A DNA stretch of 64,000 nt. It comes from Cinnamomum chago. Its lineage: Eukaryota > Streptophyta > Magnoliopsida > Laurales > Lauraceae. A model generated the notes under the pieces. The model ran no database searches and was not told the DNA's origin. It worked only from the letters and a program-made list of their open reading frames with translations. Positions 1 through 64,000 of this stretch are shown here, piece after piece. The position numbers and the translations under genes were made by a program. How positions within the stretch are numbered: the stretch's first letter is position 1; every line of letters begins with the position of its first letter. Location: positions 114,220,001 through 114,284,000 of the forward strand of contig CP142453.1 of NCBI GenBank assembly GCA_038049695.1, read 5' to 3'.

Positions 1-530
1 GACTGGAACTGTTGTTGCTGGGTAATATAAAGTAAAGAAGAAATATCTTATCAGTTATCAATCAGAGGTATTGTAAGCAAAAGCTCTTTAAAAAACGTAA
101 TGGAGGCATCCATAGAAGAAGTAGAAGACGAAATATACAGACTATGTTGGAGGGTTTTTTTTTTTCTTCTTTCCAATTTTGTATCTTTCTACTTTGTGTA
201 TAAGGAGTATGGGTGGTTTGTTGTGAAATTTGTGGAGTTAGGATATGCAAAGAGAATTTCCGCTTTTTTGGCCGGTGTTGAAACTTGGTTTCTTCGATGA
301 TTTATATGAATGTGCTCTGCTCTCCTCATGCAGTACTTCTCTCGTTTTTTTCTTTATACAAGATGGAAGTTCCATTTGTCTGTCAAATAGCTTCCAAAAG
401 GAAGCAAGGAGACAAGAGAGATGGAAACCCAACCCATCACCCTGATGAATTAATTCACAGTAACATCATCGTTCCATCCGATTCGAACTAACTTGCTCTG
501 TATTTATTAAGTTGGCCCAACAGATGATAT
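1..530. other. Non-coding, nothing recognised
   Basis: AT-rich sequence with short chance open frames only. No splice-bounded exon, terminal repeat or known element could be supported here. It leads into the exon-like block on the minus strand that begins near 508. Confidence 0.6.
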
Positions 531-704
531 TAGACGACGATCTGTTCGACTAGCTTTCCCTGCAACAGATCTCTGTAATACTGTAAGTCCACCGTGGGCC
601 TCATGACTCTGGAAATACTTTTCAGGTGGAGCCCAGTCCTCAATAATCCATCTCGTGGAACCCGCCGGTGTCTCCACGCGGGTGCACTCTTGGCTACCTG
701 CCAA
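507..704 (-). CDS. Possible terminal exon of an unrecognised minus-strand gene
   Basis: Read on the minus strand, a T-rich tract ending in GGCAG lies immediately before position 704, which looks like a 3' splice site. The frame then stays open for about 65 codons to a stop at 507-509, giving a peptide with balanced composition (it contains RWIIEDWAPPEKYF). Base composition is more GC-rich than the flanks. I do not recognise the peptide and found no partner exon upstream (beyond 716), so this could be a decayed exon or chance. Confidence 0.25.
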   Translation of the reverse strand: MAGSQECTRVETPAGSTRWIIEDWAPPEKYFQSHEAHGGLTVLQRSVAGKASRTDRRLISSVGPT

Positions 705-1208
705 AAAAAAAAAATTAGCGTTCTTTTTATTTTGAGCGATGAGTAGTTTTTTTGGGATTCAAACTCACAAAGTTGTTCTAATATATAATTTCCCGACCTG
801 GTAGAGGTTTTCATCCCTCCACTCTCCTCTAGAGTTTGTATCACGTTAGGTTGTGTAGGAGAGTCGCTTAGCAAATTCATAATATGTTGTTGCGGGGATG
901 GTCATTATGAGGTGGATTTGCAGCAAATTGCAGGCATCTGTTGTGAGGGGATCTGGACAGGACTGGACTGCTTATGAAGTGTGGTTTTGTTGTTGTGATG
1001 GGCAAATTGTGAAATTTAACTGTCGAGATTTGGTCTTGTCATGTGCCGGTAGAAGGCCGGTTGATGGAACTTGCCAAAAGCAAACACCGGTTTGTTTTTC
1101 ATCTAGCTGCTAATGCCACATCACATCCCTTCTCTCTCTGTACACCAAAAATAAGTAATTAGATTTTCAAAATTTCTCTCTACACACCCCTATCTTTTCC
1201 AAAATATC
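705..1208. other. Non-coding, nothing recognised
   Basis: No exon, RNA gene or element termini could be supported. It ends where a dispersed non-coding repeat begins. Confidence 0.5.
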
Positions 1209-2206
1209 TAAGGGCTTGTTTGACAAATCTTATCTTTACGAAACAGATCTGTATGATATAAGTCTATTTCAAATGGAGCGGTTTGAAATTGATGTTTTAC
1301 AAATAGACTGTTTGGTAAGACATAGATATTTTAAAAATAGACTGTTTGGTAAGACACAAGTAAAAATAGATCTAATGGTCTGGGCATTTTGTAAATATAT
1401 CAAGATCTGTGATCATCCAACGGTTGGAATTTTATCTCAAACACGTATTCCACATTTTAATTACTATGGCGGTTTGGATCTTCATTTTGGTTGGGATTTT
1501 GCATTTAGGGGCCATGATTTTAAAAAAAAGTATATATAAATGTCTGTCGTTTTTTGTAAATATCTCAAAATCTATGATAATCCAATGGCTAAAATTTGGA
1601 TCCTTAATCGTGAATGATCTTTTGAATATATCCAATGGATTGGATCATGATTTATGGTGCCTGAATTTAAAAAAAAAAAAAAAAACCACACTGCTGTATA
1701 CAACTTCAAGACTCAATCACTAAGGCATGGAACATCAATGGTCAAAAACGTTTTTGTAAATATCTCAAGATCCACTTTGAATTAGAGGCTCAATTTTTTG
1801 CCCATAGCCGTTTTTGGCCCTCCAAAGAGAACCAACGGATCCGATCGTGATTATGGGGCCCACAATGTCCAGAATATTAGAACAAATGGCTCACGATTTT
1901 TTGCAAATATCTCGAGATCCGAGATAGATCAACGGTTCAAATTTTGACACATGGCCGTGTTTGACCTTCTTCATATATCTAGCGGTCCGGATCATGACTT
2001 TGGGTCTCATAAATTAAAAAAAAATCAAAAAACGGACTGCCCCATGAGAACGTCCAACTCACTGTAGCCATTAGAGTCTATCCGCTTCAGACAGAATGCA
2101 CTTATTCAATTCTGCTGCTTTTGCTGGCTTCTTGAAATGGAGGCAAATAATCTAAACTCCATTTCAAATGGACTTTGCACTTTGAGTTACCAAACACTCT
2201 TAAAAC
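1209..2206 (+). mobile_element. Non-coding dispersed element, ~1 kb (copy 1)
   Basis: It starts GGGCTTGTTTGACAAATC and ends in a TTACCAAACACTC block, so the ends are loosely inverted (TGTTTGG/CCAAACA). Inside are several diverged copies of a module around AAATATCTCAAGATC followed by 'gatcatccaacggtt'-like sequence. The outer ends match, in reverse complement, those of the element at about 33405-34556. It codes for nothing. The ends recall PIF/Harbinger or other TIR MITEs, but no clean target duplication was found, so the superfamily is open. Confidence 0.5.
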
Positions 2207-2576
2207 AGTTACAAACAGTTTTAAGACAAGTAGAGGCAATAATAAGAGATGTCAAACGCCACCTAAGTTTCTCCGAAATCCACTGCTTCCTCACGAGCCT
2301 CAACGGCCGTGATGTCCGTTTTGGTAATTTCATACGTGTGCTCAAAGAATCTTGGGGTGGCATGAGCAGCTCTCTTTTCATCACTGGCTTTTATTAGCCC
2401 ACATCATCTGCCCCAACTATTGTAGGGCCTACATATAGATCATTATAACAATTCAAGATGAATATCATCCCTTCTAAATGGTGAATATCATCCCCTCTAA
2501 CTAACCATTTGCGCTCAAGTTTTTGTTCAAAAGGAGTGGATCCCAAGTTTGATCGAGAGACTCCTCTTAAACGGTC
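2207..2576. other. Non-coding, nothing recognised
   Basis: Plain non-coding sequence between two transposon relics; no feature supported. Confidence 0.5.
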
Positions 2577-2584
2577 AGGATGAT

Positions 2585-3152
2585 CAGGGCCGGCCCTGAG
2601 CAAGGGATGTAACTGCCCTTACCCCCGGCCCATTTTTCAGGGGGGCCCAAAATCCCTTCTACCTTTTTTTTTTCAATCATTTGGTGGGGGCAGGGCTCAT
2701 CCAATGGATTCCATCGTCCTGAGCATCAATAGACCTATCATCAAATCATCTGAGAGTGCTTATTGCATCACTTATTTGAGCATCCATCAGTAGGGCCCGC
2801 CAATGATATTTTATATTTGATGGCTGAAATTTTAGGAGAATCTGGTCTAGCATTGGGATGATTTGGTGTTTTTTTTTTTGAAATAGATCATCAAGCCTTC
2901 AGCCATTCACCCGTTCTTCTCATCTGTTAGTGGGGTCCACCAACGATTTTTTATTTCCCATATATGATGCTTAAATTCTGGTCTAAGTTTTCTTTCTTCT
3001 CTTTTTTTCAAATAGTTATACTTGAGCATCATCAACCCATTGCCAATTTTTCACATCAGTGGAGCCCACCAATGATATTATCATATATGATAGTTGAAGA
3101 TGCTTAACTTTTACTCTTGCCTTGGGTCCTGAAAAATTCAGAACCGGCCATA
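2585..3152. mobile_element. Non-autonomous hAT-type element, 568 bp
   Basis: The left end reads CAGGGCCGGCCCTGAG; the right end, reverse-complemented, reads TATGGCCGGTTCTGA. Flanks AGGATGAT (2577-2584) and AAGATGAT (3153-3160) match at 7 of 8 bases, as expected for an old 8 bp hAT target duplication. The interior is non-coding and carries three diverged ~128 bp direct repeats, each with a 'gtggggtccaccaatgat'-like core near 2790, 2920 and 3055. No transposase is present, so it would have moved in trans. Confidence 0.7.
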
Positions 3153-3160
3153 AAGATGAT

Positions 3161-3760
3161 ATATACATGGGTCTCTACATGGACCACAATAGGGTTCAAG
3201 AAAATTGTTACAGAAAGGTGGAGGAGAGGATACGGACTCCAGTTTTCCTGCTTCCCCAGATCTTGAAGTCACGCGTACTAGTCACGGCGTACTAGCGGAG
3301 AAGGTCAAATAACTTGCATCACTTTTAGAAAGCAACCATGCTACTTGGCTCGACCTGGGGACAGGACTCTGCCCGGTCCCCAGGGTCGGGCCAAGAGGAC
3401 TTTCCCTTTAAAAAGAGCCCTGCTATACGGTCCGACTGGGGGACCGCAGCCGGGCCATTTAGACTTTTGCCTTTTAGAAATGGCCTTTATTTTAATAAGG
3501 TAGCTAAAAACAGTATACGATTGTGCACTGTTCTGTAATAGTGCTAATTCAGTCTTTGGGAAAGAAAATTTTGCAGAAAGTTTATTAGAAAAAATCTCCA
3601 ATTATTACGTGTTATAAATTTGGGTTTTTTTTTTAGTGCAGTTGTTCTAAGATTTGACATTTGTTCCCCAAATATTGACTTCCAATTATTTTCTGCGCCT
3701 TAGTATATGGCACGGTTTTCCTTTCTTGCAGAAAATGAACTAGCAACACCCCGTGCTACG
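3161..3760. other. Non-coding, nothing recognised
   Basis: Contains a GC-rich patch around 3345-3460 with opposing GGGGAC/GTCCCC words but no supported gene or element end. The ~230 bp tandem array starts at its right side. Confidence 0.45.
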
Positions 3761-5520
3761 TGTGATCCACCTTGATTTTCTTACGTTAATACCGGAACTT
3801 AAGTGGACCACCCGATGACCCATCTGATTCGTGGATCCAAAGAAGAATCCATTGGAAACCCAATAAGCGGTGGACCCGTGCGAGGTGGACTATGTTTGAC
3901 CCACCATCCAACATCTTATCAGAGAGAGTGAGAGTACGTGTTTTAGGAAGCAGTTAAGAAGCATGCAAATTTTTTTTTAAGTTTCAGTCATTGTTTGGTC
4001 CATTCAGTTTCTTGCGTTGATACCGGGACCCAGGTGGGCCACCAGATGACCCATCAAATCCGTGGCTTCGAAGGAGGACCCACCGGAGACCTATTATGTG
4101 GTGAACCCATGCGAGTTGGACCCTGTTTGGTCCACCATCTATCGTCTGATCAAAAAGAGGGAGATGACTTATTTTAGGAAGGCAGGAATTTTTTTTTTTA
4201 AGTTTCAGTCATTGTTTGGGCCATACAGCTGTTCCGCTTGATTTTTTTTTCGTTGATACTGAGACCTAGGTGGGCCACCCGATAACCCATCCGATCTGTA
4301 GATCCGAAGAAGGACCCATCGGCGACCCATTAGGTCGTGGACCCGTGCAGGGTGGGCCTTTTTTGTCCCACCATCCAGCGTCTAATCAGAGAGAGAGAGA
4401 GAGTACATGTTTTAGGAAGTAATTAAGAAGCGTCATTCAGTTTCTTGCGTTGATACCGGGACCCAGGTGGGCTACCGGATGACCCATCTAATCCATGGAT
4501 CGGAAGGAGGACACACCAGAGACCCATTAAGTGGGGGACCCATGTGAGGTGGGCCAAACAACGTCTAATCAAAGAGAGGGAGATGAAGTATTTTAGAAAC
4601 CAGTTGAGAAGTTGGAATTTTTTTTTTAAGTTTTAGACATTGTTCGGGTCATTCAGTTTTACCCGATGACACATCCGATACGTGGATTCAAAGGAGGACC
4701 CACTGGCGACCCAATAGGTGGTGGACCCGTGCGAGGTGGGCCCTATTTGGCCCACCATCCAGTGTCTGATCAGAGAGAATGAGAGGAAGTGTTTTAGGAA
4801 ACAATTAAGAATTGAGAATTTGTTCTTGTTTTTGTTTTTTGTTTTTTTAGTTTCAATCATTGTTTGAGTCATTCAGTTTCTTGCGTTGATACCGTGACCC
4901 AGTTGGGCCACTTGATGACCCATCTGATCCGTGGATCCGAAGGATGACCCATGGGCGACCTAGTAGGTAGTGGACCCGTGCAAGGTGGGCCCCGTTTGGC
5001 CCACCATCCAACGTCTGATCAAAAAAAGGGAGAGTATTTGTTTTAGGAAATAGTTAAGAAGCGGGAATTTTTTTTTAAGTTTCACAGTCATTATTTTGGT
5101 CATTCATTTTCTTGCGGTGATACCGGGACTCGGGTGGGCCACCCGATGATCCATCCGATCTGTGGATTTGAAGAATGACCCACCAGAGACCCATTATGTG
5201 ATGGACCCGTGCGATGTGGGCCCTATTTGGCCTACCATCCTGCGTATGATCAAAAAGAGGTAGAGTATGTGTTTTAGGAAACAGTTAAGAATTGAGATTT
5301 TTTTTTTTTTTTTTTTTTTTTTTAAGTTTCAGTCATTTTTTAGGCCATTCAGCTTCTTGCGTTGATACCGAGACCCAGGTGGGTCACCTGATGACCGATC
5401 GATCCGTAGATCCGAAAGAGGACCCATGTGCAACCTAGTAGATGGTGGATGGTGGACCCGTGCAAGGTGGGCCCTGTTTGGCCCACCATCCAACGTCTGA
5501 TTAGAGAAAGGGGAAAGGGA
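3760..5520. repeat. Satellite-like tandem array, about 8 units of ~230 bp
   Basis: A unit recurs that begins near 'cttgcgttgataccgggacc', continues through 'gatgacccatccgatccgtgg', 'ggacccgtgcgaggtgggcc' and 'ttggcccaccatccaacg', then a GA-rich stretch, 'gttttaggaa', a T-run and 'agtttcagtcattg'. Landmarks fall near 3781, 4013, 4250, 4447, about 4655 (start of unit deleted), 4882, 5113 and 5357, spaced 197-244 bp. Units differ by many substitutions and by T-run length, so the array is not fresh. No coding potential is conserved across units. Confidence 0.85.
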
Positions 5521-5639
5521 AAATACAAAGTTACGTAGAGGTTTTTTTTTTTTTTGAGGAAGTTATGTGGGTCAGTCAGTGAGAGTGGAGAGAAAGATGA
5601 GATACTGACCCCTGGAGGCTGGAGCCTGGAGCCATGTGG

Positions 5640-6315
5640 TTAAACTTTATTTTCTTTTCATCGTATCTACTTGCTTTACAAAATCATTTTCTACCTCTAG
5701 TTCATCCGTCTCAATCATCACAAGAGGTTTGTGGGCCCTATCTCATCTTTGAAAAAGTAGAAAAATGCCTTTTGTTTTTCCTATGGATGAAAATTAAAAG
5801 TCACTTGACAAGAATTAGATACTTGCTTATCTTGTGAAATCTAATAGGAGGAATACGAACGTATTTGCATTTTACTCAAATTCAGAACTTTATTTTCTTT
5901 GCATCATATTTGCTTGCTTTACAAAATCATTTTCTACCGTCTAGTTCATCCATCTCAATCATCACAAGAGGTTTGTGGACCTATCTCATCTTTGAAAAAA
6001 AATAGAAAAATGCATTTTTCATTTGATTTAGAAAAACTCTCCTTTTGTACTTGACAAGAATTAGATACTTGCATATCTTGTGAAATCTAATAGGTGGAAT
6101 ACGCACGTATTTACATTTTTCTCAAATTCAAAACTTTATTTTCTTTGCATCGTATTTGCTTGCTTTACAAAATCATTTTCTATCGTCTAGTTCATCCATC
6201 TCAATCATCACAAGAGGTTCGTGGACTCTATCTCATCTTTCAAAAAAATAAAAAATAAATGTTTTTATTTGATTTAAGAAAAACTCTCCTTCTGATTTTC
6301 CTATCGATGAAAATT
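5640..6315. repeat. Three tandem units of ~244 bp
   Basis: The block 'aactttattttctttgcatc', with 'gcttgctttacaaaatcatt' and 'ctcaatcatcacaagaggtt', recurs at about 5642, 5886 and 6130. Spacing is 244 bp both times, and later parts of the unit (attagatacttgcatatcttgtgaaa) also repeat. It is unrelated to the ~230 bp array just upstream. Non-coding. Confidence 0.85.
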
Positions 6316-6760
6316 GAAAATCACATAACAAGAATTAGATCCTTACATAAATTACATATCTTGAAAAATCCAATGGGAGAAATGAAGTTTATGACCACAG
6401 CCAAAAATCATTTTCATAGCACCAGCCATGTTTCTTTTCTTCGGTATAAAGCAATAAGGTTTAACTTCTACAATTGAGTGGCAAACTTCGGCATGTCCTC
6501 AGGATATTGTACAGTTTCAAAGTACAACATTTTTGCAGTGCCCTTTCTTGTTACAAGCAACTTCCTTAAAAATATTTAAAATTTTAAATGTCAGGATTTA
6601 GAGCAGCCGTGCCCAAGGTCAAAATCCCTTTCTAATTTATATGACTTGTTTGCAAGGTAAAATGGAACACCTGACCAAATAATTTAATTTTTATAGCTTC
6701 ATCCATGTCTTGCACCGGATTCACAAGGTCATAGGTCCTATAGTTGTCGCACGGAATCGG
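6316..6760. other. Non-coding, nothing recognised
   Basis: No gene or element boundary could be supported here. Confidence 0.5.
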
Positions 6761-6761
6761 C

Positions 6762-6933
6762 TTTTTTTTTTTTTGCTATGGGAGGGTCTAAATTCTTTCG
6801 ACTGGACTAATTCTTTCATGCCCGGAAGGGAGCCGAGTAAACTCCCTTGTAGCCCCAGTGTGGTAGTGCAGTTTCGAACCTACAACCTCCGGGTGCAAAC
6901 CGTGATCTTAGGCTAACTGAGTCACCCCTTGGA
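6762..6933 (-). mobile_element. tRNA-derived SINE (Ala/Thr-type head)
   Basis: Read on the minus strand it begins near CCAAGGGGTGACTCAGTTAG, which contains an A-box-like element. It has a B box GGTTCGAAACTGC (complement of 6868-6880), then the body GGGGCTACAAGGGAG, 'attagtccagtcgaaag' and 'agaccctcccatagc', and ends in an A-tail (T-run at 6762-6773). The body matches the SINEs at 32517 and 50950. No target duplication was found, so it is probably old. Confidence 0.75.
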
Positions 6934-8807
6934 GTTAATTAGATATTAACCAAGCTGAAGAAGAAAATGATGTGATCACGGCAAGAAGAGGAGACTTAAG
7001 AATTAAATACGTCGTTGAAATTCAAATCTTGCGTATGCAAGTAAGGGCTCTTTGATATAGCAATACGAGTCAAGGTCTGTAGAATTAGAACATCAACATA
7101 ATGCAAATGCAAGCTAACTAAATATTGCAATACAAAGGCCGTAGTTGGCTCAGGATCTGGATCTTCAGGTTATAACACACCTGATTCAAATACCTCTTAA
7201 TGATCTATAAAGTAGTTTTGTACATGGATTAGGATAGCAATTTCTTTTAACTACTCGGCGCTTATTTCTTCTTTTTATTCCAAAACCTCAAAAATATTTT
7301 ATGCAGGGATCCAAAAAATTAGATTGTATTTTCTGTATTGGGGGCAGGGTTTAGAAACTGGGCTGGTATTTGAACTGGGTCTGGGTCGGGTCGGGTCGAG
7401 TCGAGTAGCATAAATCGTTTTTCTTATCATTTTTTTTCCTGGCAGGCAATAGATTTGACCAGGATTTCACCATAAAATAAATATTTAGATGACGTTTAGT
7501 TTAGGCTTGAAATCTTACCTCTTGTTGTTGAGATCCAAAGACTATCCCTCAACCTTCTTCTACCCCAACCACTCCAAAGGGGGTTTCTTGTTCATAGGAA
7601 TGGTGTTTAGGTCAGTAGGATCTTCACGAATAGGAAGAAAGAGTGAAGGAAATGTTGAAGTCTTAACCAAAATCCTCTTTGGAAATGCGGAAGAAACTAC
7701 CTTCTCACTAGTTTCTTTACTGGAATTCCTGTATTGGGAATTTCTGAATTCCTAGATATAGTGGAGTCCTTGAATGTTTCTTTGCACTAGACCATGTAGA
7801 AATTCTAATAAAATAGGGTTGTAATTTCAAAATTCTACAAGGAGATTTGAGTTCTTTTAGGTGGCTGAGATTTTGAAACTTTTGTGAAGAAACGTAGCAT
7901 TGGCAAATGTGAGGGGACAACCCATCCTTGGCTAACAAATAGGCCTTTAAATTGGTCCATTATCAAAATTCCCAAATCCATGATCATCATCCACTCTCAC
8001 TAGGCTATGAATCCTTGAATTCAATACGAAGTGGACAGATAAGGCCCTGAAGTTCAAGCTTTACCTGTTTCCAGACTTTTTTTTTTATCCATGTTATGTT
8101 TGGCCATTGGCTTAGGCCGTATAACTAGCTAATTTGAACTGTCTATTTTGCGTAGAGGCGTTATCATCCTTTATTTCAATGATCTTAACAGCAGAAGCAG
8201 CATGTCAAAAATAACAAAATATGGAACTGTAATGCTGGTTCCAGTTAAGAAAAGAAAATTTGATGTGCATAAGAACTGTCAAAGAACTTAGGCCAAAATC
8301 CTAAACAAAAAAATTAGATCGATTTAAGACTGACCCTTCTGACATTTTTTTAAAATAAAGCTCAATTTCAAGCTACATAAGATGTTAATTTAATGGTCTA
8401 CTGTTTCATTTTGGATGCCATATTCATATGATAAGATCATTATCATTTCAATAGTGACCAGTAACAGTACCATTGTTGAGAATTAAGCCCATACAAATGA
8501 GCAATCAGACGAAGTTGACATGGAAGTTAGTCTGAAAATCATTTTTGGGACCCTTCCTATGGTTGGAATGGGCTGGAAGCATTGACGATCATGCTAGGGT
8601 CAGGTTTCTTCATTCTTGTGAGCATGGATGTCGCTAAGGAGAGGATGGCCCTTATATCTACATCTGTATCTTTCTCTATGTATACGAAGTAAAATGACAA
8701 GTTGTACAACATAACTACAGCTCATGTGAAGCCACCCAAATTGCCACCGTACTCATTTGACTCTCATATGGAGCATATCCTAATCTGGTCTAACTGAAGT
8801 TTTATCC
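6934..8807. other. Non-coding, nothing recognised
   Basis: About 1.9 kb without a supportable gene. It includes a pentamer-rich patch (gggtcgggtcgggtcgag) near 7385 and a short open frame at 7489-7755 that has no splice context or recognisable motif. Confidence 0.45.
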
Positions 8808-9245
8808 CTTTTTTTTTTTTTTCTCTTTTGGGCAAGGGAAGATCTAATAATCAAACAAAAAACCACAAGCAACCCTCCCAAAAACCGTCCAAAGAAATTA
8901 ACCCAATTGATAGGGTCTATAGCCCACAAAAAGTTGATAGATGCTCGACCCCATTTGTCAAGATGGTGGGCTACCATATTAAGTTTTCTAGAAATGCAAA
9001 AAGCTTTTATGGACAAAAAAAATAAAATAATTTGCACGTCTAGATATCTCTAATGACAGTCTTGATCCTCCAATTAAAAACTCCTCTAAAAGCTTTCACA
9101 ACTTCGAAAGCTTCCTTATACGAAATAATTCTCTAAAGTCCACATTCTCTTACTGCCTTTAGCGCGAAAAGAGCCAACGTCATTTCATCCTCGTTAGCGA
9201 AAAAGGTTTTAGGTCTTTTGGCAGCTCATTCAGCAACAAGAGAAT
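8808..9245 (-). pseudogene. L1-type LINE relic: RNase H-like domain and A-tail
   Basis: On the minus strand, broken frames between about 9245 and 8900 read like the RNase H-like C-terminus of plant L1 LINEs: an acidic-MTLALFALKAVRECG stretch, then EAFEVVKAFRG, then NWRIKTVIRDI, then NMVAHHLDKWG. The order matches that domain. A T-run at 8809-8822 would be the poly(A) tail of a 5'-truncated insertion. Several stops interrupt it, so it is inactive. The call rests on motif order only. Confidence 0.5.
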
Positions 9246-9660
9246 TATTATGAAGTGGCATGCGAACCCCATTTGTCTCTTGTCCTAGTGTGGGGATCTT
9301 CATCCCATGACTGGCATGCACCGTAGGGGCTGTCACTGGCAATAAGAGTGAGCTAAATAACTTACCAGATTACTACTGTGTGTATAATGAGATGGATTCT
9401 CAAATACAGATTACTTGTGTGTATAAACTTACATCCTGTGGGGTCAACTTGACAGCTTCAAAGGCAGGAGAGCTAGGAGTGGATCAATTTTGATGGGAAT
9501 TTTAGTAATCATAAATTCAGTTTTCAAGCAAAGAAAAAATCATAAATTCAGTCCAATAATGATCTGAACCTTTAATTTGAGAGCCTCAAAGTTAATATGG
9601 TTCAAAAATTTTGCAATTATAATGCTTGTGTCAAAATTTTGAATAGATTTGATTTTTGTT
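9246..9660. other. Non-coding, nothing recognised
   Basis: No feature supported between the LINE relic and the SINE fragment. Confidence 0.5.
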
Positions 9661-9661
9661 T

Positions 9662-9790
9662 TCTTTTTTTTTTCTTTTTTGGTTAAAGGAAGGTTTTCAA
9701 CCCTTTGCGCCGGACTAATCCTTCTGGGCCCAAAGAGAAGCCAGATAAAACCCATGTAACCCCTATGTAGTAGGACAGTTTTGATTTTTA
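9662..9790 (-). mobile_element. SINE body fragment
   Basis: On the minus strand it carries the shared SINE body: 'cataggggttacatggg', 'tctctttgggcccagaaggattagtccggcgcaaagg' (listed in parts) and 'ttgaaaaccttcc', followed by an A-rich tail (T-rich at 9662-9680). The tRNA-like head is missing or unrecognisable. Confidence 0.55.
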
Positions 9791-9987
9791 TAAACTTAGG
9801 CACGTAAGATTGAATCCTAGGTGAACTTTTTATGTTAATGGATAAGGGGAATAATGTGAGTGGGATTGCAGAGAATATATCTAACATATCATTGTTGTAA
9901 ATATCATTATTGCAAGAGATAGTACTCACTTAATTTCAGATTTTTTGTTTTTTTAATTGGTTTGTTATTGGAAAAATATCATTAAAA

Positions 9988-9996
9988 TAGATTTTA
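9988..9996. repeat. Left 9 bp target-site duplication of the MULE
   Basis: TAGATTTTA directly before the left terminal repeat; the identical word follows the right terminal repeat at 21985-21993. Nine base pairs is the Mutator superfamily signature. Confidence 0.95.
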
Positions 9997-10134
9997 GAGG
10001 AATTTACCAAATAAATCCCTGTAGGTCCCTATACCACTCATGGGGTCCCAAGAAAACCGTATTATCGGATTAGGTCCTCAATGTCTGTATTTATATTTTT
10101 TTTTGTATTTTGGCTTTATGGCCGATATCGGCCG
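9997..10134 (+). repeat. Left MULE terminal inverted repeat
   Basis: It begins GAGGAATTTACCAAATAAAT and ends with the palindrome-containing GGCCGATATCGGCC at 10120-10133. It pairs with 21846-21984 with about 12 mismatches over ~137 positions by my count. Confidence 0.93.
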
Positions 10135-10984
10135 TTATGCGACATCCCTATTTCTCTCGTCCCGAGTGTGTTTTGCTCACAACTCTCATTTATTCCTCTC
10201 CTCGACTTTTGTATGGCGATTTTTTCCCTTTCAGAAACCATGTAAAGAAACTTCTGTGAATCGGTTGTTGGACTTCATTAAAAGGTAGGTTTGTACATTA
10301 AACACACATTTTAATGCACTATCTTCTCTAATGTGACATCGTAACATTGATTTATCTCCATTAATGCATTCTTGTTAACCCAAGATCTCTGTAAAATCCT
10401 CTGTCTTCATTAGAGTACCCGGTCTCTAAACCAGGCTTTCTTTAATGCTTATAGAAGAACTTTCTGTTTGAAGGGTTTGTGGAAAACTCACTTTCATCAA
10501 TAGAGTACCCATTCTCCTTTATTTCATTCTTGTTAACCCTAGAACTGTCGAAAATCCACACTCATCATGAATACCCTAGAACTGTTTGAGAGAGCGTCAT
10601 TTTGAAACATTCTGTGTAGTCGTTTTCAGGGTTCTGTTCAATCCAGCAGCTGGAGCTATAGTGGGTCGTGCATTCCATTTTATTTATGTTTAGTGTGCAT
10701 CAGTAAATCCATAAATGTTATTGTCTAGTTTGTATGTTTGTATATTTTTCTATATTGATCTTGCAAATATGGATACTTCAACGCCAGTATCTCATCCAAT
10801 TGGAGTTGGTTGTCTTGCTGATTGATGAACAATAGGAGAATATGTGGAATACGGTCTGAATACTTTTTGAATAACATCTAGGGACAAATGAAATGGGTCT
10901 AATACCGATCTGTTGTAATTGTCATCCTGAATCTGCCTATATTTTACTGATATCTTCATAATTCTCCTGTGATTTAATGATAGC
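10135..10984. other. MULE 5' non-coding region, transposase upstream sequence
   Basis: Sequence between the left terminal repeat and the transposase start codon. It presumably holds the promoter and leader, but I could not place a TATA box with confidence. Several similar 'gtctctaaacc/cctagaactg' patches recur without forming a clear array. Confidence 0.5.
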
Positions 10985-13533
10985 ATGTCAGACAGAGAGG
11001 TGTTGTTCATATTCCACTATGACGGTGACTTTCAATTTGACATCAGCCGTCCGGTGTACAGTGGAGGAAAACAAAAAATGAAATATTTATCGTCAGACAT
11101 CTCTTATCAATGCCTGGCTAACGAAGCAATGGAATCATCAAATTGGGATACAGTCATCCAGAATTTAAGCATGCAATACCTTCATCACAACGGACGGGCA
11201 TTCTCAATGGCTAGCATTGACGATGATAATGATGTTCGTCTTATGTTCAAAGCATCGGGAAATGAAACGAATGGGATATACTTGTACGTCTCTAATAGTC
11301 CGAACAACAATGAAAGTATAGGGGGAGAGGACATGTATGCCTACTAATTGTCTCACTAAATTTTAAATGCGAAATTAATTATTTATGTTAGCACTTGCTT
11401 ATTTATGCGCCGAATCATTGTAGGTTACGAAGGACCGCAGTAGGATTTAAGAGTCCAAAAATGCCAAGCAGGTCGTCAGCCAGTTTGAAGAGGGAACAAG
11501 TGAAGTTATCAACAAGTCCTCGAGAACAACCCACCGCTGATCTCCGCGATGACACAGACATGCATTATCCATCTGTGCGGGATGATGATGTATGCAATGA
11601 GGCGTTAGATGGTCATATCGACCTTGGGATGATGCGTGCTGATGATATCCATCTTAACCAACATCCCTCTAATGGACAGCTTCATTCAAAACCAATATTC
11701 AAGGCCGAAAGTTGCAGGGATGAAGTCAATCAAACCAATACCGATCTACGGTCTAATGAAATTCCAAAAGTTGATTCTGATGATAGAATGGAGCCTGATG
11801 ACATGGAAATGGAATTTGGCAACAACTCCGCACGAGAGATGAGGATTGGCCGTGTTTTTCCTGATCGACAGATGTTCCGGAATACGTTGGCGAAGTTTGC
11901 AATATACGGTAACTTCACTCTTAAACATTTGAAGACCAACATGACCAAAGTGACTGCACGATGCAAAGATCAGGATTGTCCATGGCGTATTCATGCTTCG
12001 ATTGTCGAATCAGGACCACAATTTAAAGTTAGGACGTACAATCCTAACCATCGATGCTCAAAGCCACTGATGGGCATGGCACATCAACAGGCAACCTCGG
12101 CGCTTATTAGAGAGTTCATCATGGAACGGGTCAGGCAGAATGTGAATTTGAAACTGAAGGAGATCATGAATGACTATCAGATGGAGTTTGGTTCAATAAT
12201 TAGTTACAGAAAGGCTTATATAGCAAAGGAGATGGCACTTTGTATTGTGCGAGGATCATATGAAGAGTCCTTCCAGCTGCTACCTCGTTATTGTAAGGAA
12301 CTTGAGTTGACTAACCCTGACACTGTGACAAACATAGATACCACTTCGGATGACCGTTTCAGAAGATTTTTTTGGGCGTTCGGACCGTGCATAAGATCTT
12401 ACACGTCTTCGTTGAGACCAGTGATTGCTGTAGACGGTTCACACCTCCGAGGCAAGTATCCAGGTGTGTTGCTTGTTGCCGTGACGCATGATGCTAACCA
12501 TAAGCTACTTCCCATCGCCTTTGCCTTTGCGGAAGCCGAGCGGCGCGATAGCTGGGAGTGGTTCCTTGCGAACTTGTCCATATCTCTAGGAGAGCCAACT
12601 AACCTTACTATTGTTTCAGACCGGCAGAAGTGTCTCATTCCAGCGTTGAAGAACACCATACCGCATGCAATGCACTGTTACTGCTGCCGTCACATTGCTG
12701 AGAACATCAAAGCTGCTTTCAGTGACGGGGCAATCGTGATGAAATTTTGGCTTGCAGCAACGTCATAGAGGCCATGCGAGTATGAGGCTTATATGACAGA
12801 TATCCGTGCAGTTAGCCAGGAGGCTTTCAATTACATTGATGCAATTAGGCGGCAACGGTGGGCAAATGCATACATAGAAGGTCGTCGGTACGACATGCTA
12901 ACTAGCAATGCAGCCGAGTGCACTAATAGTCTCCTAAAAGACACGCGAGTCCTGCCCATTACGAAACAAGTTGAGGAGATACGAGCAAAGTTAATGGACT
13001 TCTATCAAAAGCGGCATCTTCAGTCTGAAAGCATAACAACTCGTCTTACCCCGTATGCGGAGAAAGTTCTCAGTCAAGAAATGGATGAAGCTCGCCGATT
13101 GCATGTTCGTGTGGCTGGCATCGTAGAATTTCAGGTTCAGTCTGCGGAGTATGTTGACGTTGTTGATCTTGAACGGAAATCCTGCACATGTCGGAAATGG
13201 GAGATATTGGGTATCCCGTGTTGCCATGCATTGGCTGCAATGAAAATGAGAAACTACGATCCATACGAATTCTGTGAGCATTGGTATTTTGCGAGCACGT
13301 ATCGTACAACGTACAGTGAAGTGATTCATTCTACCCGTGACAGCAAGCAATGGGAGCACACAGCCGAATTGAGAATTATTCCACCAATGGCCAGTAAACA
13401 GCCCGGACGCCCGAAAAAGAACAGGATTCGAACTGAAGATATTGGCCGTGTTCGAAGGGCAGTAACGTGCTCAAATTGCAAGGGGAGAGGCCACAACCGT
13501 GGAAGTTGTCGCAATCCTCCCGTGCTCAGTTGA
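10985..13533 (+). pseudogene. MuDR-type MULE transposase, two exons, one in-frame stop
   Basis: Exon 1 is 10985-11334 and exon 2 is 11424-13533. The 89 bp intron begins GTATGC and ends TTGTAG, and joining keeps frame. The 819-codon product has an N-terminal PB1-like part (FHYDGDFQFD), a MuDR DNA-binding region (CKDQDCPWRIHAS), then the RNase H-fold core. The first Asp is in VDGSHL (~residue 454), the second in VSDRQKC (~516), and the Glu in AECTNSLL (~615). A SWIM zinc finger follows (CTCRKWEILGIPCCHAL, ~704-720), then a C-terminal zinc knuckle (CSNCKGRGHNRGSC, ~799). A TAG at 12766-12768 (~residue 565) splits the core before the catalytic Glu; the frame continues unbroken afterwards. Unless read through or supplied in trans, the protein is inactive. 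Confidence 0.93.
11335..11423 (+). other. Transposase intron
   Basis: GTATGC donor and ATTGTAG acceptor. Removal joins the exon 1 frame to the exon 2 frame through a split ATG codon. Without splicing, exon 1 ends at a stop at 11345-11347. Confidence 0.8.
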
Positions 13534-14515
<982 letters not shown>

Positions 14516-14544
14516 ATCGAGCTTGAAATTACGGCAGATATCAG

Positions 14545-15740
14545 TAATTAATACTACCGATATCGGCCATAGTAATACATGACCTGTTCAGTTAAAAAAG
14601 CCTGAGTTTGAATGTATGGCCGATATCGGTCATTTGGATGACCGATATCGGCCGTTCTGTACATGACCTGTTTTTTTATAGTCTCAGTTAAGGAAGCCTG
14701 AGTTTGAATGTATGGCCGATATCGGTAATTATTTATGGCCGATATCGGTAATTATTTATGACCGATATCGGCCATTCTGTACATGACCTGTTTTTTTATA
14801 GTCTCAGTTAAGGTGCCTGAGTTTAAAAGTATGGCCGATATCGGTCGTTTGTATGACCGATATCGGCCGTTCTGTACATGACCTGTTTTTTTATAGTCTC
14901 AGTTAAGGAAGCCTGAGTTTTAATGTATGGCCGATATCGGTCGTTTGTATGACCGATATCGGCCGTTCTGTACATGACCTGTTTTTTTATAGTTTCAGTT
15001 AATGGTGTCTGAGTCTGAATTTTTGGCCGATATCGGTCAATATTATGACCGATATCGACCGTTCTGTAAATGACCTGTTTTTTTATAGTCTCAGTTAAGG
15101 GAGCCTGAGTCTGAATGTATGGCCGATATCGGTCATTATTTATGACCGATATCGGCCATTCTGTAAATGACCTGTTTTTTTATAGTCTCAGTTAAGGGAG
15201 CCTGAGTCTGAATGTATGGCCGATATCGGTCATTATTTATGACCGATATCGGCCATTCTGTACATAACCTGTTTTTTTATAGTCTCAGTTAAGGAAGCCT
15301 GAGTTTGAATGTATGGCCGATATCGGTCATTTGTATGACCGATATCGGCCGTTCTGTACATGACCTGTTTTTTTATAGTCTCAGTTAAGGTGCCTGAGTT
15401 TGAAAGTATGGTTGATATCGGTCATTATTATGGTCGATATCGGCCGTATTAATACATGACCTGTTTTTTTATAGCCTCAGTTAAGGGACCCTGAGTTTGA
15501 AATTATGGCCGATATCGGCGATAGTTATACATGACCTGTTTTTTTCAGACTCAGTTAAGGGAGCCTGGGTATGTAATTATAGCCGATATCGGTGGGTATT
15601 ATGACCGATATCGGCTGTAGTAATACATGACCTGTTTTTTATAGCCCCAGTTAAGGAAAAATGTGCATGGAGTGATGGCCGATATCGGTTGTTATGTTGA
15701 CCGATATCGGTGAGTGTCTACATGGCATGTTTCTTTAATA
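14545..15740. repeat. Hairpin minisatellite, about 13 units of 75-100 bp, with CCGATATCGG palindromes
   Basis: The phrase 'catgacctgtttttttatag', followed by 'tctcagttaagg' and 'gcctgagtttgaatgt', recurs about every 97 bp, with landmarks from about 14578 to 15720. Between phrases most units hold two copies of CCGATATCGG in opposed context. In the best units (15119-15159 and the next) the 18 nt word ATGGCCGATATCGGTCAT is followed by TATTT and its exact reverse complement, a 41 nt perfect hairpin. The same palindrome is found at the inner edge of both MULE terminal repeats and near 21461. The array lies between the convergent 3' ends of the two MULE genes. Confidence 0.95.
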
Positions 15741-16003
15741 GTCTCAGTTATAAGTCAGCCTGTTTTCAACTAATCCACATCAAGAAACACAGACAACCAT
15801 GAAATTCTATACAAATGAAAGTTCTATACAGCCTGTCTAAATACAACCCATTGAGAACATTTTGAATGTCAAATTCTATACAAATGAAAATGAACACCAC
15901 AACCACCAATCTTTCTATACAATCTAAGTTATGAAGTCCAGTGATTCACATTTGATAACATGCAGACTAATCCACTTTCAAAGTTCCCGGCTGATCAAAT
16001 TCT
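15741..16003. other. MULE spacer, 3' region of the PMD-Ulp1 gene
   Basis: Short non-coding stretch between the minisatellite and the Ulp1 stop codon, with a small internal repeat (ctatacaaatgaaa twice). Nothing else supported. Confidence 0.5.
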
Positions 16004-19000
16004 TCATGGGAGTGATGCCAAGTGGGTCAAGCCCAGTCTATTAGCGTTCAATTGCCAACTCCGTTTGAAGAGTTCCACGACTATTTTGCTTCGAAAGTAA
16101 CGCATGTCTGATTGCTTAAAGGCGATGGAAAGCCGGTGGACACAGTGAGTGGCAAAGGCCATTGCAAATACTCCACAATCACTCGTATTGTTCTGTCGAG
16201 GGATGTCCGTCTTTTCAACTAGTGGCCATAGAAATGGGTTGCTCCACCCAAAATGGCTATACCATTCGGCCAACCATCCCATCTACATAAAACATCGGGT
16301 CTAAATGTCAGCAATGGACAGAAGAATTTGAAATTCGCGTTCGAGATAAACTGCCTCTTGGCATGGAGGAAGAAAAACTTACAAACTTTTGCGCATGTTT
16401 AAATGATCGGCGATCGCCTTCCATGCTATTGTAAAACTCCCATCTCTTCTCATCAACCAGTCCGACCAATAATGTGAAATGTGACCTCTGGTAGACAATG
16501 AATATCAGCGTTCGCGCTTCCCTCGCTTCCAACACCCTGTGCCCGTACTTCCCAAAAACTGCCTCCATGGCTGTGTCACCACTATCGCGCCACCAACTCT
16601 GCATACATTGAATTGATCAATGTGGGTACAATATTCCAATGTAAATATAATAAAGGATTTACCCAACCAGTGTTTAGTTTGTACTTACACAGACACTCGG
16701 GTCGGCAATGAAGCATGAATCACACCCAATTCTCAATATCTCAAAGTTATAATAAATGATGTTAGTGTCCATCCAAGTTCCCTCATCAAGGACATTCTTC
16801 AAATCATCTGCCTTGATCAATGTGCAAACATCACCAAGCTCATCTTTCCTGTAACAGTGAATATGACCAAACACACGTAAGCACTTCAATCCAACAAATT
16901 AACATGATCACCACTAAACCAACATACCTGTCATCGTAGTATTCTAGAAAACCTTTGAGGAAGAATTTGTCACCATCAGACAGCACGTAGTCGCTCCGAA
17001 CGATATCATGCGTGTAGTCTTCAAACTTCAACGGTATCTTGCGCATTCGGGGCAACCGTTTGATCCTCCATACCAATGACACAAGGGTGGCCAATGGCGC
17101 TGCAACCACCAAAGCAGAGTCACTGGATACCGTAAATGGGGATGCGAACAAATTCCTGCTGACTGGTGGGGTCTGAACATTTTCCTGGGGTGCTGGCTCA
17201 GTCGGGGGTTGTTCCCTGCTGCTACCTGATCCCTCGGCATTTATGCTCACGAGGTTCGGTTCCTCGACCGTGGATTTTCTTTTAGCAGATTTAGTCTTTT
17301 TAGCCGGACTTTTTTGCGCAGGCCTCTTGGTATGCTTAAATGTGATCAAGATTTTCTTCTCCGTGGCGTCATTATCAGACGCCGAGCTGCTGCATCCATC
17401 GAATGAGAAGTTCTCCCAATTCGTCCCAAAACCCGACTTAAACTTAGCTAGCTTTTTCGAAATTGACATGGATAGCTTGTCGATTGGCGTTTTCCTGCGT
17501 GCAGAACGTTCGAGGCTCCGTTCGATGCGTGCGACCATGTCTTGAGCCTGTTGATCAAAGAAGTAATTGAATTATCGACAGTTTGAAAAAAAAAATCAAG
17601 GAACTAGTGTAACAGTCAATTATAGGGTGTAATTGATATACATGCTTCTGTGGGATGGTGGGCTCATCCTCAGTGCGGGTCTCCTTTGCCGGCACCTCGG
17701 CCGTGGGGACATCAGATGCAGGGACATCGGACGCAGGCTGCTCCGTTGCCTCTCCTCTACCAATAAACATCAACGTATTCTCCGTATACCATTCCATGTA
17801 CTCTTCGGACTGCGCAGCTGCAGCACAAGCCTCACCTTGAAGTCCAAGCTGGGCTCTTGCTCCCCACGACGACACGACATCCTTATCCATCGTTGCCGCA
17901 TAATCGACAACAGACCTGAACGTCCTTTCTCGTCTTAAGATCGGCATTGTAAAAGGCGGTGGGACTATTTCTTTGAGCCCGAATTGTTTCATAACACGCC
18001 AAGTGTTGTGGCGCTCGACAATCCAATACCATATCAAAACAGTGGACGAATGTAGGAGAGTACGATCCACTTTAGAGACCTTTGAAAAAAACTTTGGGCT
18101 GTACCCTTCATATGGTTGCCATATGAACTGCAATACACATCAGCAGCGAAACAGTTAGTCCAGTATCTCAGCAAAATAGAATGCATATAATCGAACACCG
18201 AACTAAGGAGCTAGTCAATTTCTTGTTTTACCTCGTCAACTTTCAAATTGTTTAACTGTCCTCTCACCTCCTTGACTGAGGTGAGTGGTGGATTTTCGGC
18301 CAACCTCTTCATCCATGTCTTGCATAGTGGGAATTATATGTCCCCCTGCCACAAGTCTTTTGGCTTAGGACACCTTCCGATTGACATCCTTGTATAAGCC
18401 CATATCTGCACCAGATTACATCACAATAAAGAGTTAGTTCAAATTAAATTAAAAATTCAAACCAACAGTCACTATGAGAATAAAGACCTGTAATAGTTGT
18501 AGAGGCCCGGTTGGCGTCCTGCACAGGTGCCCTTCAAGCTCACGTTGCTTATCTTTCCCCTCTTCCACAGCAACTAGCTTCTCCGGACCCCATCGAGAGG
18601 CATTGGTCAACATCCTATACAGATCCGCGAGACAAGCCGGTGCCCATGCATACGGTTTAAATTCTTTGAACAGCTCTAGTATGTAGGCCGGTCCACGGGC
18701 ACCAGTAGTCTGCGAAACGAGCTGACCGGACACTAGAAAGAAGAGATAGGCTCGCGTTGCCCGGATCTCGTAATCCTTGTATTTTTTATGCTTCTTTTTT
18801 TTCTCAAGTTGGGCAGCTGAAAAATTGTCTTCAAGCCACTTGAACTTCACTGTTATACCATGGTAGTCACGCTTCTCCGGTCGAATGCCAAGTACCTCCT
18901 CGCACACCGACGCTACGAACTTCCCCGGGAAAGTTCGTCCAGCTACAGGTGGGCCATCTACGGGTAGGCCGTAGATGTATGCAACATCTTCCAGGGTGAC

Positions 19001-19410
19001 AGTTGCTTCACCCGACGGAAAGTGGAAGGTATTTATCTCCGGGCGCCACCTTTCAACTAGACCGGTTATTAGCGCATGATCAAAGACCATGCGATCGATT
19101 TCTGCTAGGTAGTGGAGGCCCGTCTGCCTCACGTATGCCTTTTGTTGTTTTGTTAGCTGCCATATATTTCGGTCCGGATTGGTTGGTATGCATCTCAGCC
19201 GTCCCAAATCCTAGCAACGTAACAATTGCCAAATGTGGTTAGCAAGTACAAAACGAATATATCCAATAACAATGTGCATCAATACTTTGAAATGTTTAAT
19301 TCATTTTGTGTGATACAGTATACCTCTCCTTGCCGAATCCCCTCCGACACGTGAAGGCTTTGGTTGTATAGTAGAACCTTCGGAGACTTGGGGGCTTGTC
19401 CTTCACCTTC
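16004..19410 (-). pseudogene. PMD-Ulp1 fusion gene (plant mobile domain plus C48 cysteine protease), eight exons, one in-frame stop
   Basis: Exons on minus: 19410-19324, 19210-18488, 18405-18232, 18127-17642, 17547-16928, 16848-16689, 16598-16383 and 16282-16004. All junctions are GT-AG and keep phase, giving 914 codons from the first exon I can place; the start codon was not found. Exons 1-4 are the plant mobile domain (INTFHFPSGEATVTLEDVAY; IWQPYEGYSP). Exon 5 is a basic, low-complexity linker with KKTKSAKRK. Exons 6-8 are an Ulp1/C48 protease: His in SHFTLLVGL (~790), Asn where Asp is usual in EFYNSM (~807), Gln in PRQNN (~852) and the nucleophile Cys in TSDCG (~858). A TAA in exon 3 (~codon 294, after WQGDI) truncates it. 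Ulp1 enzymes cleave SUMO; the role here is unknown. Confidence 0.9.
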
Positions 19411-21845
19411 CTGCAAAAGAATATGAATGTCGGTAACTTACAAACATACACGTTGTATGTGAATTCATTCAAGAAAAAATATAAAAAAAATTGACATAAA
19501 ACTATTTATTAAAAGTTCACATGTGTTATTTTGAAGCTTGCGCAAAGCCAGCATGAGGCTTCATATAAACAACAGGAGGTTGCAATGAAGTCTCTTGTTG
19601 AATTCTGCAGACAAAAGTCATTCATTGCAGAGATGTATGCAAACTTGGACTGTGACATAGCCTGTCGTAATGTTTTTTAAGACTTGGAAACCTGCTGTCA
19701 AAGAGCGCATCTCCAGTGAAATGTCTAATGTCTGTCATGCACATTATTGCATTGGATGGTTTGATCGCCATCATCCAGGGCATGGATGAGAGGATTGGAA
19801 ATTCGACTCCTGTTCTGGAATAAGGACCACTCTCCTCTCTCTCTACTAACTGACCTGCATAACTTCCCAAAAAAAAAAAAAACAAACCAACTTCCCACAC
19901 CACCACGAATAGGCGAGTTCTGAAAATGCATCTCTTAGAAAGGCACTAAAAGACAAGGCATTGAAACCTTTTAAGAAAATTCTGTATAAAGGATATGTAC
20001 AACCCAAATTTGGAATGGGGGTGTTCTGACTCTTCTTCTCCCCTCTTACAACAAATAAAATGAAATTATAAGTTATGGATAGAAATGAGAAACGATGCAA
20101 AGGAAATAATCATTTTGAAGTATTCTCAACTGAACATCATTGTAGCCAGCAGTAGCCTTATGCCTTCCGTAAATCTTTTCAAGTCCAGCAACAAACTGTC
20201 TATGGACTTCATCCACCCAAATAAAAAAAAATTTTGATTACCACTTAAGCAAACTGTCTATGAACTACATCCACCAGCCCAAAAAAAAAAAAAATTTGAT
20301 TACCACTTGATCATCATCATTAAAGCCTTATCCCATCAAACAGATGATTTGATTACCACATGAATTAGCTATAAAAATTACTTTCACATGAAATCGCGTA
20401 CTATACCCAGTGAGAAGTTGAGAACGAGAGTTTCTCCACTACTTATCTAACATACAAAACAATAATCTAACATACAAAACAATAAACCAAATTGAGCACT
20501 CTAACCTGGTTATTATCCATAAAGCCAAAGGTCCATCTAGATCATTGTAAGCCTAATTTAAGAAATTCTGTTTCCATGTAAATCATAATTCACACAGTTC
20601 AACAACGTGATTTACATTTAAGTTGCACCATTTTTTTCTAAATTGGGCTGTCATGACCAACTGCATGTAGTCAGAGTTACATGCAATAGGAGAAAGGTAA
20701 CTTGATTACAGGAAGTATCCAAAGAGGGCCAGAAGTCAGAAATATGGATGGTTCATGGCCTAGACTTCCACTGGGTTGATCCTTTCATGTTCACTGTCAA
20801 TTGTTGGCAGCATTCTTTCTTCACATCTGTTTGCATACAAACTGATGCCCATTAAGATCATCAACACAGTTAACATTTGATGTCCCTGACAGATCTACAG
20901 AAGTATGCATACTGTGATTGGTCCAAACCATTTACCATCTTTTGTTTACATAAGCCGGAGTGTGTTGCACTTGCCACATTAACTGAAGCAATTCAACAAG
21001 AGTTGTCCTTGAGTATTGATAAACACAAGGTGTATACTTGTGTTGAAACACAACTTGGGGTTGGGGGTTTGTAGCTTTGAAAGTTTGAGTTTAAGGAAGG
21101 CTGTTGGAGATTGAATAAACTCAAACTATTTGTGTCAGTTTTGTTTCAATAAAGGGTCCTGTCATCACCAAGTCTTTGTTTGATCAGGTCTTTACCTGTT
21201 TTGCACATTCATAGGTAGTGCCACAAATATAGGAAGTAGTGGTGGCTTAGTTGAGTCAGTTGAAGTTTTCTTTTAGTTGCAAGTAATCTGTAAACACATA
21301 TAAATTGGTGTAATCTGTTGGCTAAAATAGATAGAGCAATAGATTTGTGCGTCACAATAGATTCCACGACTCTAACTCCATTATTCTACAAGTCACGCGC
21401 ATCAACCTATAAGAAGCTATTCATAAACTGCCTCGTTTGGGGGAGATTTATAAAATATAGCCGATATCGGCCATATACAATTCAATATGTCAAATTTAAA
21501 GTTGGAGATCTAGATATCACATCTGCACAATGGGTAATGAAGATGAGAAGAAGATGGGAAGATGAGGAGAAGAAGAACAGAATAACAGAGCCATGAAACC
21601 GAACCCTAGAACAAGACGTCTTCATTCAAAATCTAGGGCACAAAGAAAAAGGGTTGAAATGAGGAAGAAAGGTACCTCCATGCGAGCCACCTTCGAAAAA
21701 TTGGCGCCAAAGTGCTTGGAACCACCTGCTTGGGACCACTGGAAAGGGGGAGACTGTTGGCAGCGAGAGACGAAAGGGAATGAGGGAAAATGATGGTCGA
21801 ACGAAAAGGGAAAGGGGCCACAGCGAGGGATTGCTGGAACTGATT
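19411..21845. other. MULE interior upstream of the PMD-Ulp1 gene
   Basis: Expected to hold the missing first exon and promoter of the PMD-Ulp1 gene, but I could not place them. Contains a duplicated block around 20190-20310 (aactgtctatg...cttcatccac, then a run of A and 'tttgattaccactt'), a 24 bp direct repeat near 20445-20480, and another palindrome copy (GCCGATATCGGCC) at about 21461-21473. A short RTE-like 'gatcatcatcattaaagcct' patch lies at 20309. Confidence 0.5.
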
Positions 21846-21984
21846 ATGGCCGATATCGGCCATATAGCCAAAATACAAAAAAAAATACAAATACAGCCCT
21901 TGAGGACCTAATCTAATAATACGAGGATTTTGGGACCCCATGAGTGGTATAAGGACCTACAGGGATTTATTTGGTAAATTCCTC
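21846..21984 (-). repeat. Right MULE terminal inverted repeat
   Basis: Reverse complement begins GAGGAATTTACCAAATAAAT; the inner edge carries GGCCGATATCGGCC at 21848-21861. Confidence 0.93.
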
Positions 21985-21993
21985 TAGATTTTA
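21985..21993. repeat. Right 9 bp target-site duplication of the MULE
   Basis: TAGATTTTA, identical to 9988-9996. Confidence 0.95.
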
Positions 21994-23513
21994 ACTAAAA
22001 AGTAAAAACATAAAATGTTTTTGAATTAAATGATTTGAACATCAAGGAGAAAAAAGAAAAATAAAAGATCATACGACATCGTGGTATAAAAAAGCATGGT
22101 AAATCTTTTTATATAAGATTTTCAGTTAAAACTAAATTAATAGTTACTTGCAGGGTAAGTGGGAAGGTGATATTTGTGCTCATTCATCTTTTTTTTCTAA
22201 AAGCAGACACACTGGTTTTCAAGATCAAGAACAGTGAAAATAATTGTTTATAAGAACATTGAAGTTCAAAAACAAAGCGAGTAAATACTTTTTACAGAGA
22301 CTCTTCCTCTTACCCCTTGCGGTCTTGCTTCTTGACTACCTCTGCAAGTCACCGACCCACCGACTTTAACTTTCTTTTGACTGTAGCGATTTGACCTCTG
22401 GATGCACTGACTGACTCTCACCTAATACAGTACTCTCACCTTCTCCCTTTCAGGACCTTTCAATGGGACTAGACCTGGCTGTCTTCTCATCAACCCATTG
22501 CTATAATGGGTTTATTTACGTGGGTTGAAGACTATGGTCCCTCCATTTACTTTGAGTGATTTTGATTTTATGGTTCTAATGGCTATGGTTGAACTGAAGT
22601 ATCCATTCTTTGATTGATAAAGGCTGTGTAACCACCTTATTTTTGTGATATCTAGAAATAACAATATCTAGCTTTGGTTTTCATTAAAATAACCTGCACT
22701 TCCATTGTAATATCAATCAAACAAAATGCATTTAATAAGGTTAAATTAAAATCTTACATGTTTGGTCCACTTTGTGAAGGTTTAAATTAAATCATTAAAA
22801 AGGGATGCCCGCCCATATTTGCTCATATAAGTCAACGTTTCATTGCTTGAATTACCCTTAATTTGGATTGGACAAAATTCAAAAAATACTTTTCAGTCGC
22901 GTATTTATCTTGAGGCTCATGTATAAACAAGGTATGTAGTTTTCAAAATAAATAATCATTTTTTAAAAAAAAAATGTTGAGGGGCCATATGTAAGAAATC
23001 ATAAAATTTTATCGAGTTTTTAGAAATTATGAGAGGGCCCACCAACCATCAAATAGAAACTGGCATTGCTAAAGAGAGGCCCGTTTATAGGTGAAAAATA
23101 AATTTATTAAGAAATCATTTTTTTTATTTTTGCTTTATTAACGTTTTTCTTGCCTCCAATGATTAACTAACACTTGGTTTTGAGAAGAGATGAATCCTTC
23201 TGTAGGTAACCATGGTGAAGCTACAACTTAAATGATTTAGTAATCTGAAAGGTGACCCCATCTATATAGATTCTTCGACCTCGATCACAACGTAATCTTC
23301 TCTGACACTATTGTGGTTATAATAAAAGTTTGGGCAAAGATGAAACTTGTTAATCTGATTAACACCATGATATTATTTGAACCAATCAAAAATTTATTTA
23401 ACATGTTCGAGGAAACTTATGAAGTGTATTAAAGGAGGAAACGGTTGTACTCAGATCATAATAGTGCCTTCATATGAATTTCTAGTGAAGACTGGTAGCA
23501 TCAAATTCTTGAG
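21994..23513. other. Non-coding, nothing recognised
   Basis: AT-rich sequence without a supportable gene, RNA or element end. Confidence 0.5.
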
Positions 23514-23521
23514 GTTGGAAT

Positions 23522-23686
23522 CAAGGGTGGACCTACATGGAGGCCCAGTGGGGCCTTAAATTTTCAAAATTTTATTTTTTACCACCAAATTTTTTGTAAA
23601 TTTTTATTTTGACCCCCTAAATTGTTAAAATTTTCTTTTAATAATTTTTATTTGGCCCTCAGTTCCATTTTTTGGGTCCGCCCTTG
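23522..23686. mobile_element. Small hAT-type MITE, 165 bp
   Basis: Left end CAAGGGTGGACC and right end GGGTCCGCCCTTG are inverted with one mismatch in the core. Flanks GTTGGAAT (23514-23521) and GTTGTAAT (23687-23694) match at 7 of 8. The interior is AT-rich and non-coding. Confidence 0.65.
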
Positions 23687-23694
23687 GTTGTAAT

Positions 23695-25160
23695 TGGTTT
23701 TTTTTTTTTTTATGCAGGACAAGGGGGACTGAACGAGTCTAGTAGAGATTGAACATGCCACCTTCTCATTCTACATCTTAAGTTTAGTCCCAAAACCCAA
23801 ACCATCTTTACCACTTGAGTTTTGTCTATTCCTTTAGTAATAAGTATACATATTTTATATATTCGGGGCGGAGGCAGGTCCACACAAAGAAAGCCACTAC
23901 CAAACCCGCCCTTAATCGGAATGGCTTGTGATGGATCCCATTTATACCCGACACATTCCCATCCCCAACTCAAAGGCAAACCTCCCAACACCCAAATATA
24001 TGATCACAGGAAAGAACCAGGGTATACTAAATATTTGCAACATACGATACATCACAGTTAGAACAGGGAAGTCCCAAAAGGGGTAAAGTCAACACACTAA
24101 GAAGCCCAACATCCACATTCGAGGCATGAGGAAATTAACACATCCCAAGCACAGAAGCAGAGGGATGCGGGAGTTCTCATCCAGACCCTCCATAAGGTGG
24201 GAATCCCTCTGAATTGCATGGACAGGCCCATGACAAACTAGCTTCGTATCATATTTGTAATCTGAATAAACATCACAGTAACTAGAAAGTTATTCCTGGT
24301 GGAAACTGGAATTGAGTGGGGAATCTAATGCATTTCCCTTTTGGAAGATATGTATATAGAACTCTACGCATCACACCTGTCACTGATGGACCAGGCCAGC
24401 TTGAGAGTGAACCAAGTCCGGCCTGAATTGAGCTCGATATGACCTGTGATTTTCTGCCCCTGAGTAGGTTAGAAGACAAGAGTTAGGACTATAGTTAAAC
24501 AGACCATAGATCTATTATGTACTTTCAGAGGTCAACCGGGCCTAACATCTTTATCACACTTGCCCCATATTTATTTGGTAAATGGGCTTCCATGGGCTAA
24601 ACTTTAGGCCCATTATCAGGATCCGTGCCTAAATATTTGTACTGATAACTGAACAGGGGAGGCTTGGACAAGATTTGGCGTAGCTCGACGAGGCAATGAA
24701 CAACCCTACCACTGCATTTTGGAATAATTGAAGAAAGCCCTCTATGATAGGGCGCCCATCACCACGCTTAGCCGGACCAAAACTTGTATAAGCCCAGCCC
24801 ATTTGGTTATGGGTCCTGATATATGGAATATAGGTGTCCATCACCTGTTTAAGCCTAACCCATGGTTATGAGGTCCCATACATGGGCCTTAAAGCATGCA
24901 TAGGATTAGGTCCAGGCTGTTTAAATGCAGGGAAAATTAGGCCCGGTTTCTTCAATTGGCCTAAAACTACAGCCCAATCCTAATCGATGCGGGCTGGATC
25001 AAACAAGCCCAACGAGCAGTCTCCATTCAGTATGAAGAACGGAACGCCTGCAATCCTGCTTGGGAGGCCTGACTGATTATTCCCAAATCCCAACACAACA
25101 AACTGCATATTTTCCCACTATAACTTTGGCATTGGATTGGAACAGCTTTATGCTATTGGA
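23695..25160. other. Non-coding, nothing recognised
   Basis: About 1.5 kb with no supportable gene. Words such as 'gcccaacccatggttatgag' hint at old LTR or repeat remains, but no boundary could be set. Confidence 0.4.
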
Positions 25161-25162
25161 TA

Positions 25163-26815
25163 CCAATTGCCCAATATAAACCACATGCATTCATTAATAA
25201 TCAACTTAGGTAGCATGGGCATGTTGAAGTTCCATGCTTTAGGGTAAAAGGTAAGATTCGCAGGTAGAGTAGCACTATGGTCTCAGCCTAAACCAGGCCC
25301 ATTATGGATCTTGGTCCTCCACAGCTTGTGCACCAAAATCTCTTTATTGCTTATGAAGGGAGAGGGTCGTCGGTTTAGGAGTAGTTACACAAGATTGACC
25401 TCTCAACGATAAAGTAAAATGTGGCAAGGGTCCTGCCAGTCTTCTATTCCTGTACCCTTACTAAGTACTGTCAAATTAATGCAGAGACAAATCGGCTTCA
25501 CAGGATCCGGATCCGGATCCGAGTCCGATTTAAAGATAAATGGAGCTAGATTTTGGTTCCTGCCCGGGCGCGGATAGATCCGATATTCATATTATATGCT
25601 GCGCGCATTTTAGTATTTTTGGCCACTTTTATTGACAACGGACTCTACCTTGCGTGAGCGGTGAGCATGGCAAGAAGTTCTCATGGAGGAATCTCTTAAC
25701 AAATAACCCCCCCCCCCATGGAGGAATCTCTTAACAAATAACCCCCCCCCCCCCCCCAGCTTATTAAATAACGAAATTGCCTATTCCAATAAATTTTTAG
25801 TACTCCTGTAGGGATTTTGCTTGCATGCCATATTGGAATTGAGATGTGGAAGAGTTTGGTTTCCGCCATAATTGTCAATATGGTTTCTAACTCCATTTCG
25901 ATTTTACTATTGTTTGGCATCTCTACTCATTTATTTATAGATCCATCTAAAATAGAGTCATTAAAAAAAGAGGTTGGGAAAAAAAAAACCTATTTGGTAA
26001 CGCATGAATCTATTTTAAATACATTGTCTTTATATTTTAAGACCCAAAAGCTCTATTTCTCATTTGCCCACTTTTGGAGCATTTGAATTTTAGAGAATTT
26101 GCCTCTAAATGTCTAAAGCGGATAGAGCCTAAAATCTTATACCAAACGCTCTAATTATTCAAACCTCTGTCCGATTTAGACATTTAGAGAAATAGAGGCA
26201 TGAAATAGAGATGCCTACAAAATGAAAAGTTTTGAAACTTCAACAAAAATTTTTGAAATTACATTTTGGGGAAAATATAAGATAATATATATGCATATAT
26301 ATAAATAAATAAATATAGACTTAACCCATTCTAGTGAAATTTCGTTAAATTACATTTTGGAAAAAATAGGAAACACAAAGTATATATGTGTAAAAAAAAC
26401 TAAAAAAAAATATGTAAATACCATTTCTGCGAAAATTGACCGAAATTCAAACAAAAAAATTTTGATTGAAATTTCGTTTTGACCACTTGACCAAAACGGT
26501 ACGAAATTAGTAACTATGGTTTCCACAATATTTTTATAAGGAAAAGCCTCAATTGAGCACCGCATGCCTAAATACCTAGTGGTAATCCATTCGAATGGAC
26601 AATAAAAAAGGGGGGCCCCCTTCAATAGTCACCGATTTGGGTTTGACACCCATTTAAATGGACTCAGCCGTTGGATCAACTATGTATTCGTTTTAGATTA
26701 TGAGAATTTGTTAAGCATTTAATCTAATTGGGATGATGATTCGAACCTCTATCTACACTGTATACAATTAGGTAAGAGGGAGATCTTTTGATCCCCTCTC
26801 CCATCCCCATATGCC
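25163..26815. repeat. Segmental tandem duplication, unit 1
   Basis: Shares with unit 2, in the same order: 'ggtagcatgggcatgttgaagttcca', 'atggatcttggtcctccaca', 'tacccttactaa', the 'tgcgtgagcgg' block, 'cttattaaataacgaaattgcc', 'ttttgcttgcatgccatatt', 'aaaagcctca' and 'ctatgtattcgtttt'. Unit 1 has an extra stretch at about 25880-26515 absent from unit 2, and a local duplication of 'catggaggaatctcttaaca' followed by C-runs at 25683-25758. Non-coding. Confidence 0.75.
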
Positions 26816-27572
26816 CAATCTAAACAACATGCATACATTAATAGTGTTGAAAATGTCAATCTAACCCCTATTTAATTCATGGTCAGCTTAGGTAGCATGG
26901 GCATGTTGAAGTTCCATACTTAAAGTTCAGGTAAGATTCGCAGCTGATTGAGTAGCATTATGGTCTCAACCCAAACCCACCCAATTATGGATCTTGGTCC
27001 TCCACAGCTTATGCACCAAAAACTCTTTCTTGCTTTATGATGGCCCCATTTGTTAATTTATTATTATAGTAAAAAGTAAGGTAAAGGCTTCATTTTTCCG
27101 ATAAGGGATCCCATAAAAAATACACATCTTCAAGATTCTCTCCTTCCTTTGAAAAAAAGAAACCTCATTTATACACTAAATGGCAAAAAAACCACACCCA
27201 CTTTTTGTACAAAAAGTCAAAAAGTTTCCTTACAAATCCACTAAATACAAAATATTATCATAAGCCCCTTTTATATTTATATATATATATATATTCTCTT
27301 GATATGGTGTTTTACTTTAACTTTATTTTACAATAAAATTAGCAAACGGAGGTTGGCCTCTGACCGATAAAGTAAAGTGTGGCTTGGGGTTGTCAAGGGT
27401 TACGCTTAGGCCTTCTATTCATATACCCTTACTAACTACGGTCAAACTAATGCAAAATGATAGCTTTATGTGGCTAGTGCACCAAACAATGAATTTTAGC
27501 CAAACTCACGCCAAACAGGGAATCTGTATATAAGCCCAACTTTTTGTTGCCTTTTTTGTTTTTTTTTTTCTT

Positions 27573-28421
27573 GTCACTATCGACTTTTATTTTTTGCGTT
27601 GAGGGTCGACAATAACCCTCACTATAACAAGTGAGGGTCGATATGAACCTTGAGCAGTTGCAACCATGGGGAAAAATGGGTCCCTTGTACATGACAGATT
27701 TGTATTTCTTCTTTTATCCATTTATAGATATAATAGGAAATCATCCAAACGGGCTTGCCATTCTTAAGAAAATCGCGGGGTTCACCGAGATTAAAGAATA
27801 TATACATGTACATGCGCACGGCTCTTTTTTAAATTCCATATATAATTAGTTCAGTGGGCCTGGAGTCCAAGGCTCGAGTCGAGCCAGATAGGGGACCCTA
27901 GCTCGGCCTGTTGGTCAGTCTTAAGTCCTCAAACATAGATTCCAGACTGTTTTATCAATGTTGCTGGTTCCACAGCGATGGTGTTGGCCAGTGTGTTGTT
28001 GCATCACAAGTTGATAAAGAAATATTCGCCGTGCATTAGGTAGCAGAGTCTGAGAGACGGTCTGTCCATATTGCTCTTTTTCATTCATTTCTATTCGTAT
28101 TGATGGGTCCACTGACCACTGTTCACTCATATATATAATACAATATGATTGATATACTAGGTAGGCCTTCACACCAGATGGCAGCATCTCCCCGTTTCTC
28201 TCTCTTCCTTGACCTTGAGAGAGAGAAAGGAGGATTATTATATCGTATATAATATGAAACCTATGGGTACTTGTGAGTTGTGACTGATTCTGGGAGCAGG
28301 CATGGATATGGATTTTTTGAAGAAAGAAGATGATGAGTTTATATTTGCTTAAGTCGACGACTTGTTATAGTGAGGTTTCGTTGACCCTCAACACAAAATT
28401 TAAATGAAGGTTGATAGCGAC
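27573..28421. mobile_element. Non-autonomous TIR element, 849 bp, class uncertain
   Basis: Inverted terminal sequences of about 60 bp run from 27573 (GTCACTATCGAC, then GCGTTGAGGGTCGAC and CCTCACTATAACAAG) and back at 28361-28421 (CTTGTTATAGTGAGG, GTTGACCCTCAACAC, GTTGATAGCGAC). CACTATAACAAG recalls CACTA transposons, but the inverted repeat extends outside it and no target duplication was clear. It lies only in unit 2 of the local duplication, so it arrived after the duplication or was lost from unit 1. Confidence 0.55.
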
Positions 28422-28524
28422 ATAAAATGGTAAATTTTTTTTTTTTGGTATGAATTTCCTGTTTTGTGTAAGTTTGGTTAAAGATCCATATTTGTTGCAC
28501 CGGCCGTGTAAAATTCTTATTTCT

Positions 28525-28528
<4 letters not shown>

Positions 28529-28555
<27 letters not shown>
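28529..28555. repeat. (TA)n microsatellite
   Basis: Uninterrupted AT dinucleotide run followed by an A/G-rich tract. Confidence 0.9.
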
Positions 28556-28560
<5 letters not shown>

Positions 28561-29225
28561 AAAAAAAGAAGAAGAAAAGAACTCAGCTTCAGAGGACCCG
28601 GTTCCGAATCCGATGAAGATAAATGGATCGAGATTTTTTTATTCCTGCCCGGCTGCGGATGGATCCGGATTCAAAATATAAGCTGGCGCATGGATTCGGA
28701 TTGCGAAGCTGCGTGCGTTTTACTTACAACCGACTTATACTTTGCGTGAGCGGGGAGCATCCGAGCATGTCATGGAAAGAAGTTCACGTGGAGGAATCTC
28801 ACCCCCGCAGCTTATTAAATAACGAAATTGCCTTTTCCAATAAGTTTCTTGTACTCTCCAATTATAGGGGTTTTGCTTGCATGCCATATTGGGATTGAGA
28901 TGTTTTAAGAGTGGCGGTTTCGTAATATTTTACCGTCGAAAAGCCTCAAATGAGCACCTCATGCCTGAATATCTAGTGGGGCCCACTTAAGTAACCCATT
29001 CAACTGGATGATAAAAGAGGGCCCCCCTCCCATTAGTCACTGATTTCGGGTTTAACACCCATTCAAATGGACTCGAGCGTTGAATTAACTATGTATTCGT
29101 TTTGGATTGTGAAAATTAGTCAGCCATTAATCAAGTGATTGGGATGATGATTCGAGCCTTTATTTGCACCATAATCAGTTAGATGGGAGGGATGTCTTTC
29201 AATACCCCCTCCCATCCCTAGGTGG

Positions 29226-30455
29226 GCCCCACAAGAAATGATGCTCGCCTTATTGTGAACACTGGTGTGCATGTGAGGGGGCCCCTTTTTAAAATATCCA
29301 AATTGTTTTCAAAGCAGTCATTATATCATCAATATGTTTATTTAGACCATTTGTTTGCATGAAATTATCCATGGTGAAAGGGTTCCAATAAAGGATTCTT
29401 AAAGAGGTGAACTGTGAAGGATAATTTTTCCCTTTTCTAAATTTGGTAATATGATTTGAACATATAGCCTCAAGGTTGCAATAGGAAGCATTTTCCATTG
29501 TCTCTTTATTTAAAATACACATCTTAGATAGGGTCTTGGCTTTTATAGTATTTGATTTACTAGTCTGATCATTTTTATTTATTTTTTAAATAACCTAGGG
29601 TGTCTCACACCTTGTCAAGTCCAGCTTTGGCCCTGAATCCGAGGGATACTTGATTCTAGACAGCTGAATACTAATTTCTAAGGGCACATGCAAACCCTCC
29701 TATCCACAAGCTTTACTAGCTGATAGTTGGATAATTGTTTTTTTTTTCTCTTCTTAATTTATTTTCTATTGAGGGATATATTATTTGATGGCTGTAAATA
29801 GATCTCCACCCTTTTTTTCTCAAGTTTTAGTTAATGTAAGAATACAATTATTAGAATTGTTGGCAATTCAATTATATGAAAACAAATGGGTTTTTAGCTT
29901 TTTCCTTCTTAATAATATTTTGATATTTTGAAATCACCAGTAAAACTAAAATATGACAGGAGTAGTGATAATTTGGAATAATAGTTAAAAATAAAACCAG
30001 CCTTTGGACTCTACATTCATTGGAATCAACCTCTTTATCTCTCTGTATCTAAACGAAAAACCAAAATCACTTGAAATGTCCTTCTAAGTTCTTTGAATGA
30101 GCAAAAGTTGACAAAAAGTTTATAAGAAAAATGGAAAATCTAAGGGCAGGAATAATCAGAAATGATTCTCTGAAAGTGACGTCTCTTTAGTTTATGATGA
30201 ACAATTTGGACCGGGTTTTTGTCTTGTCATTAAAAAGAAATTAAAAAAAAAAAACTAGCTACAATTCTTGTGCATCTTGGAAAAGGAACATTATTTCATA
30301 CAATTTTTAGTAACTTTGGTGATAAGATCTGAAGTACCAACGAAGGAATTAGGGATTCTCATATGTTATATCTTGTGATTAACTCAACTAATGAACAAAA
30401 AATGATTTCATCTGCAAATGCGGCCAGATTTGTTGTTGATCCGATGTAGTACAAT
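29226..30455. other. Non-coding, nothing recognised
   Basis: AT-rich, no supported gene or element end. Confidence 0.5.
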
Positions 30456-30459
30456 TTTA

Positions 30460-31004
30460 AAATATTATAGATGTATGCATCGATTTTGAAATTGGAGTCC
30501 GATTTGCTAATAGATTACAAAATTGGACTCTAATCTCAAATCAATTTGTAAAATTGGATCTCAAATCAATTTCAAGAGATAAGCTAGCTCTACCATTCAA
30601 TTCAGAGTCCACCTTTGTTAAACTTCTTTATGTGAATTCAAATTTTAATATATATCTATTATGGATAGGTGATTAAAGAGTCCTGATGAAAAAATCCACA
30701 TTGCTCAATAACTCTATCCAACCAAGTTAAAATGAGTCTTCTTTAGGTGGATTTAGAATTTCAATATATCTATTATGGTTAGAAAATCATTAATATTTGT
30801 GATTTTTAAAAGTGGATCACTGATAGTGATTTATACATATGGGCTTCACATATAATAAACTTTTTTAAAGTGGGCCTTATGTTCTAATTCCTAAAGACGG
30901 TTGTTTTATATTTATTTTCTTATTAATTAATATCTCATAAAATAGCCACAAATTGGATGTATTTTTATTTATGGGCCCGGGCTTAGCGCGGGCATGCTTT
31001 GTTG
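30460..31004 (+). mobile_element. Helitron-like unit A
   Basis: Starts around 'attatagatgtatgcatcga' and ends with a short stem (GCCCG at 30975-30979 pairing with CGGGC at 30989-30993) followed by ATGCTTTG and TTGG. A stem-loop about 10 nt before CTRR is the Helitron 3' pattern; here the last bases have decayed. The interior is shared with unit B. No coding capacity. Confidence 0.45.
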
Positions 31005-32042
31005 GTTATTATATATTATAGACGTAGAACTCGATTTGGAAATTGGACCATAATCTCAAATCAATTTGAGAAATTGGATCTCAAATCAAATTCAAAAGAT
31101 AAGCTCTATCTATCAATTTAGAGTTTACTTTTGTTAAACTTCTTTATGTGAATTTGAATTTTAATATATATATATCTATTATGGATAGGTGATTAAAGAG
31201 TCCAAATGAAAAAATCCACCTTGCTCAATAACTCTATCCATCCATGTTAAAATGAGTCTTCTTTAGGTGGATTTGGAATTTTAATATATCTATTATGGTT
31301 AGAAAATCCTTACTGTTTGTGATTTTTAAAAGTGGATCATTGATAGTAATTTATACAAATGGGCTCCACATACAATAAACTTTTTTAAAGTGGGTATCTT
31401 ATTTTAATTTCTAAAGACGGGGCCACATGCAATTTTGCAATTGATTGTTTGATTTTGATTTTAATATTGATTTTATTTTATATTCTTTCTAAAAAATAGA
31501 TATATATCTTATCTGTTAGGATTTCTCTTATGAAGATATTCATTCTCAAATAAAGATTAAATTTGAACTCTTATAAAAAAAGTATGACCCACTTTTAGAT
31601 TGGCCCAGCCGTGCCGTGCCGTACCGTACCCCAATTAGGTCAGCCAGTACCACCCACGAGCTAGCCCACATGCCCATCCTAATCTTTTATTTTTAAATTT
31701 GCTTATATAAATTAAAAGAAACTTTATGTACTTTTAGTGTTTTCAACTTGAAATAAAGTTGAAATTACTAAAATAAATACATAAACATTTATGTTAATTT
31801 ACATAAGACTTGAAGTTTCATACTCAATTATATAAAAAGTAATATTTACTTTGTATAAATGTCAGATTGCGCCATGCTTCGAACCGTAATAAATGGTATA
31901 TTTGTTTGTTTTATATTTATTTTCATATTTATTTGATTTATATTTATTTTCTCATTAATTAATATCTCATAAAATAGCTACAAATTGGACGTGTTTTTTT
32001 TTTTTTTCTCTGGCGGGGTTTAGTGCGGGCATGCTTTGCTAG
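31005..32042 (+). mobile_element. Helitron-like unit B
   Basis: Directly follows unit A and repeats its interior: 'aaacttctttatgtgaatt', 'ctattatggataggtgatta', 'aaatgagtcttctttaggtgg' and 'gatttttaaaagtggatca'. The end 'gcgggcatgctttgCTAG|T' at 32024-32043 fits the Helitron CTRR-T rule, although the stem is degraded. A third partial start, 'tattatatattatagggcta', follows at 32044. Unit B has extra sequence at about 31440-31900. Confidence 0.5.
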
Positions 32043-32044
32043 TT

Positions 32045-32498
32045 ATTATATATTATAGGGCTAGGGATTGATTTCGTAATTTGAGTCAAATTTGCTAATT
32101 GATTAAGAAATTGACTCTAATTGTGCAATTGACTGAGAAATTTGCTTCCAAATTTAAATTGATTTTAATTGATCTAAAGAGTCCAATTTAGAGAGAAGTT
32201 CCTATTGTGATTCTATGGTTGGATTTGATGTGAGACCCAATGGGCCACGATTTTGTAATATGCATGGATGCTTGGGACGGTAACGTTTAAGTCCATCGTT
32301 AAAATCCCATATGCGGATAAAAAAAAAATAGCATAAAATGAGTTTTAGAGTCAAGAATCAAATATGAACAAGCGTTTTTGCCTATGCAAAACTTTGGTCC
32401 ATCAAACATTATAAACGATCTATCACATGGTTATAGATCAAAGTAGAACAAGTCTAAAATATCTGGAAAAATAATTTCTCTTCAAATTAAGGATCAAA
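32045..32498. other. Non-coding, possible start of a third Helitron-like unit
   Basis: The first ~120 bases resemble the starts of units A and B; the rest is unremarkable non-coding sequence. Confidence 0.4.
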
Positions 32499-32716
32499 GA
32501 ACCAATTAAATTATAAACTCCAAGGGTAGCTCAGTTGGCGTCGGACCATGGTTTGCACCCAGAGGTTGTAGGTTCGAAACTGCGCTATCACGCTGGGGCT
32601 ACATGGAAGTTTCTCAGCTTTTTTCTAAGCTCGAAAGTATTAGTCCAGTCTAAATGGTTGAGAACCCTCGATAGCAAAAAAAGAAAAGAAAACAAAAGGA
32701 ACCAATCAAATTATAA
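32499..32716 (+). mobile_element. tRNA-derived SINE (Ala/Thr-type head) with target duplication
   Basis: The SINE occupies about 32517-32698. Its head AAGGGTAGCTCAGTTGGCG has an A box, and GGTTCGAAACTGC is a B box. The body 'ggggctacatggaag', 'tattagtccagtc' and 'gagaaccctcgatagc' follows, then an A-rich tail. Flanks GAACCAATTAAATTATAA (32499-32516) and GAACCAATCAAATTATAA (32699-32716) are an 18 bp target duplication with one mismatch. It would have been mobilised by a LINE. Confidence 0.85.
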
Positions 32717-33404
32717 GTGTACGAACTATCTTGAAAAAAGATATATTATAAGAAGACGGAAATCATATTTGATGATCCCAAAGCTACCATCACAAAGAAC
32801 CAAATGGACGAAAACTTCTGAGAATATGAATGGAATATATGAGAGAGTTTTTTCTACTCTATAACATTCTTGGACTAGGGCTACCAAAAATTAAAGCATA
32901 GAGTCATTAATTACTACAAAATGATTTAGCTTTTATAATCTTAGGATTTCTCTCTCTGGAAATACAGCTTTGATTATTAATTATTTCCGTGTGATATGAT
33001 TTTTAAGAATTACACATAGTGCATCATATAAAAAGAATGTGTGCAAAGTGACACAACATAGTGTAATTTTGTTGCAATGGACAAGGGAGAGAGGAAGAAA
33101 TCATGTCTTAATGGGACTAAATTTGTTGCGGGAGCTTAATGATAAGAAATTCTCTTAGAAGAAATCAAACCATCTAAAAAAGACTAAAAAATACATCATT
33201 ATTATCATTTAGAAAATGGAGCAAAACCATTATTATATGTTAAAGCTGTTGATCTCAATTGCAAAATGGACTTGCAATTTCACAATTGATTGCAAAACTG
33301 ACTTTGGAGATTAATTTTGACTAATGCAAAGAATCCTATCTAAAGATGAGATCTCTTTAAGAAATGCTGATCTAAATAAGGCTTTCCTTTGAAAGAGGCC
33401 AATT
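32717..33404. other. Non-coding, nothing recognised
   Basis: No supported feature. Confidence 0.5.
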
Positions 33405-34556
33405 TAGTGCCTGTTTGGAAAGTCTATTTCTATGCTTTTAATGTCTTCAGACTGTTTGAAAATGGAAATAGACAGTTTGGAAGCCACATTGGGACCACCA
33501 TTTCAAAGCTCATAAAGAGTTAGAGGACTATTACCTTTCAGCCTTGGATGGAAGCAAAATCCAAATAGACATATTTGGCGCTTCTACAGTATGTTGGGCG
33601 GTGATGGAGGTATTACCATTCTTTTTCTTTTTCCTTCATGACGCTACACGCCGATTTGAACCCTTAATCGACTTGAGAAGATTAAAAAAAAAAAATGGCT
33701 ACAAGCAAAATCCAAATAGATATATTTGTCGCCTCTACCGTATGTTGGGCGGTGATGGAGGTATTACCATTCTTTTCCTTTTTTACTTCATGACACTATA
33801 CGCCGATTTGAACCCTTAATCGACTTGAGGAGATAAAAAAAAAATGGCTACAGGCTTAAATTTGAGTTGTTGGTCCATCATGGATCTTGACATATTTGCT
33901 AAAAATCGTAGAACCATAGATTTGAATTTCTAGATATTTTTTTGGTCCCATAATTGTGATCGTAGCTAATGTCCCACTTTAGAATGTTGAAAACGGTCAT
34001 GACACAAAAATTCAGCCTCTTACTTGTTCTAGATCTTGAGAAAATGAAGAAATATCGTGAATTTTTGGATATCTCATGGCAGAAACAACATGTGTAACTT
34101 GATTTTGAATCTGTCCCCTTTTCTCTTTTTTACTTTGGATTTTGGGCCATTAAACAATAATCTGAACCATTTGAAATATTATAATGCCCAAACATGGCTA
34201 TGGACTCAAATTTGAGTTGTTGATATGTCTCGAATCTCGATATATTTGTGAAAAATCAGTGAAGCTTATACTTGAACTTTTGGAGTTTTTTGTGGGCCAA
34301 AAAAAAATAGCGATCCGAACTGTTGATCCTCTTCGGAATGTCGAAAGCAAATGTAAAACATAATTTCAACCCCTAATTTAGTCTAGATCTTGAGAATTGA
34401 ATGGAAAATCGTGAACCAATGGAACCTAACATCTATTTCAAATAGTTTTTTTTTTTTTTTGTCTTATCAAACCGCCTATTTGTAGAACATCAAATAGATC
34501 TATATCATACAAATCTGTTTCAAAAAGATATGAATTGCCAAACAAGCCCGAGCCCC
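33405..34556 (-). mobile_element. Non-coding dispersed element, ~1.15 kb (copy 2)
   Basis: Opposite-orientation relative of the element at 1209-2206. The right end 'gaattgccaaacaagccc', with 'atagatctatatcatacaaatctgttt' just inside it, is the reverse complement of that element's left end. The left end is GTGCCTGTTTGGAAAG. Inside is a ~152 bp tandem duplication (33550-33702 and 33703-33850), each with 'ggtgatggaggtattaccat'. No coding capacity. Confidence 0.5.
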
Positions 34557-34982
34557 TAGTCTTCTTATAAAGACAAGTTTCTTTATAGACAAAGAATACA
34601 GAGATACAATAATAATTTCTCTTTATCTTGTTTGTTTTATCTACTCCTATTTCTTTCCTTTAAAAATATGGGGCTTACCTTTATCTAGGAAGCATTAGGC
34701 CATCAAATGGGCCCATCTATGGAATGTGATGGAAAGACTCAAAGAATCCGGAGTCACCTCAACTCCCTCCCTTCCACACTTACATTACATTCGATTAATT
34801 TTCATTTCAAATAACGAGAAAGAGAACCCATCGTGTAGAAGTTTGTCTTATTAAAAATTATTTATGCTACCTCTATTAAAGTCTTCAAGTTTTGGTATGA
34901 ATGGTTAGCTAAAGAAACCAAATTTTGTATTATTGAGAAGTGGACTCCACTTGAGGGGGAGTATTTATAAGAATTTATGTTG
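34557..34982. other. Non-coding; possible LTR-element remnant at right
   Basis: Mostly featureless. The words 'cacttgagggggagtattta' near 34948 resemble a copia polypurine tract joined to an LTR start; similar words recur near 35629. No pair of LTRs could be defined. Confidence 0.35.
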
Positions 34983-34990
34983 CCTCTATT

Positions 34991-35477
34991 TAGGGGTGCA
35001 CAAAAAAATCGTTAAGCTGATTTGGACCAATCCAAATTGGGCTGTTCGAATTGGTTTTGTAGTAAATCGGTTCGGTCACGGTTCATATTTCCTTCAAGCC
35101 GTTCGGTTCGGTTTGATTTTTTGTTTGAATGTGCAGATAAACCACTCCTACAAAACCAAACCAAACCAATTATATAAATATATATATTATAAAATATAAA
35201 AAAGAATATGAAAAATTACTTGAGGAAGAATCGAACACTTACTTCGTTACTTGAAGTCCAACGTCTCTCACTAATTGAACTGTCATTTTTTCCTTTATGA
35301 AGAAAAAAATAAAAAAAATAAAAAAATTGTAATTGAACCGAACCGAATCGGTTCCTTTTGGTTCGGTTTGAGCACATGGGCAGTTCGGTTCAGTTTGGGA
35401 AAATAGGAAACTGATGGGTTCGGTTTGGTTGATGGTTTCCCCTCTGAACCGATCCAAACCGCCCATGTGCATCCCTA
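34991..35477. mobile_element. hAT-type MITE, 487 bp, rich in 'ggttcggtt' words
   Basis: Left end TAGGGGTGCACA; right end reverse-complements to TAGGGATGCACA. The target duplication is CCTCTATT (34983-34990) and CCTCTACT (35478-35485), 7 of 8. The interior repeats 'ggttcggtttggtt' on both strands, so the two halves are partly self-complementary. Non-coding. Confidence 0.8.
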
Positions 35478-35485
35478 CCTCTACT

Positions 35486-36350
35486 AACGCTTTTAGAATT
35501 TGGTAGGAATGATTAGCTTAAGAAACTTAATATAGTATCAAAACTGGCAGGTCACGAGTTTGGATTCTAAGAGAAATGGCTTGGCTTGAAAAAAATATGT
35601 TGCCAAAAGTGCGTCAACTGGGCCCACTTGAGGGGGAGTGCTGAGGAGTGAGCTCCACCTGAGGGAGAACATTTAAAAGTATATCTTTTAAGCCCATCTT
35701 GTTTATTCATCATGTTTATATTTGCATTTGTATATAGTTTGAAAACCTTCAGGATGTGTTTGTGCAAACAGAAAATTGTGGAAGTGGATTGGAAAGTTGC
35801 TATGTGTTCTATGCTCTCCACCTTTTATGTGTTTGGTGCACGGGACAACTTATCAATGAAATTGCACTTTTAATGCTATTTTTCTGCTAACCAAGGAAGA
35901 GGAAACGTTGTTTCCACCAGCACAGTGAGTGCACAAACACACCCTAAAAGTTATCCCCAAAATGCAAATGTGCATGGCTGGTCATTGGCCCAACCCAAGA
36001 CCAAGCTATACTAAGCTAGGATCGTGGGTTGGACTCTAGCATAATTTTCTGGCGCGATAGTTACATGCGCTAGGCGTGAGCTTATGTATGAAAACATATT
36101 TTATTCAAATGATTGATAAGTGATCAAATTTAATAATTGGACTCCATTGAATGTTTTCAAAAATATGAAATCTAATGTTTAGATTTTTGTTTATTGGAAT
36201 TTTTTTTTTAAGAATCCTTCATTTTCAATACAGAAAGTGTTGAAACTCTAATGAAAAACATCCCAATATTTGATAACCCATTTCAAATCCATCCAAAGGT
36301 CATCCTAGTTACCTTAACATCTAATTCGAGGATATATATATATATATATT
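35486..36350. other. Non-coding; LTR-like remnant near left
   Basis: 'ctcacgagtttggattct'-type and 'cacttgagggggagtgctga' words suggest an old copia 3' end near 35620-35690, but boundaries are lost. A (TA)n run is at 36331-36348. Confidence 0.35.
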
Positions 36351-36565
36351 TTGCTATTGTAATGTTTCCAATCATTTGGATTGGACTAATTCCTCGTAGC
36401 CCAGAGGGAAACCGGGTAAACAACCATGCAGCCTCAAGGTAGTAACAATAATGGACTCAACATTCGATTCTTAAAAAGGAGGAACCGGAGGTCGATACCC
36501 AAACCGTTAGTTCCGAAAAAAGAATGAACCATCGTCCTGTCTACTTGGCCAACCCTCCGGGGTTA
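36351..36565 (-). mobile_element. tRNA-derived SINE (Ser/Leu-type head), degraded
   Basis: On the minus strand: GGAGGGTTGGCCAAGTAGAC (A-box region), 'ggtatcgacctccggttcc' (B-box region), then the shared body 'ctctgggctacgaggaatta', 'gtccaatccaaatgattgg' and 'aacattacaatagcaaaa'. The same order of parts occurs in the copy at 50950. No target duplication found. Confidence 0.7.
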
Positions 36566-38470
36566 AATCGGTGTATTAAGGGAAATATATTCTCATCTCT
36601 ACTTGCGAATTTACTATATCATTTGGGCTATGCAATTGTATCCCCAACGGGCTACTTCTTTTTATCTTTGCAATCCCATTTGTACGTTACTTTCAAGCTT
36701 TCACTTTATTCGATTCCACAAACACCAACAGACCCTATGATAAGCCCATACGACCTCGTCTCTGTTTTTTACAGATGCGATTTCACCCACACAAACAAGC
36801 CATGCCGTAGAACTGTACGAGTTCCCAGTAGTCAATGGATTGATGTTCATTTAGTAGCCATCTAATGAAAGCTACATTCGATTTGTCCATTTTTGGTGCC
36901 GGAACTTATCCCAACAAAAACATGTCGCGCGCTCCAGCTTGCAAGTCACATCGTCCAAGTTTGCCACGCACACAAGCTGAGGACTCCATTGCAGCTGTCA
37001 AGTGTGCAAAACTTATTTGGAACTCCATTCCGGGGCTGAAGAACATTGGACCATTCAACATGAATTTCATTCATTCCAATCATATACATCCTCAAGTTTT
37101 CTCTTAAAATGAGTGATTCCCACCATCCAATTAGTACCTACGAAAACATAACTAATGTGGTTTAAATCATATTTCCCTGGCAGTGTTCAATCATATGGAA
37201 TCCACTCATATTAAGCAAAAATATGAGAATGTATGGCCGGAAGTGATGAGACTCATTTTGAGCTGTACAGATGATCTCTAGATATCTCAAAATACCTTCA
37301 CGGACCTAGATGTAAATGACCTGAGGTAAATTTTGAAATTACATGATATTTGAATGCCCATTGGACCTTTCTCACGTATATCTAATACGGTCGGCACACG
37401 ACTAAATTTTGTGATCGCCCCACCCGTATTACAAACCTTAAAAGATTGAAAACAAACTCTTTTGATATCTTCTTTCGGGTCAGAGTCTGAGATCCTATTC
37501 GCGCAGAAACGTGCTTTTCATTGCCGGTCCTCTCGTGGTTAGTCTCTCACTCACCAATTAACCCTAAATAAAAACAAGATAATCCTAACTCTATACCTGA
37601 ATGTGAACTCTTAATTTCCAAATCCTAATTCCAAATCCTAAATCCCCAAATCTTAATCCAAACACTAAGCCCTGAATCACATAATATTTACAAGTCTAAA
37701 TATGACCAAATCACCATTGGGTACACTTTAAACTTCAATCTATACATAAATCAGGCCTTATGGTTCATATGTTTGGATAACTTGAGTTACACTTAAGTGA
37801 CATTTTTTTCTTCTTTGCCGCGAGCCCATGACCAATTATAAGGAATTATTTTTATACCTAAGGTAAGTACAGACAACCAAATTCCTTATGTCCAAATAAA
37901 ATCCATTTTACAATCCAAATTGGGTAAATGAGTACCCGCCCAAATTACTATTTCAGTGCATCGAAACGTCTATAATAAAAGAAAATGTTACTTTTAGTTG
38001 TTTTGACTATGATGAATTGATGTTAATTTGAATTTGGAAGAGGTAGTGGAAATACCCTTCCATTGGGCGGGAGAACATGAAAAAAAGTTGTGTCAATTTA
38101 AATGGATATTTTCGATATTTTGATATTGTTAATGTAAATAAAAATCTTTGATCAAGTGCAGCCAAAGTAGATTAAAAAAAAAAAAAAAAAAGGGCTACAC
38201 GCCTACACGCCAGTTGATCCGTACCCCGCACGAAAGGGACGTTTGTAGGCCCTCTTGCAGCGCGCGGTTTGGTAGAGAATTCCGGTACTCTGCGTGTCAT
38301 CGAACGTCCGTGATCCTCTCTAACACGATCTTTTCCGCAACTGAAGAAAAGAGGGTATGCAAAAATTTGGTGGCAACATTTGTAATTCCGCGGATTTCAG
38401 TTGGGCGAGTCGTCTACTTGCTTCATTTCAAAGTTGCAGGCTCAAAGGCCTAGCATCTTCTTTCCCAAGA
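36566..38470. other. Non-coding, upstream of VPS13
   Basis: No gene supported. Chance open frames at 36524-36865 and 36865-37107 lack splice context and recognisable motifs. The GC content rises after about 38200 on approach to the VPS13 promoter. Confidence 0.5.
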
Positions 38471-38594
38471 AAACGTGGCGTTCAGGCCGCTAATCTCTCT
38501 TTCCTATAAATAACTGACTGCGCCCCTTCTTTCCTTTCATTTTCTTCCTCCGCAATCTCCATCCGCATCGAGATAGAGAGACAGACGAAGAGAG
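38471..38594 (+). promoter_or_regulatory. VPS13 core promoter and leader
   Basis: A TATA box TATAAATA at 38505-38512 lies about 85 bp before the ATG. An ACGTGGC (ABRE/G-box-like) word is at 38473-38479. The stretch between the TATA box and the ATG is pyrimidine-rich, then GA-rich, as in many plant 5' leaders. Start-site position is inferred, not seen. Confidence 0.6.
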
Positions 38595-41233
38595 ATGTTG
38601 GAAGATCAAGTCGCCTTTCTTTTACAGAAATACCTTGGCAACTATGTCAAAGGACTCAGCAAGGAAGCTCTCAAGATCAGCGCCTGGAGAGGTCCAATTC
38701 GATTCACTTTTTTTTTTTCTTCTGTCTTTCCAACCATTGCGATTTTCATATGAAGACCTAATTATTATTTCTGCTGTGTTCGGATGATTTCATAGTTTTC
38801 TTTTTAATCGGATTGATCTGTATCAGTAGTTTTGCAAAAGTAACTAGTTCGGTGAATTTCTAGAATTGAGGTTTTTCTAGGGTTAGTTGATTTTTTTATT
38901 TTGGGTTCAGTATAGGCAAGTGATTAGATTATGCAATCAGTAATACAAGTAAGTGTGTGTTGAAAGTAAAAGGGAGTGGCCAACCGAACGCATTTACAAG
39001 TGATCAGTGCGTTGTGGATTTTCTAGTTGTTTGGGGATTATTGTAATTGGGAATCTGTGTGTTTTGGTGAGAAATTGTAGTCAGTCTGTTCAAATGATTA
39101 TGCTGGCTGGCGCTTTAAAATGTGCGTGCTATTCTTGTGCTATGCTATTGAATTGTATGTCACCAACCAGTCAGGGCAAAGTCCAGAACAGTTCTTGGCC
39201 TGCCCATCTAGCAAATGAGTGAACGTACCAGTCTATACTTGATAGCAGCCTAACGCCTAGTTGATTTGCCTCTGCCTATTCCCCCATTCTAAATACCATG
39301 CCATGAGTTGGCAACATTGCTACTCAGTTACCACAAGCACCATTGGGCCTCCTCGGTAGGTCTCAGCTGGATTTGCACGGAGTAGTGGTGCAGCTCGCAG
39401 GAGAAAATCACCCTATTATTTTTAAAGATTTATTTATACCAAATCAAGGAACAATTATGAAATATCTTAGAACTAATGACATCATTAGCTAAGATGATGA
39501 AAAATAGAGCATTAGGAAACGATTGTAAAAGGAAGCAATTAGTCTAGAAATGAATAAAAGATGAAAATTAGTCAGCTGTACAGCATCCTTCATATGAAAC
39601 ATGAGATTTTATGTTTTGGTTTGGATTAGCCGTATATGTACTTAGCACTCTGAGAGCTGTGCAAGCTGCTGATTTGTTGCGCTTATGAACAATGACGAAA
39701 CTTTGGGTGAGAGTTATAAAGAAATGCCAATGTCAAAAGTCAAATATTTCACAAAACCAATTTGGGTTGATGCCAATCTAGTATAGAAATAATTTTTCTA
39801 TTAAGACAAAAAAAAAAAAAGTTTCTGGAAGGTGGAAAAATTGCATTTGGCTTTTAACAAGTTAAACTAGTTCCCAGCACGATGGAAATAATAAGTGTAA
39901 GGATTGTGTTGGAAGACGTCTTAGTTCCTAGGTTGGGGTTGGATTGCCCTTTGGCAACTTTACTAATAGAGTCAAGTGAAGTAAAATTGATTTTGAAGAA
40001 AGAATAAAATATAAGTTGGTTATGATCGTATTCTGTTTTTAGTTGTTTGTTATGGAATCTTTCTGACTTTTTTTATGGGAAAGTTGAGTTTTTTTTTTGT
40101 ATTTTAGTGGATAAGTTGCTTTTTGTTTTTTTTTGAAAAAGACGGAGGGAGTTTTGAATTAAAGTGCTTTTGATGTGACACCTTGTCTGGAAAAATGGAG
40201 GCTTTACTTAACTTGTACTATGCTAGAAAAGTGCCAAATTAGCCCTCCTTGGAGTACTTATTTCCTCGTGACAAAGTTCATTCGAGTATGTTGTTTATAG
40301 ATGCAGTTCTATTCATTAGTTTGACAAGAAAGAAATTGTTAAGCATAACATATGAACACTACATAGATGAATATGACGTGCCTGTGGATTTGAAAGTAAG
40401 GTAGAATGGTTGATGAGTTGGTTAAACTGAAAATAAGTCAGTGCCATAGTGCAATAGATTTCAATAACTTGGAGAAACTATAGAAAAAACAAAGGGTTTG
40501 AGTTGGATATCCAAATAGAATTAGGGGGCGTTTGGAAACTCTAAAAATAAGCTCATATTTTTTTTTTTGATTTTATAACTTATTTACATACTAGAGTGTT
40601 AAAACCTCATTGTATTTTATTTTTATAGTCTATTTAAATAAGTAGAGGTTTTGCCTCAAAAAAATCTCTAAGGGGAGCTGTTTGTTTATAAAGAGATTTT
40701 TTATGGAGGTGAACAATGTAAAATTTATGTATTTTGGACGAAAATGACCTCATAATTTTTTTACAATGACACAAATCGTGGGTTCTACATTGTAATGTTT
40801 AGAAGGCAGGTCCCAATTACCTAACAATTCATAAAGGCTTAATGGGATAAGAGTTTTTTTTTTTTTTTTTGTTTAGTTAAATTGTTTTGTTTTGAAGCTT
40901 CTTTTTGTCAGTTTGTAATCCTGTTTTGTTTTGCTCTTCAATAAAATTTACTATTTTAAAAAAGAGTTTTTTTTATAAGTTTACCAAATAGACTAATTGC
41001 AGATTAGAACTTAAAATTTAGAGCTTTTATTTTAGACCTTAATATAATTAGCTCTTATTAATTAGATTAGTTTTTCCAAACGCCCACTTACTGTAAGGTG
41101 GGCAAAGCAGCAAAGCAGAGACAAGTTGGTGGAGTGTTATTGTGATCGTTGTGTGTTTCTACGTCAAAGGGCCTTTTTTTTGCTAGATGACTTTTTTTTA
41201 ATCATCTTTAAAAGACAACAATCATACATTGTG

Positions 41234-41272
<39 letters not shown>

Positions 41273-41702
41273 GCCTTATCTCAACTATGTTGGGGTCGGC
41301 TACACGAATTCTGTTTCTCCATTTCGATCTATCTTGAGTCATAAAGACAACAATCGGACCTAATCTTTAAATAGGGCTGAGGGTTGGATAACAAAGAAAT
41401 GTGAAGAAGCCAAAGTACATAGGGTTGAGATGTGCATGCTAAGATGGATGAGCAGAGTTACATGAAGTTATATATGGATGGGGGCACATGAGAGGAAACC
41501 TATAGGTTGCTCCAATATAAGAGGAAATAACAGAATGCTGTTTAAGATGGTGAGGGAACAGGAAAGTCTAGAAAGATTGTGAAGTTCCAAAAACACGTGA
41601 TCTTTTCCCTCCTTTCTTTTAGTAAATATTATATTACACTAGAAAGAACAATAGGGACAAAGCATGGAGCGAACAAAACAAGGCCTAAAACAAAATAAGG
41701 GA

Positions 41703-41733
<31 letters not shown>

Positions 41734-44700
41734 GGTGTTGGGTATCAGGTTTCCTATGCAAATCTAGACAGAACATTTCTTCCTAATTTACGCTGTCCAT
41801 TTGAATTCTCCAAGGCCATCAGAGAGTTCGATTACTGATACCAATTTGAAGGGGACGACTCTTCATGTTCTTCTGATTGATCCATGGAGTTTGATTTCTT
41901 TCTATACAGAGGGTCAAGGTAGTCAACTTCGTTCTTTCTAAATGTTTGGTGAACTTGTTCTCTCTTTGACATGGAATTTGATGATGGACTGAAATTTTAT
42001 TAACAGCTTCTGGTTTTGTGTACAAGAGGCGTTTTCAGGGTTCAGAAAATGGTTTTAAATAAGGTTGAGCATTTACCCCCCCCCTCACCCCGGCCAAAAA
42101 AAAAAAAAAAAAAAAGAGTTTTTGAGTGATATCATGTTTACATTTTAGGCCCATAGAGCTTAGCATATCCTAATGGTGCTTAACTTGTCCTAGTAAGATA
42201 TTGCACACTGTCATGTAGTTTAACTGCTTTCTATTGGTTTCAGAACCCTTGTGTTTTTATGTCATCCATAATTACGTTCCATACGAGAAATAGTATTATC
42301 TGTTAATTGTTTCTGCCATCAAGAACCCACACTCCTTGAGCATTTTATGCGACCTTCAACCACTCTAAAACGGTTAGAGGAAGTTAAATGCTCTAGATTT
42401 GAAAGAATCCATTTAATTGTGCTAGGGACCCTATTTATAGAGTATTGATGACTTGGAGGGCAAAAATGGAAATAGGGCAAAATTCCAAAAAGTTCAGATT
42501 TCCTCAAATTAGGTGCAGCCCCTATGCTTGCACACCTGTGCATTGCTACACACCCCCTTTGCATTGCGCTTGCTGCATTTTCTTTTTCTTTTCTTTTGTC
42601 CTCTATAACTTTCTGAGACCATATTTTGGATCTGTTCAATTTTTTTTTTTTATTATAACATTGGAAACCTTTGGATGAGGAATTTACATGTCTAACGGGT
42701 TTTACTTATTTGAAGCCATTTTTGTGGTGAAATTCCTTCATTTCTGAAGTCAAAATGCAGTTCTCCTGTTGAGTTTATACTATTTATAATAAATTTTCGA
42801 TTCAAAGGTGGCTTTGATAATGGAGATTAAGGTAAATGACCTCCTTGAGTAACTCTTTTAGATTTTGATGCCTACGACCACTTGTGTTAACATGTTGTCA
42901 ATTGTCATTGCTCCTTCAATGGCGGGCAAGTATTAGGGTGGAACTAAAGATCTTTTCTTCGATTTATTTGTAGGCATTTTTTGGTTGATGTTATCCATTG
43001 AGTATTTTGAATCAAATCTAGTCCTAATCTCATTGAAAATTTTACCGGATTTGTAATTCTAATCTTGCCCAAATTCCTTTTCAAACCTTACTCCTAAACT
43101 CAACTAGATTCACTTGCATTCATAATCTTGTCTAGATTACTTCTTAAGCTGAGCTCCTAAACCCATTGGATTGCTATTCTTAAATTAGTTAGGATCTAAC
43201 CGATCAATAATGCAGATCAGGTTGCAATTTGATATGCCAATCCACTTGGAGTCCAAAACTAGTAAGAGCCGTTTGTGATGGAGCTAAACTTGGGCGAAAT
43301 TGATCAATATGAAAAATATTGCCCAAAATGGAGTGAAAAACTGACCGAAAAATTACAATGTTTTTTTTTTTTGGTATGAAGACCGGAATGAAAAATTTCT
43401 TGAAATTCGTCTGAAATGAAATGAAATCCACAACTATGATCTTGGTGTATGATGTTTGCGGATATATGGTGTCGGCAGTGAATCGATAAATAGCATGAAT
43501 GTGAAACTTGAGATATGACATGATCCTTTGGTATCCTAGGGCTTTAAAATAAGTCGTAAAAGACAAAATATATGAATTGCAACTTCTACGGAGATTTGTA
43601 GAGAGATGCAACTCTTGTGAGAATTGAAGCTCATGAGATACCACAAAGAGAGTCCATCCAATATCTTGGCTCTATAATTAGTAAGGATGGAGAATTTAAA
43701 AGGATATCGAACATCGGATAAGAGCTAGACGGTTGAAGTGGAGTCTTTTTTTTTTTTTGGAGTGGTTTGTGATCGGTGCATCCAACAAGATTGAAGGAGA
43801 ATTTTTACAAGACATTGATTGGACCAACTATGACCTATGGATCATAATGTTGGCCAATTTGGAAATAACACATGCGAAAAATGATTGTAGTAGAGATGAG
43901 AATATGAGATAGATGTATGGTAAAATTAGGAAAGATAAAATAAGAAATGAGGTTTCCCAATCCACTTGGAGTCCAAAACTAGTAAGAGCCGTTTGTGATG
44001 GAGCTAAACTTGGGCGAAATTGATCAATATGAAAAATATTGCCCAAAATGGAGTGAAAAACTGACCGAAAAATTACAATGTTTTTTTTTTTTTGGTATGA
44101 AGACCGGAATGAAAAATTTCTTGAAATTCGTCTGAAATGAAATGAAATCCACAACTATGATCTTGGTGTATGATGTTTGCGGATATATGGTGTCGGCAGT
44201 GAATCGATAAATAGCATGAATGTGAAACTTGAGATATGACATGATCCTTTGGTATCCTAGGGCTTTAAAATAAGTCGTAAAAGACAAAATATATGAATTG
44301 CAACTTCTACGGAGATTTGTAGAGAGATGCAACTCTTGTGAGAATTGAAGCTCATGAGATACCACAAAGAGAGTCCATCCAATATCTTGGCTCTATAATT
44401 AGTAAGGATGGAGAATTTAAAAGGATATCGAACATCGGATAAGAGCTAGACGGTTGAAGTGGAGTCTTTCTTTTTTTTTGGAGTGGTTTGTGATCGGTGC
44501 ATCCAACAAGATTGAAGGAGAATTTTTACAAGACATTGATTGGACCAACTATGACCTATGGATCATAATGTTGGCCAATTTGGAAATAACACATGCGAAA
44601 AATGATTGTAGTAGAGATGAGAATATGAGATAGATGTATGGTAAAATTAGGAAAGATAAAATAAGAAATGAGCACATTTGGGAGCATTTAGAGGTAGCAT

Positions 44701-47700
44701 AAATAGGTGATAAATTAAGAGACTCGTTCGAGATGGTTTGGACATGTTCAATGTAGGCCAACCACGGTGCCAGTGAGGAAACATTTTCCTATGCAGGTTG
44801 ATGGCACCTCAAGAAAAAGGGGTAGGCTGAAGAGGAGTTGGAGTAGTTGGGATAGATATCAAGAAGTGCAACCTATCCGAGGATTGACCCATGATAGACC
44901 GGAATGGCAAAACAAAATACATGTTGAATATTAAAGAGTTTTCATGCTTTTGTATACTTAATCCTAAGAAGCACGGACACGGACACGAGACACGGACACG
45001 ACACGACACAGACACGCCGACACGGCATTTCTCAAAAAAGAAGGACACGGACAAGTCGGGGACACGTTAATAATAATAATATATCTAATTATATACTAAA
45101 AGATACTATCATTTTAACTTTGTAATCAATTTAGCGATCAAATAAATAAAAATTCAAGTACCACTATACCAACTAACAAACATATGCAATACAAAATTGA
45201 AACATACTTAATAATCATTAAACATGAAATATCCTTAGTTCTATAAAATCCATACAAAGAAAAGGGAGGATCATCAATTTCCCCTCCATTCCAAAAATAC
45301 AAAAAGAAGTCAATTTCCATCTAAAGTTTACTCAATTGATGCAACTTCAATTGCCTCATCATCACCATCAATTTGATCACGATCAACATCATCTGTAAAG
45401 ACCACGGTCTCCAACTCTGGCTCATCAAACGAGAGATTAGCAACCTCAAGTACCCCAACATCCTCTAAGGAATCATGTGTATCTCCTGCAATATCCCACA
45501 TCTTAGTCTCACCTTGCATATATTGTGGGGTTTTTCTTGATAAAAGACGTAGACTGCTATGAATAAAAACCAAGTCTTCAGCACGTTTTGGCGTCATCTT
45601 GTTCCTTCTCATGGAGTGCACAAAGGAGTAAGTACTCCAATTCCTCTCGCAACATGATGAAGAAGAAGGCTGCATAAGTAGCTTAAAAGCTAAGCTTTGA
45701 AGCATGGGTGCACATGCGCCATGGTTGGCCCTCCAACTCGATGGATCCACATGATATCGATCATTTAAAGAATCATACTCCCCAAATTCCCCCATTCTAA
45801 GCGAGAAATTGGCATACTCCATAATAACCATTGAGCGCTCCTCAGAAGTGGGGAAGTATTTTGCAAGACATTTCTTTCTCTCTCTAGAAACCTCCACATC
45901 TTTATGTGGAGGAACTTGACTCGGGTCCTCATGAAGCCATTTGTCTCTATAATACCTTTCACAAAAGAAAGAAGGATTTCAAAATTACTTGATAATAAAA
46001 AAATGTGTATTACGATGTAAGAATAAAAGAAAGCAATTCACTTGGGATTCAAAGAATGTGCCAAGCAATGGAGTGGGGTATTGTTTTTGTACTAACGATC
46101 AACAAGTATTTGGTGTACCACATCATAAAATCCACATGACAAATCATGCCGCTTCCCTTCATGCCTAAATATTGTGGTCTTCACTTTTTCAATCATTGTA
46201 TCCCACATGTCATACACCAAGTGAAGACAAGGTTTGTCCGTATCACAGATTCTAAGCATATCATAAATAGGCGATGTGAAGGAAAGAATGTAATCAATGG
46301 AATCCCACCAAATGTCATCTAACAACTTTTCTTTGACAAATCTTGCCGTCCCCACATCATCTTCTCGATAACAAGACCATTTGTCACTTATAACCATAGC
46401 TTGGAGACCCCGCTTTATAAGTTTGAATCTCTTAAGCATGACAATCGTTGAAGCAAAGCAGGTTTCTGCCACTGAAAGCAATTTCAAAGTAACAAACTCA
46501 TTGAACATGGCCAACCTCATAGAGTGATTCATGATAAAATGCTTTATGTGCATAACATCACCAACAATGTCTGATATCCAACTACATTCGCTATATGTCA
46601 ATTGGTTGTTCTCAACATTTTTTGCTGCACAAATGTTCTTCAAAGCAAGTTTGAGGGTGTGGACCACACATGGTGTCCAAATAATGTTAGGAAATTGTGA
46701 TTCAATGATTTGCCCCGCACCCTTACAATTTGGAGCATTGTCTGTAATCACTTGAACTACATTTTCATGCCCAACATCATTAATGACCTCCTTCATCAAA
46801 TTAGCAATGAAATATTTGTCTTTTGTTTCACCGGAACAATCACCAGCTTTAAGAAACATAGGCACACCTTCTGTAATAGCCATGAAATTGATTAATGGCC
46901 TCCTTTGTGAGTCACTCCACCCATCACTCACAATGCTTACACCCTTTTCCCTCCACGTGCCTTTAATAGGTTGCAATAATCTTTCAATGTTTGCCTTCTC
47001 TCTTTGGAGTAAACTTGTCATCAACATATTGTACATAACCGGTAAGTGGACTGTTGGCAGCGAAAGTGAAGGCATTCACAAAATGTGGGTTTCGTGCTAA
47101 GTGAAATGGTAAACCTGCAGAATAAAACATCCTAGCAATCTCGGCATGTAATTGATCACGAGCTCCTATATTAAATGCCTTCTCAATTGGATTTGAACTC
47201 CCACTTCCACTTGTCTTTATCTTCTTTGAGTCTAACCCTCCGTGCATAATACTATTCATACTCAGAGAATTAGAACTCACTGAAACATTAGGAACAGGCA
47301 AAGGTACTTTTTTTGGTGCATTGGCCTTCATCCTTGATTTTACTTCTTCCTCTAATTTTTGCATTTCAGAAGTATCTTTTGTTGTAATGCGTGAACATGC
47401 AACAATCCCACAGCCAGGCAATTTTAACAAGTGAGCCTTAACCCTTGTGTATGAGCTCTTTTTTATCTGATTGCAAAAATTACACTGCCAAGTAATATTT
47501 CCCCCTCCTTCATTAATTTCATCAAACTTGGTTACATATTTCCACAGAGGCTTATTTATATCTTCATCATTGGAGGGGTGTGAACTAGAGCCAGGAATGG
47601 AACTCATATTCCTAAATTCCAAATTGTCACATAGAGGTAAAGAAGCAGAGTTGGTCAATAAAAAAAAATTTATTTGATATAAAGAACAGATTTGATATAT

Positions 47701-49057
47701 AAACAGCATAAACAGATTTTCTAGATTCATGTAAACAACAAAAATCCATCAAAAACCCATCGCCCGGAACACAGTAGCACAAGCCTGGGAGGCAGTGTAC
47801 CCCACTGACCTAATCCATGATCTGACCTACTACTTAGGGTCGCCTAAGGGTGTGCCTGCAGATCCTTGGATCTGATCAATGATCAAATGGTTCCCCTGGC
47901 CCCACAGTCTCAAAACAAACAGCAAAAAGGGTCTTTCGCCTCTCAGATTTGATGCCACAAATTGGTGAGCCAACCGGGACCCATTGCACATGGGTCCAGT
48001 GCTACAGTGGTCGACCATGGGTCCTCCTTCAGATCCATGGCCCCGTTCCCTCATCAAGTGGGCCATGGGGTCCCACAACCCCAATCGACAGATACCGTTT
48101 GTATCAGGGGAAGAAAGTGCAGAATAAAAAAAACAGCAGTACCTGGAAGATCTTCTCCTCTCCTTCTTCCATATCGTTTTTTTTTTTGTTTTCTCTTTTT
48201 TGCTTCTTTTTCTAATTCGCTAGAAGATCTTCGAATGTTATTAGGGCAGGCTGGCAGCGGAAGGATGGCCCTTTGCTTTTAAGTTATGACCTTTTACAAA
48301 AACCCCCCTTTGCTTTTTTTTTTTTTTTTTTTCTCTTAACTTTATTTTTTTTCCAAGTAAAAGATGCAAACGTGTCCGGAACGTGTCTGGAACGTGTCTG
48401 AAACGTGTCAGGAATAAAAACATTAAAAAAAACAGGACACTCTTTTTTGCTTGTCCGACACGTGGCGGAGCGTGTCCGGATTCGACACGTGTCAGACACT
48501 GACACTCTGGTCCCGGAGAGGTGTCTGTGCTTCCTAGACTCAATCCTTAGACGTGCACGAGTTGCACTCTATTATGACTAAACTTGATTCAACTCATAAT
48601 TGGACAACACCCCTTCGGTAAACAGGTCTTAACTTTTCCAAATTATGTTTAAGTTGGGGGAATGGTGGCCTTATAGGTTATTCAGTTACCTATTTATTGG
48701 ATAGGGAACTGAATGACCTATATAATGGAACCGATTTTGTGCCAATTAATTCTTGTTTTTGACACTTGAATTAGGCACATCTTTGAAAATGATGGGTTTA
48801 GAACAGCAAGAAAATGATAGGTTTCACTAACCTTTTATTTTGTAGCAAGTTAGAACCAAGGCTTGTGTTATTTTCACTGTTTAGACTTAACGACATATAG
48901 ACTAGCAAATTAACTTCTCATAACAAGACTTAATGATCATCAATATAGCCTTATCCTAACAACTTGGGATGGCTAAAGAGCTCTTCCACAACTTGATTAA
49001 AAAAACTCCACCAACGCTAAGATTACACACCCCACCTTAAATATTGTGAACTATAAG

Positions 49058-49108
<51 letters not shown>

Positions 49109-52100
49109 GTAAAAGATATGAAAATGCCTCATCCAAGAATATGATCTTAACAAGATCTTTATCTAAAAAGGAAAGACTCTAAGGGACGGCGCTTGATGGG
49201 CGAAGGGCTGGGCCATATCCTAGGTCCAATGGGCTTGAGTTGGACGTGGCTCATGATTGAAACTTACTTTGTGTAGCCCCTCTTGGGCCTGCATCATTCG
49301 TCGATGACTCTTTGCTACTACATGAGGGAGAGGGTTTCATGTCCAAGTAAAGAGCTTCATCTCCAAAAATCAGTTTCAAATTTTACTTTACTGAACATAT
49401 CATTCAGCGGTAGTCGCCCTCCAATCATAAATATAGTTTTATCTCAAGTAACTGCTAACTGTACTTTCAATAACAACTCAAATTCAATCTCTTAAAGACT
49501 TTTTCTTTTGCCTCTTTAACAAATTGAAAAAAACTTCTTCTACAAGAACTTGCACTGCAATAACAAGATTCTTGCACTGCAATAACGAGATTCTTGCTTT
49601 AGTTTTAAAAAAGTGTGCTCATGTGGGTCATCCCACTCTGCAAGTTGTATTTATCCATGTGGGCCATCCCACTTTGCGAGTTGAATTTTTGTCTGAAGTG
49701 TTGTAGAAATGTAACTTTATTGTTGGGATAGAAATTCTGAGAACTTGAAATTCACTCCTTGGATGTGTAACTTCTATTACATAGTTTTGGTTAGAAATTG
49801 GCAAACAGATTTTTGATTTCCACAATTGCAGTTAAGCTGGAAAGTTGGATACTTACTTTTTATTGCTTGAAATGAGGTTCCAGGCGATGTAGAGTTGACA
49901 AATATGCAGTTGAAACCAGAGGCACTCAATGCCTTAAAACTGCCGGTTAAAGTCAAAGCAGGATTTCTTGGATCAGTAAAGATTAAGGTTAGTGACTCCT
50001 GCATCACACTTTGAATAATAACAGAGGTGTTTCTTAAGTAGTTTTTCGTATTTTTTTTCCTCCGGTTATAACTTTCTGAAACGTGGGATGATTTCTTCCT
50101 GTTTCTTCTTTTACAGGTTCCATGGAGCAGGCTGGGACAGGAACCTGTTTTGGTTTACTTAGATCGAATTTTCATTTTGGTTGAGCCAGCAACCCAGGTT
50201 GAAGGATCTACTGAGGATAGTGTTCAAAAGGCTAAGAAGATAAGAATACGGGTAGGGCTTTGGAATAATGTGTTGGCCGAGTGTGCTTGTCTGCAGTGTT
50301 GTGAATTACTGACAGGTCTCTCTCTCTCTCTCTCTCAATAGGAAATGGAAATGAGGCTGTTAGAAAGTAGGCAACAACTAAAATCTGAAATGGTGAGTAT
50401 TTATATTGCTTTATCATTTTAAACTTATTTGGAGTTGGTCTTATATTGTTCGTGGGACCCGGGACCCACCTGGTGTCATTTTGGGTAATGATTTGTAAGT
50501 GTCCATTTTGAAGGCCCTTACATGATATCTATGGTCATTTAAAGTGAAAATCCACCGTTTCTTCAGCCATGATAGGACCTTGTCATCCCACATCCCACTT
50601 GAATCATGTTTGACCCAGGTGGGCAAACATTGAATCATTATTCTCATATTATATATACTACATTTATCCTCATATTATATATACTGCATTTATTTGTAGC
50701 ATGCACTTATTTTATTTTGTTACCTTTGCCACCGTGACTTGTTTGCTTCCTTTTCCTGCTCCCATTTACAGCTTGGTATCCTTGTTCGATAACTTGTGCT
50801 TTCATGCTCTTTGAATAATGTTCTATGGTGGATACTGGTTCGAAATGATCCTAATGAAGATAAAGTTTTTTGTTTGTTTTGAGAAATCTCTTATCTTCTT
50901 AGGATGTAATGATTTGATACTAATCTGTTCTGAACAATAACTAACCAACCCCAAGGGGTTGGCCGAGTGGTCAGGACCACGGTTCCTCTCTCTTCCGGAG
51001 CTAGAGGTCCTGGTATCGACTCCCGGTTCCCCCCTCTTCAGGAACCGAAGGTTGAGTCCACTTGTGCTACCACCTAGGGGCCACAGGGGTTTTACACGGC
51101 TTCTCTCTGGGCCCGGAGGGAATAGTCCAGTCCAAAGGATTGGGAACCCTCCGTTAGCAAAAAAAAAAAAAAAAAAAACAATAACTAACCAACATTAAAA
51201 TTCGATTTATGATAAGGTCTGCTTTTGGTGCCTTCTTTTACTTATTATTTGAATAATTTTTTTCTGTTGTCCTCCTTATAAATTAGATTGACTTGATTTG
51301 TGAAGCTTTATGAATTAACATGCCTATTCGCATGTTTTCTATGTTCTTAAAGAACACATCATGGCTGGGCTCTTTGATCAACACTATAATTGGGAATTTG
51401 AAGCTCTCCATTACAAATATCCACATTAGATATGAGGATCTCGAGAGGTACTGACTGAGTTCTCTGTTTGCTTTTCATAATACTTAAGCTTGCGCAGAGA
51501 CCTTCTGACTGCTATTTTGCAGCAATCCTGGTCACCCTTTTGCAGCAGGCATAACACTGGCAAGGCTTTCAGCTGTAACAATTGATGATAGTGGGAAAGA
51601 AACGTTTGTTACTGGAGGTTCATTGGATCATATTCAGAAAGTATGTCTTGTTCATTCAATATTTTGTGTGATCATTATGTAACTTTATGGTGAATTGATA
51701 GATTCTATAATAACACTATTCTTGTCATCTTCTTTGTTTCTATACTTAAAAAGTTCGGAATAGCTGGTTACCTTGTTGTCATTGATGATAGTGTGCATGA
51801 TGCATCCATGGTCATATATGGTTCAAAAAAGCGGTTGTGGACGGCGTAGCGGCCGGTGGCCGAAAAGATGCGTAGCGGTGAGAATCGAAAATGTGGTAGA
51901 AAAAAAAAAGTCTAAAAAACCCATAATATTGGAAAGTGCTATAATTTAGTATTTTGTTTCATTAGTAACTAAGATAGGGGTTGTAGCGGACCCTTATTGC
52001 ATCGATGTCCTGTATTGCCGTATTATTATAATAACGTTGCTGATTTATTTGTCCATATTTATTCATGTCTGTCAGCTATATTAAATTTGAAACTAAGAAA

Positions 52101-53710
52101 ATGCTAATAATCAAACATTGTCATCAAAATTTCAATCACAATTACACACTTCTAAATTCTAAATTCAAATAAACTATTTATCACAGCTGTTCAAGACACA
52201 AGATAGATGAAGTAATGTTTAAATAAAATAAAGTTTAAAATTAAACACAAATGACAAAACATCTTTCATCAATGGAACAATGTAGTTTTGTTGAGACTTA
52301 GGAAACATAGATCTACAAGTTAGAATGTATTTGGATGTGATTTGGTTGGTGCACTTTGGAAAAAAAAAACATTTTATCAAAGTCCCCAAGAATTAAAAAA
52401 ATAATTAGAAAGAAATAAAAAAAAACTCAAACCATTTGGGATTGGTCTATGGAAGATATACATCTACAAGTTAGAATGCATTTGGATGTGATCAGGTTGG
52501 CCATTTTTTTTTAAAACATTTTTATTTGAAAAAACCCAAAAAATTAAAAAATAAATAGGGAAAACATTAAAAAAAAACCTCAAACCATATTAAAAAACCA
52601 CAAACCATTTAGGATCGATCTATGGGAAAAAATACATCTACATGTTAGAATGCATTAGGATGTGATTTGGTTGGTCCACTTTGAAAACAAAAATATTTTG
52701 AAAAATCCCTAAAAATAAAAAAATAAGTAGAAACTGCTATGCTATGTAGCAGCCAGTAGTTGGAACCATGGTCATATATATTTGAGAGGCTCAATACCCT
52801 CTATATCAACCTTTTGTTGGGAAGTGATCTCAGGAATGCCATTCCTAGAGTATCTTGGAAGGATAAGAAGTCTTGGCTTTCATATGTGACCAAACCCTTC
52901 AACGTGTTCTTTGTTGTTGGTATCTGTTGTTTGCATTCCAAGTACTTGACTTGGTTTTCATTGGGAGCCTGTTTCCTTAGATCATATATTGACTTATATT
53001 CCTGTTCAATAAAGAGTAGTTCTGGTTCTCTATGTCCATTAATTTTCCTTGTTGTGATAACTGATGTTCCTTGCTGTCTGGTTCCTGTATCACAACTCTT
53101 TGCAGTCTGTGGAACTAGAGCGCCTAGCCCTATACCTGGACTCTGATATTTCTCCATGGAATGTGGGTAAACCTTGGGCAGATTTGCTTCCTTCAGAGTG
53201 GAGTGAGGTATGGTAAAAACATAACCTAAATATGTCTTTCCTATTGATGGATTTTGTCATGATATTGTTGGATGATCTTAGGTGTTTGAAGTCGAGAGTA
53301 AAAATGGAGAACCAGCGAAGACACTACCTAAGGAGCACTGTTATATTTTACAACCAGTGACAGGTAATGCGAAGTATGCAAAAATGCGTCCAGATGAATC
53401 TAGGAGTATGGGTCAACCTTTACAGAAAGCAGCAGTAAACTTAGATGATGTTACACTTTGTTTATCGAAGGTTTGTCTTTATACCGCCCTTGGCTAAACT
53501 TAGTGGAATACTTCTTTTTTATGAAAAAGTTCTTGGTTTGTGAATGTAGGATGGTTACAGGGACATATTGAAGTTGGCTGATAACTTCAATGCCTTTAAT
53601 CAACGCCTGAAATATGCTCACTATCATCCCCCTGTCTCGGTTAAATCTAACCCAGGCCTTTGGTGGAAATATGCATATAAAGTTGTGTCTGACCAGATGA
53701 AGGCGGCAAG
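38595..53710 (+). CDS. VPS13: VPS13-type lipid-transfer protein, 5' part (exons 1-9), continues past the window
   Basis: Exons: 38595-38691, 49884-49987, 50117-50251, 50342-50392, 51353-51447, 51523-51640, 53106-53207, 53282-53470 and 53550-53710. All junctions are GT-AG and in phase, giving about 350 residues. The start MLEDQVAFLLQKYLGNYV and the following DVELTNMQLKPEALNAL are the chorein N-terminal domain of VPS13 proteins. VPWSRLGQEPVLVYLDRIF and NTSWLGSLINTIIGNLKLS continue the known order. VPS13 proteins are long rods (plant members exceed 3,000 residues) that move lipids between membranes at contact sites, so most of the gene lies beyond 64000. I see no lesion in these exons. Intron 1 is 11.2 kb and the intron after exon 9 exceeds 10 kb; both are full of transposons. 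Confidence 0.95.
40524..41087. mobile_element. PIF/Harbinger-type (Tourist-like) MITE, 564 bp
   Basis: Left end GGGGGCGTTTGGAAA; the right end reverse-complements to GTGGGCGTTTGGAAA. It is flanked by TTA at 40521-40523 and 41088-41090, the 3 bp target duplication typical of this superfamily. The middle (about 40855-40965) looks like an inserted L1 3' end: a T-run, 'tttgtaatcctgttttg' and 'gctcttcaataaaattt'. Non-coding. Confidence 0.7.
41236..41600. mobile_element. RTE LINE fragments, two orientations
   Basis: 41239-41345 is the 3' end of a plant RTE LINE on minus: a (CAT)n tail, then 'aaagccttatctcaacta' and 'ttggggtcggctacacgaat'. From about 41390 a plus-strand patch reads KVHRVEM, then MLRWMSR, part of the RTE reverse transcriptase C-terminus, with stops. 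Both are dead. Confidence 0.6.
41704..41732 (+). repeat. Poly-G run of 29
   Basis: Twenty-nine consecutive G as given, on the sense strand of VPS13 intron 1. It could form a G-quadruplex. Run length may be affected by sequencing or assembly error. Confidence 0.8.
43237..43951. repeat. Recent tandem duplication, copy 1 (715 bp)
   Basis: Nearly identical to 43957-44672, differing only around T-runs by my reading. The second half belongs to an RTE LINE. Confidence 0.93.
43630..44930 (+). pseudogene. RTE-type LINE reverse transcriptase C-terminus, decayed
   Basis: Reading in shifting plus frames: IQYLGSIISKDGEFK, then ARRLKW, GPTMTYG, VVEMRM with MYGKIRKDKIRNE, IWEHLEVA, and a tail GLTHDRPEWQNKIHV. 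This is the usual order at the end of plant RTE LINEs. Stops and frameshifts are frequent, and part is duplicated by the 716 bp tandem copy. A hAT element lies immediately to the right. Confidence 0.7.
43957..44672. repeat. Recent tandem duplication, copy 2 (716 bp)
   Basis: Separated from copy 1 by only 5 bp (GTTTC). The LINE reading continues past its end without a break, so copy 2 is in the ancestral context at its right side. Confidence 0.93.
44964..48537 (-). mobile_element. hAT transposon, 3,574 bp, with transposase
   Basis: Left end CTAAGAAGCAC; the right end reverse-complements to CTAGGAAGCAC (10 of 11). The target duplication is ACTTAATC (44956-44963) and ACTCAATC (48538-48545), 7 of 8. 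Both subterminal regions are packed with ACGGACAC/GACACG words (left 44970-45065) and CGTGTC words (right 48370-48500), probably transposase binding sites as in other hAT elements. It carries one transposase gene on minus with two lesions. It is inserted in VPS13 intron 1, antisense to the host gene. Confidence 0.88.
45328..47607 (-). pseudogene. hAT transposase (BED finger, DUF659, dimerisation domain), frameshift plus stop
   Basis: Starts MSSIPGSSSHPSNDED at 47607. A BED zinc finger follows (WQCNFCNQIKK, with VKAHLLKLPGCGIVAC). A DUF659/RNase H-like core has Asp in VSIVSDGWSD and in VQVITDNAPNC, and TPCVVHTLKLALK after them. The hAT C-terminal dimerisation region is SSSCCERNWSTYSFVHS, then TPKRAEDLVFIHSSLRLLSR. 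An 86 bp intron (46041-45956, GTGAAT/GAAAG) joins the last exon in phase. Lesions: a small deletion near 47037-47045 shifts frame after SPLTGYV, and TAG at 46094-46092 stands where relatives have Trp (DRW). Product inactive unless supplied in trans. Confidence 0.92.
49058..49102. repeat. (TC)n(TA)n compound microsatellite
   Basis: A CT run followed directly by a TA run. The same compound form occurs at 54762-54800. Confidence 0.9.
50933..51193 (+). mobile_element. tRNA-derived SINE (Ser/Leu-type head) with 17 bp target duplication, VPS13 intron 4
   Basis: The element is 50950-51176. The head has an A box TGGCCGAGTGGTC and a B-box-like GGTATCGACTCCCGG, with a long variable-arm-like stretch between. 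The body is 'gggccacaggggttttacac', 'ctctctgggcccggaggg', 'aatagtccagtccaaagg' and 'gggaaccctccgttagc', followed by a clean A-tail. Target duplication AACAATAACTAACCAAC (50933-50949 and 51177-51193) is perfect, so it is young. Same sense as VPS13. Confidence 0.92.
51807..52779. mobile_element. 947 bp insertion with 13 bp flanking repeat in VPS13 intron 6
   Basis: CATGGTCATATAT occurs at 51807-51819 and 52767-52779 and brackets 51820-52766. The ends GGTTCAAAA and TTGGAACC are weakly inverted. Inside is a GC-rich 'gcgtagcggccggtggcc' patch and three diverged direct repeats containing 'acatctacaagttagaatgc'. No coding capacity. The class is uncertain: a hAT or Mutator derivative, or a retroposed piece. 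Confidence 0.6.
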
Positions 53711-54761
53711 GTAATGAAATCCTATTTATCTTATTCTATGAGATGCATGGAATACTTTTCATCTAGAATCCTTATTAGTGTCTAATAGTAGTTTTTAAGA
53801 TAATGAGTAAATTATATTGAAATTAAGGAGAAGAGTTCAGATTTAATACAAAGGATGAAAAATAGAAAAGAAGAAGCATAGGTATGAGGCCATTGTACCT
53901 ATGCTACAAAATAGAAAAGGGTACATAACAGGTGCAAATAGAAAAGAAAGGCTACATAACAGGTGCAAATAGAGAGCTGTCTGTAACCATCCCTTGGCCA
54001 ACAAACTTGTGAAGCCATCAGCTGTTCAACGCATATGATGAAATTCCACTTGAATTGAGGGGGACAGAGAATTTATTTCGTTGAAATAGAAATTGTATTT
54101 CTATAGACCCTTAATGAAGTTGTTATCTTTGATGCCCACATGCTAATAAAATATGAACATTACTTCCCCTTTGTTGTTGTGGAGAACAACTCCCATCTTT
54201 GCTGGCCTAGTTTTTCTCTACTTGTTCCATTAGTATTGAATTTCAAAAAACCATTTGGGCGAGGGCCAGGCGGCCAAGAATAAAGAGCGTCTTGATGGGG
54301 CCACATACCGTGCAAATCTCCCAATTATGGCGAAGAATGCTGACCAACGTAGTATTCTCATCTTCCTTTCATATCGTAACCCACTTTACCCTCCTTAGAA
54401 CCATTGCAGATAAGAGAGTTCTAAAGATGACGTACCCCTAAAAATTCAATCATTTTTTTCCTTTATAAATAGTTCAAAGGATAGCAAAAGAAAAAACCCT
54501 CCATATGAGAAGACCACAACCATGAAACAAAGCTGCCTTCCAATCATCTAGAAACTTGCGTAAAAATTTTGCAAGACCCAATGCTAAACCACTCCTGCAC
54601 ATAAAGAACATGTAATAGCAATTTTCTCTCCGATAATGTCCTTTCTAAGATTGTCCACTGTAGAGTGTAGACACCTTGCTTGCTACCGCCGATCATAAAA
54701 AATCTCCCACCTTTTCTTTTAATTGATAGCAAGTAAATTATGTTAGTATAAAGATGTCCTA

Positions 54762-54800
<39 letters not shown>

Positions 54801-55355
54801 CTTTTCAGAGATCTCCTTGTTCTCATCCTAGGTTCCATTCCAGACCTGAGATGGACAAGTGAGTGGGGAGGACTCAGCATAATGATCAGTCGACCTACCC
54901 TACCGGCTCGGCTATCCTATTCACTTTAAAGGGCATGGGGGATTATTCTGCTGCAAGGATCATGAATTAAGGGTGTATATGATGCAATCCTAGGGTTAGG
55001 ATCGCAAGTGCCGGGGCACAATTAGGGTTCTGATGGAACATTCACACGATGAAGACACTCTCCAACGATAAACCCATAAAGGGAAAATTCTATTAACTCA
55101 AATCTCTGAGATTACCAATCTCTACAATGCTTTATATATAATAAAAGAGACTTAGCCCTAAGAAACAATCCTAATCAAACTAGGAAACAAAATAATAGTC
55201 TTATCCACATTAGAAACTAATCCTAATACTCTTTGCTAAAAATAAAACTAATAACAATTAAAAATCAGAATTTCATGGGTCCCACATGTGGCCCACGAGC
55301 CTTGTTGCAACGATGTGGTATAGCTGTTGCATCAGTGTGTATATATATATATATA
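53711..55355. other. VPS13 intron 9, first part: non-coding with repeats
   Basis: No further VPS13 exon was found between 53711 and the window end. This stretch has a local repeat ('aggctacataacaggtgcaaatag' twice near 53925-53970), a (TC)n(TA)n run at 54762-54800, and at about 54990-55300 sequence with an LTR-like look (TG-rich start, 'aaaccaatctctacaatgc'-type words) but no second copy. Confidence 0.45.
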
Positions 55356-55540
55356 GGGAAATATTCAAGTGAGGGATTCCCTCACCATGTGTGGTGAGGG
55401 ACTCCCCTTTTTGGGGAGGTTTCAAGTACAAAAGGGCTTTTGTACTTGAAGGGAGTACACCCTTTTGTATTTGAAACCTTCCAAAAAAGGGAGTCCCTCA
55501 CCACACATGGTGAGGGAATCCCTCACTTGAATACCCCCCC
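55356..55540. mobile_element. Palindromic MITE (185 bp) inside a (TA)n microsatellite
   Basis: The arms of ~85-90 bp are near-perfect inverted repeats: 'tattcaagtgagggattccc', 'tcaccatgtgtggtgaggga' and 'aaggtttcaaatacaaaagg' recur in reverse complement. Both outer edges abut (TA)n runs. A short spacer at about 55440-55455 separates the arms. This resembles Micron-type elements of grasses, which target TA microsatellites; the family link is inference. Confidence 0.75.
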
Positions 55541-57119
55541 ATATATATATATATATATAGGATAGAACAAAGGGATAAGAGCATTATAAGTCATGCATAA
55601 GAGCATTATACCCTCTGCTATTAAACGAAGGCACAATAGAAGTAGGTAAAAAAAGATATTCTATCCACCCTCCATTCTACCGAAGCATCTGCCTTGCGGT
55701 TAGTTGATTGACTTACATGTCAGGAGGCATACCTGAATAGATGATGACAGTACTTTGATCTCATTGAAGGAAAGTTGTAGTTTTTAGGGGTTCGAATCAA
55801 TTGAGGTCACCTACGAGATAGCATTAGATGAATCACTCTCCGAAAATAACTTGTTATATAATGCACCTGAATAAATCCGAAGAACTTACATGTAGCCATT
55901 CTCTCTGCTTCATTGGAATCTCTGACCCCATATGCTTATTAGAGAACATGCACAAGAATTTTTCTCTATTATTATGAATGGACACCAACACTTCGTGAAT
56001 TGGGCTTACCTCTAGTTGCTTCATCAACGTTAAACTATAAAATACTGGATGGGAGAGAGGACCAAAATTCCTGCTTCCACCTCTTGGGCAAACTACTCTC
56101 CATAGAAGTTCCTAGTTTGTGAGGAATATCATCTGCTCTAGAGAGAACGAGCCAAAGCTAGCCAAACTAGTGTGCATGGAGATGGGCTGTTGAAAACAAA
56201 TTTGGAAAAATAAAAGTAGTTTAAAGAAAACTTACTAGAGCAGATTGCTTCTATATAAGGATATCTGCCTATTTCCTGTAAAAAAAACCCATAGTAGTAA
56301 ATTCTGTTCTATGGCCGGAACATTCCAGATTTGGTCTTGGGTGGAACGGAACACCCTCCCGTCTTGCGTGGAACGGAACACCCACCCTAAAGATTCTGGC
56401 CATTGTATCTTTTTTCCCTCTTTCTCTCCATCAAGAGCCATTTGTCTTTTTTTATTAATTTTTTTTATTTTTTTTTATGGTATATTCACTCAAACAACTC
56501 ATGTGCAATGAAAATATGTCCATGTGTCAAAATTTAAAATTTTCTCCTTTAAATTTTAATTATTTTTTAAAGCTTATGATTTTTTTTTATTTTAGGTTTT
56601 TATTGTTTTTTCATTGTAAGGTATTCATTTTATGCTTTTCAATATTCAATCACATCTTTTTGGAATGGAACAATGGAAATTGACCGGAATGCCAAAACAT
56701 TCCACTACAAGGCCAAATTGGAATGGGACCGGAGTGGGATTGACAATTATGAAAAAAAAAAAAACGTTAGAAAGTAAATTACATAAAAACCCATACTCAT
56801 TACTCAAGACTCCTTGTCTGCTTGTAGCATTATTTTATTTTATTTTATGTTTTTGACCTAGTAACAATAACTTATACTAGCATAAACGGATATGACGAAC
56901 ATTGCAATTTAAATATTAATGCACAAAAAATACATAATTTTTTAGCAATAAAGCAAAAGAAAAAAAAGGTTATGGGTACGTATTTATGTAATATAAGAGC
57001 TGGTGGCATATAAAGAAAACAAGAGAATTGGAGTAGAAAGGGAATAGAGATTGGATAAAAATAAAGTATTTGAAATAAAGTGGAGTAGTTATGAGTGGTT
57101 ATGATAAAGAGATAAAGCA
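55541..57119. other. VPS13 intron 9, non-coding, nothing recognised
   Basis: AT-rich. A patch at 56285-56400 repeats 'ggaacggaacac' and is echoed by 'ggaatggaac' words near 56660-56740, perhaps a MITE whose ends I cannot set. No exon supported. Confidence 0.45.
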
Positions 57120-57124
57120 GGTAG
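57120..57124. repeat. Left 5 bp target duplication of the copia element
   Basis: GGTAG, identical to 62628-62632. Confidence 0.93.
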
Positions 57125-57431
57125 TGTCAAACCAGCAAGAGAGGAAGAGATAAAAGCAGGAAAGAAGAGACAAGAGCCTTTGTGAATTCGATGATCCTTT
57201 AGAGGGTCTCGATCTTTCATTATATAGATTAAAGTTGCTATATGTGTTACAAGAATTAAGGCAATTAGCTAAATTACAGTAATCTTATGCTAGTCAGATC
57301 TCCTAATAAGGCAGTAAATCAATTACATAGCTGTACAAACGAGGCTTGTTTTGACCCACAAGTTGGGCTTTTTCTGCCATGGGTTGTGACCCACTGACCC
57401 ATTGGACCATGACCCACAGACCTATTTGACA
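57125..57431 (-). repeat. 3' LTR of the copia element
   Basis: 307 bp, TGTCAAACCAGC at its left edge and TTTGACA at its right edge on the plus strand. On minus, a TATA-like word CTATATAATG lies near 57227-57218. Confidence 0.95.
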
Positions 57432-57445
57432 CCCCCCCTCAAATT
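57432..57445 (-). promoter_or_regulatory. Polypurine tract
   Basis: Minus-strand ATTTGAGGGGGGG directly before the 3' LTR. The gag-pol stop codon TGA (57441-57439) lies inside it. Confidence 0.85.
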
Positions 57446-60400
57446 GATGCGGGTGAGTCAACGAGCATCAATTTGCCAACTAAGAACTGGTGCCGTGGCC
57501 GAGGAAGTCCCTTGGTAAAAATATCAGCAATTTGAAGACTAGTAGGAACATGAGGAAGAGTGATGGCTTCACGCACAAATGCATCACGTATGTAATGACA
57601 AGTCACTTCAATGTGTTTTGTGCGTTCATGGAAAACAGGATTTTCAGTAATCCGTATGGCACTGGTATTGTTAGCATAGAGAGGTGTGGGTCCAGATTGT
57701 GGAAATCCAAGCTCAGAAAGTAGACCCCGAAGCCAGACAATTTCAGAAGTGGCGGCCGACATCGCACGATATTCGACTTCTGTGGATGATTTGGAGACTT
57801 TATCTTGTTTCTTACACTTCCAAGAGATTAACGAGTCCCCTAAGAACATGCACCAGCCCGTGGTAGACCGTCGACTATCGGGGCAACCAGCCCAGTCAGA
57901 ATCTGAATAGGCAATGAGAGAAGTCGAATTGCCGACAGGAAAGAAAAGTCCACGAGATGGGGTATGGAGAACATAGCGAAGAATGCGCCGCACAGCAACG
58001 AGGTGGAGATGGCGTGGTTGTGTCATGAACTGACTAACCAGATTCACCGCATATGAGATATCAGGCCGAGTGATAGTCAAATAGATCAAGCTACCGACCA
58101 AACGGCGATACATTGTTGCATCAGGAAGAAGATCACCCGTATCGTGTGCAAGTTGAAGATTGGCCTCAACAGGAGTATCTACAAGAGTAGAGTTTTGAAG
58201 ACCAGCCGTCTCAATGAGATCCATAGCATACTTGTGCTGATCAAGGATAAGACCTTTCGCGGACTGATGAACCTCAAGACCTAAAAAGTATGTGAGAGGC
58301 CCTAAGTCTTTCATATGAAAAGATTCATGTAAGGAAGCTTGGAGATGAGTGATCATGCCAGAATCGGTTCCAGATATGATGATATCATCCACGTACACCA
58401 AGAGGACAGTAATCCCAATTGAAGAGCGATGCAGGAACATAGAAGGATCCGAGGCACTTTGAGAGAATTGTAGACGAATGAGAGCATCCCGAAATTTCTC
58501 AAACCAAGCGCGCGGAGCTTGCTTAAGACCATATAGAGAGCGTCGTAAGCGCGCACAGTCACCTGCCGAGACACCCGTAACTCCTTGAGGAAGCCGCATA
58601 TAGACTTCTTCCTTGAGATCTCCATGAAGGAAAGCATTCTTGACATCAAATTGATAAAGAGGCCATGAGTGAGAAGCCGCAATTGCAAGAACAGTCCGGA
58701 TTGTTGTCATTTTTGCAACTGGAGCAAATGTTTCTTCATAGTCGATGCCATATTCCTGTCGGTTGCCCAATGCGACTAACCGTGCTTTATAACGATCCAA
58801 CGAGCCATCGGCCTTAAGTTTGACAGAGAAAACCCATTTGCAGCCGATAGGTCTTGCAGAGGAGGGACAGGGAACAATATCCCAAGTATGATTCTGCTGC
58901 AGTGCATCTAATTCTTCGTGCATAGCCTTTCGCCAACAGTCATGCTTAACCGCCTGTAAGTAAGAAGTAGGAATAGAAATGGAAGAAAGGGTAGCAAGCA
59001 AGGATGTGTGAGTGAACCCATATTTGTCTGGAGGCTTAGAGACACGAGTAGAGCGTCGAAGTGGAGGTGGAGACGCAGCATCTGATGATGAACCAGGGGC
59101 AAGATCCTGTGCCGGCGAGGGATCCGGAGGGGGAGGCAGTTGTGGAACATCTCTGGGACGACGACGTTCATAAACAAGAAGTGGAGAAGAGATGGAGTCA
59201 GAAAAAGCTGGTAGATGAGAAAAAGAAGGTAAATCCGAGGAATGTGTAGAAAAAAACCATTGATTTTAAAAAAATGTGACATTTCTAGAAATTCGAATGC
59301 GGTTGATCACAGGATCATAGCATATATACCCCTTCTGGTGAGATGCGTAGCCAAGGAACGCACATTTGGCTGACTGAGCAGTTAATTTGGTACGTTCAGT
59401 AGGAGGAAGATGAACAAAACACACACATCCAAAGATGCGCATGTGGGTATAAGTAGGATCCTTATGAAAAAGACGAAAGTATGGTGTGTGATTTTGGAGG
59501 CGAGAGGATGGTAAGCGATTGATTAAGTGAACCGCAGTGGCTAAAGCTTCAGGCCAAAATCTCGCGGGAACTGATGATTCTAAGAGAAGAGACCGAACAG
59601 TATCGAGAAGATGTCTGTTTTTTCGTTCTGCAACTCCGTTCTGTTGAGGGGTATATGGGCACGATCGCTGCGATAAAATCCCATGTTGTTGCAAAAAAGT
59701 TTGAAATTGATGGGACATATATTCCCCTCCAGAATCAGATCGGAGAATTTTTATGCGAGCAGAAAATTGATTTTCAACATACGCCATAAATTTTTGAAAA
59801 GCATCAAAGACTTCAGATTTAGAGTGCAAGAAATATACCCATGTGAATCTACTATGATCATCAATAAAGGTGACAAAATATTTGAAATGTGTGTGAGAGA
59901 TTACAGGAGTAATCCCCCAGACGTCACTATGAATAATGTCAAAGCAATTAGAAGCCATAGTAGAGTTTGAGGGAAAGGGAAGAACTTTGCTTTTTCCAAG
60001 TTTGCAAACAGAACACTCATCAGAAATACGACTAAAAGAAATTGCATTTTTATTAAGACTACCAGTGTTTAACATCAAAGATAACAGTTTTGAATGAGGA
60101 TGGCCTAATCTATTATGCTAGAGCCTCCAAATATCTTGAGGAGAGAAACATGAAAAAGCAGAAATCTGTTTATTCTGAGAGAAAGGCATAATAAGAGGAA
60201 ACAGGCGTCCACACTTAGGCCCCTTCGCGATCACCGTCCCCGACACTGGATCCTGCACAACACAACCAGAGCGAGAAAAGGAAACATTACAATTATCATC
60301 AACAAGTTGTCCAACAGACAGAAGATTTGTGGTGAGGTGAGGAGATAGAAAGACATTTGTGAGAGGTAATGAATGAATGATATCACCAGTGGCTGTAATA

Positions 60401-61572
60401 GGAAGCTTTTGACCATCAGCAGTATGAACTTGCAAATTGCCATTGTATGGTTGCAGGTTAGTAAGATGAGTGGGGGAGGAGGTCATGTGATTGGAAGCTC
60501 CAGAATCAAGAAACCATATGGAGGAAGAGGATTGGTGGTTACCTGAAATGCCAAGTGCAGAAAAGGCATTTATGATCATTTGTTGAATAAGCTCAGGGGT
60601 GATCTGAGGAGCAGTATTGGAGGCAGTAGGTGGTGAAGGCATGACCGGTGTTGAAGGACTATCACTGGAAGTAGTAGCATCGGCAGCGTTGACATGATAT
60701 GCCCGTGGAGTGCGATTCTGTGGTCGCCTTCTGCAATCACTAATAACATGACCATTTGATTTGCAGTAATTACAAAACTTGGTCTTACACTGTGAAGCAT
60801 AGTGTCCATAACTCTTACAGCCAAAACATTGGATTTTGCTAAGATCCCTTGCAGGGGTTTGTCCTTTAGCAGTAGATGCAGGACCTTGGGAGACACCCGG
60901 GTTGTAACTGGCAATGGCAGGATATGCGACACTAGAAGAGGTTCCTGAGAACTGTTGCTTCAAAGCATGCTGAGTAAGTTGACTTTGTTCCTCTCGCAAG
61001 AGTTCATGAAGGCACTCATTTAGGGATGGAGATGGAACTCTGCTCATCAGATTAGAACGAATGATCTCATATTCAGATCTCAATTTCATGAGAAACTGAT
61101 CTCTATGAGAAGTTGCCTGTAATTGTTGTATTTCAGAAAGGGCTGCCTCAGAGACATTTAAGTACTTGATTTCATCATATTCTGCCCATAGGTTAAGAAA
61201 ACCCGTATAATAGTCTTGGATGGAAGAGGTGCCTTGGGAATATTGAGCAATCTCCAGTTCAAGTTGGTATTGTCGGGCAGAATTCCCTTGGTGATACACT
61301 TGTTTCAGATATTCCCACATCTCCTTGGATGTCTTGTACGGTTTGAGGTTCAGGATATATTGTGGTTCCACAGAACCAAGAATCCATGTTTTGATCTTGG
61401 CATCCTTGGTATTCCAAGAAAGTATTTTTTTCTCATCCTCCTTAGGTCGTGGATCCCATCCTGCAACGAGTCCCCACATTTCCTTTCCTTCAGGATATAC
61501 TTGAAGTTGATAGGACCAGGAAGTATAATTTTTTCCATTAAATTTGATCAATGTGATTTCAGATTTATCCAT
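57439..61572 (-). pseudogene. Copia gag-pol polyprotein, single frame, two in-frame stops
   Basis: One frame of 1,377 codons starting MDKSEITLIKFNGKNY. Gag has two CCHC knuckles (CFGCKSYGHYASQC at 249-262, CNYCKSNGHVISDC at 267-280). Protease has WFLDSGASNHM (DSG at 356-358). Integrase has HNRLGHP, CSVCKLGK, DDHSRFTWVYFL, RSDSGGEYM and PQQNGVAERKNR. Reverse transcriptase has YVDDIIISG, with CKWVFSVKLKADGSLDRYKA upstream. RNase H has SDWAGCPDSRRSTTG and SSTEVEYRA. TAG at codon 485 (60120-60118) replaces the usual Trp before HNRLGHP, and TAA at codon 769 (59268-59266) follows ISRNVTFF, where relatives usually have Glu. Otherwise the frame is unbroken, so loss of function is recent. Confidence 0.95.
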
Positions 61573-62303
61573 GTCAATAATTGATTAAGGACAGATCCTT
61601 TAAGACAGCACTCAGTAGCAATAGTATAAGAGATCAGATGAAGTAATCAAGCAAAACCAGAACACAGAGTGCAAAATACTGCACAAAAACAGTCCAGGCG
61701 ACCCAAAATTTTGCAGAGAAATCCTTACGTGGGGCCCACAGACAGATCTGAATGATAATCAGATCAGTAGCTAGAGACTAGGATTCAATTTCCTTTCCAG
61801 CAGTCCAAGTTTTATCCAAATCCGATCAAAATCAAAGATTTTGTGTGGCTGTGATGAAATCTATTTAAAGAAAGTGAATAATCACAAGAGGAAGCAAAAC
61901 ACCTACCTCTGCTCTCTGAGAATTGCTGAAAAAATCTCCAAAATAACCAGGAGAGATGGACGACCAAGGCTGAGGTGAGATTTGTGGATTGTGAGAAGAT
62001 CGCAGGTGGGCCACCAGTTGATCAGATGAGGAAACAGAGACGAATTGCCTTCGATGAGCACAGATCCTTGATCTGTGTGGAGAAACTCCTTAACCAATGT
62101 TCACAAATACCAGAGGAAGCAGGCGACCAGATTGGTTGCACTGTTCTGGCTTGATAATGCTTATCTAGGGTGGGCCACTTCTGATCACACCTTGATCTGA
62201 CGAATTCCAAAGCTTGGAAGATGAAGAGAAGATACCCAGAGAGTCTCTCAGAGACTATGACAACTTCCAATGCTTGGAAGATGGAGAAGATTTACTCAGA
62301 CAC

Positions 62304-62320
62304 CTATGGCTCTGATACCA
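62304..62320 (-). promoter_or_regulatory. Primer-binding site, initiator-Met tRNA type
   Basis: Minus-strand TGGTATCAGAGCCATAG starts right after the 5' LTR. This is the standard plant copia site complementary to the 3' end of initiator methionine tRNA. Confidence 0.93.
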
Positions 62321-62627
62321 TGTCAAACCAGCAAGAGAGGAAGAGATAAAAGCAGGAAAGAAGAGACAAGAGCCTTTGTGAATTCGATGATCCTTTAGAG
62401 GGTCTCGATCTTTCATTATATAGATTAAAGTTGCTATATGTGTTACAAGAATTAAGGCAATTAGCTAAATTACAGTAATCTTATGCTAGTCAGATCTCCT
62501 AATAAGGCAGTAAATCAATTACATAGCTGTACAAACGAGGCTTGTTTTGACCCACAAGTTGGGCTTTTTCTGCCATGGGTTGTGACCCACTGACCCATTG
62601 GACCATGACCCACGGACCCATTTGACA
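62321..62627 (-). repeat. 5' LTR of the copia element
   Basis: 307 bp. Compared with 57125-57431 I see only two substitutions (cacggaccca against cacagaccta near the right edge). It holds the element's promoter on minus. Confidence 0.95.
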
Positions 62628-62632
62628 GGTAG
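62628..62632. repeat. Right 5 bp target duplication of the copia element
   Basis: GGTAG. Confidence 0.93.
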
Positions 62633-63130
62633 TTGATATAACTTCCGGTCAAAATTATAACTGACGGTCAAAATCCAATAAAAAACCCTTGGCTTTAATA
62701 TATTATAATTAGAAATAATAGATAATACAACCAAATACAAGCAAAGACCCAAACATAAGCGAACCGGTATAAGAGATATTTACCAGGCACCCACTAAAAC
62801 TACACAATAGAAGCACTGAAATTACATGAATGATTGAAACATAAATGGTCCCTTGCTTGGCTAGAAAACCTGCCATTCCGTTGGCAGAGACCTACTTGAA
62901 ATTCTCTTGAGATAGTAGAGAATACAAAAGGAATGATGAAATTTGGTTACCCCCTTTGAGGATCGACCATCTCATTATATGGATACCAAATGCCCAATCT
63001 TGGGCTACAATTTTGTAAAATACAGTGAAAGAATCTTCTAAAACAGTAACTAACATCTGTACACGGCTTTGACTTATTCTTATGTACATAATTGGGTTGG
63101 GCTTTTCTATTTTACCAGTGGGTCGATTCA
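62633..63130. other. Non-coding between two copia elements
   Basis: The part from about 62880 (with 'gagaatacaaaaggaatgat', 'tctcattatatggataccaa' and 'gggttgggcttttc') is laid out like a copia LTR and may belong to the decayed relic on its right, but only one copy is in view. Confidence 0.4.
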
Positions 63131-64000
63131 TGAAGGGAAGCTTGAAGATGTTGAATCATAGCAGCATTAGTACCCGAAATGATGATATCATCCACATAGA
63201 CGAGTAAAACAGTTATCACGCCAGATGTATTATGAATAAATAGCGAAGGATCATATGGACTTTGACGAAAATTAAGTTGGACGATTGTTTCCTGAAATTT
63301 CTCAAACCAAGCCTGAGGGGCTTGTTTTAGACCATAAAGAGATCACCGTAAATGAGCAACATCACCAGGGTTGGCACCAGAGAACCCTTGTGGTAGGCGT
63401 GTGTATACCTCTGCTATAAGATCACCATGCAAAAAAGCATTCTTAACGTCAAACTGATAAAGAGGCAAAGCCTGAGAAGTTGCTATTGCAGGAATAGTAC
63501 GAACAAGTCATTTTTGCTACCGGAGCAAATGTCTCATCATAGTCAACACCCTATTCTTGTCTATTCCCAAGAGCTACAAGTCGTGCCTTATATCGATCCA
63601 GTGATCCATCAGATTTCATCTTCACGGAGTAGACCCATTTGCACCCAATAGGTTTAGCGGATGGGGGGAAAGGTACGACATCCCAAGTATGATTCTCATG
63701 AAGTACATCCATTTCTGCTTTCATAGCTGTTTGCCAACATTCCTGCTTCACTGCCTGAGAATAAGAATTAGGTATTGTGATAGATGACAATGTAGCAAGC
63801 AAAGAGGTATGGGAAAAACCATAACGATCCGGTGCCTGGCAGAGACGAGTGGATCGCCGAAGTGAAGGGACATAATCTTGATGAGGATCTGGATCAGGTG
63901 TTGGTGGTGGATCTTGAGGGGGTGGCAGTGTGGGAACATCAGTTTTATGCCGTCGCTCATAGACAACATTCGGTTTAAACCTAACAGGGGATGATGTAGA
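63130..64000 (-). pseudogene. Second copia reverse transcriptase relic, runs off the window
   Basis: Minus-strand frames read FSHTSLLATLSSITIPNSY, KPIGCKWVYSVKMKSDGSL and DRYKARLVALGNRQE. After a stop and a frameshift near 63505-63550 come YQFDVKNAFLHGDL, SLYGLKQAP and YVDDIIISGT. Similarity to the intact element at 57125-62627 is clear in protein but not close in DNA. The end of the reverse transcriptase and the RNase H are missing at the left, where the reading stops abruptly near 63130. The integrase side lies beyond 64000. Confidence 0.85.

Follow-up and report, generated by a model that had tools for sequence, protein, structure and literature searches.

A Mutator-like element with a plant mobile domain-Ulp1 gene and a family-specific palindrome array

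VANC proteins bind short tandem motifs in the noncoding parts of VANDAL elements and remove methylation (PMC5735166, PMC10398659). For the KI elements, a non-TIR, VANC-type structure has been described (PMC2528002, PMC13317346), and KIU elements, according to a review, recognise motifs in related copies (PMC13317346). Two further lines of work concern the domains discussed here. Ikeda et al. speculated that plant mobile domains (PMDs) captured by Mutator-like elements (MULEs) act in anti-silencing (PMC5418596), and PMD proteins of Arabidopsis have been linked to a promoter motif, direct binding being left open (PMC7156037, PMC9899485). These statements and the comparisons below follow the accessible parts of the cited sources.

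The element described here lies in a 64-kb stretch of DNA, which was analysed as a whole and is called the window. Like VANDAL elements, it is a MULE that encodes an extra protein and carries in its own noncoding DNA a short tandem motif differing between related families. However, the reader in VANDALs is VANC, whereas the candidate reader here is a fusion of a PMD with an Ulp1-type protease (PMD-Ulp1). The VANC21 and VANC6 motifs (YAGTATTAY, AGTTGTCC/AC) are not palindromes, whereas the motif of the window element is a perfect palindrome on a GATATC core and stands in close pairs; the inverted ends of the element are a further difference. Kaonashi (KI/KIU) elements share an Ulp1 domain that is reversed relative to mudrA, but they are non-TIR and carry a VANC-Ulp1 fusion, in contrast to the inverted ends and PMD found here.

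PMD-bearing MULEs of grasses, Amborella and other plants likewise hold the domain within the element, often antisense to the transposase, although the accessible parts of the reports mention neither an Ulp1 part nor a motif array (PMC5418596, PMC6446971). In melon, rice and grapevine, Ulp1 sequences lie near the transposase of MULEs, TIR-MULEs included, as in the window element; the accessible parts of that report mention neither a PMD nor a palindrome array (PMC2528002). MAIN and MAIL1 with the DOWN motif resemble the present case in that a PMD protein is connected with both a DNA word and silencing, but they are host genes without a protease, and their word, CATGCAGTTT, lies in the MORC1 promoter. 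The letters of CATGCAGTTT are unlike GATATC, and a link to the DOWN motif was rejected. A search of the openly licensed literature found no paper joining PMD, Ulp1 and Mutator or MULE, and we make no claim of priority. The array looks like a private address label, which PMD-Ulp1 could read, perhaps averting silencing of the element.

The element and its copies

The Mutator-like element spans positions 9997-21984 of the window, with exact edges. Its two ends (9988-10138 and 21843-21993) are 89% complementary over 151 nt with the 9-bp duplication counted in, and the inverted repeat proper is about 142 bp long. The terminal repeats and the perfect 9-bp target duplication of the preliminary description were thus both found (Table 1). 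The transposase on the plus strand, also claimed there as MuDR-type with a SWIM finger, was recovered by its domain matches (MULE, E = 2.2e-18; MuDR DNA-binding domain, 4.5e-16; SWIM finger, 5.4e-11). With these domains, the 9-bp duplications and the TIRs, the element is a TIR-type Mutator-like element of the MuDR group. The PMD-Ulp1 gene opposes the transposase on the minus strand, and the two genes are convergent. Each of them holds one premature stop in the window copy, an in-frame TAG at 12766-12768 in the transposase and an in-frame TAA in PMD-Ulp1. Therefore, this copy is not intact and cannot serve as the full-length reference for which it had been taken.

Table 1. Features of the element, in positions of the window
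Feature	Position	Strand	Remark
Left target-site duplication TAGATTTTA	9988-9996		Perfect copy of the right one
Left TIR	9997-10138	+	Palindrome inside at 10122-10131, 125 bp from end
MuDR-type transposase gene	10985-13533	+	First ATG 10985; DBD, MULE and SWIM domains
Plastid psbB (photosystem II) fragment, captured	14139-14498	-	Inside element; Pfam PSII E = 2.6e-36
Central tandem array	14519-15721		~96-bp unit, 22 exact CCGATATCGG sites
PMD-Ulp1 exon 9	16004-16282	-	C48 catalytic Gln and Cys (QNNTSDCG)
PMD-Ulp1 exon 8	16383-16598	-	C48 catalytic His (SHF); Asn in place of Asp (EFYNS)
PMD-Ulp1 exon 7	16689-16848	-	Spliced model
PMD-Ulp1 exon 6	16928-17547	-	Basic linker; no selection detected within family
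PMD-Ulp1 exon 5	17642-18127	-	PMD ends here
PMD-Ulp1 exon 4	18232-18405	-	Premature TAA at 18334-18336 in window copy
PMD-Ulp1 exon 3	18488-19210	-	Main portion of PMD
PMD-Ulp1 exon 2	19324-19410	-	Spliced model
Palindrome copy in long first intron of PMD-Ulp1	21461-21470		One CCGATATCGG site
PMD-Ulp1 exon 1	21676-21681	-	ATGGAG; conjectural
Right TIR	21843-21984	-	Palindrome inside at 21850-21859, 125 bp from end
Right target-site duplication TAGATTTTA	21985-21993		Perfect copy of the left one

The left end was searched for in the host genome (1.06 Gb), and 40 places, the window's included, were scored out of 191 candidates; the other 39 left ends are 93-96% identical. We read 11 copies in full, the window copy and ten others, which are 10.2-12.0 kb long. 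All of them have a perfect 9-bp duplication and contain the PMD-Ulp1 region and the array, and their TIRs show an ungapped identity of 76-94% over 140 bp. An antisense Ulp1 exon lies 2-9 kb inside 36 of the 40 left ends, again counting that of the window. The last Ulp1 exon occurs in at least 76 genome rows at 79-100% identity, 69 of them without a stop, which is a lower bound because 150 of 1056 candidates were scored. All counts from the genome searches are lower bounds of this kind, taken from one genome in which a few sister families were read. The element belongs to one high-copy family, whose members share their ends and have the PMD-Ulp1 gene in between. As for copies with the same ends that lack the gene, by which the preliminary description could have been contradicted, there are none among the 11 read, whereas four of the 40 left ends have no Ulp1 exon in the compared 76-row list.

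All splice borders are retained in 8 of the 11 copies, and the other three lose one each. Four copies (c2_106, c10_65, c9_6.4 and c10_60) have a PMD-Ulp1 frame with neither stops nor frameshifts, and in the other seven this frame is broken. Despite its open frame, c10_60 has lost one splice donor; c10_65 has a stop in transposase exon 1, and c9_6.4 is the one copy in which neither gene has a stop or a frameshift. In the alignments, six copies (subfamily A), to which the window copy belongs, have the psbB stretch and the window-type long first intron, and the other five (subfamily B) are without either.

The PMD-Ulp1 gene and the selection acting on it

PMD matches fall on two exon frames of the window copy (E = 2e-40 and 1.9e-11), and a Peptidase_C48 match falls on its last PMD-Ulp1 exon (E = 8.8e-9). 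The opposing gene that had been described is therefore present, but the spliced model comprises nine exons, bordered by GT/AG, instead of eight; of these, the 6-nt first exon is the least secure. The spliced protein of another genome copy contains a complete PMD (PF10536), with profile positions 1-346 of 347 matched at E = 1.1e-69, and a C48 match over profile positions 95-211 of 217. The spliced PMD-Ulp1 protein gave no match to DUF1985, which we take to be the VANC domain; only PMD, C48 and a weak C57 appeared at E ≤ 10. We rejected the Kaonashi label on the ground of the inverted ends of about 142 bp and of a fusion partner that is a PMD with no DUF1985 match. The kinship with Kaonashi/KI that had been suggested thus fails in two of the three features tested, the ends and the domain, and holds in the orientation of Ulp1 opposite to mudrA.

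Among solved structures, SENP1 is the nearest to the protease in sequence (E = 3e-9). In the alignment, His, Gln and Cys of the two proteins coincide, and the Asp of SENP1 corresponds to an Asn. Across 48 rows of homologous Ulp1 exons, many of which are near copies of one another, the catalytic His is kept in 43 of 44, Gln in 47 of 48 and Cys in 48 of 48, and the triad Asp is replaced by Asn in 43 of 43. The exceptions are L026, which has Thr instead of His, and L030, with a stop codon at the Gln position. Because Cys-His-Asn is the catalytic set of papain, it is possible that the Ulp1 part is active. For the PMD, the search for a solved structure returned nothing credible (best E = 0.52).

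Simple pairwise dN/dS over the 11 copies was 0.287 for PMD-Ulp1 and 0.379 for the transposase. We also compared nonsynonymous to synonymous ratios within the family with a neutral expectation, in which the mutation spectrum was fixed by simulation (1000 simulations). The PMD stood at 0.43 of neutral (0/1000), the whole PMD-Ulp1 gene at 0.52 (0/1000) and the transposase at 0.59 (13/1000). The values for the linker (0.80, 318/1000) and the Ulp1 part (0.65, 152/1000) were not significant. In subfamily B, the PMD was at 0.28 of neutral (0/1000) and Ulp1 at 0.45 (150/1000). The whole gene in subfamily A was at 0.81 (147/1000), not a significant departure, and the subfamily A copies look like decaying insertions. 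The PMD and the transposase are under purifying selection within the family, and the maintenance of the PMD by selection was borne out.

Between distant families with a measurable dS, dN/dS was 0.09-0.15 for Ulp1 exons 8 and 9 and 0.09-0.16 for PMD exon 3, which are rough values because dS is 1 or more; between close families, that of Ulp1 was 0.25-0.38. Several pairs are saturated. Both the PMD and Ulp1 are under purifying selection between families. The dN/dS check proposed for the protease in the preliminary description thus showed purifying selection between families and none that was significant within the family, so the protease is kept over longer times.

The palindrome array and its counterparts in sister families

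The palindrome GGCCGATATCGGCC forms a tandem array in the interval that separates the 3' ends of the two genes, and it recurs inside each end of the element. Exact CCGATATCGG sites number 25 in the window, all of them within the element, compared with a mean of 0 in 100 shuffles. There are 22 at 14557-15710, that is, 4.6-5.7 kb from the left end, one in each end and one at 21461. Many of the central sites are paired at 22-23 bp. The central array was absent from the preliminary description. Genome-wide, CCGATATCGG forms 589 close pairs (8-16 bp between sites), compared with 18 for the reversed pattern. Among the matches listed, 50 distinct pair places all fall on C1 in six clusters, each of which is at most 12 kb from an Ulp1 exon of the window family.

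A site lies 125 bp from each end in all 11 copies (126 bp at one left end). It is followed by a second site 22 bp further in at 7 of 11 left ends and 44-45 bp further in at 5 of 11 right ends, those of the five subfamily B copies. Close spacings between GATATC cores in the family are mostly 22-23 bp, with a single 21, 44 or 55 in five copies. When 81 array units were anchored on a word of the spacer, not on the palindrome, the palindrome was 98.6% conserved, the linker 78.2% and the other spacer 79.8% (p = 3e-7 over positions).

Sister loci, whose last Ulp1 exon is homologous and 33-73% identical, mostly have arrays downstream of it but with other words, and the words of these related PMD-Ulp1 families are mostly built on the GATATC core (TCGATATCGA, GGGATATCCC). 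We surveyed 48 rows with a homologous Ulp1 exon (47 loci; L048 repeats L024). In 42 rows, there is a repeated palindromic 10-mer downstream, centred on GATATC, that was reached by none of 100 shuffles. This word is CCGATATCGG in 11 rows, all of the window family, TCGATATCGA in 28 (20 from the L001 family and 8 from others) and GGGATATCCC in three (L028, L029 and L060); L023, L026 and L048, counted among the 42, have only two exact sites each. In L024 and L030, the repeated palindrome was reached by 1 of 100 shuffles. No exact repeated palindrome was found downstream of the Ulp1 exon in L027, L044, L049 and L061. By eye, L027 has the near-palindromes GTTGATGTCAAC and GTTGACATCAAC 21-22 bp apart, and L044 and L049 have inverted pairs of another word; L061 has no array in the 1.4 kb read. 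None of four control Ulp1 loci without the homologous exon has such a repeat.

The close GATATC spacings in the sister families are 22-23 bp in L025, 23 in L058, 22 and 44 in L059, and 22 and 44 (some 42 and 45) in the L001 family. L028 and L029 have 32-33 with 52-54, and L060 has 44 with 52-53. Pairs of GGGATATCCC number 183, compared with 0 for the control, and those listed are nearly all 33 bp apart; some of the listed places (e.g. C1:1302691) have no Ulp1 exon in the compared lists, the comparison not being systematic. The shortest spacings (22, 33 and 44) come close to multiples of 11 bp, which is an observation and not a formal test, as the families are related by descent and the longer steps, of 52-54 and ~74 bp, do not fit.

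The palindrome is conserved at 0.927 and the spacer at 0.819 in L028/L029 (11 units), whereas in L059 the palindrome (0.920) is no better conserved than the spacer (0.906; 5 units), so that the excess conservation in these families is weak. In a tree built from 26 distinct sequences of exons 8 and 9, the window family is placed among the TCGATATCGA families, with a weak support of 0.79-0.87 for the order. Based on this position, CCGATATCGG may have arisen by a one-letter change in both half-sites simultaneously. CpG content was considered as a shared reason for the words and rejected, since GGGATATCCC is without CpG.

Candidate readers of the palindrome

By eye and from the coordinates, the transposase and PMD-Ulp1 genes run towards each other in the window family and in L001, L024, L025, L026 and L030, all of which have the array downstream of Ulp1. 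Among the matches listed, and with the GGGATATCCC and L027 families left out of the comparison, the sister transposases are 78-83% identical to that of the window family in the C-terminal part and 79-88% in the DNA-binding region. The closer sisters L024, L025 and L030 are 62-74% identical to the window family in PMD exon 3 and 48-63% in exon 5. PMD-Ulp1 is favoured as the reader because it diverges faster between families than the transposase, which is suggestive; the transposase could also be the reader, since it differs between families too. We consider, with a probability of about 0.5, that the element carries its own family-specific array, which PMD-Ulp1 reads, probably to counteract silencing in a sequence-specific way, as VANC proteins do in VANDAL elements.

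This reading involves three modules, namely the transposase, the PMD-Ulp1 protein and, acting in cis, the array of family-specific palindromes. PMD-Ulp1, probably dimerised by way of its PMD part, would bind the palindromes, and sites in phase on the DNA would allow several dimers to sit side by side. The Ulp1 part would then strip SUMO, or a like modifier, off silencing proteins on the element, and the genes of the window family, and no others, would thereby escape silencing. The earlier supposition that the cargo edits SUMO marks or silencing for the element would take a concrete form in the family-specific palindrome array.

More tentatively, and with the balance somewhat against it, the PMD could be a DNA-reading domain that binds nnGATATCnn as a dimer. 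Many MULE families would then have a PMD-deSUMOylase with a private phased array, that is, a sequence-addressed SUMO eraser whose specificity and palindrome change together, independently of VANC. If reading by PMD-Ulp1 is true, it would be a second, protease-armed kind of sequence-specific anti-silencing in plants, and pairs of array and protein could be used to direct chromatin at sites of choice. Because different PMD-Ulp1 proteins occur naturally with different palindromes, the idea lends itself directly to tests in which proteins and words are exchanged between families.

It is rather unlikely that the array is a binding platform of the transposase, at the ends and in the middle, with another role for PMD-Ulp1. 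The site 125 bp (once 126 bp) inside both ends of all 11 copies is where a transposase could bind, the transposase and the array occur in the same elements, and the listed sister rows show a difference of 12-21% in the transposase DNA-binding region. In Ac and En/Spm, too, transposase sites form subterminal arrays. However, 22 of the 25 sites of the window lie between the genes and are not subterminal, and PMD-Ulp1 diverges more than the transposase (78-88% identical), as if it carried the changing specificity, although this point is only suggestive.

An improbable alternative is that the array is a regulatory or insulating stretch (terminator, enhancer or boundary) read by a host factor, with drift and concerted evolution accounting for the differences between families. 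In the window family and, by eye, in L001, L024, L025, L026 and L030, it is flanked by the 3' ends of two genes, which would suit such a role, and tandem repeats homogenise unaided. Against this, the two half-sites differ jointly from family to family around a constant GATATC middle, and the ends of the element contain the same sites; a host factor of fixed specificity would give no advantage to a different word in each family.

Gene-piece capture is frequent in MULEs. It is nevertheless very improbable that PMD-Ulp1 is neutral captured cargo and the array a chance satellite: such capture has been described (PMC2528002), the window family carries the psbB fragment as well and the PMD-Ulp1 frame is broken in 7 of 11 copies, but this passenger reading is disfavoured by the purifying selection on the PMD (0/1000) and, between families, on Ulp1, by the presence of PMD-Ulp1 in 36 of 40 left ends and by a palindrome that is more conserved than its spacer.

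A plastid psbB fragment within the element

The Mutator-like element carries a captured fragment of the plastid psbB gene, which matches the photosystem II family of Pfam with an E value of 2.6e-36. Alignment of the 11 element copies indicates that this stretch is common to the six copies of subfamily A, and it is unaligned in the five copies of subfamily B.

Arrays in related Ulp1 families

In two distant Ulp1 families (loci L044 and L049), units of ~114 bp contain GTCGGYGATGACCTTA as inverted pairs, as read by eye. These pairs, a different kind of word, occupy the same position as the palindrome arrays of the related families. Two related families, L059 (1426-1992) and L001 (3034-3306; both in gene orientation), have a second tandem array with a unit of ~101-103 bp downstream of the palindrome array.

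Other coding stretches

Judged by eye, the hAT-like transposase pieces of the window include a BED-type finger and dimerisation-like ends, and three stop-to-stop pieces make up the Ty1/copia-type stretch. On C10 of the host genome (59768590-59801066), a complete plant mobile domain (PMD) is present in three adjacent long frames (597, 499, and 526 aa), which are perhaps host PMD genes.

Features in the window
Feature	Position	Strand	Basis
Captured psbB fragment	14139-14498	-	Pfam match
hAT-like transposase, in pieces	45328-47748	-	translations judged by eye
Ty1/copia-type retrotransposon coding stretch	57439-61584	-	translations, by eye
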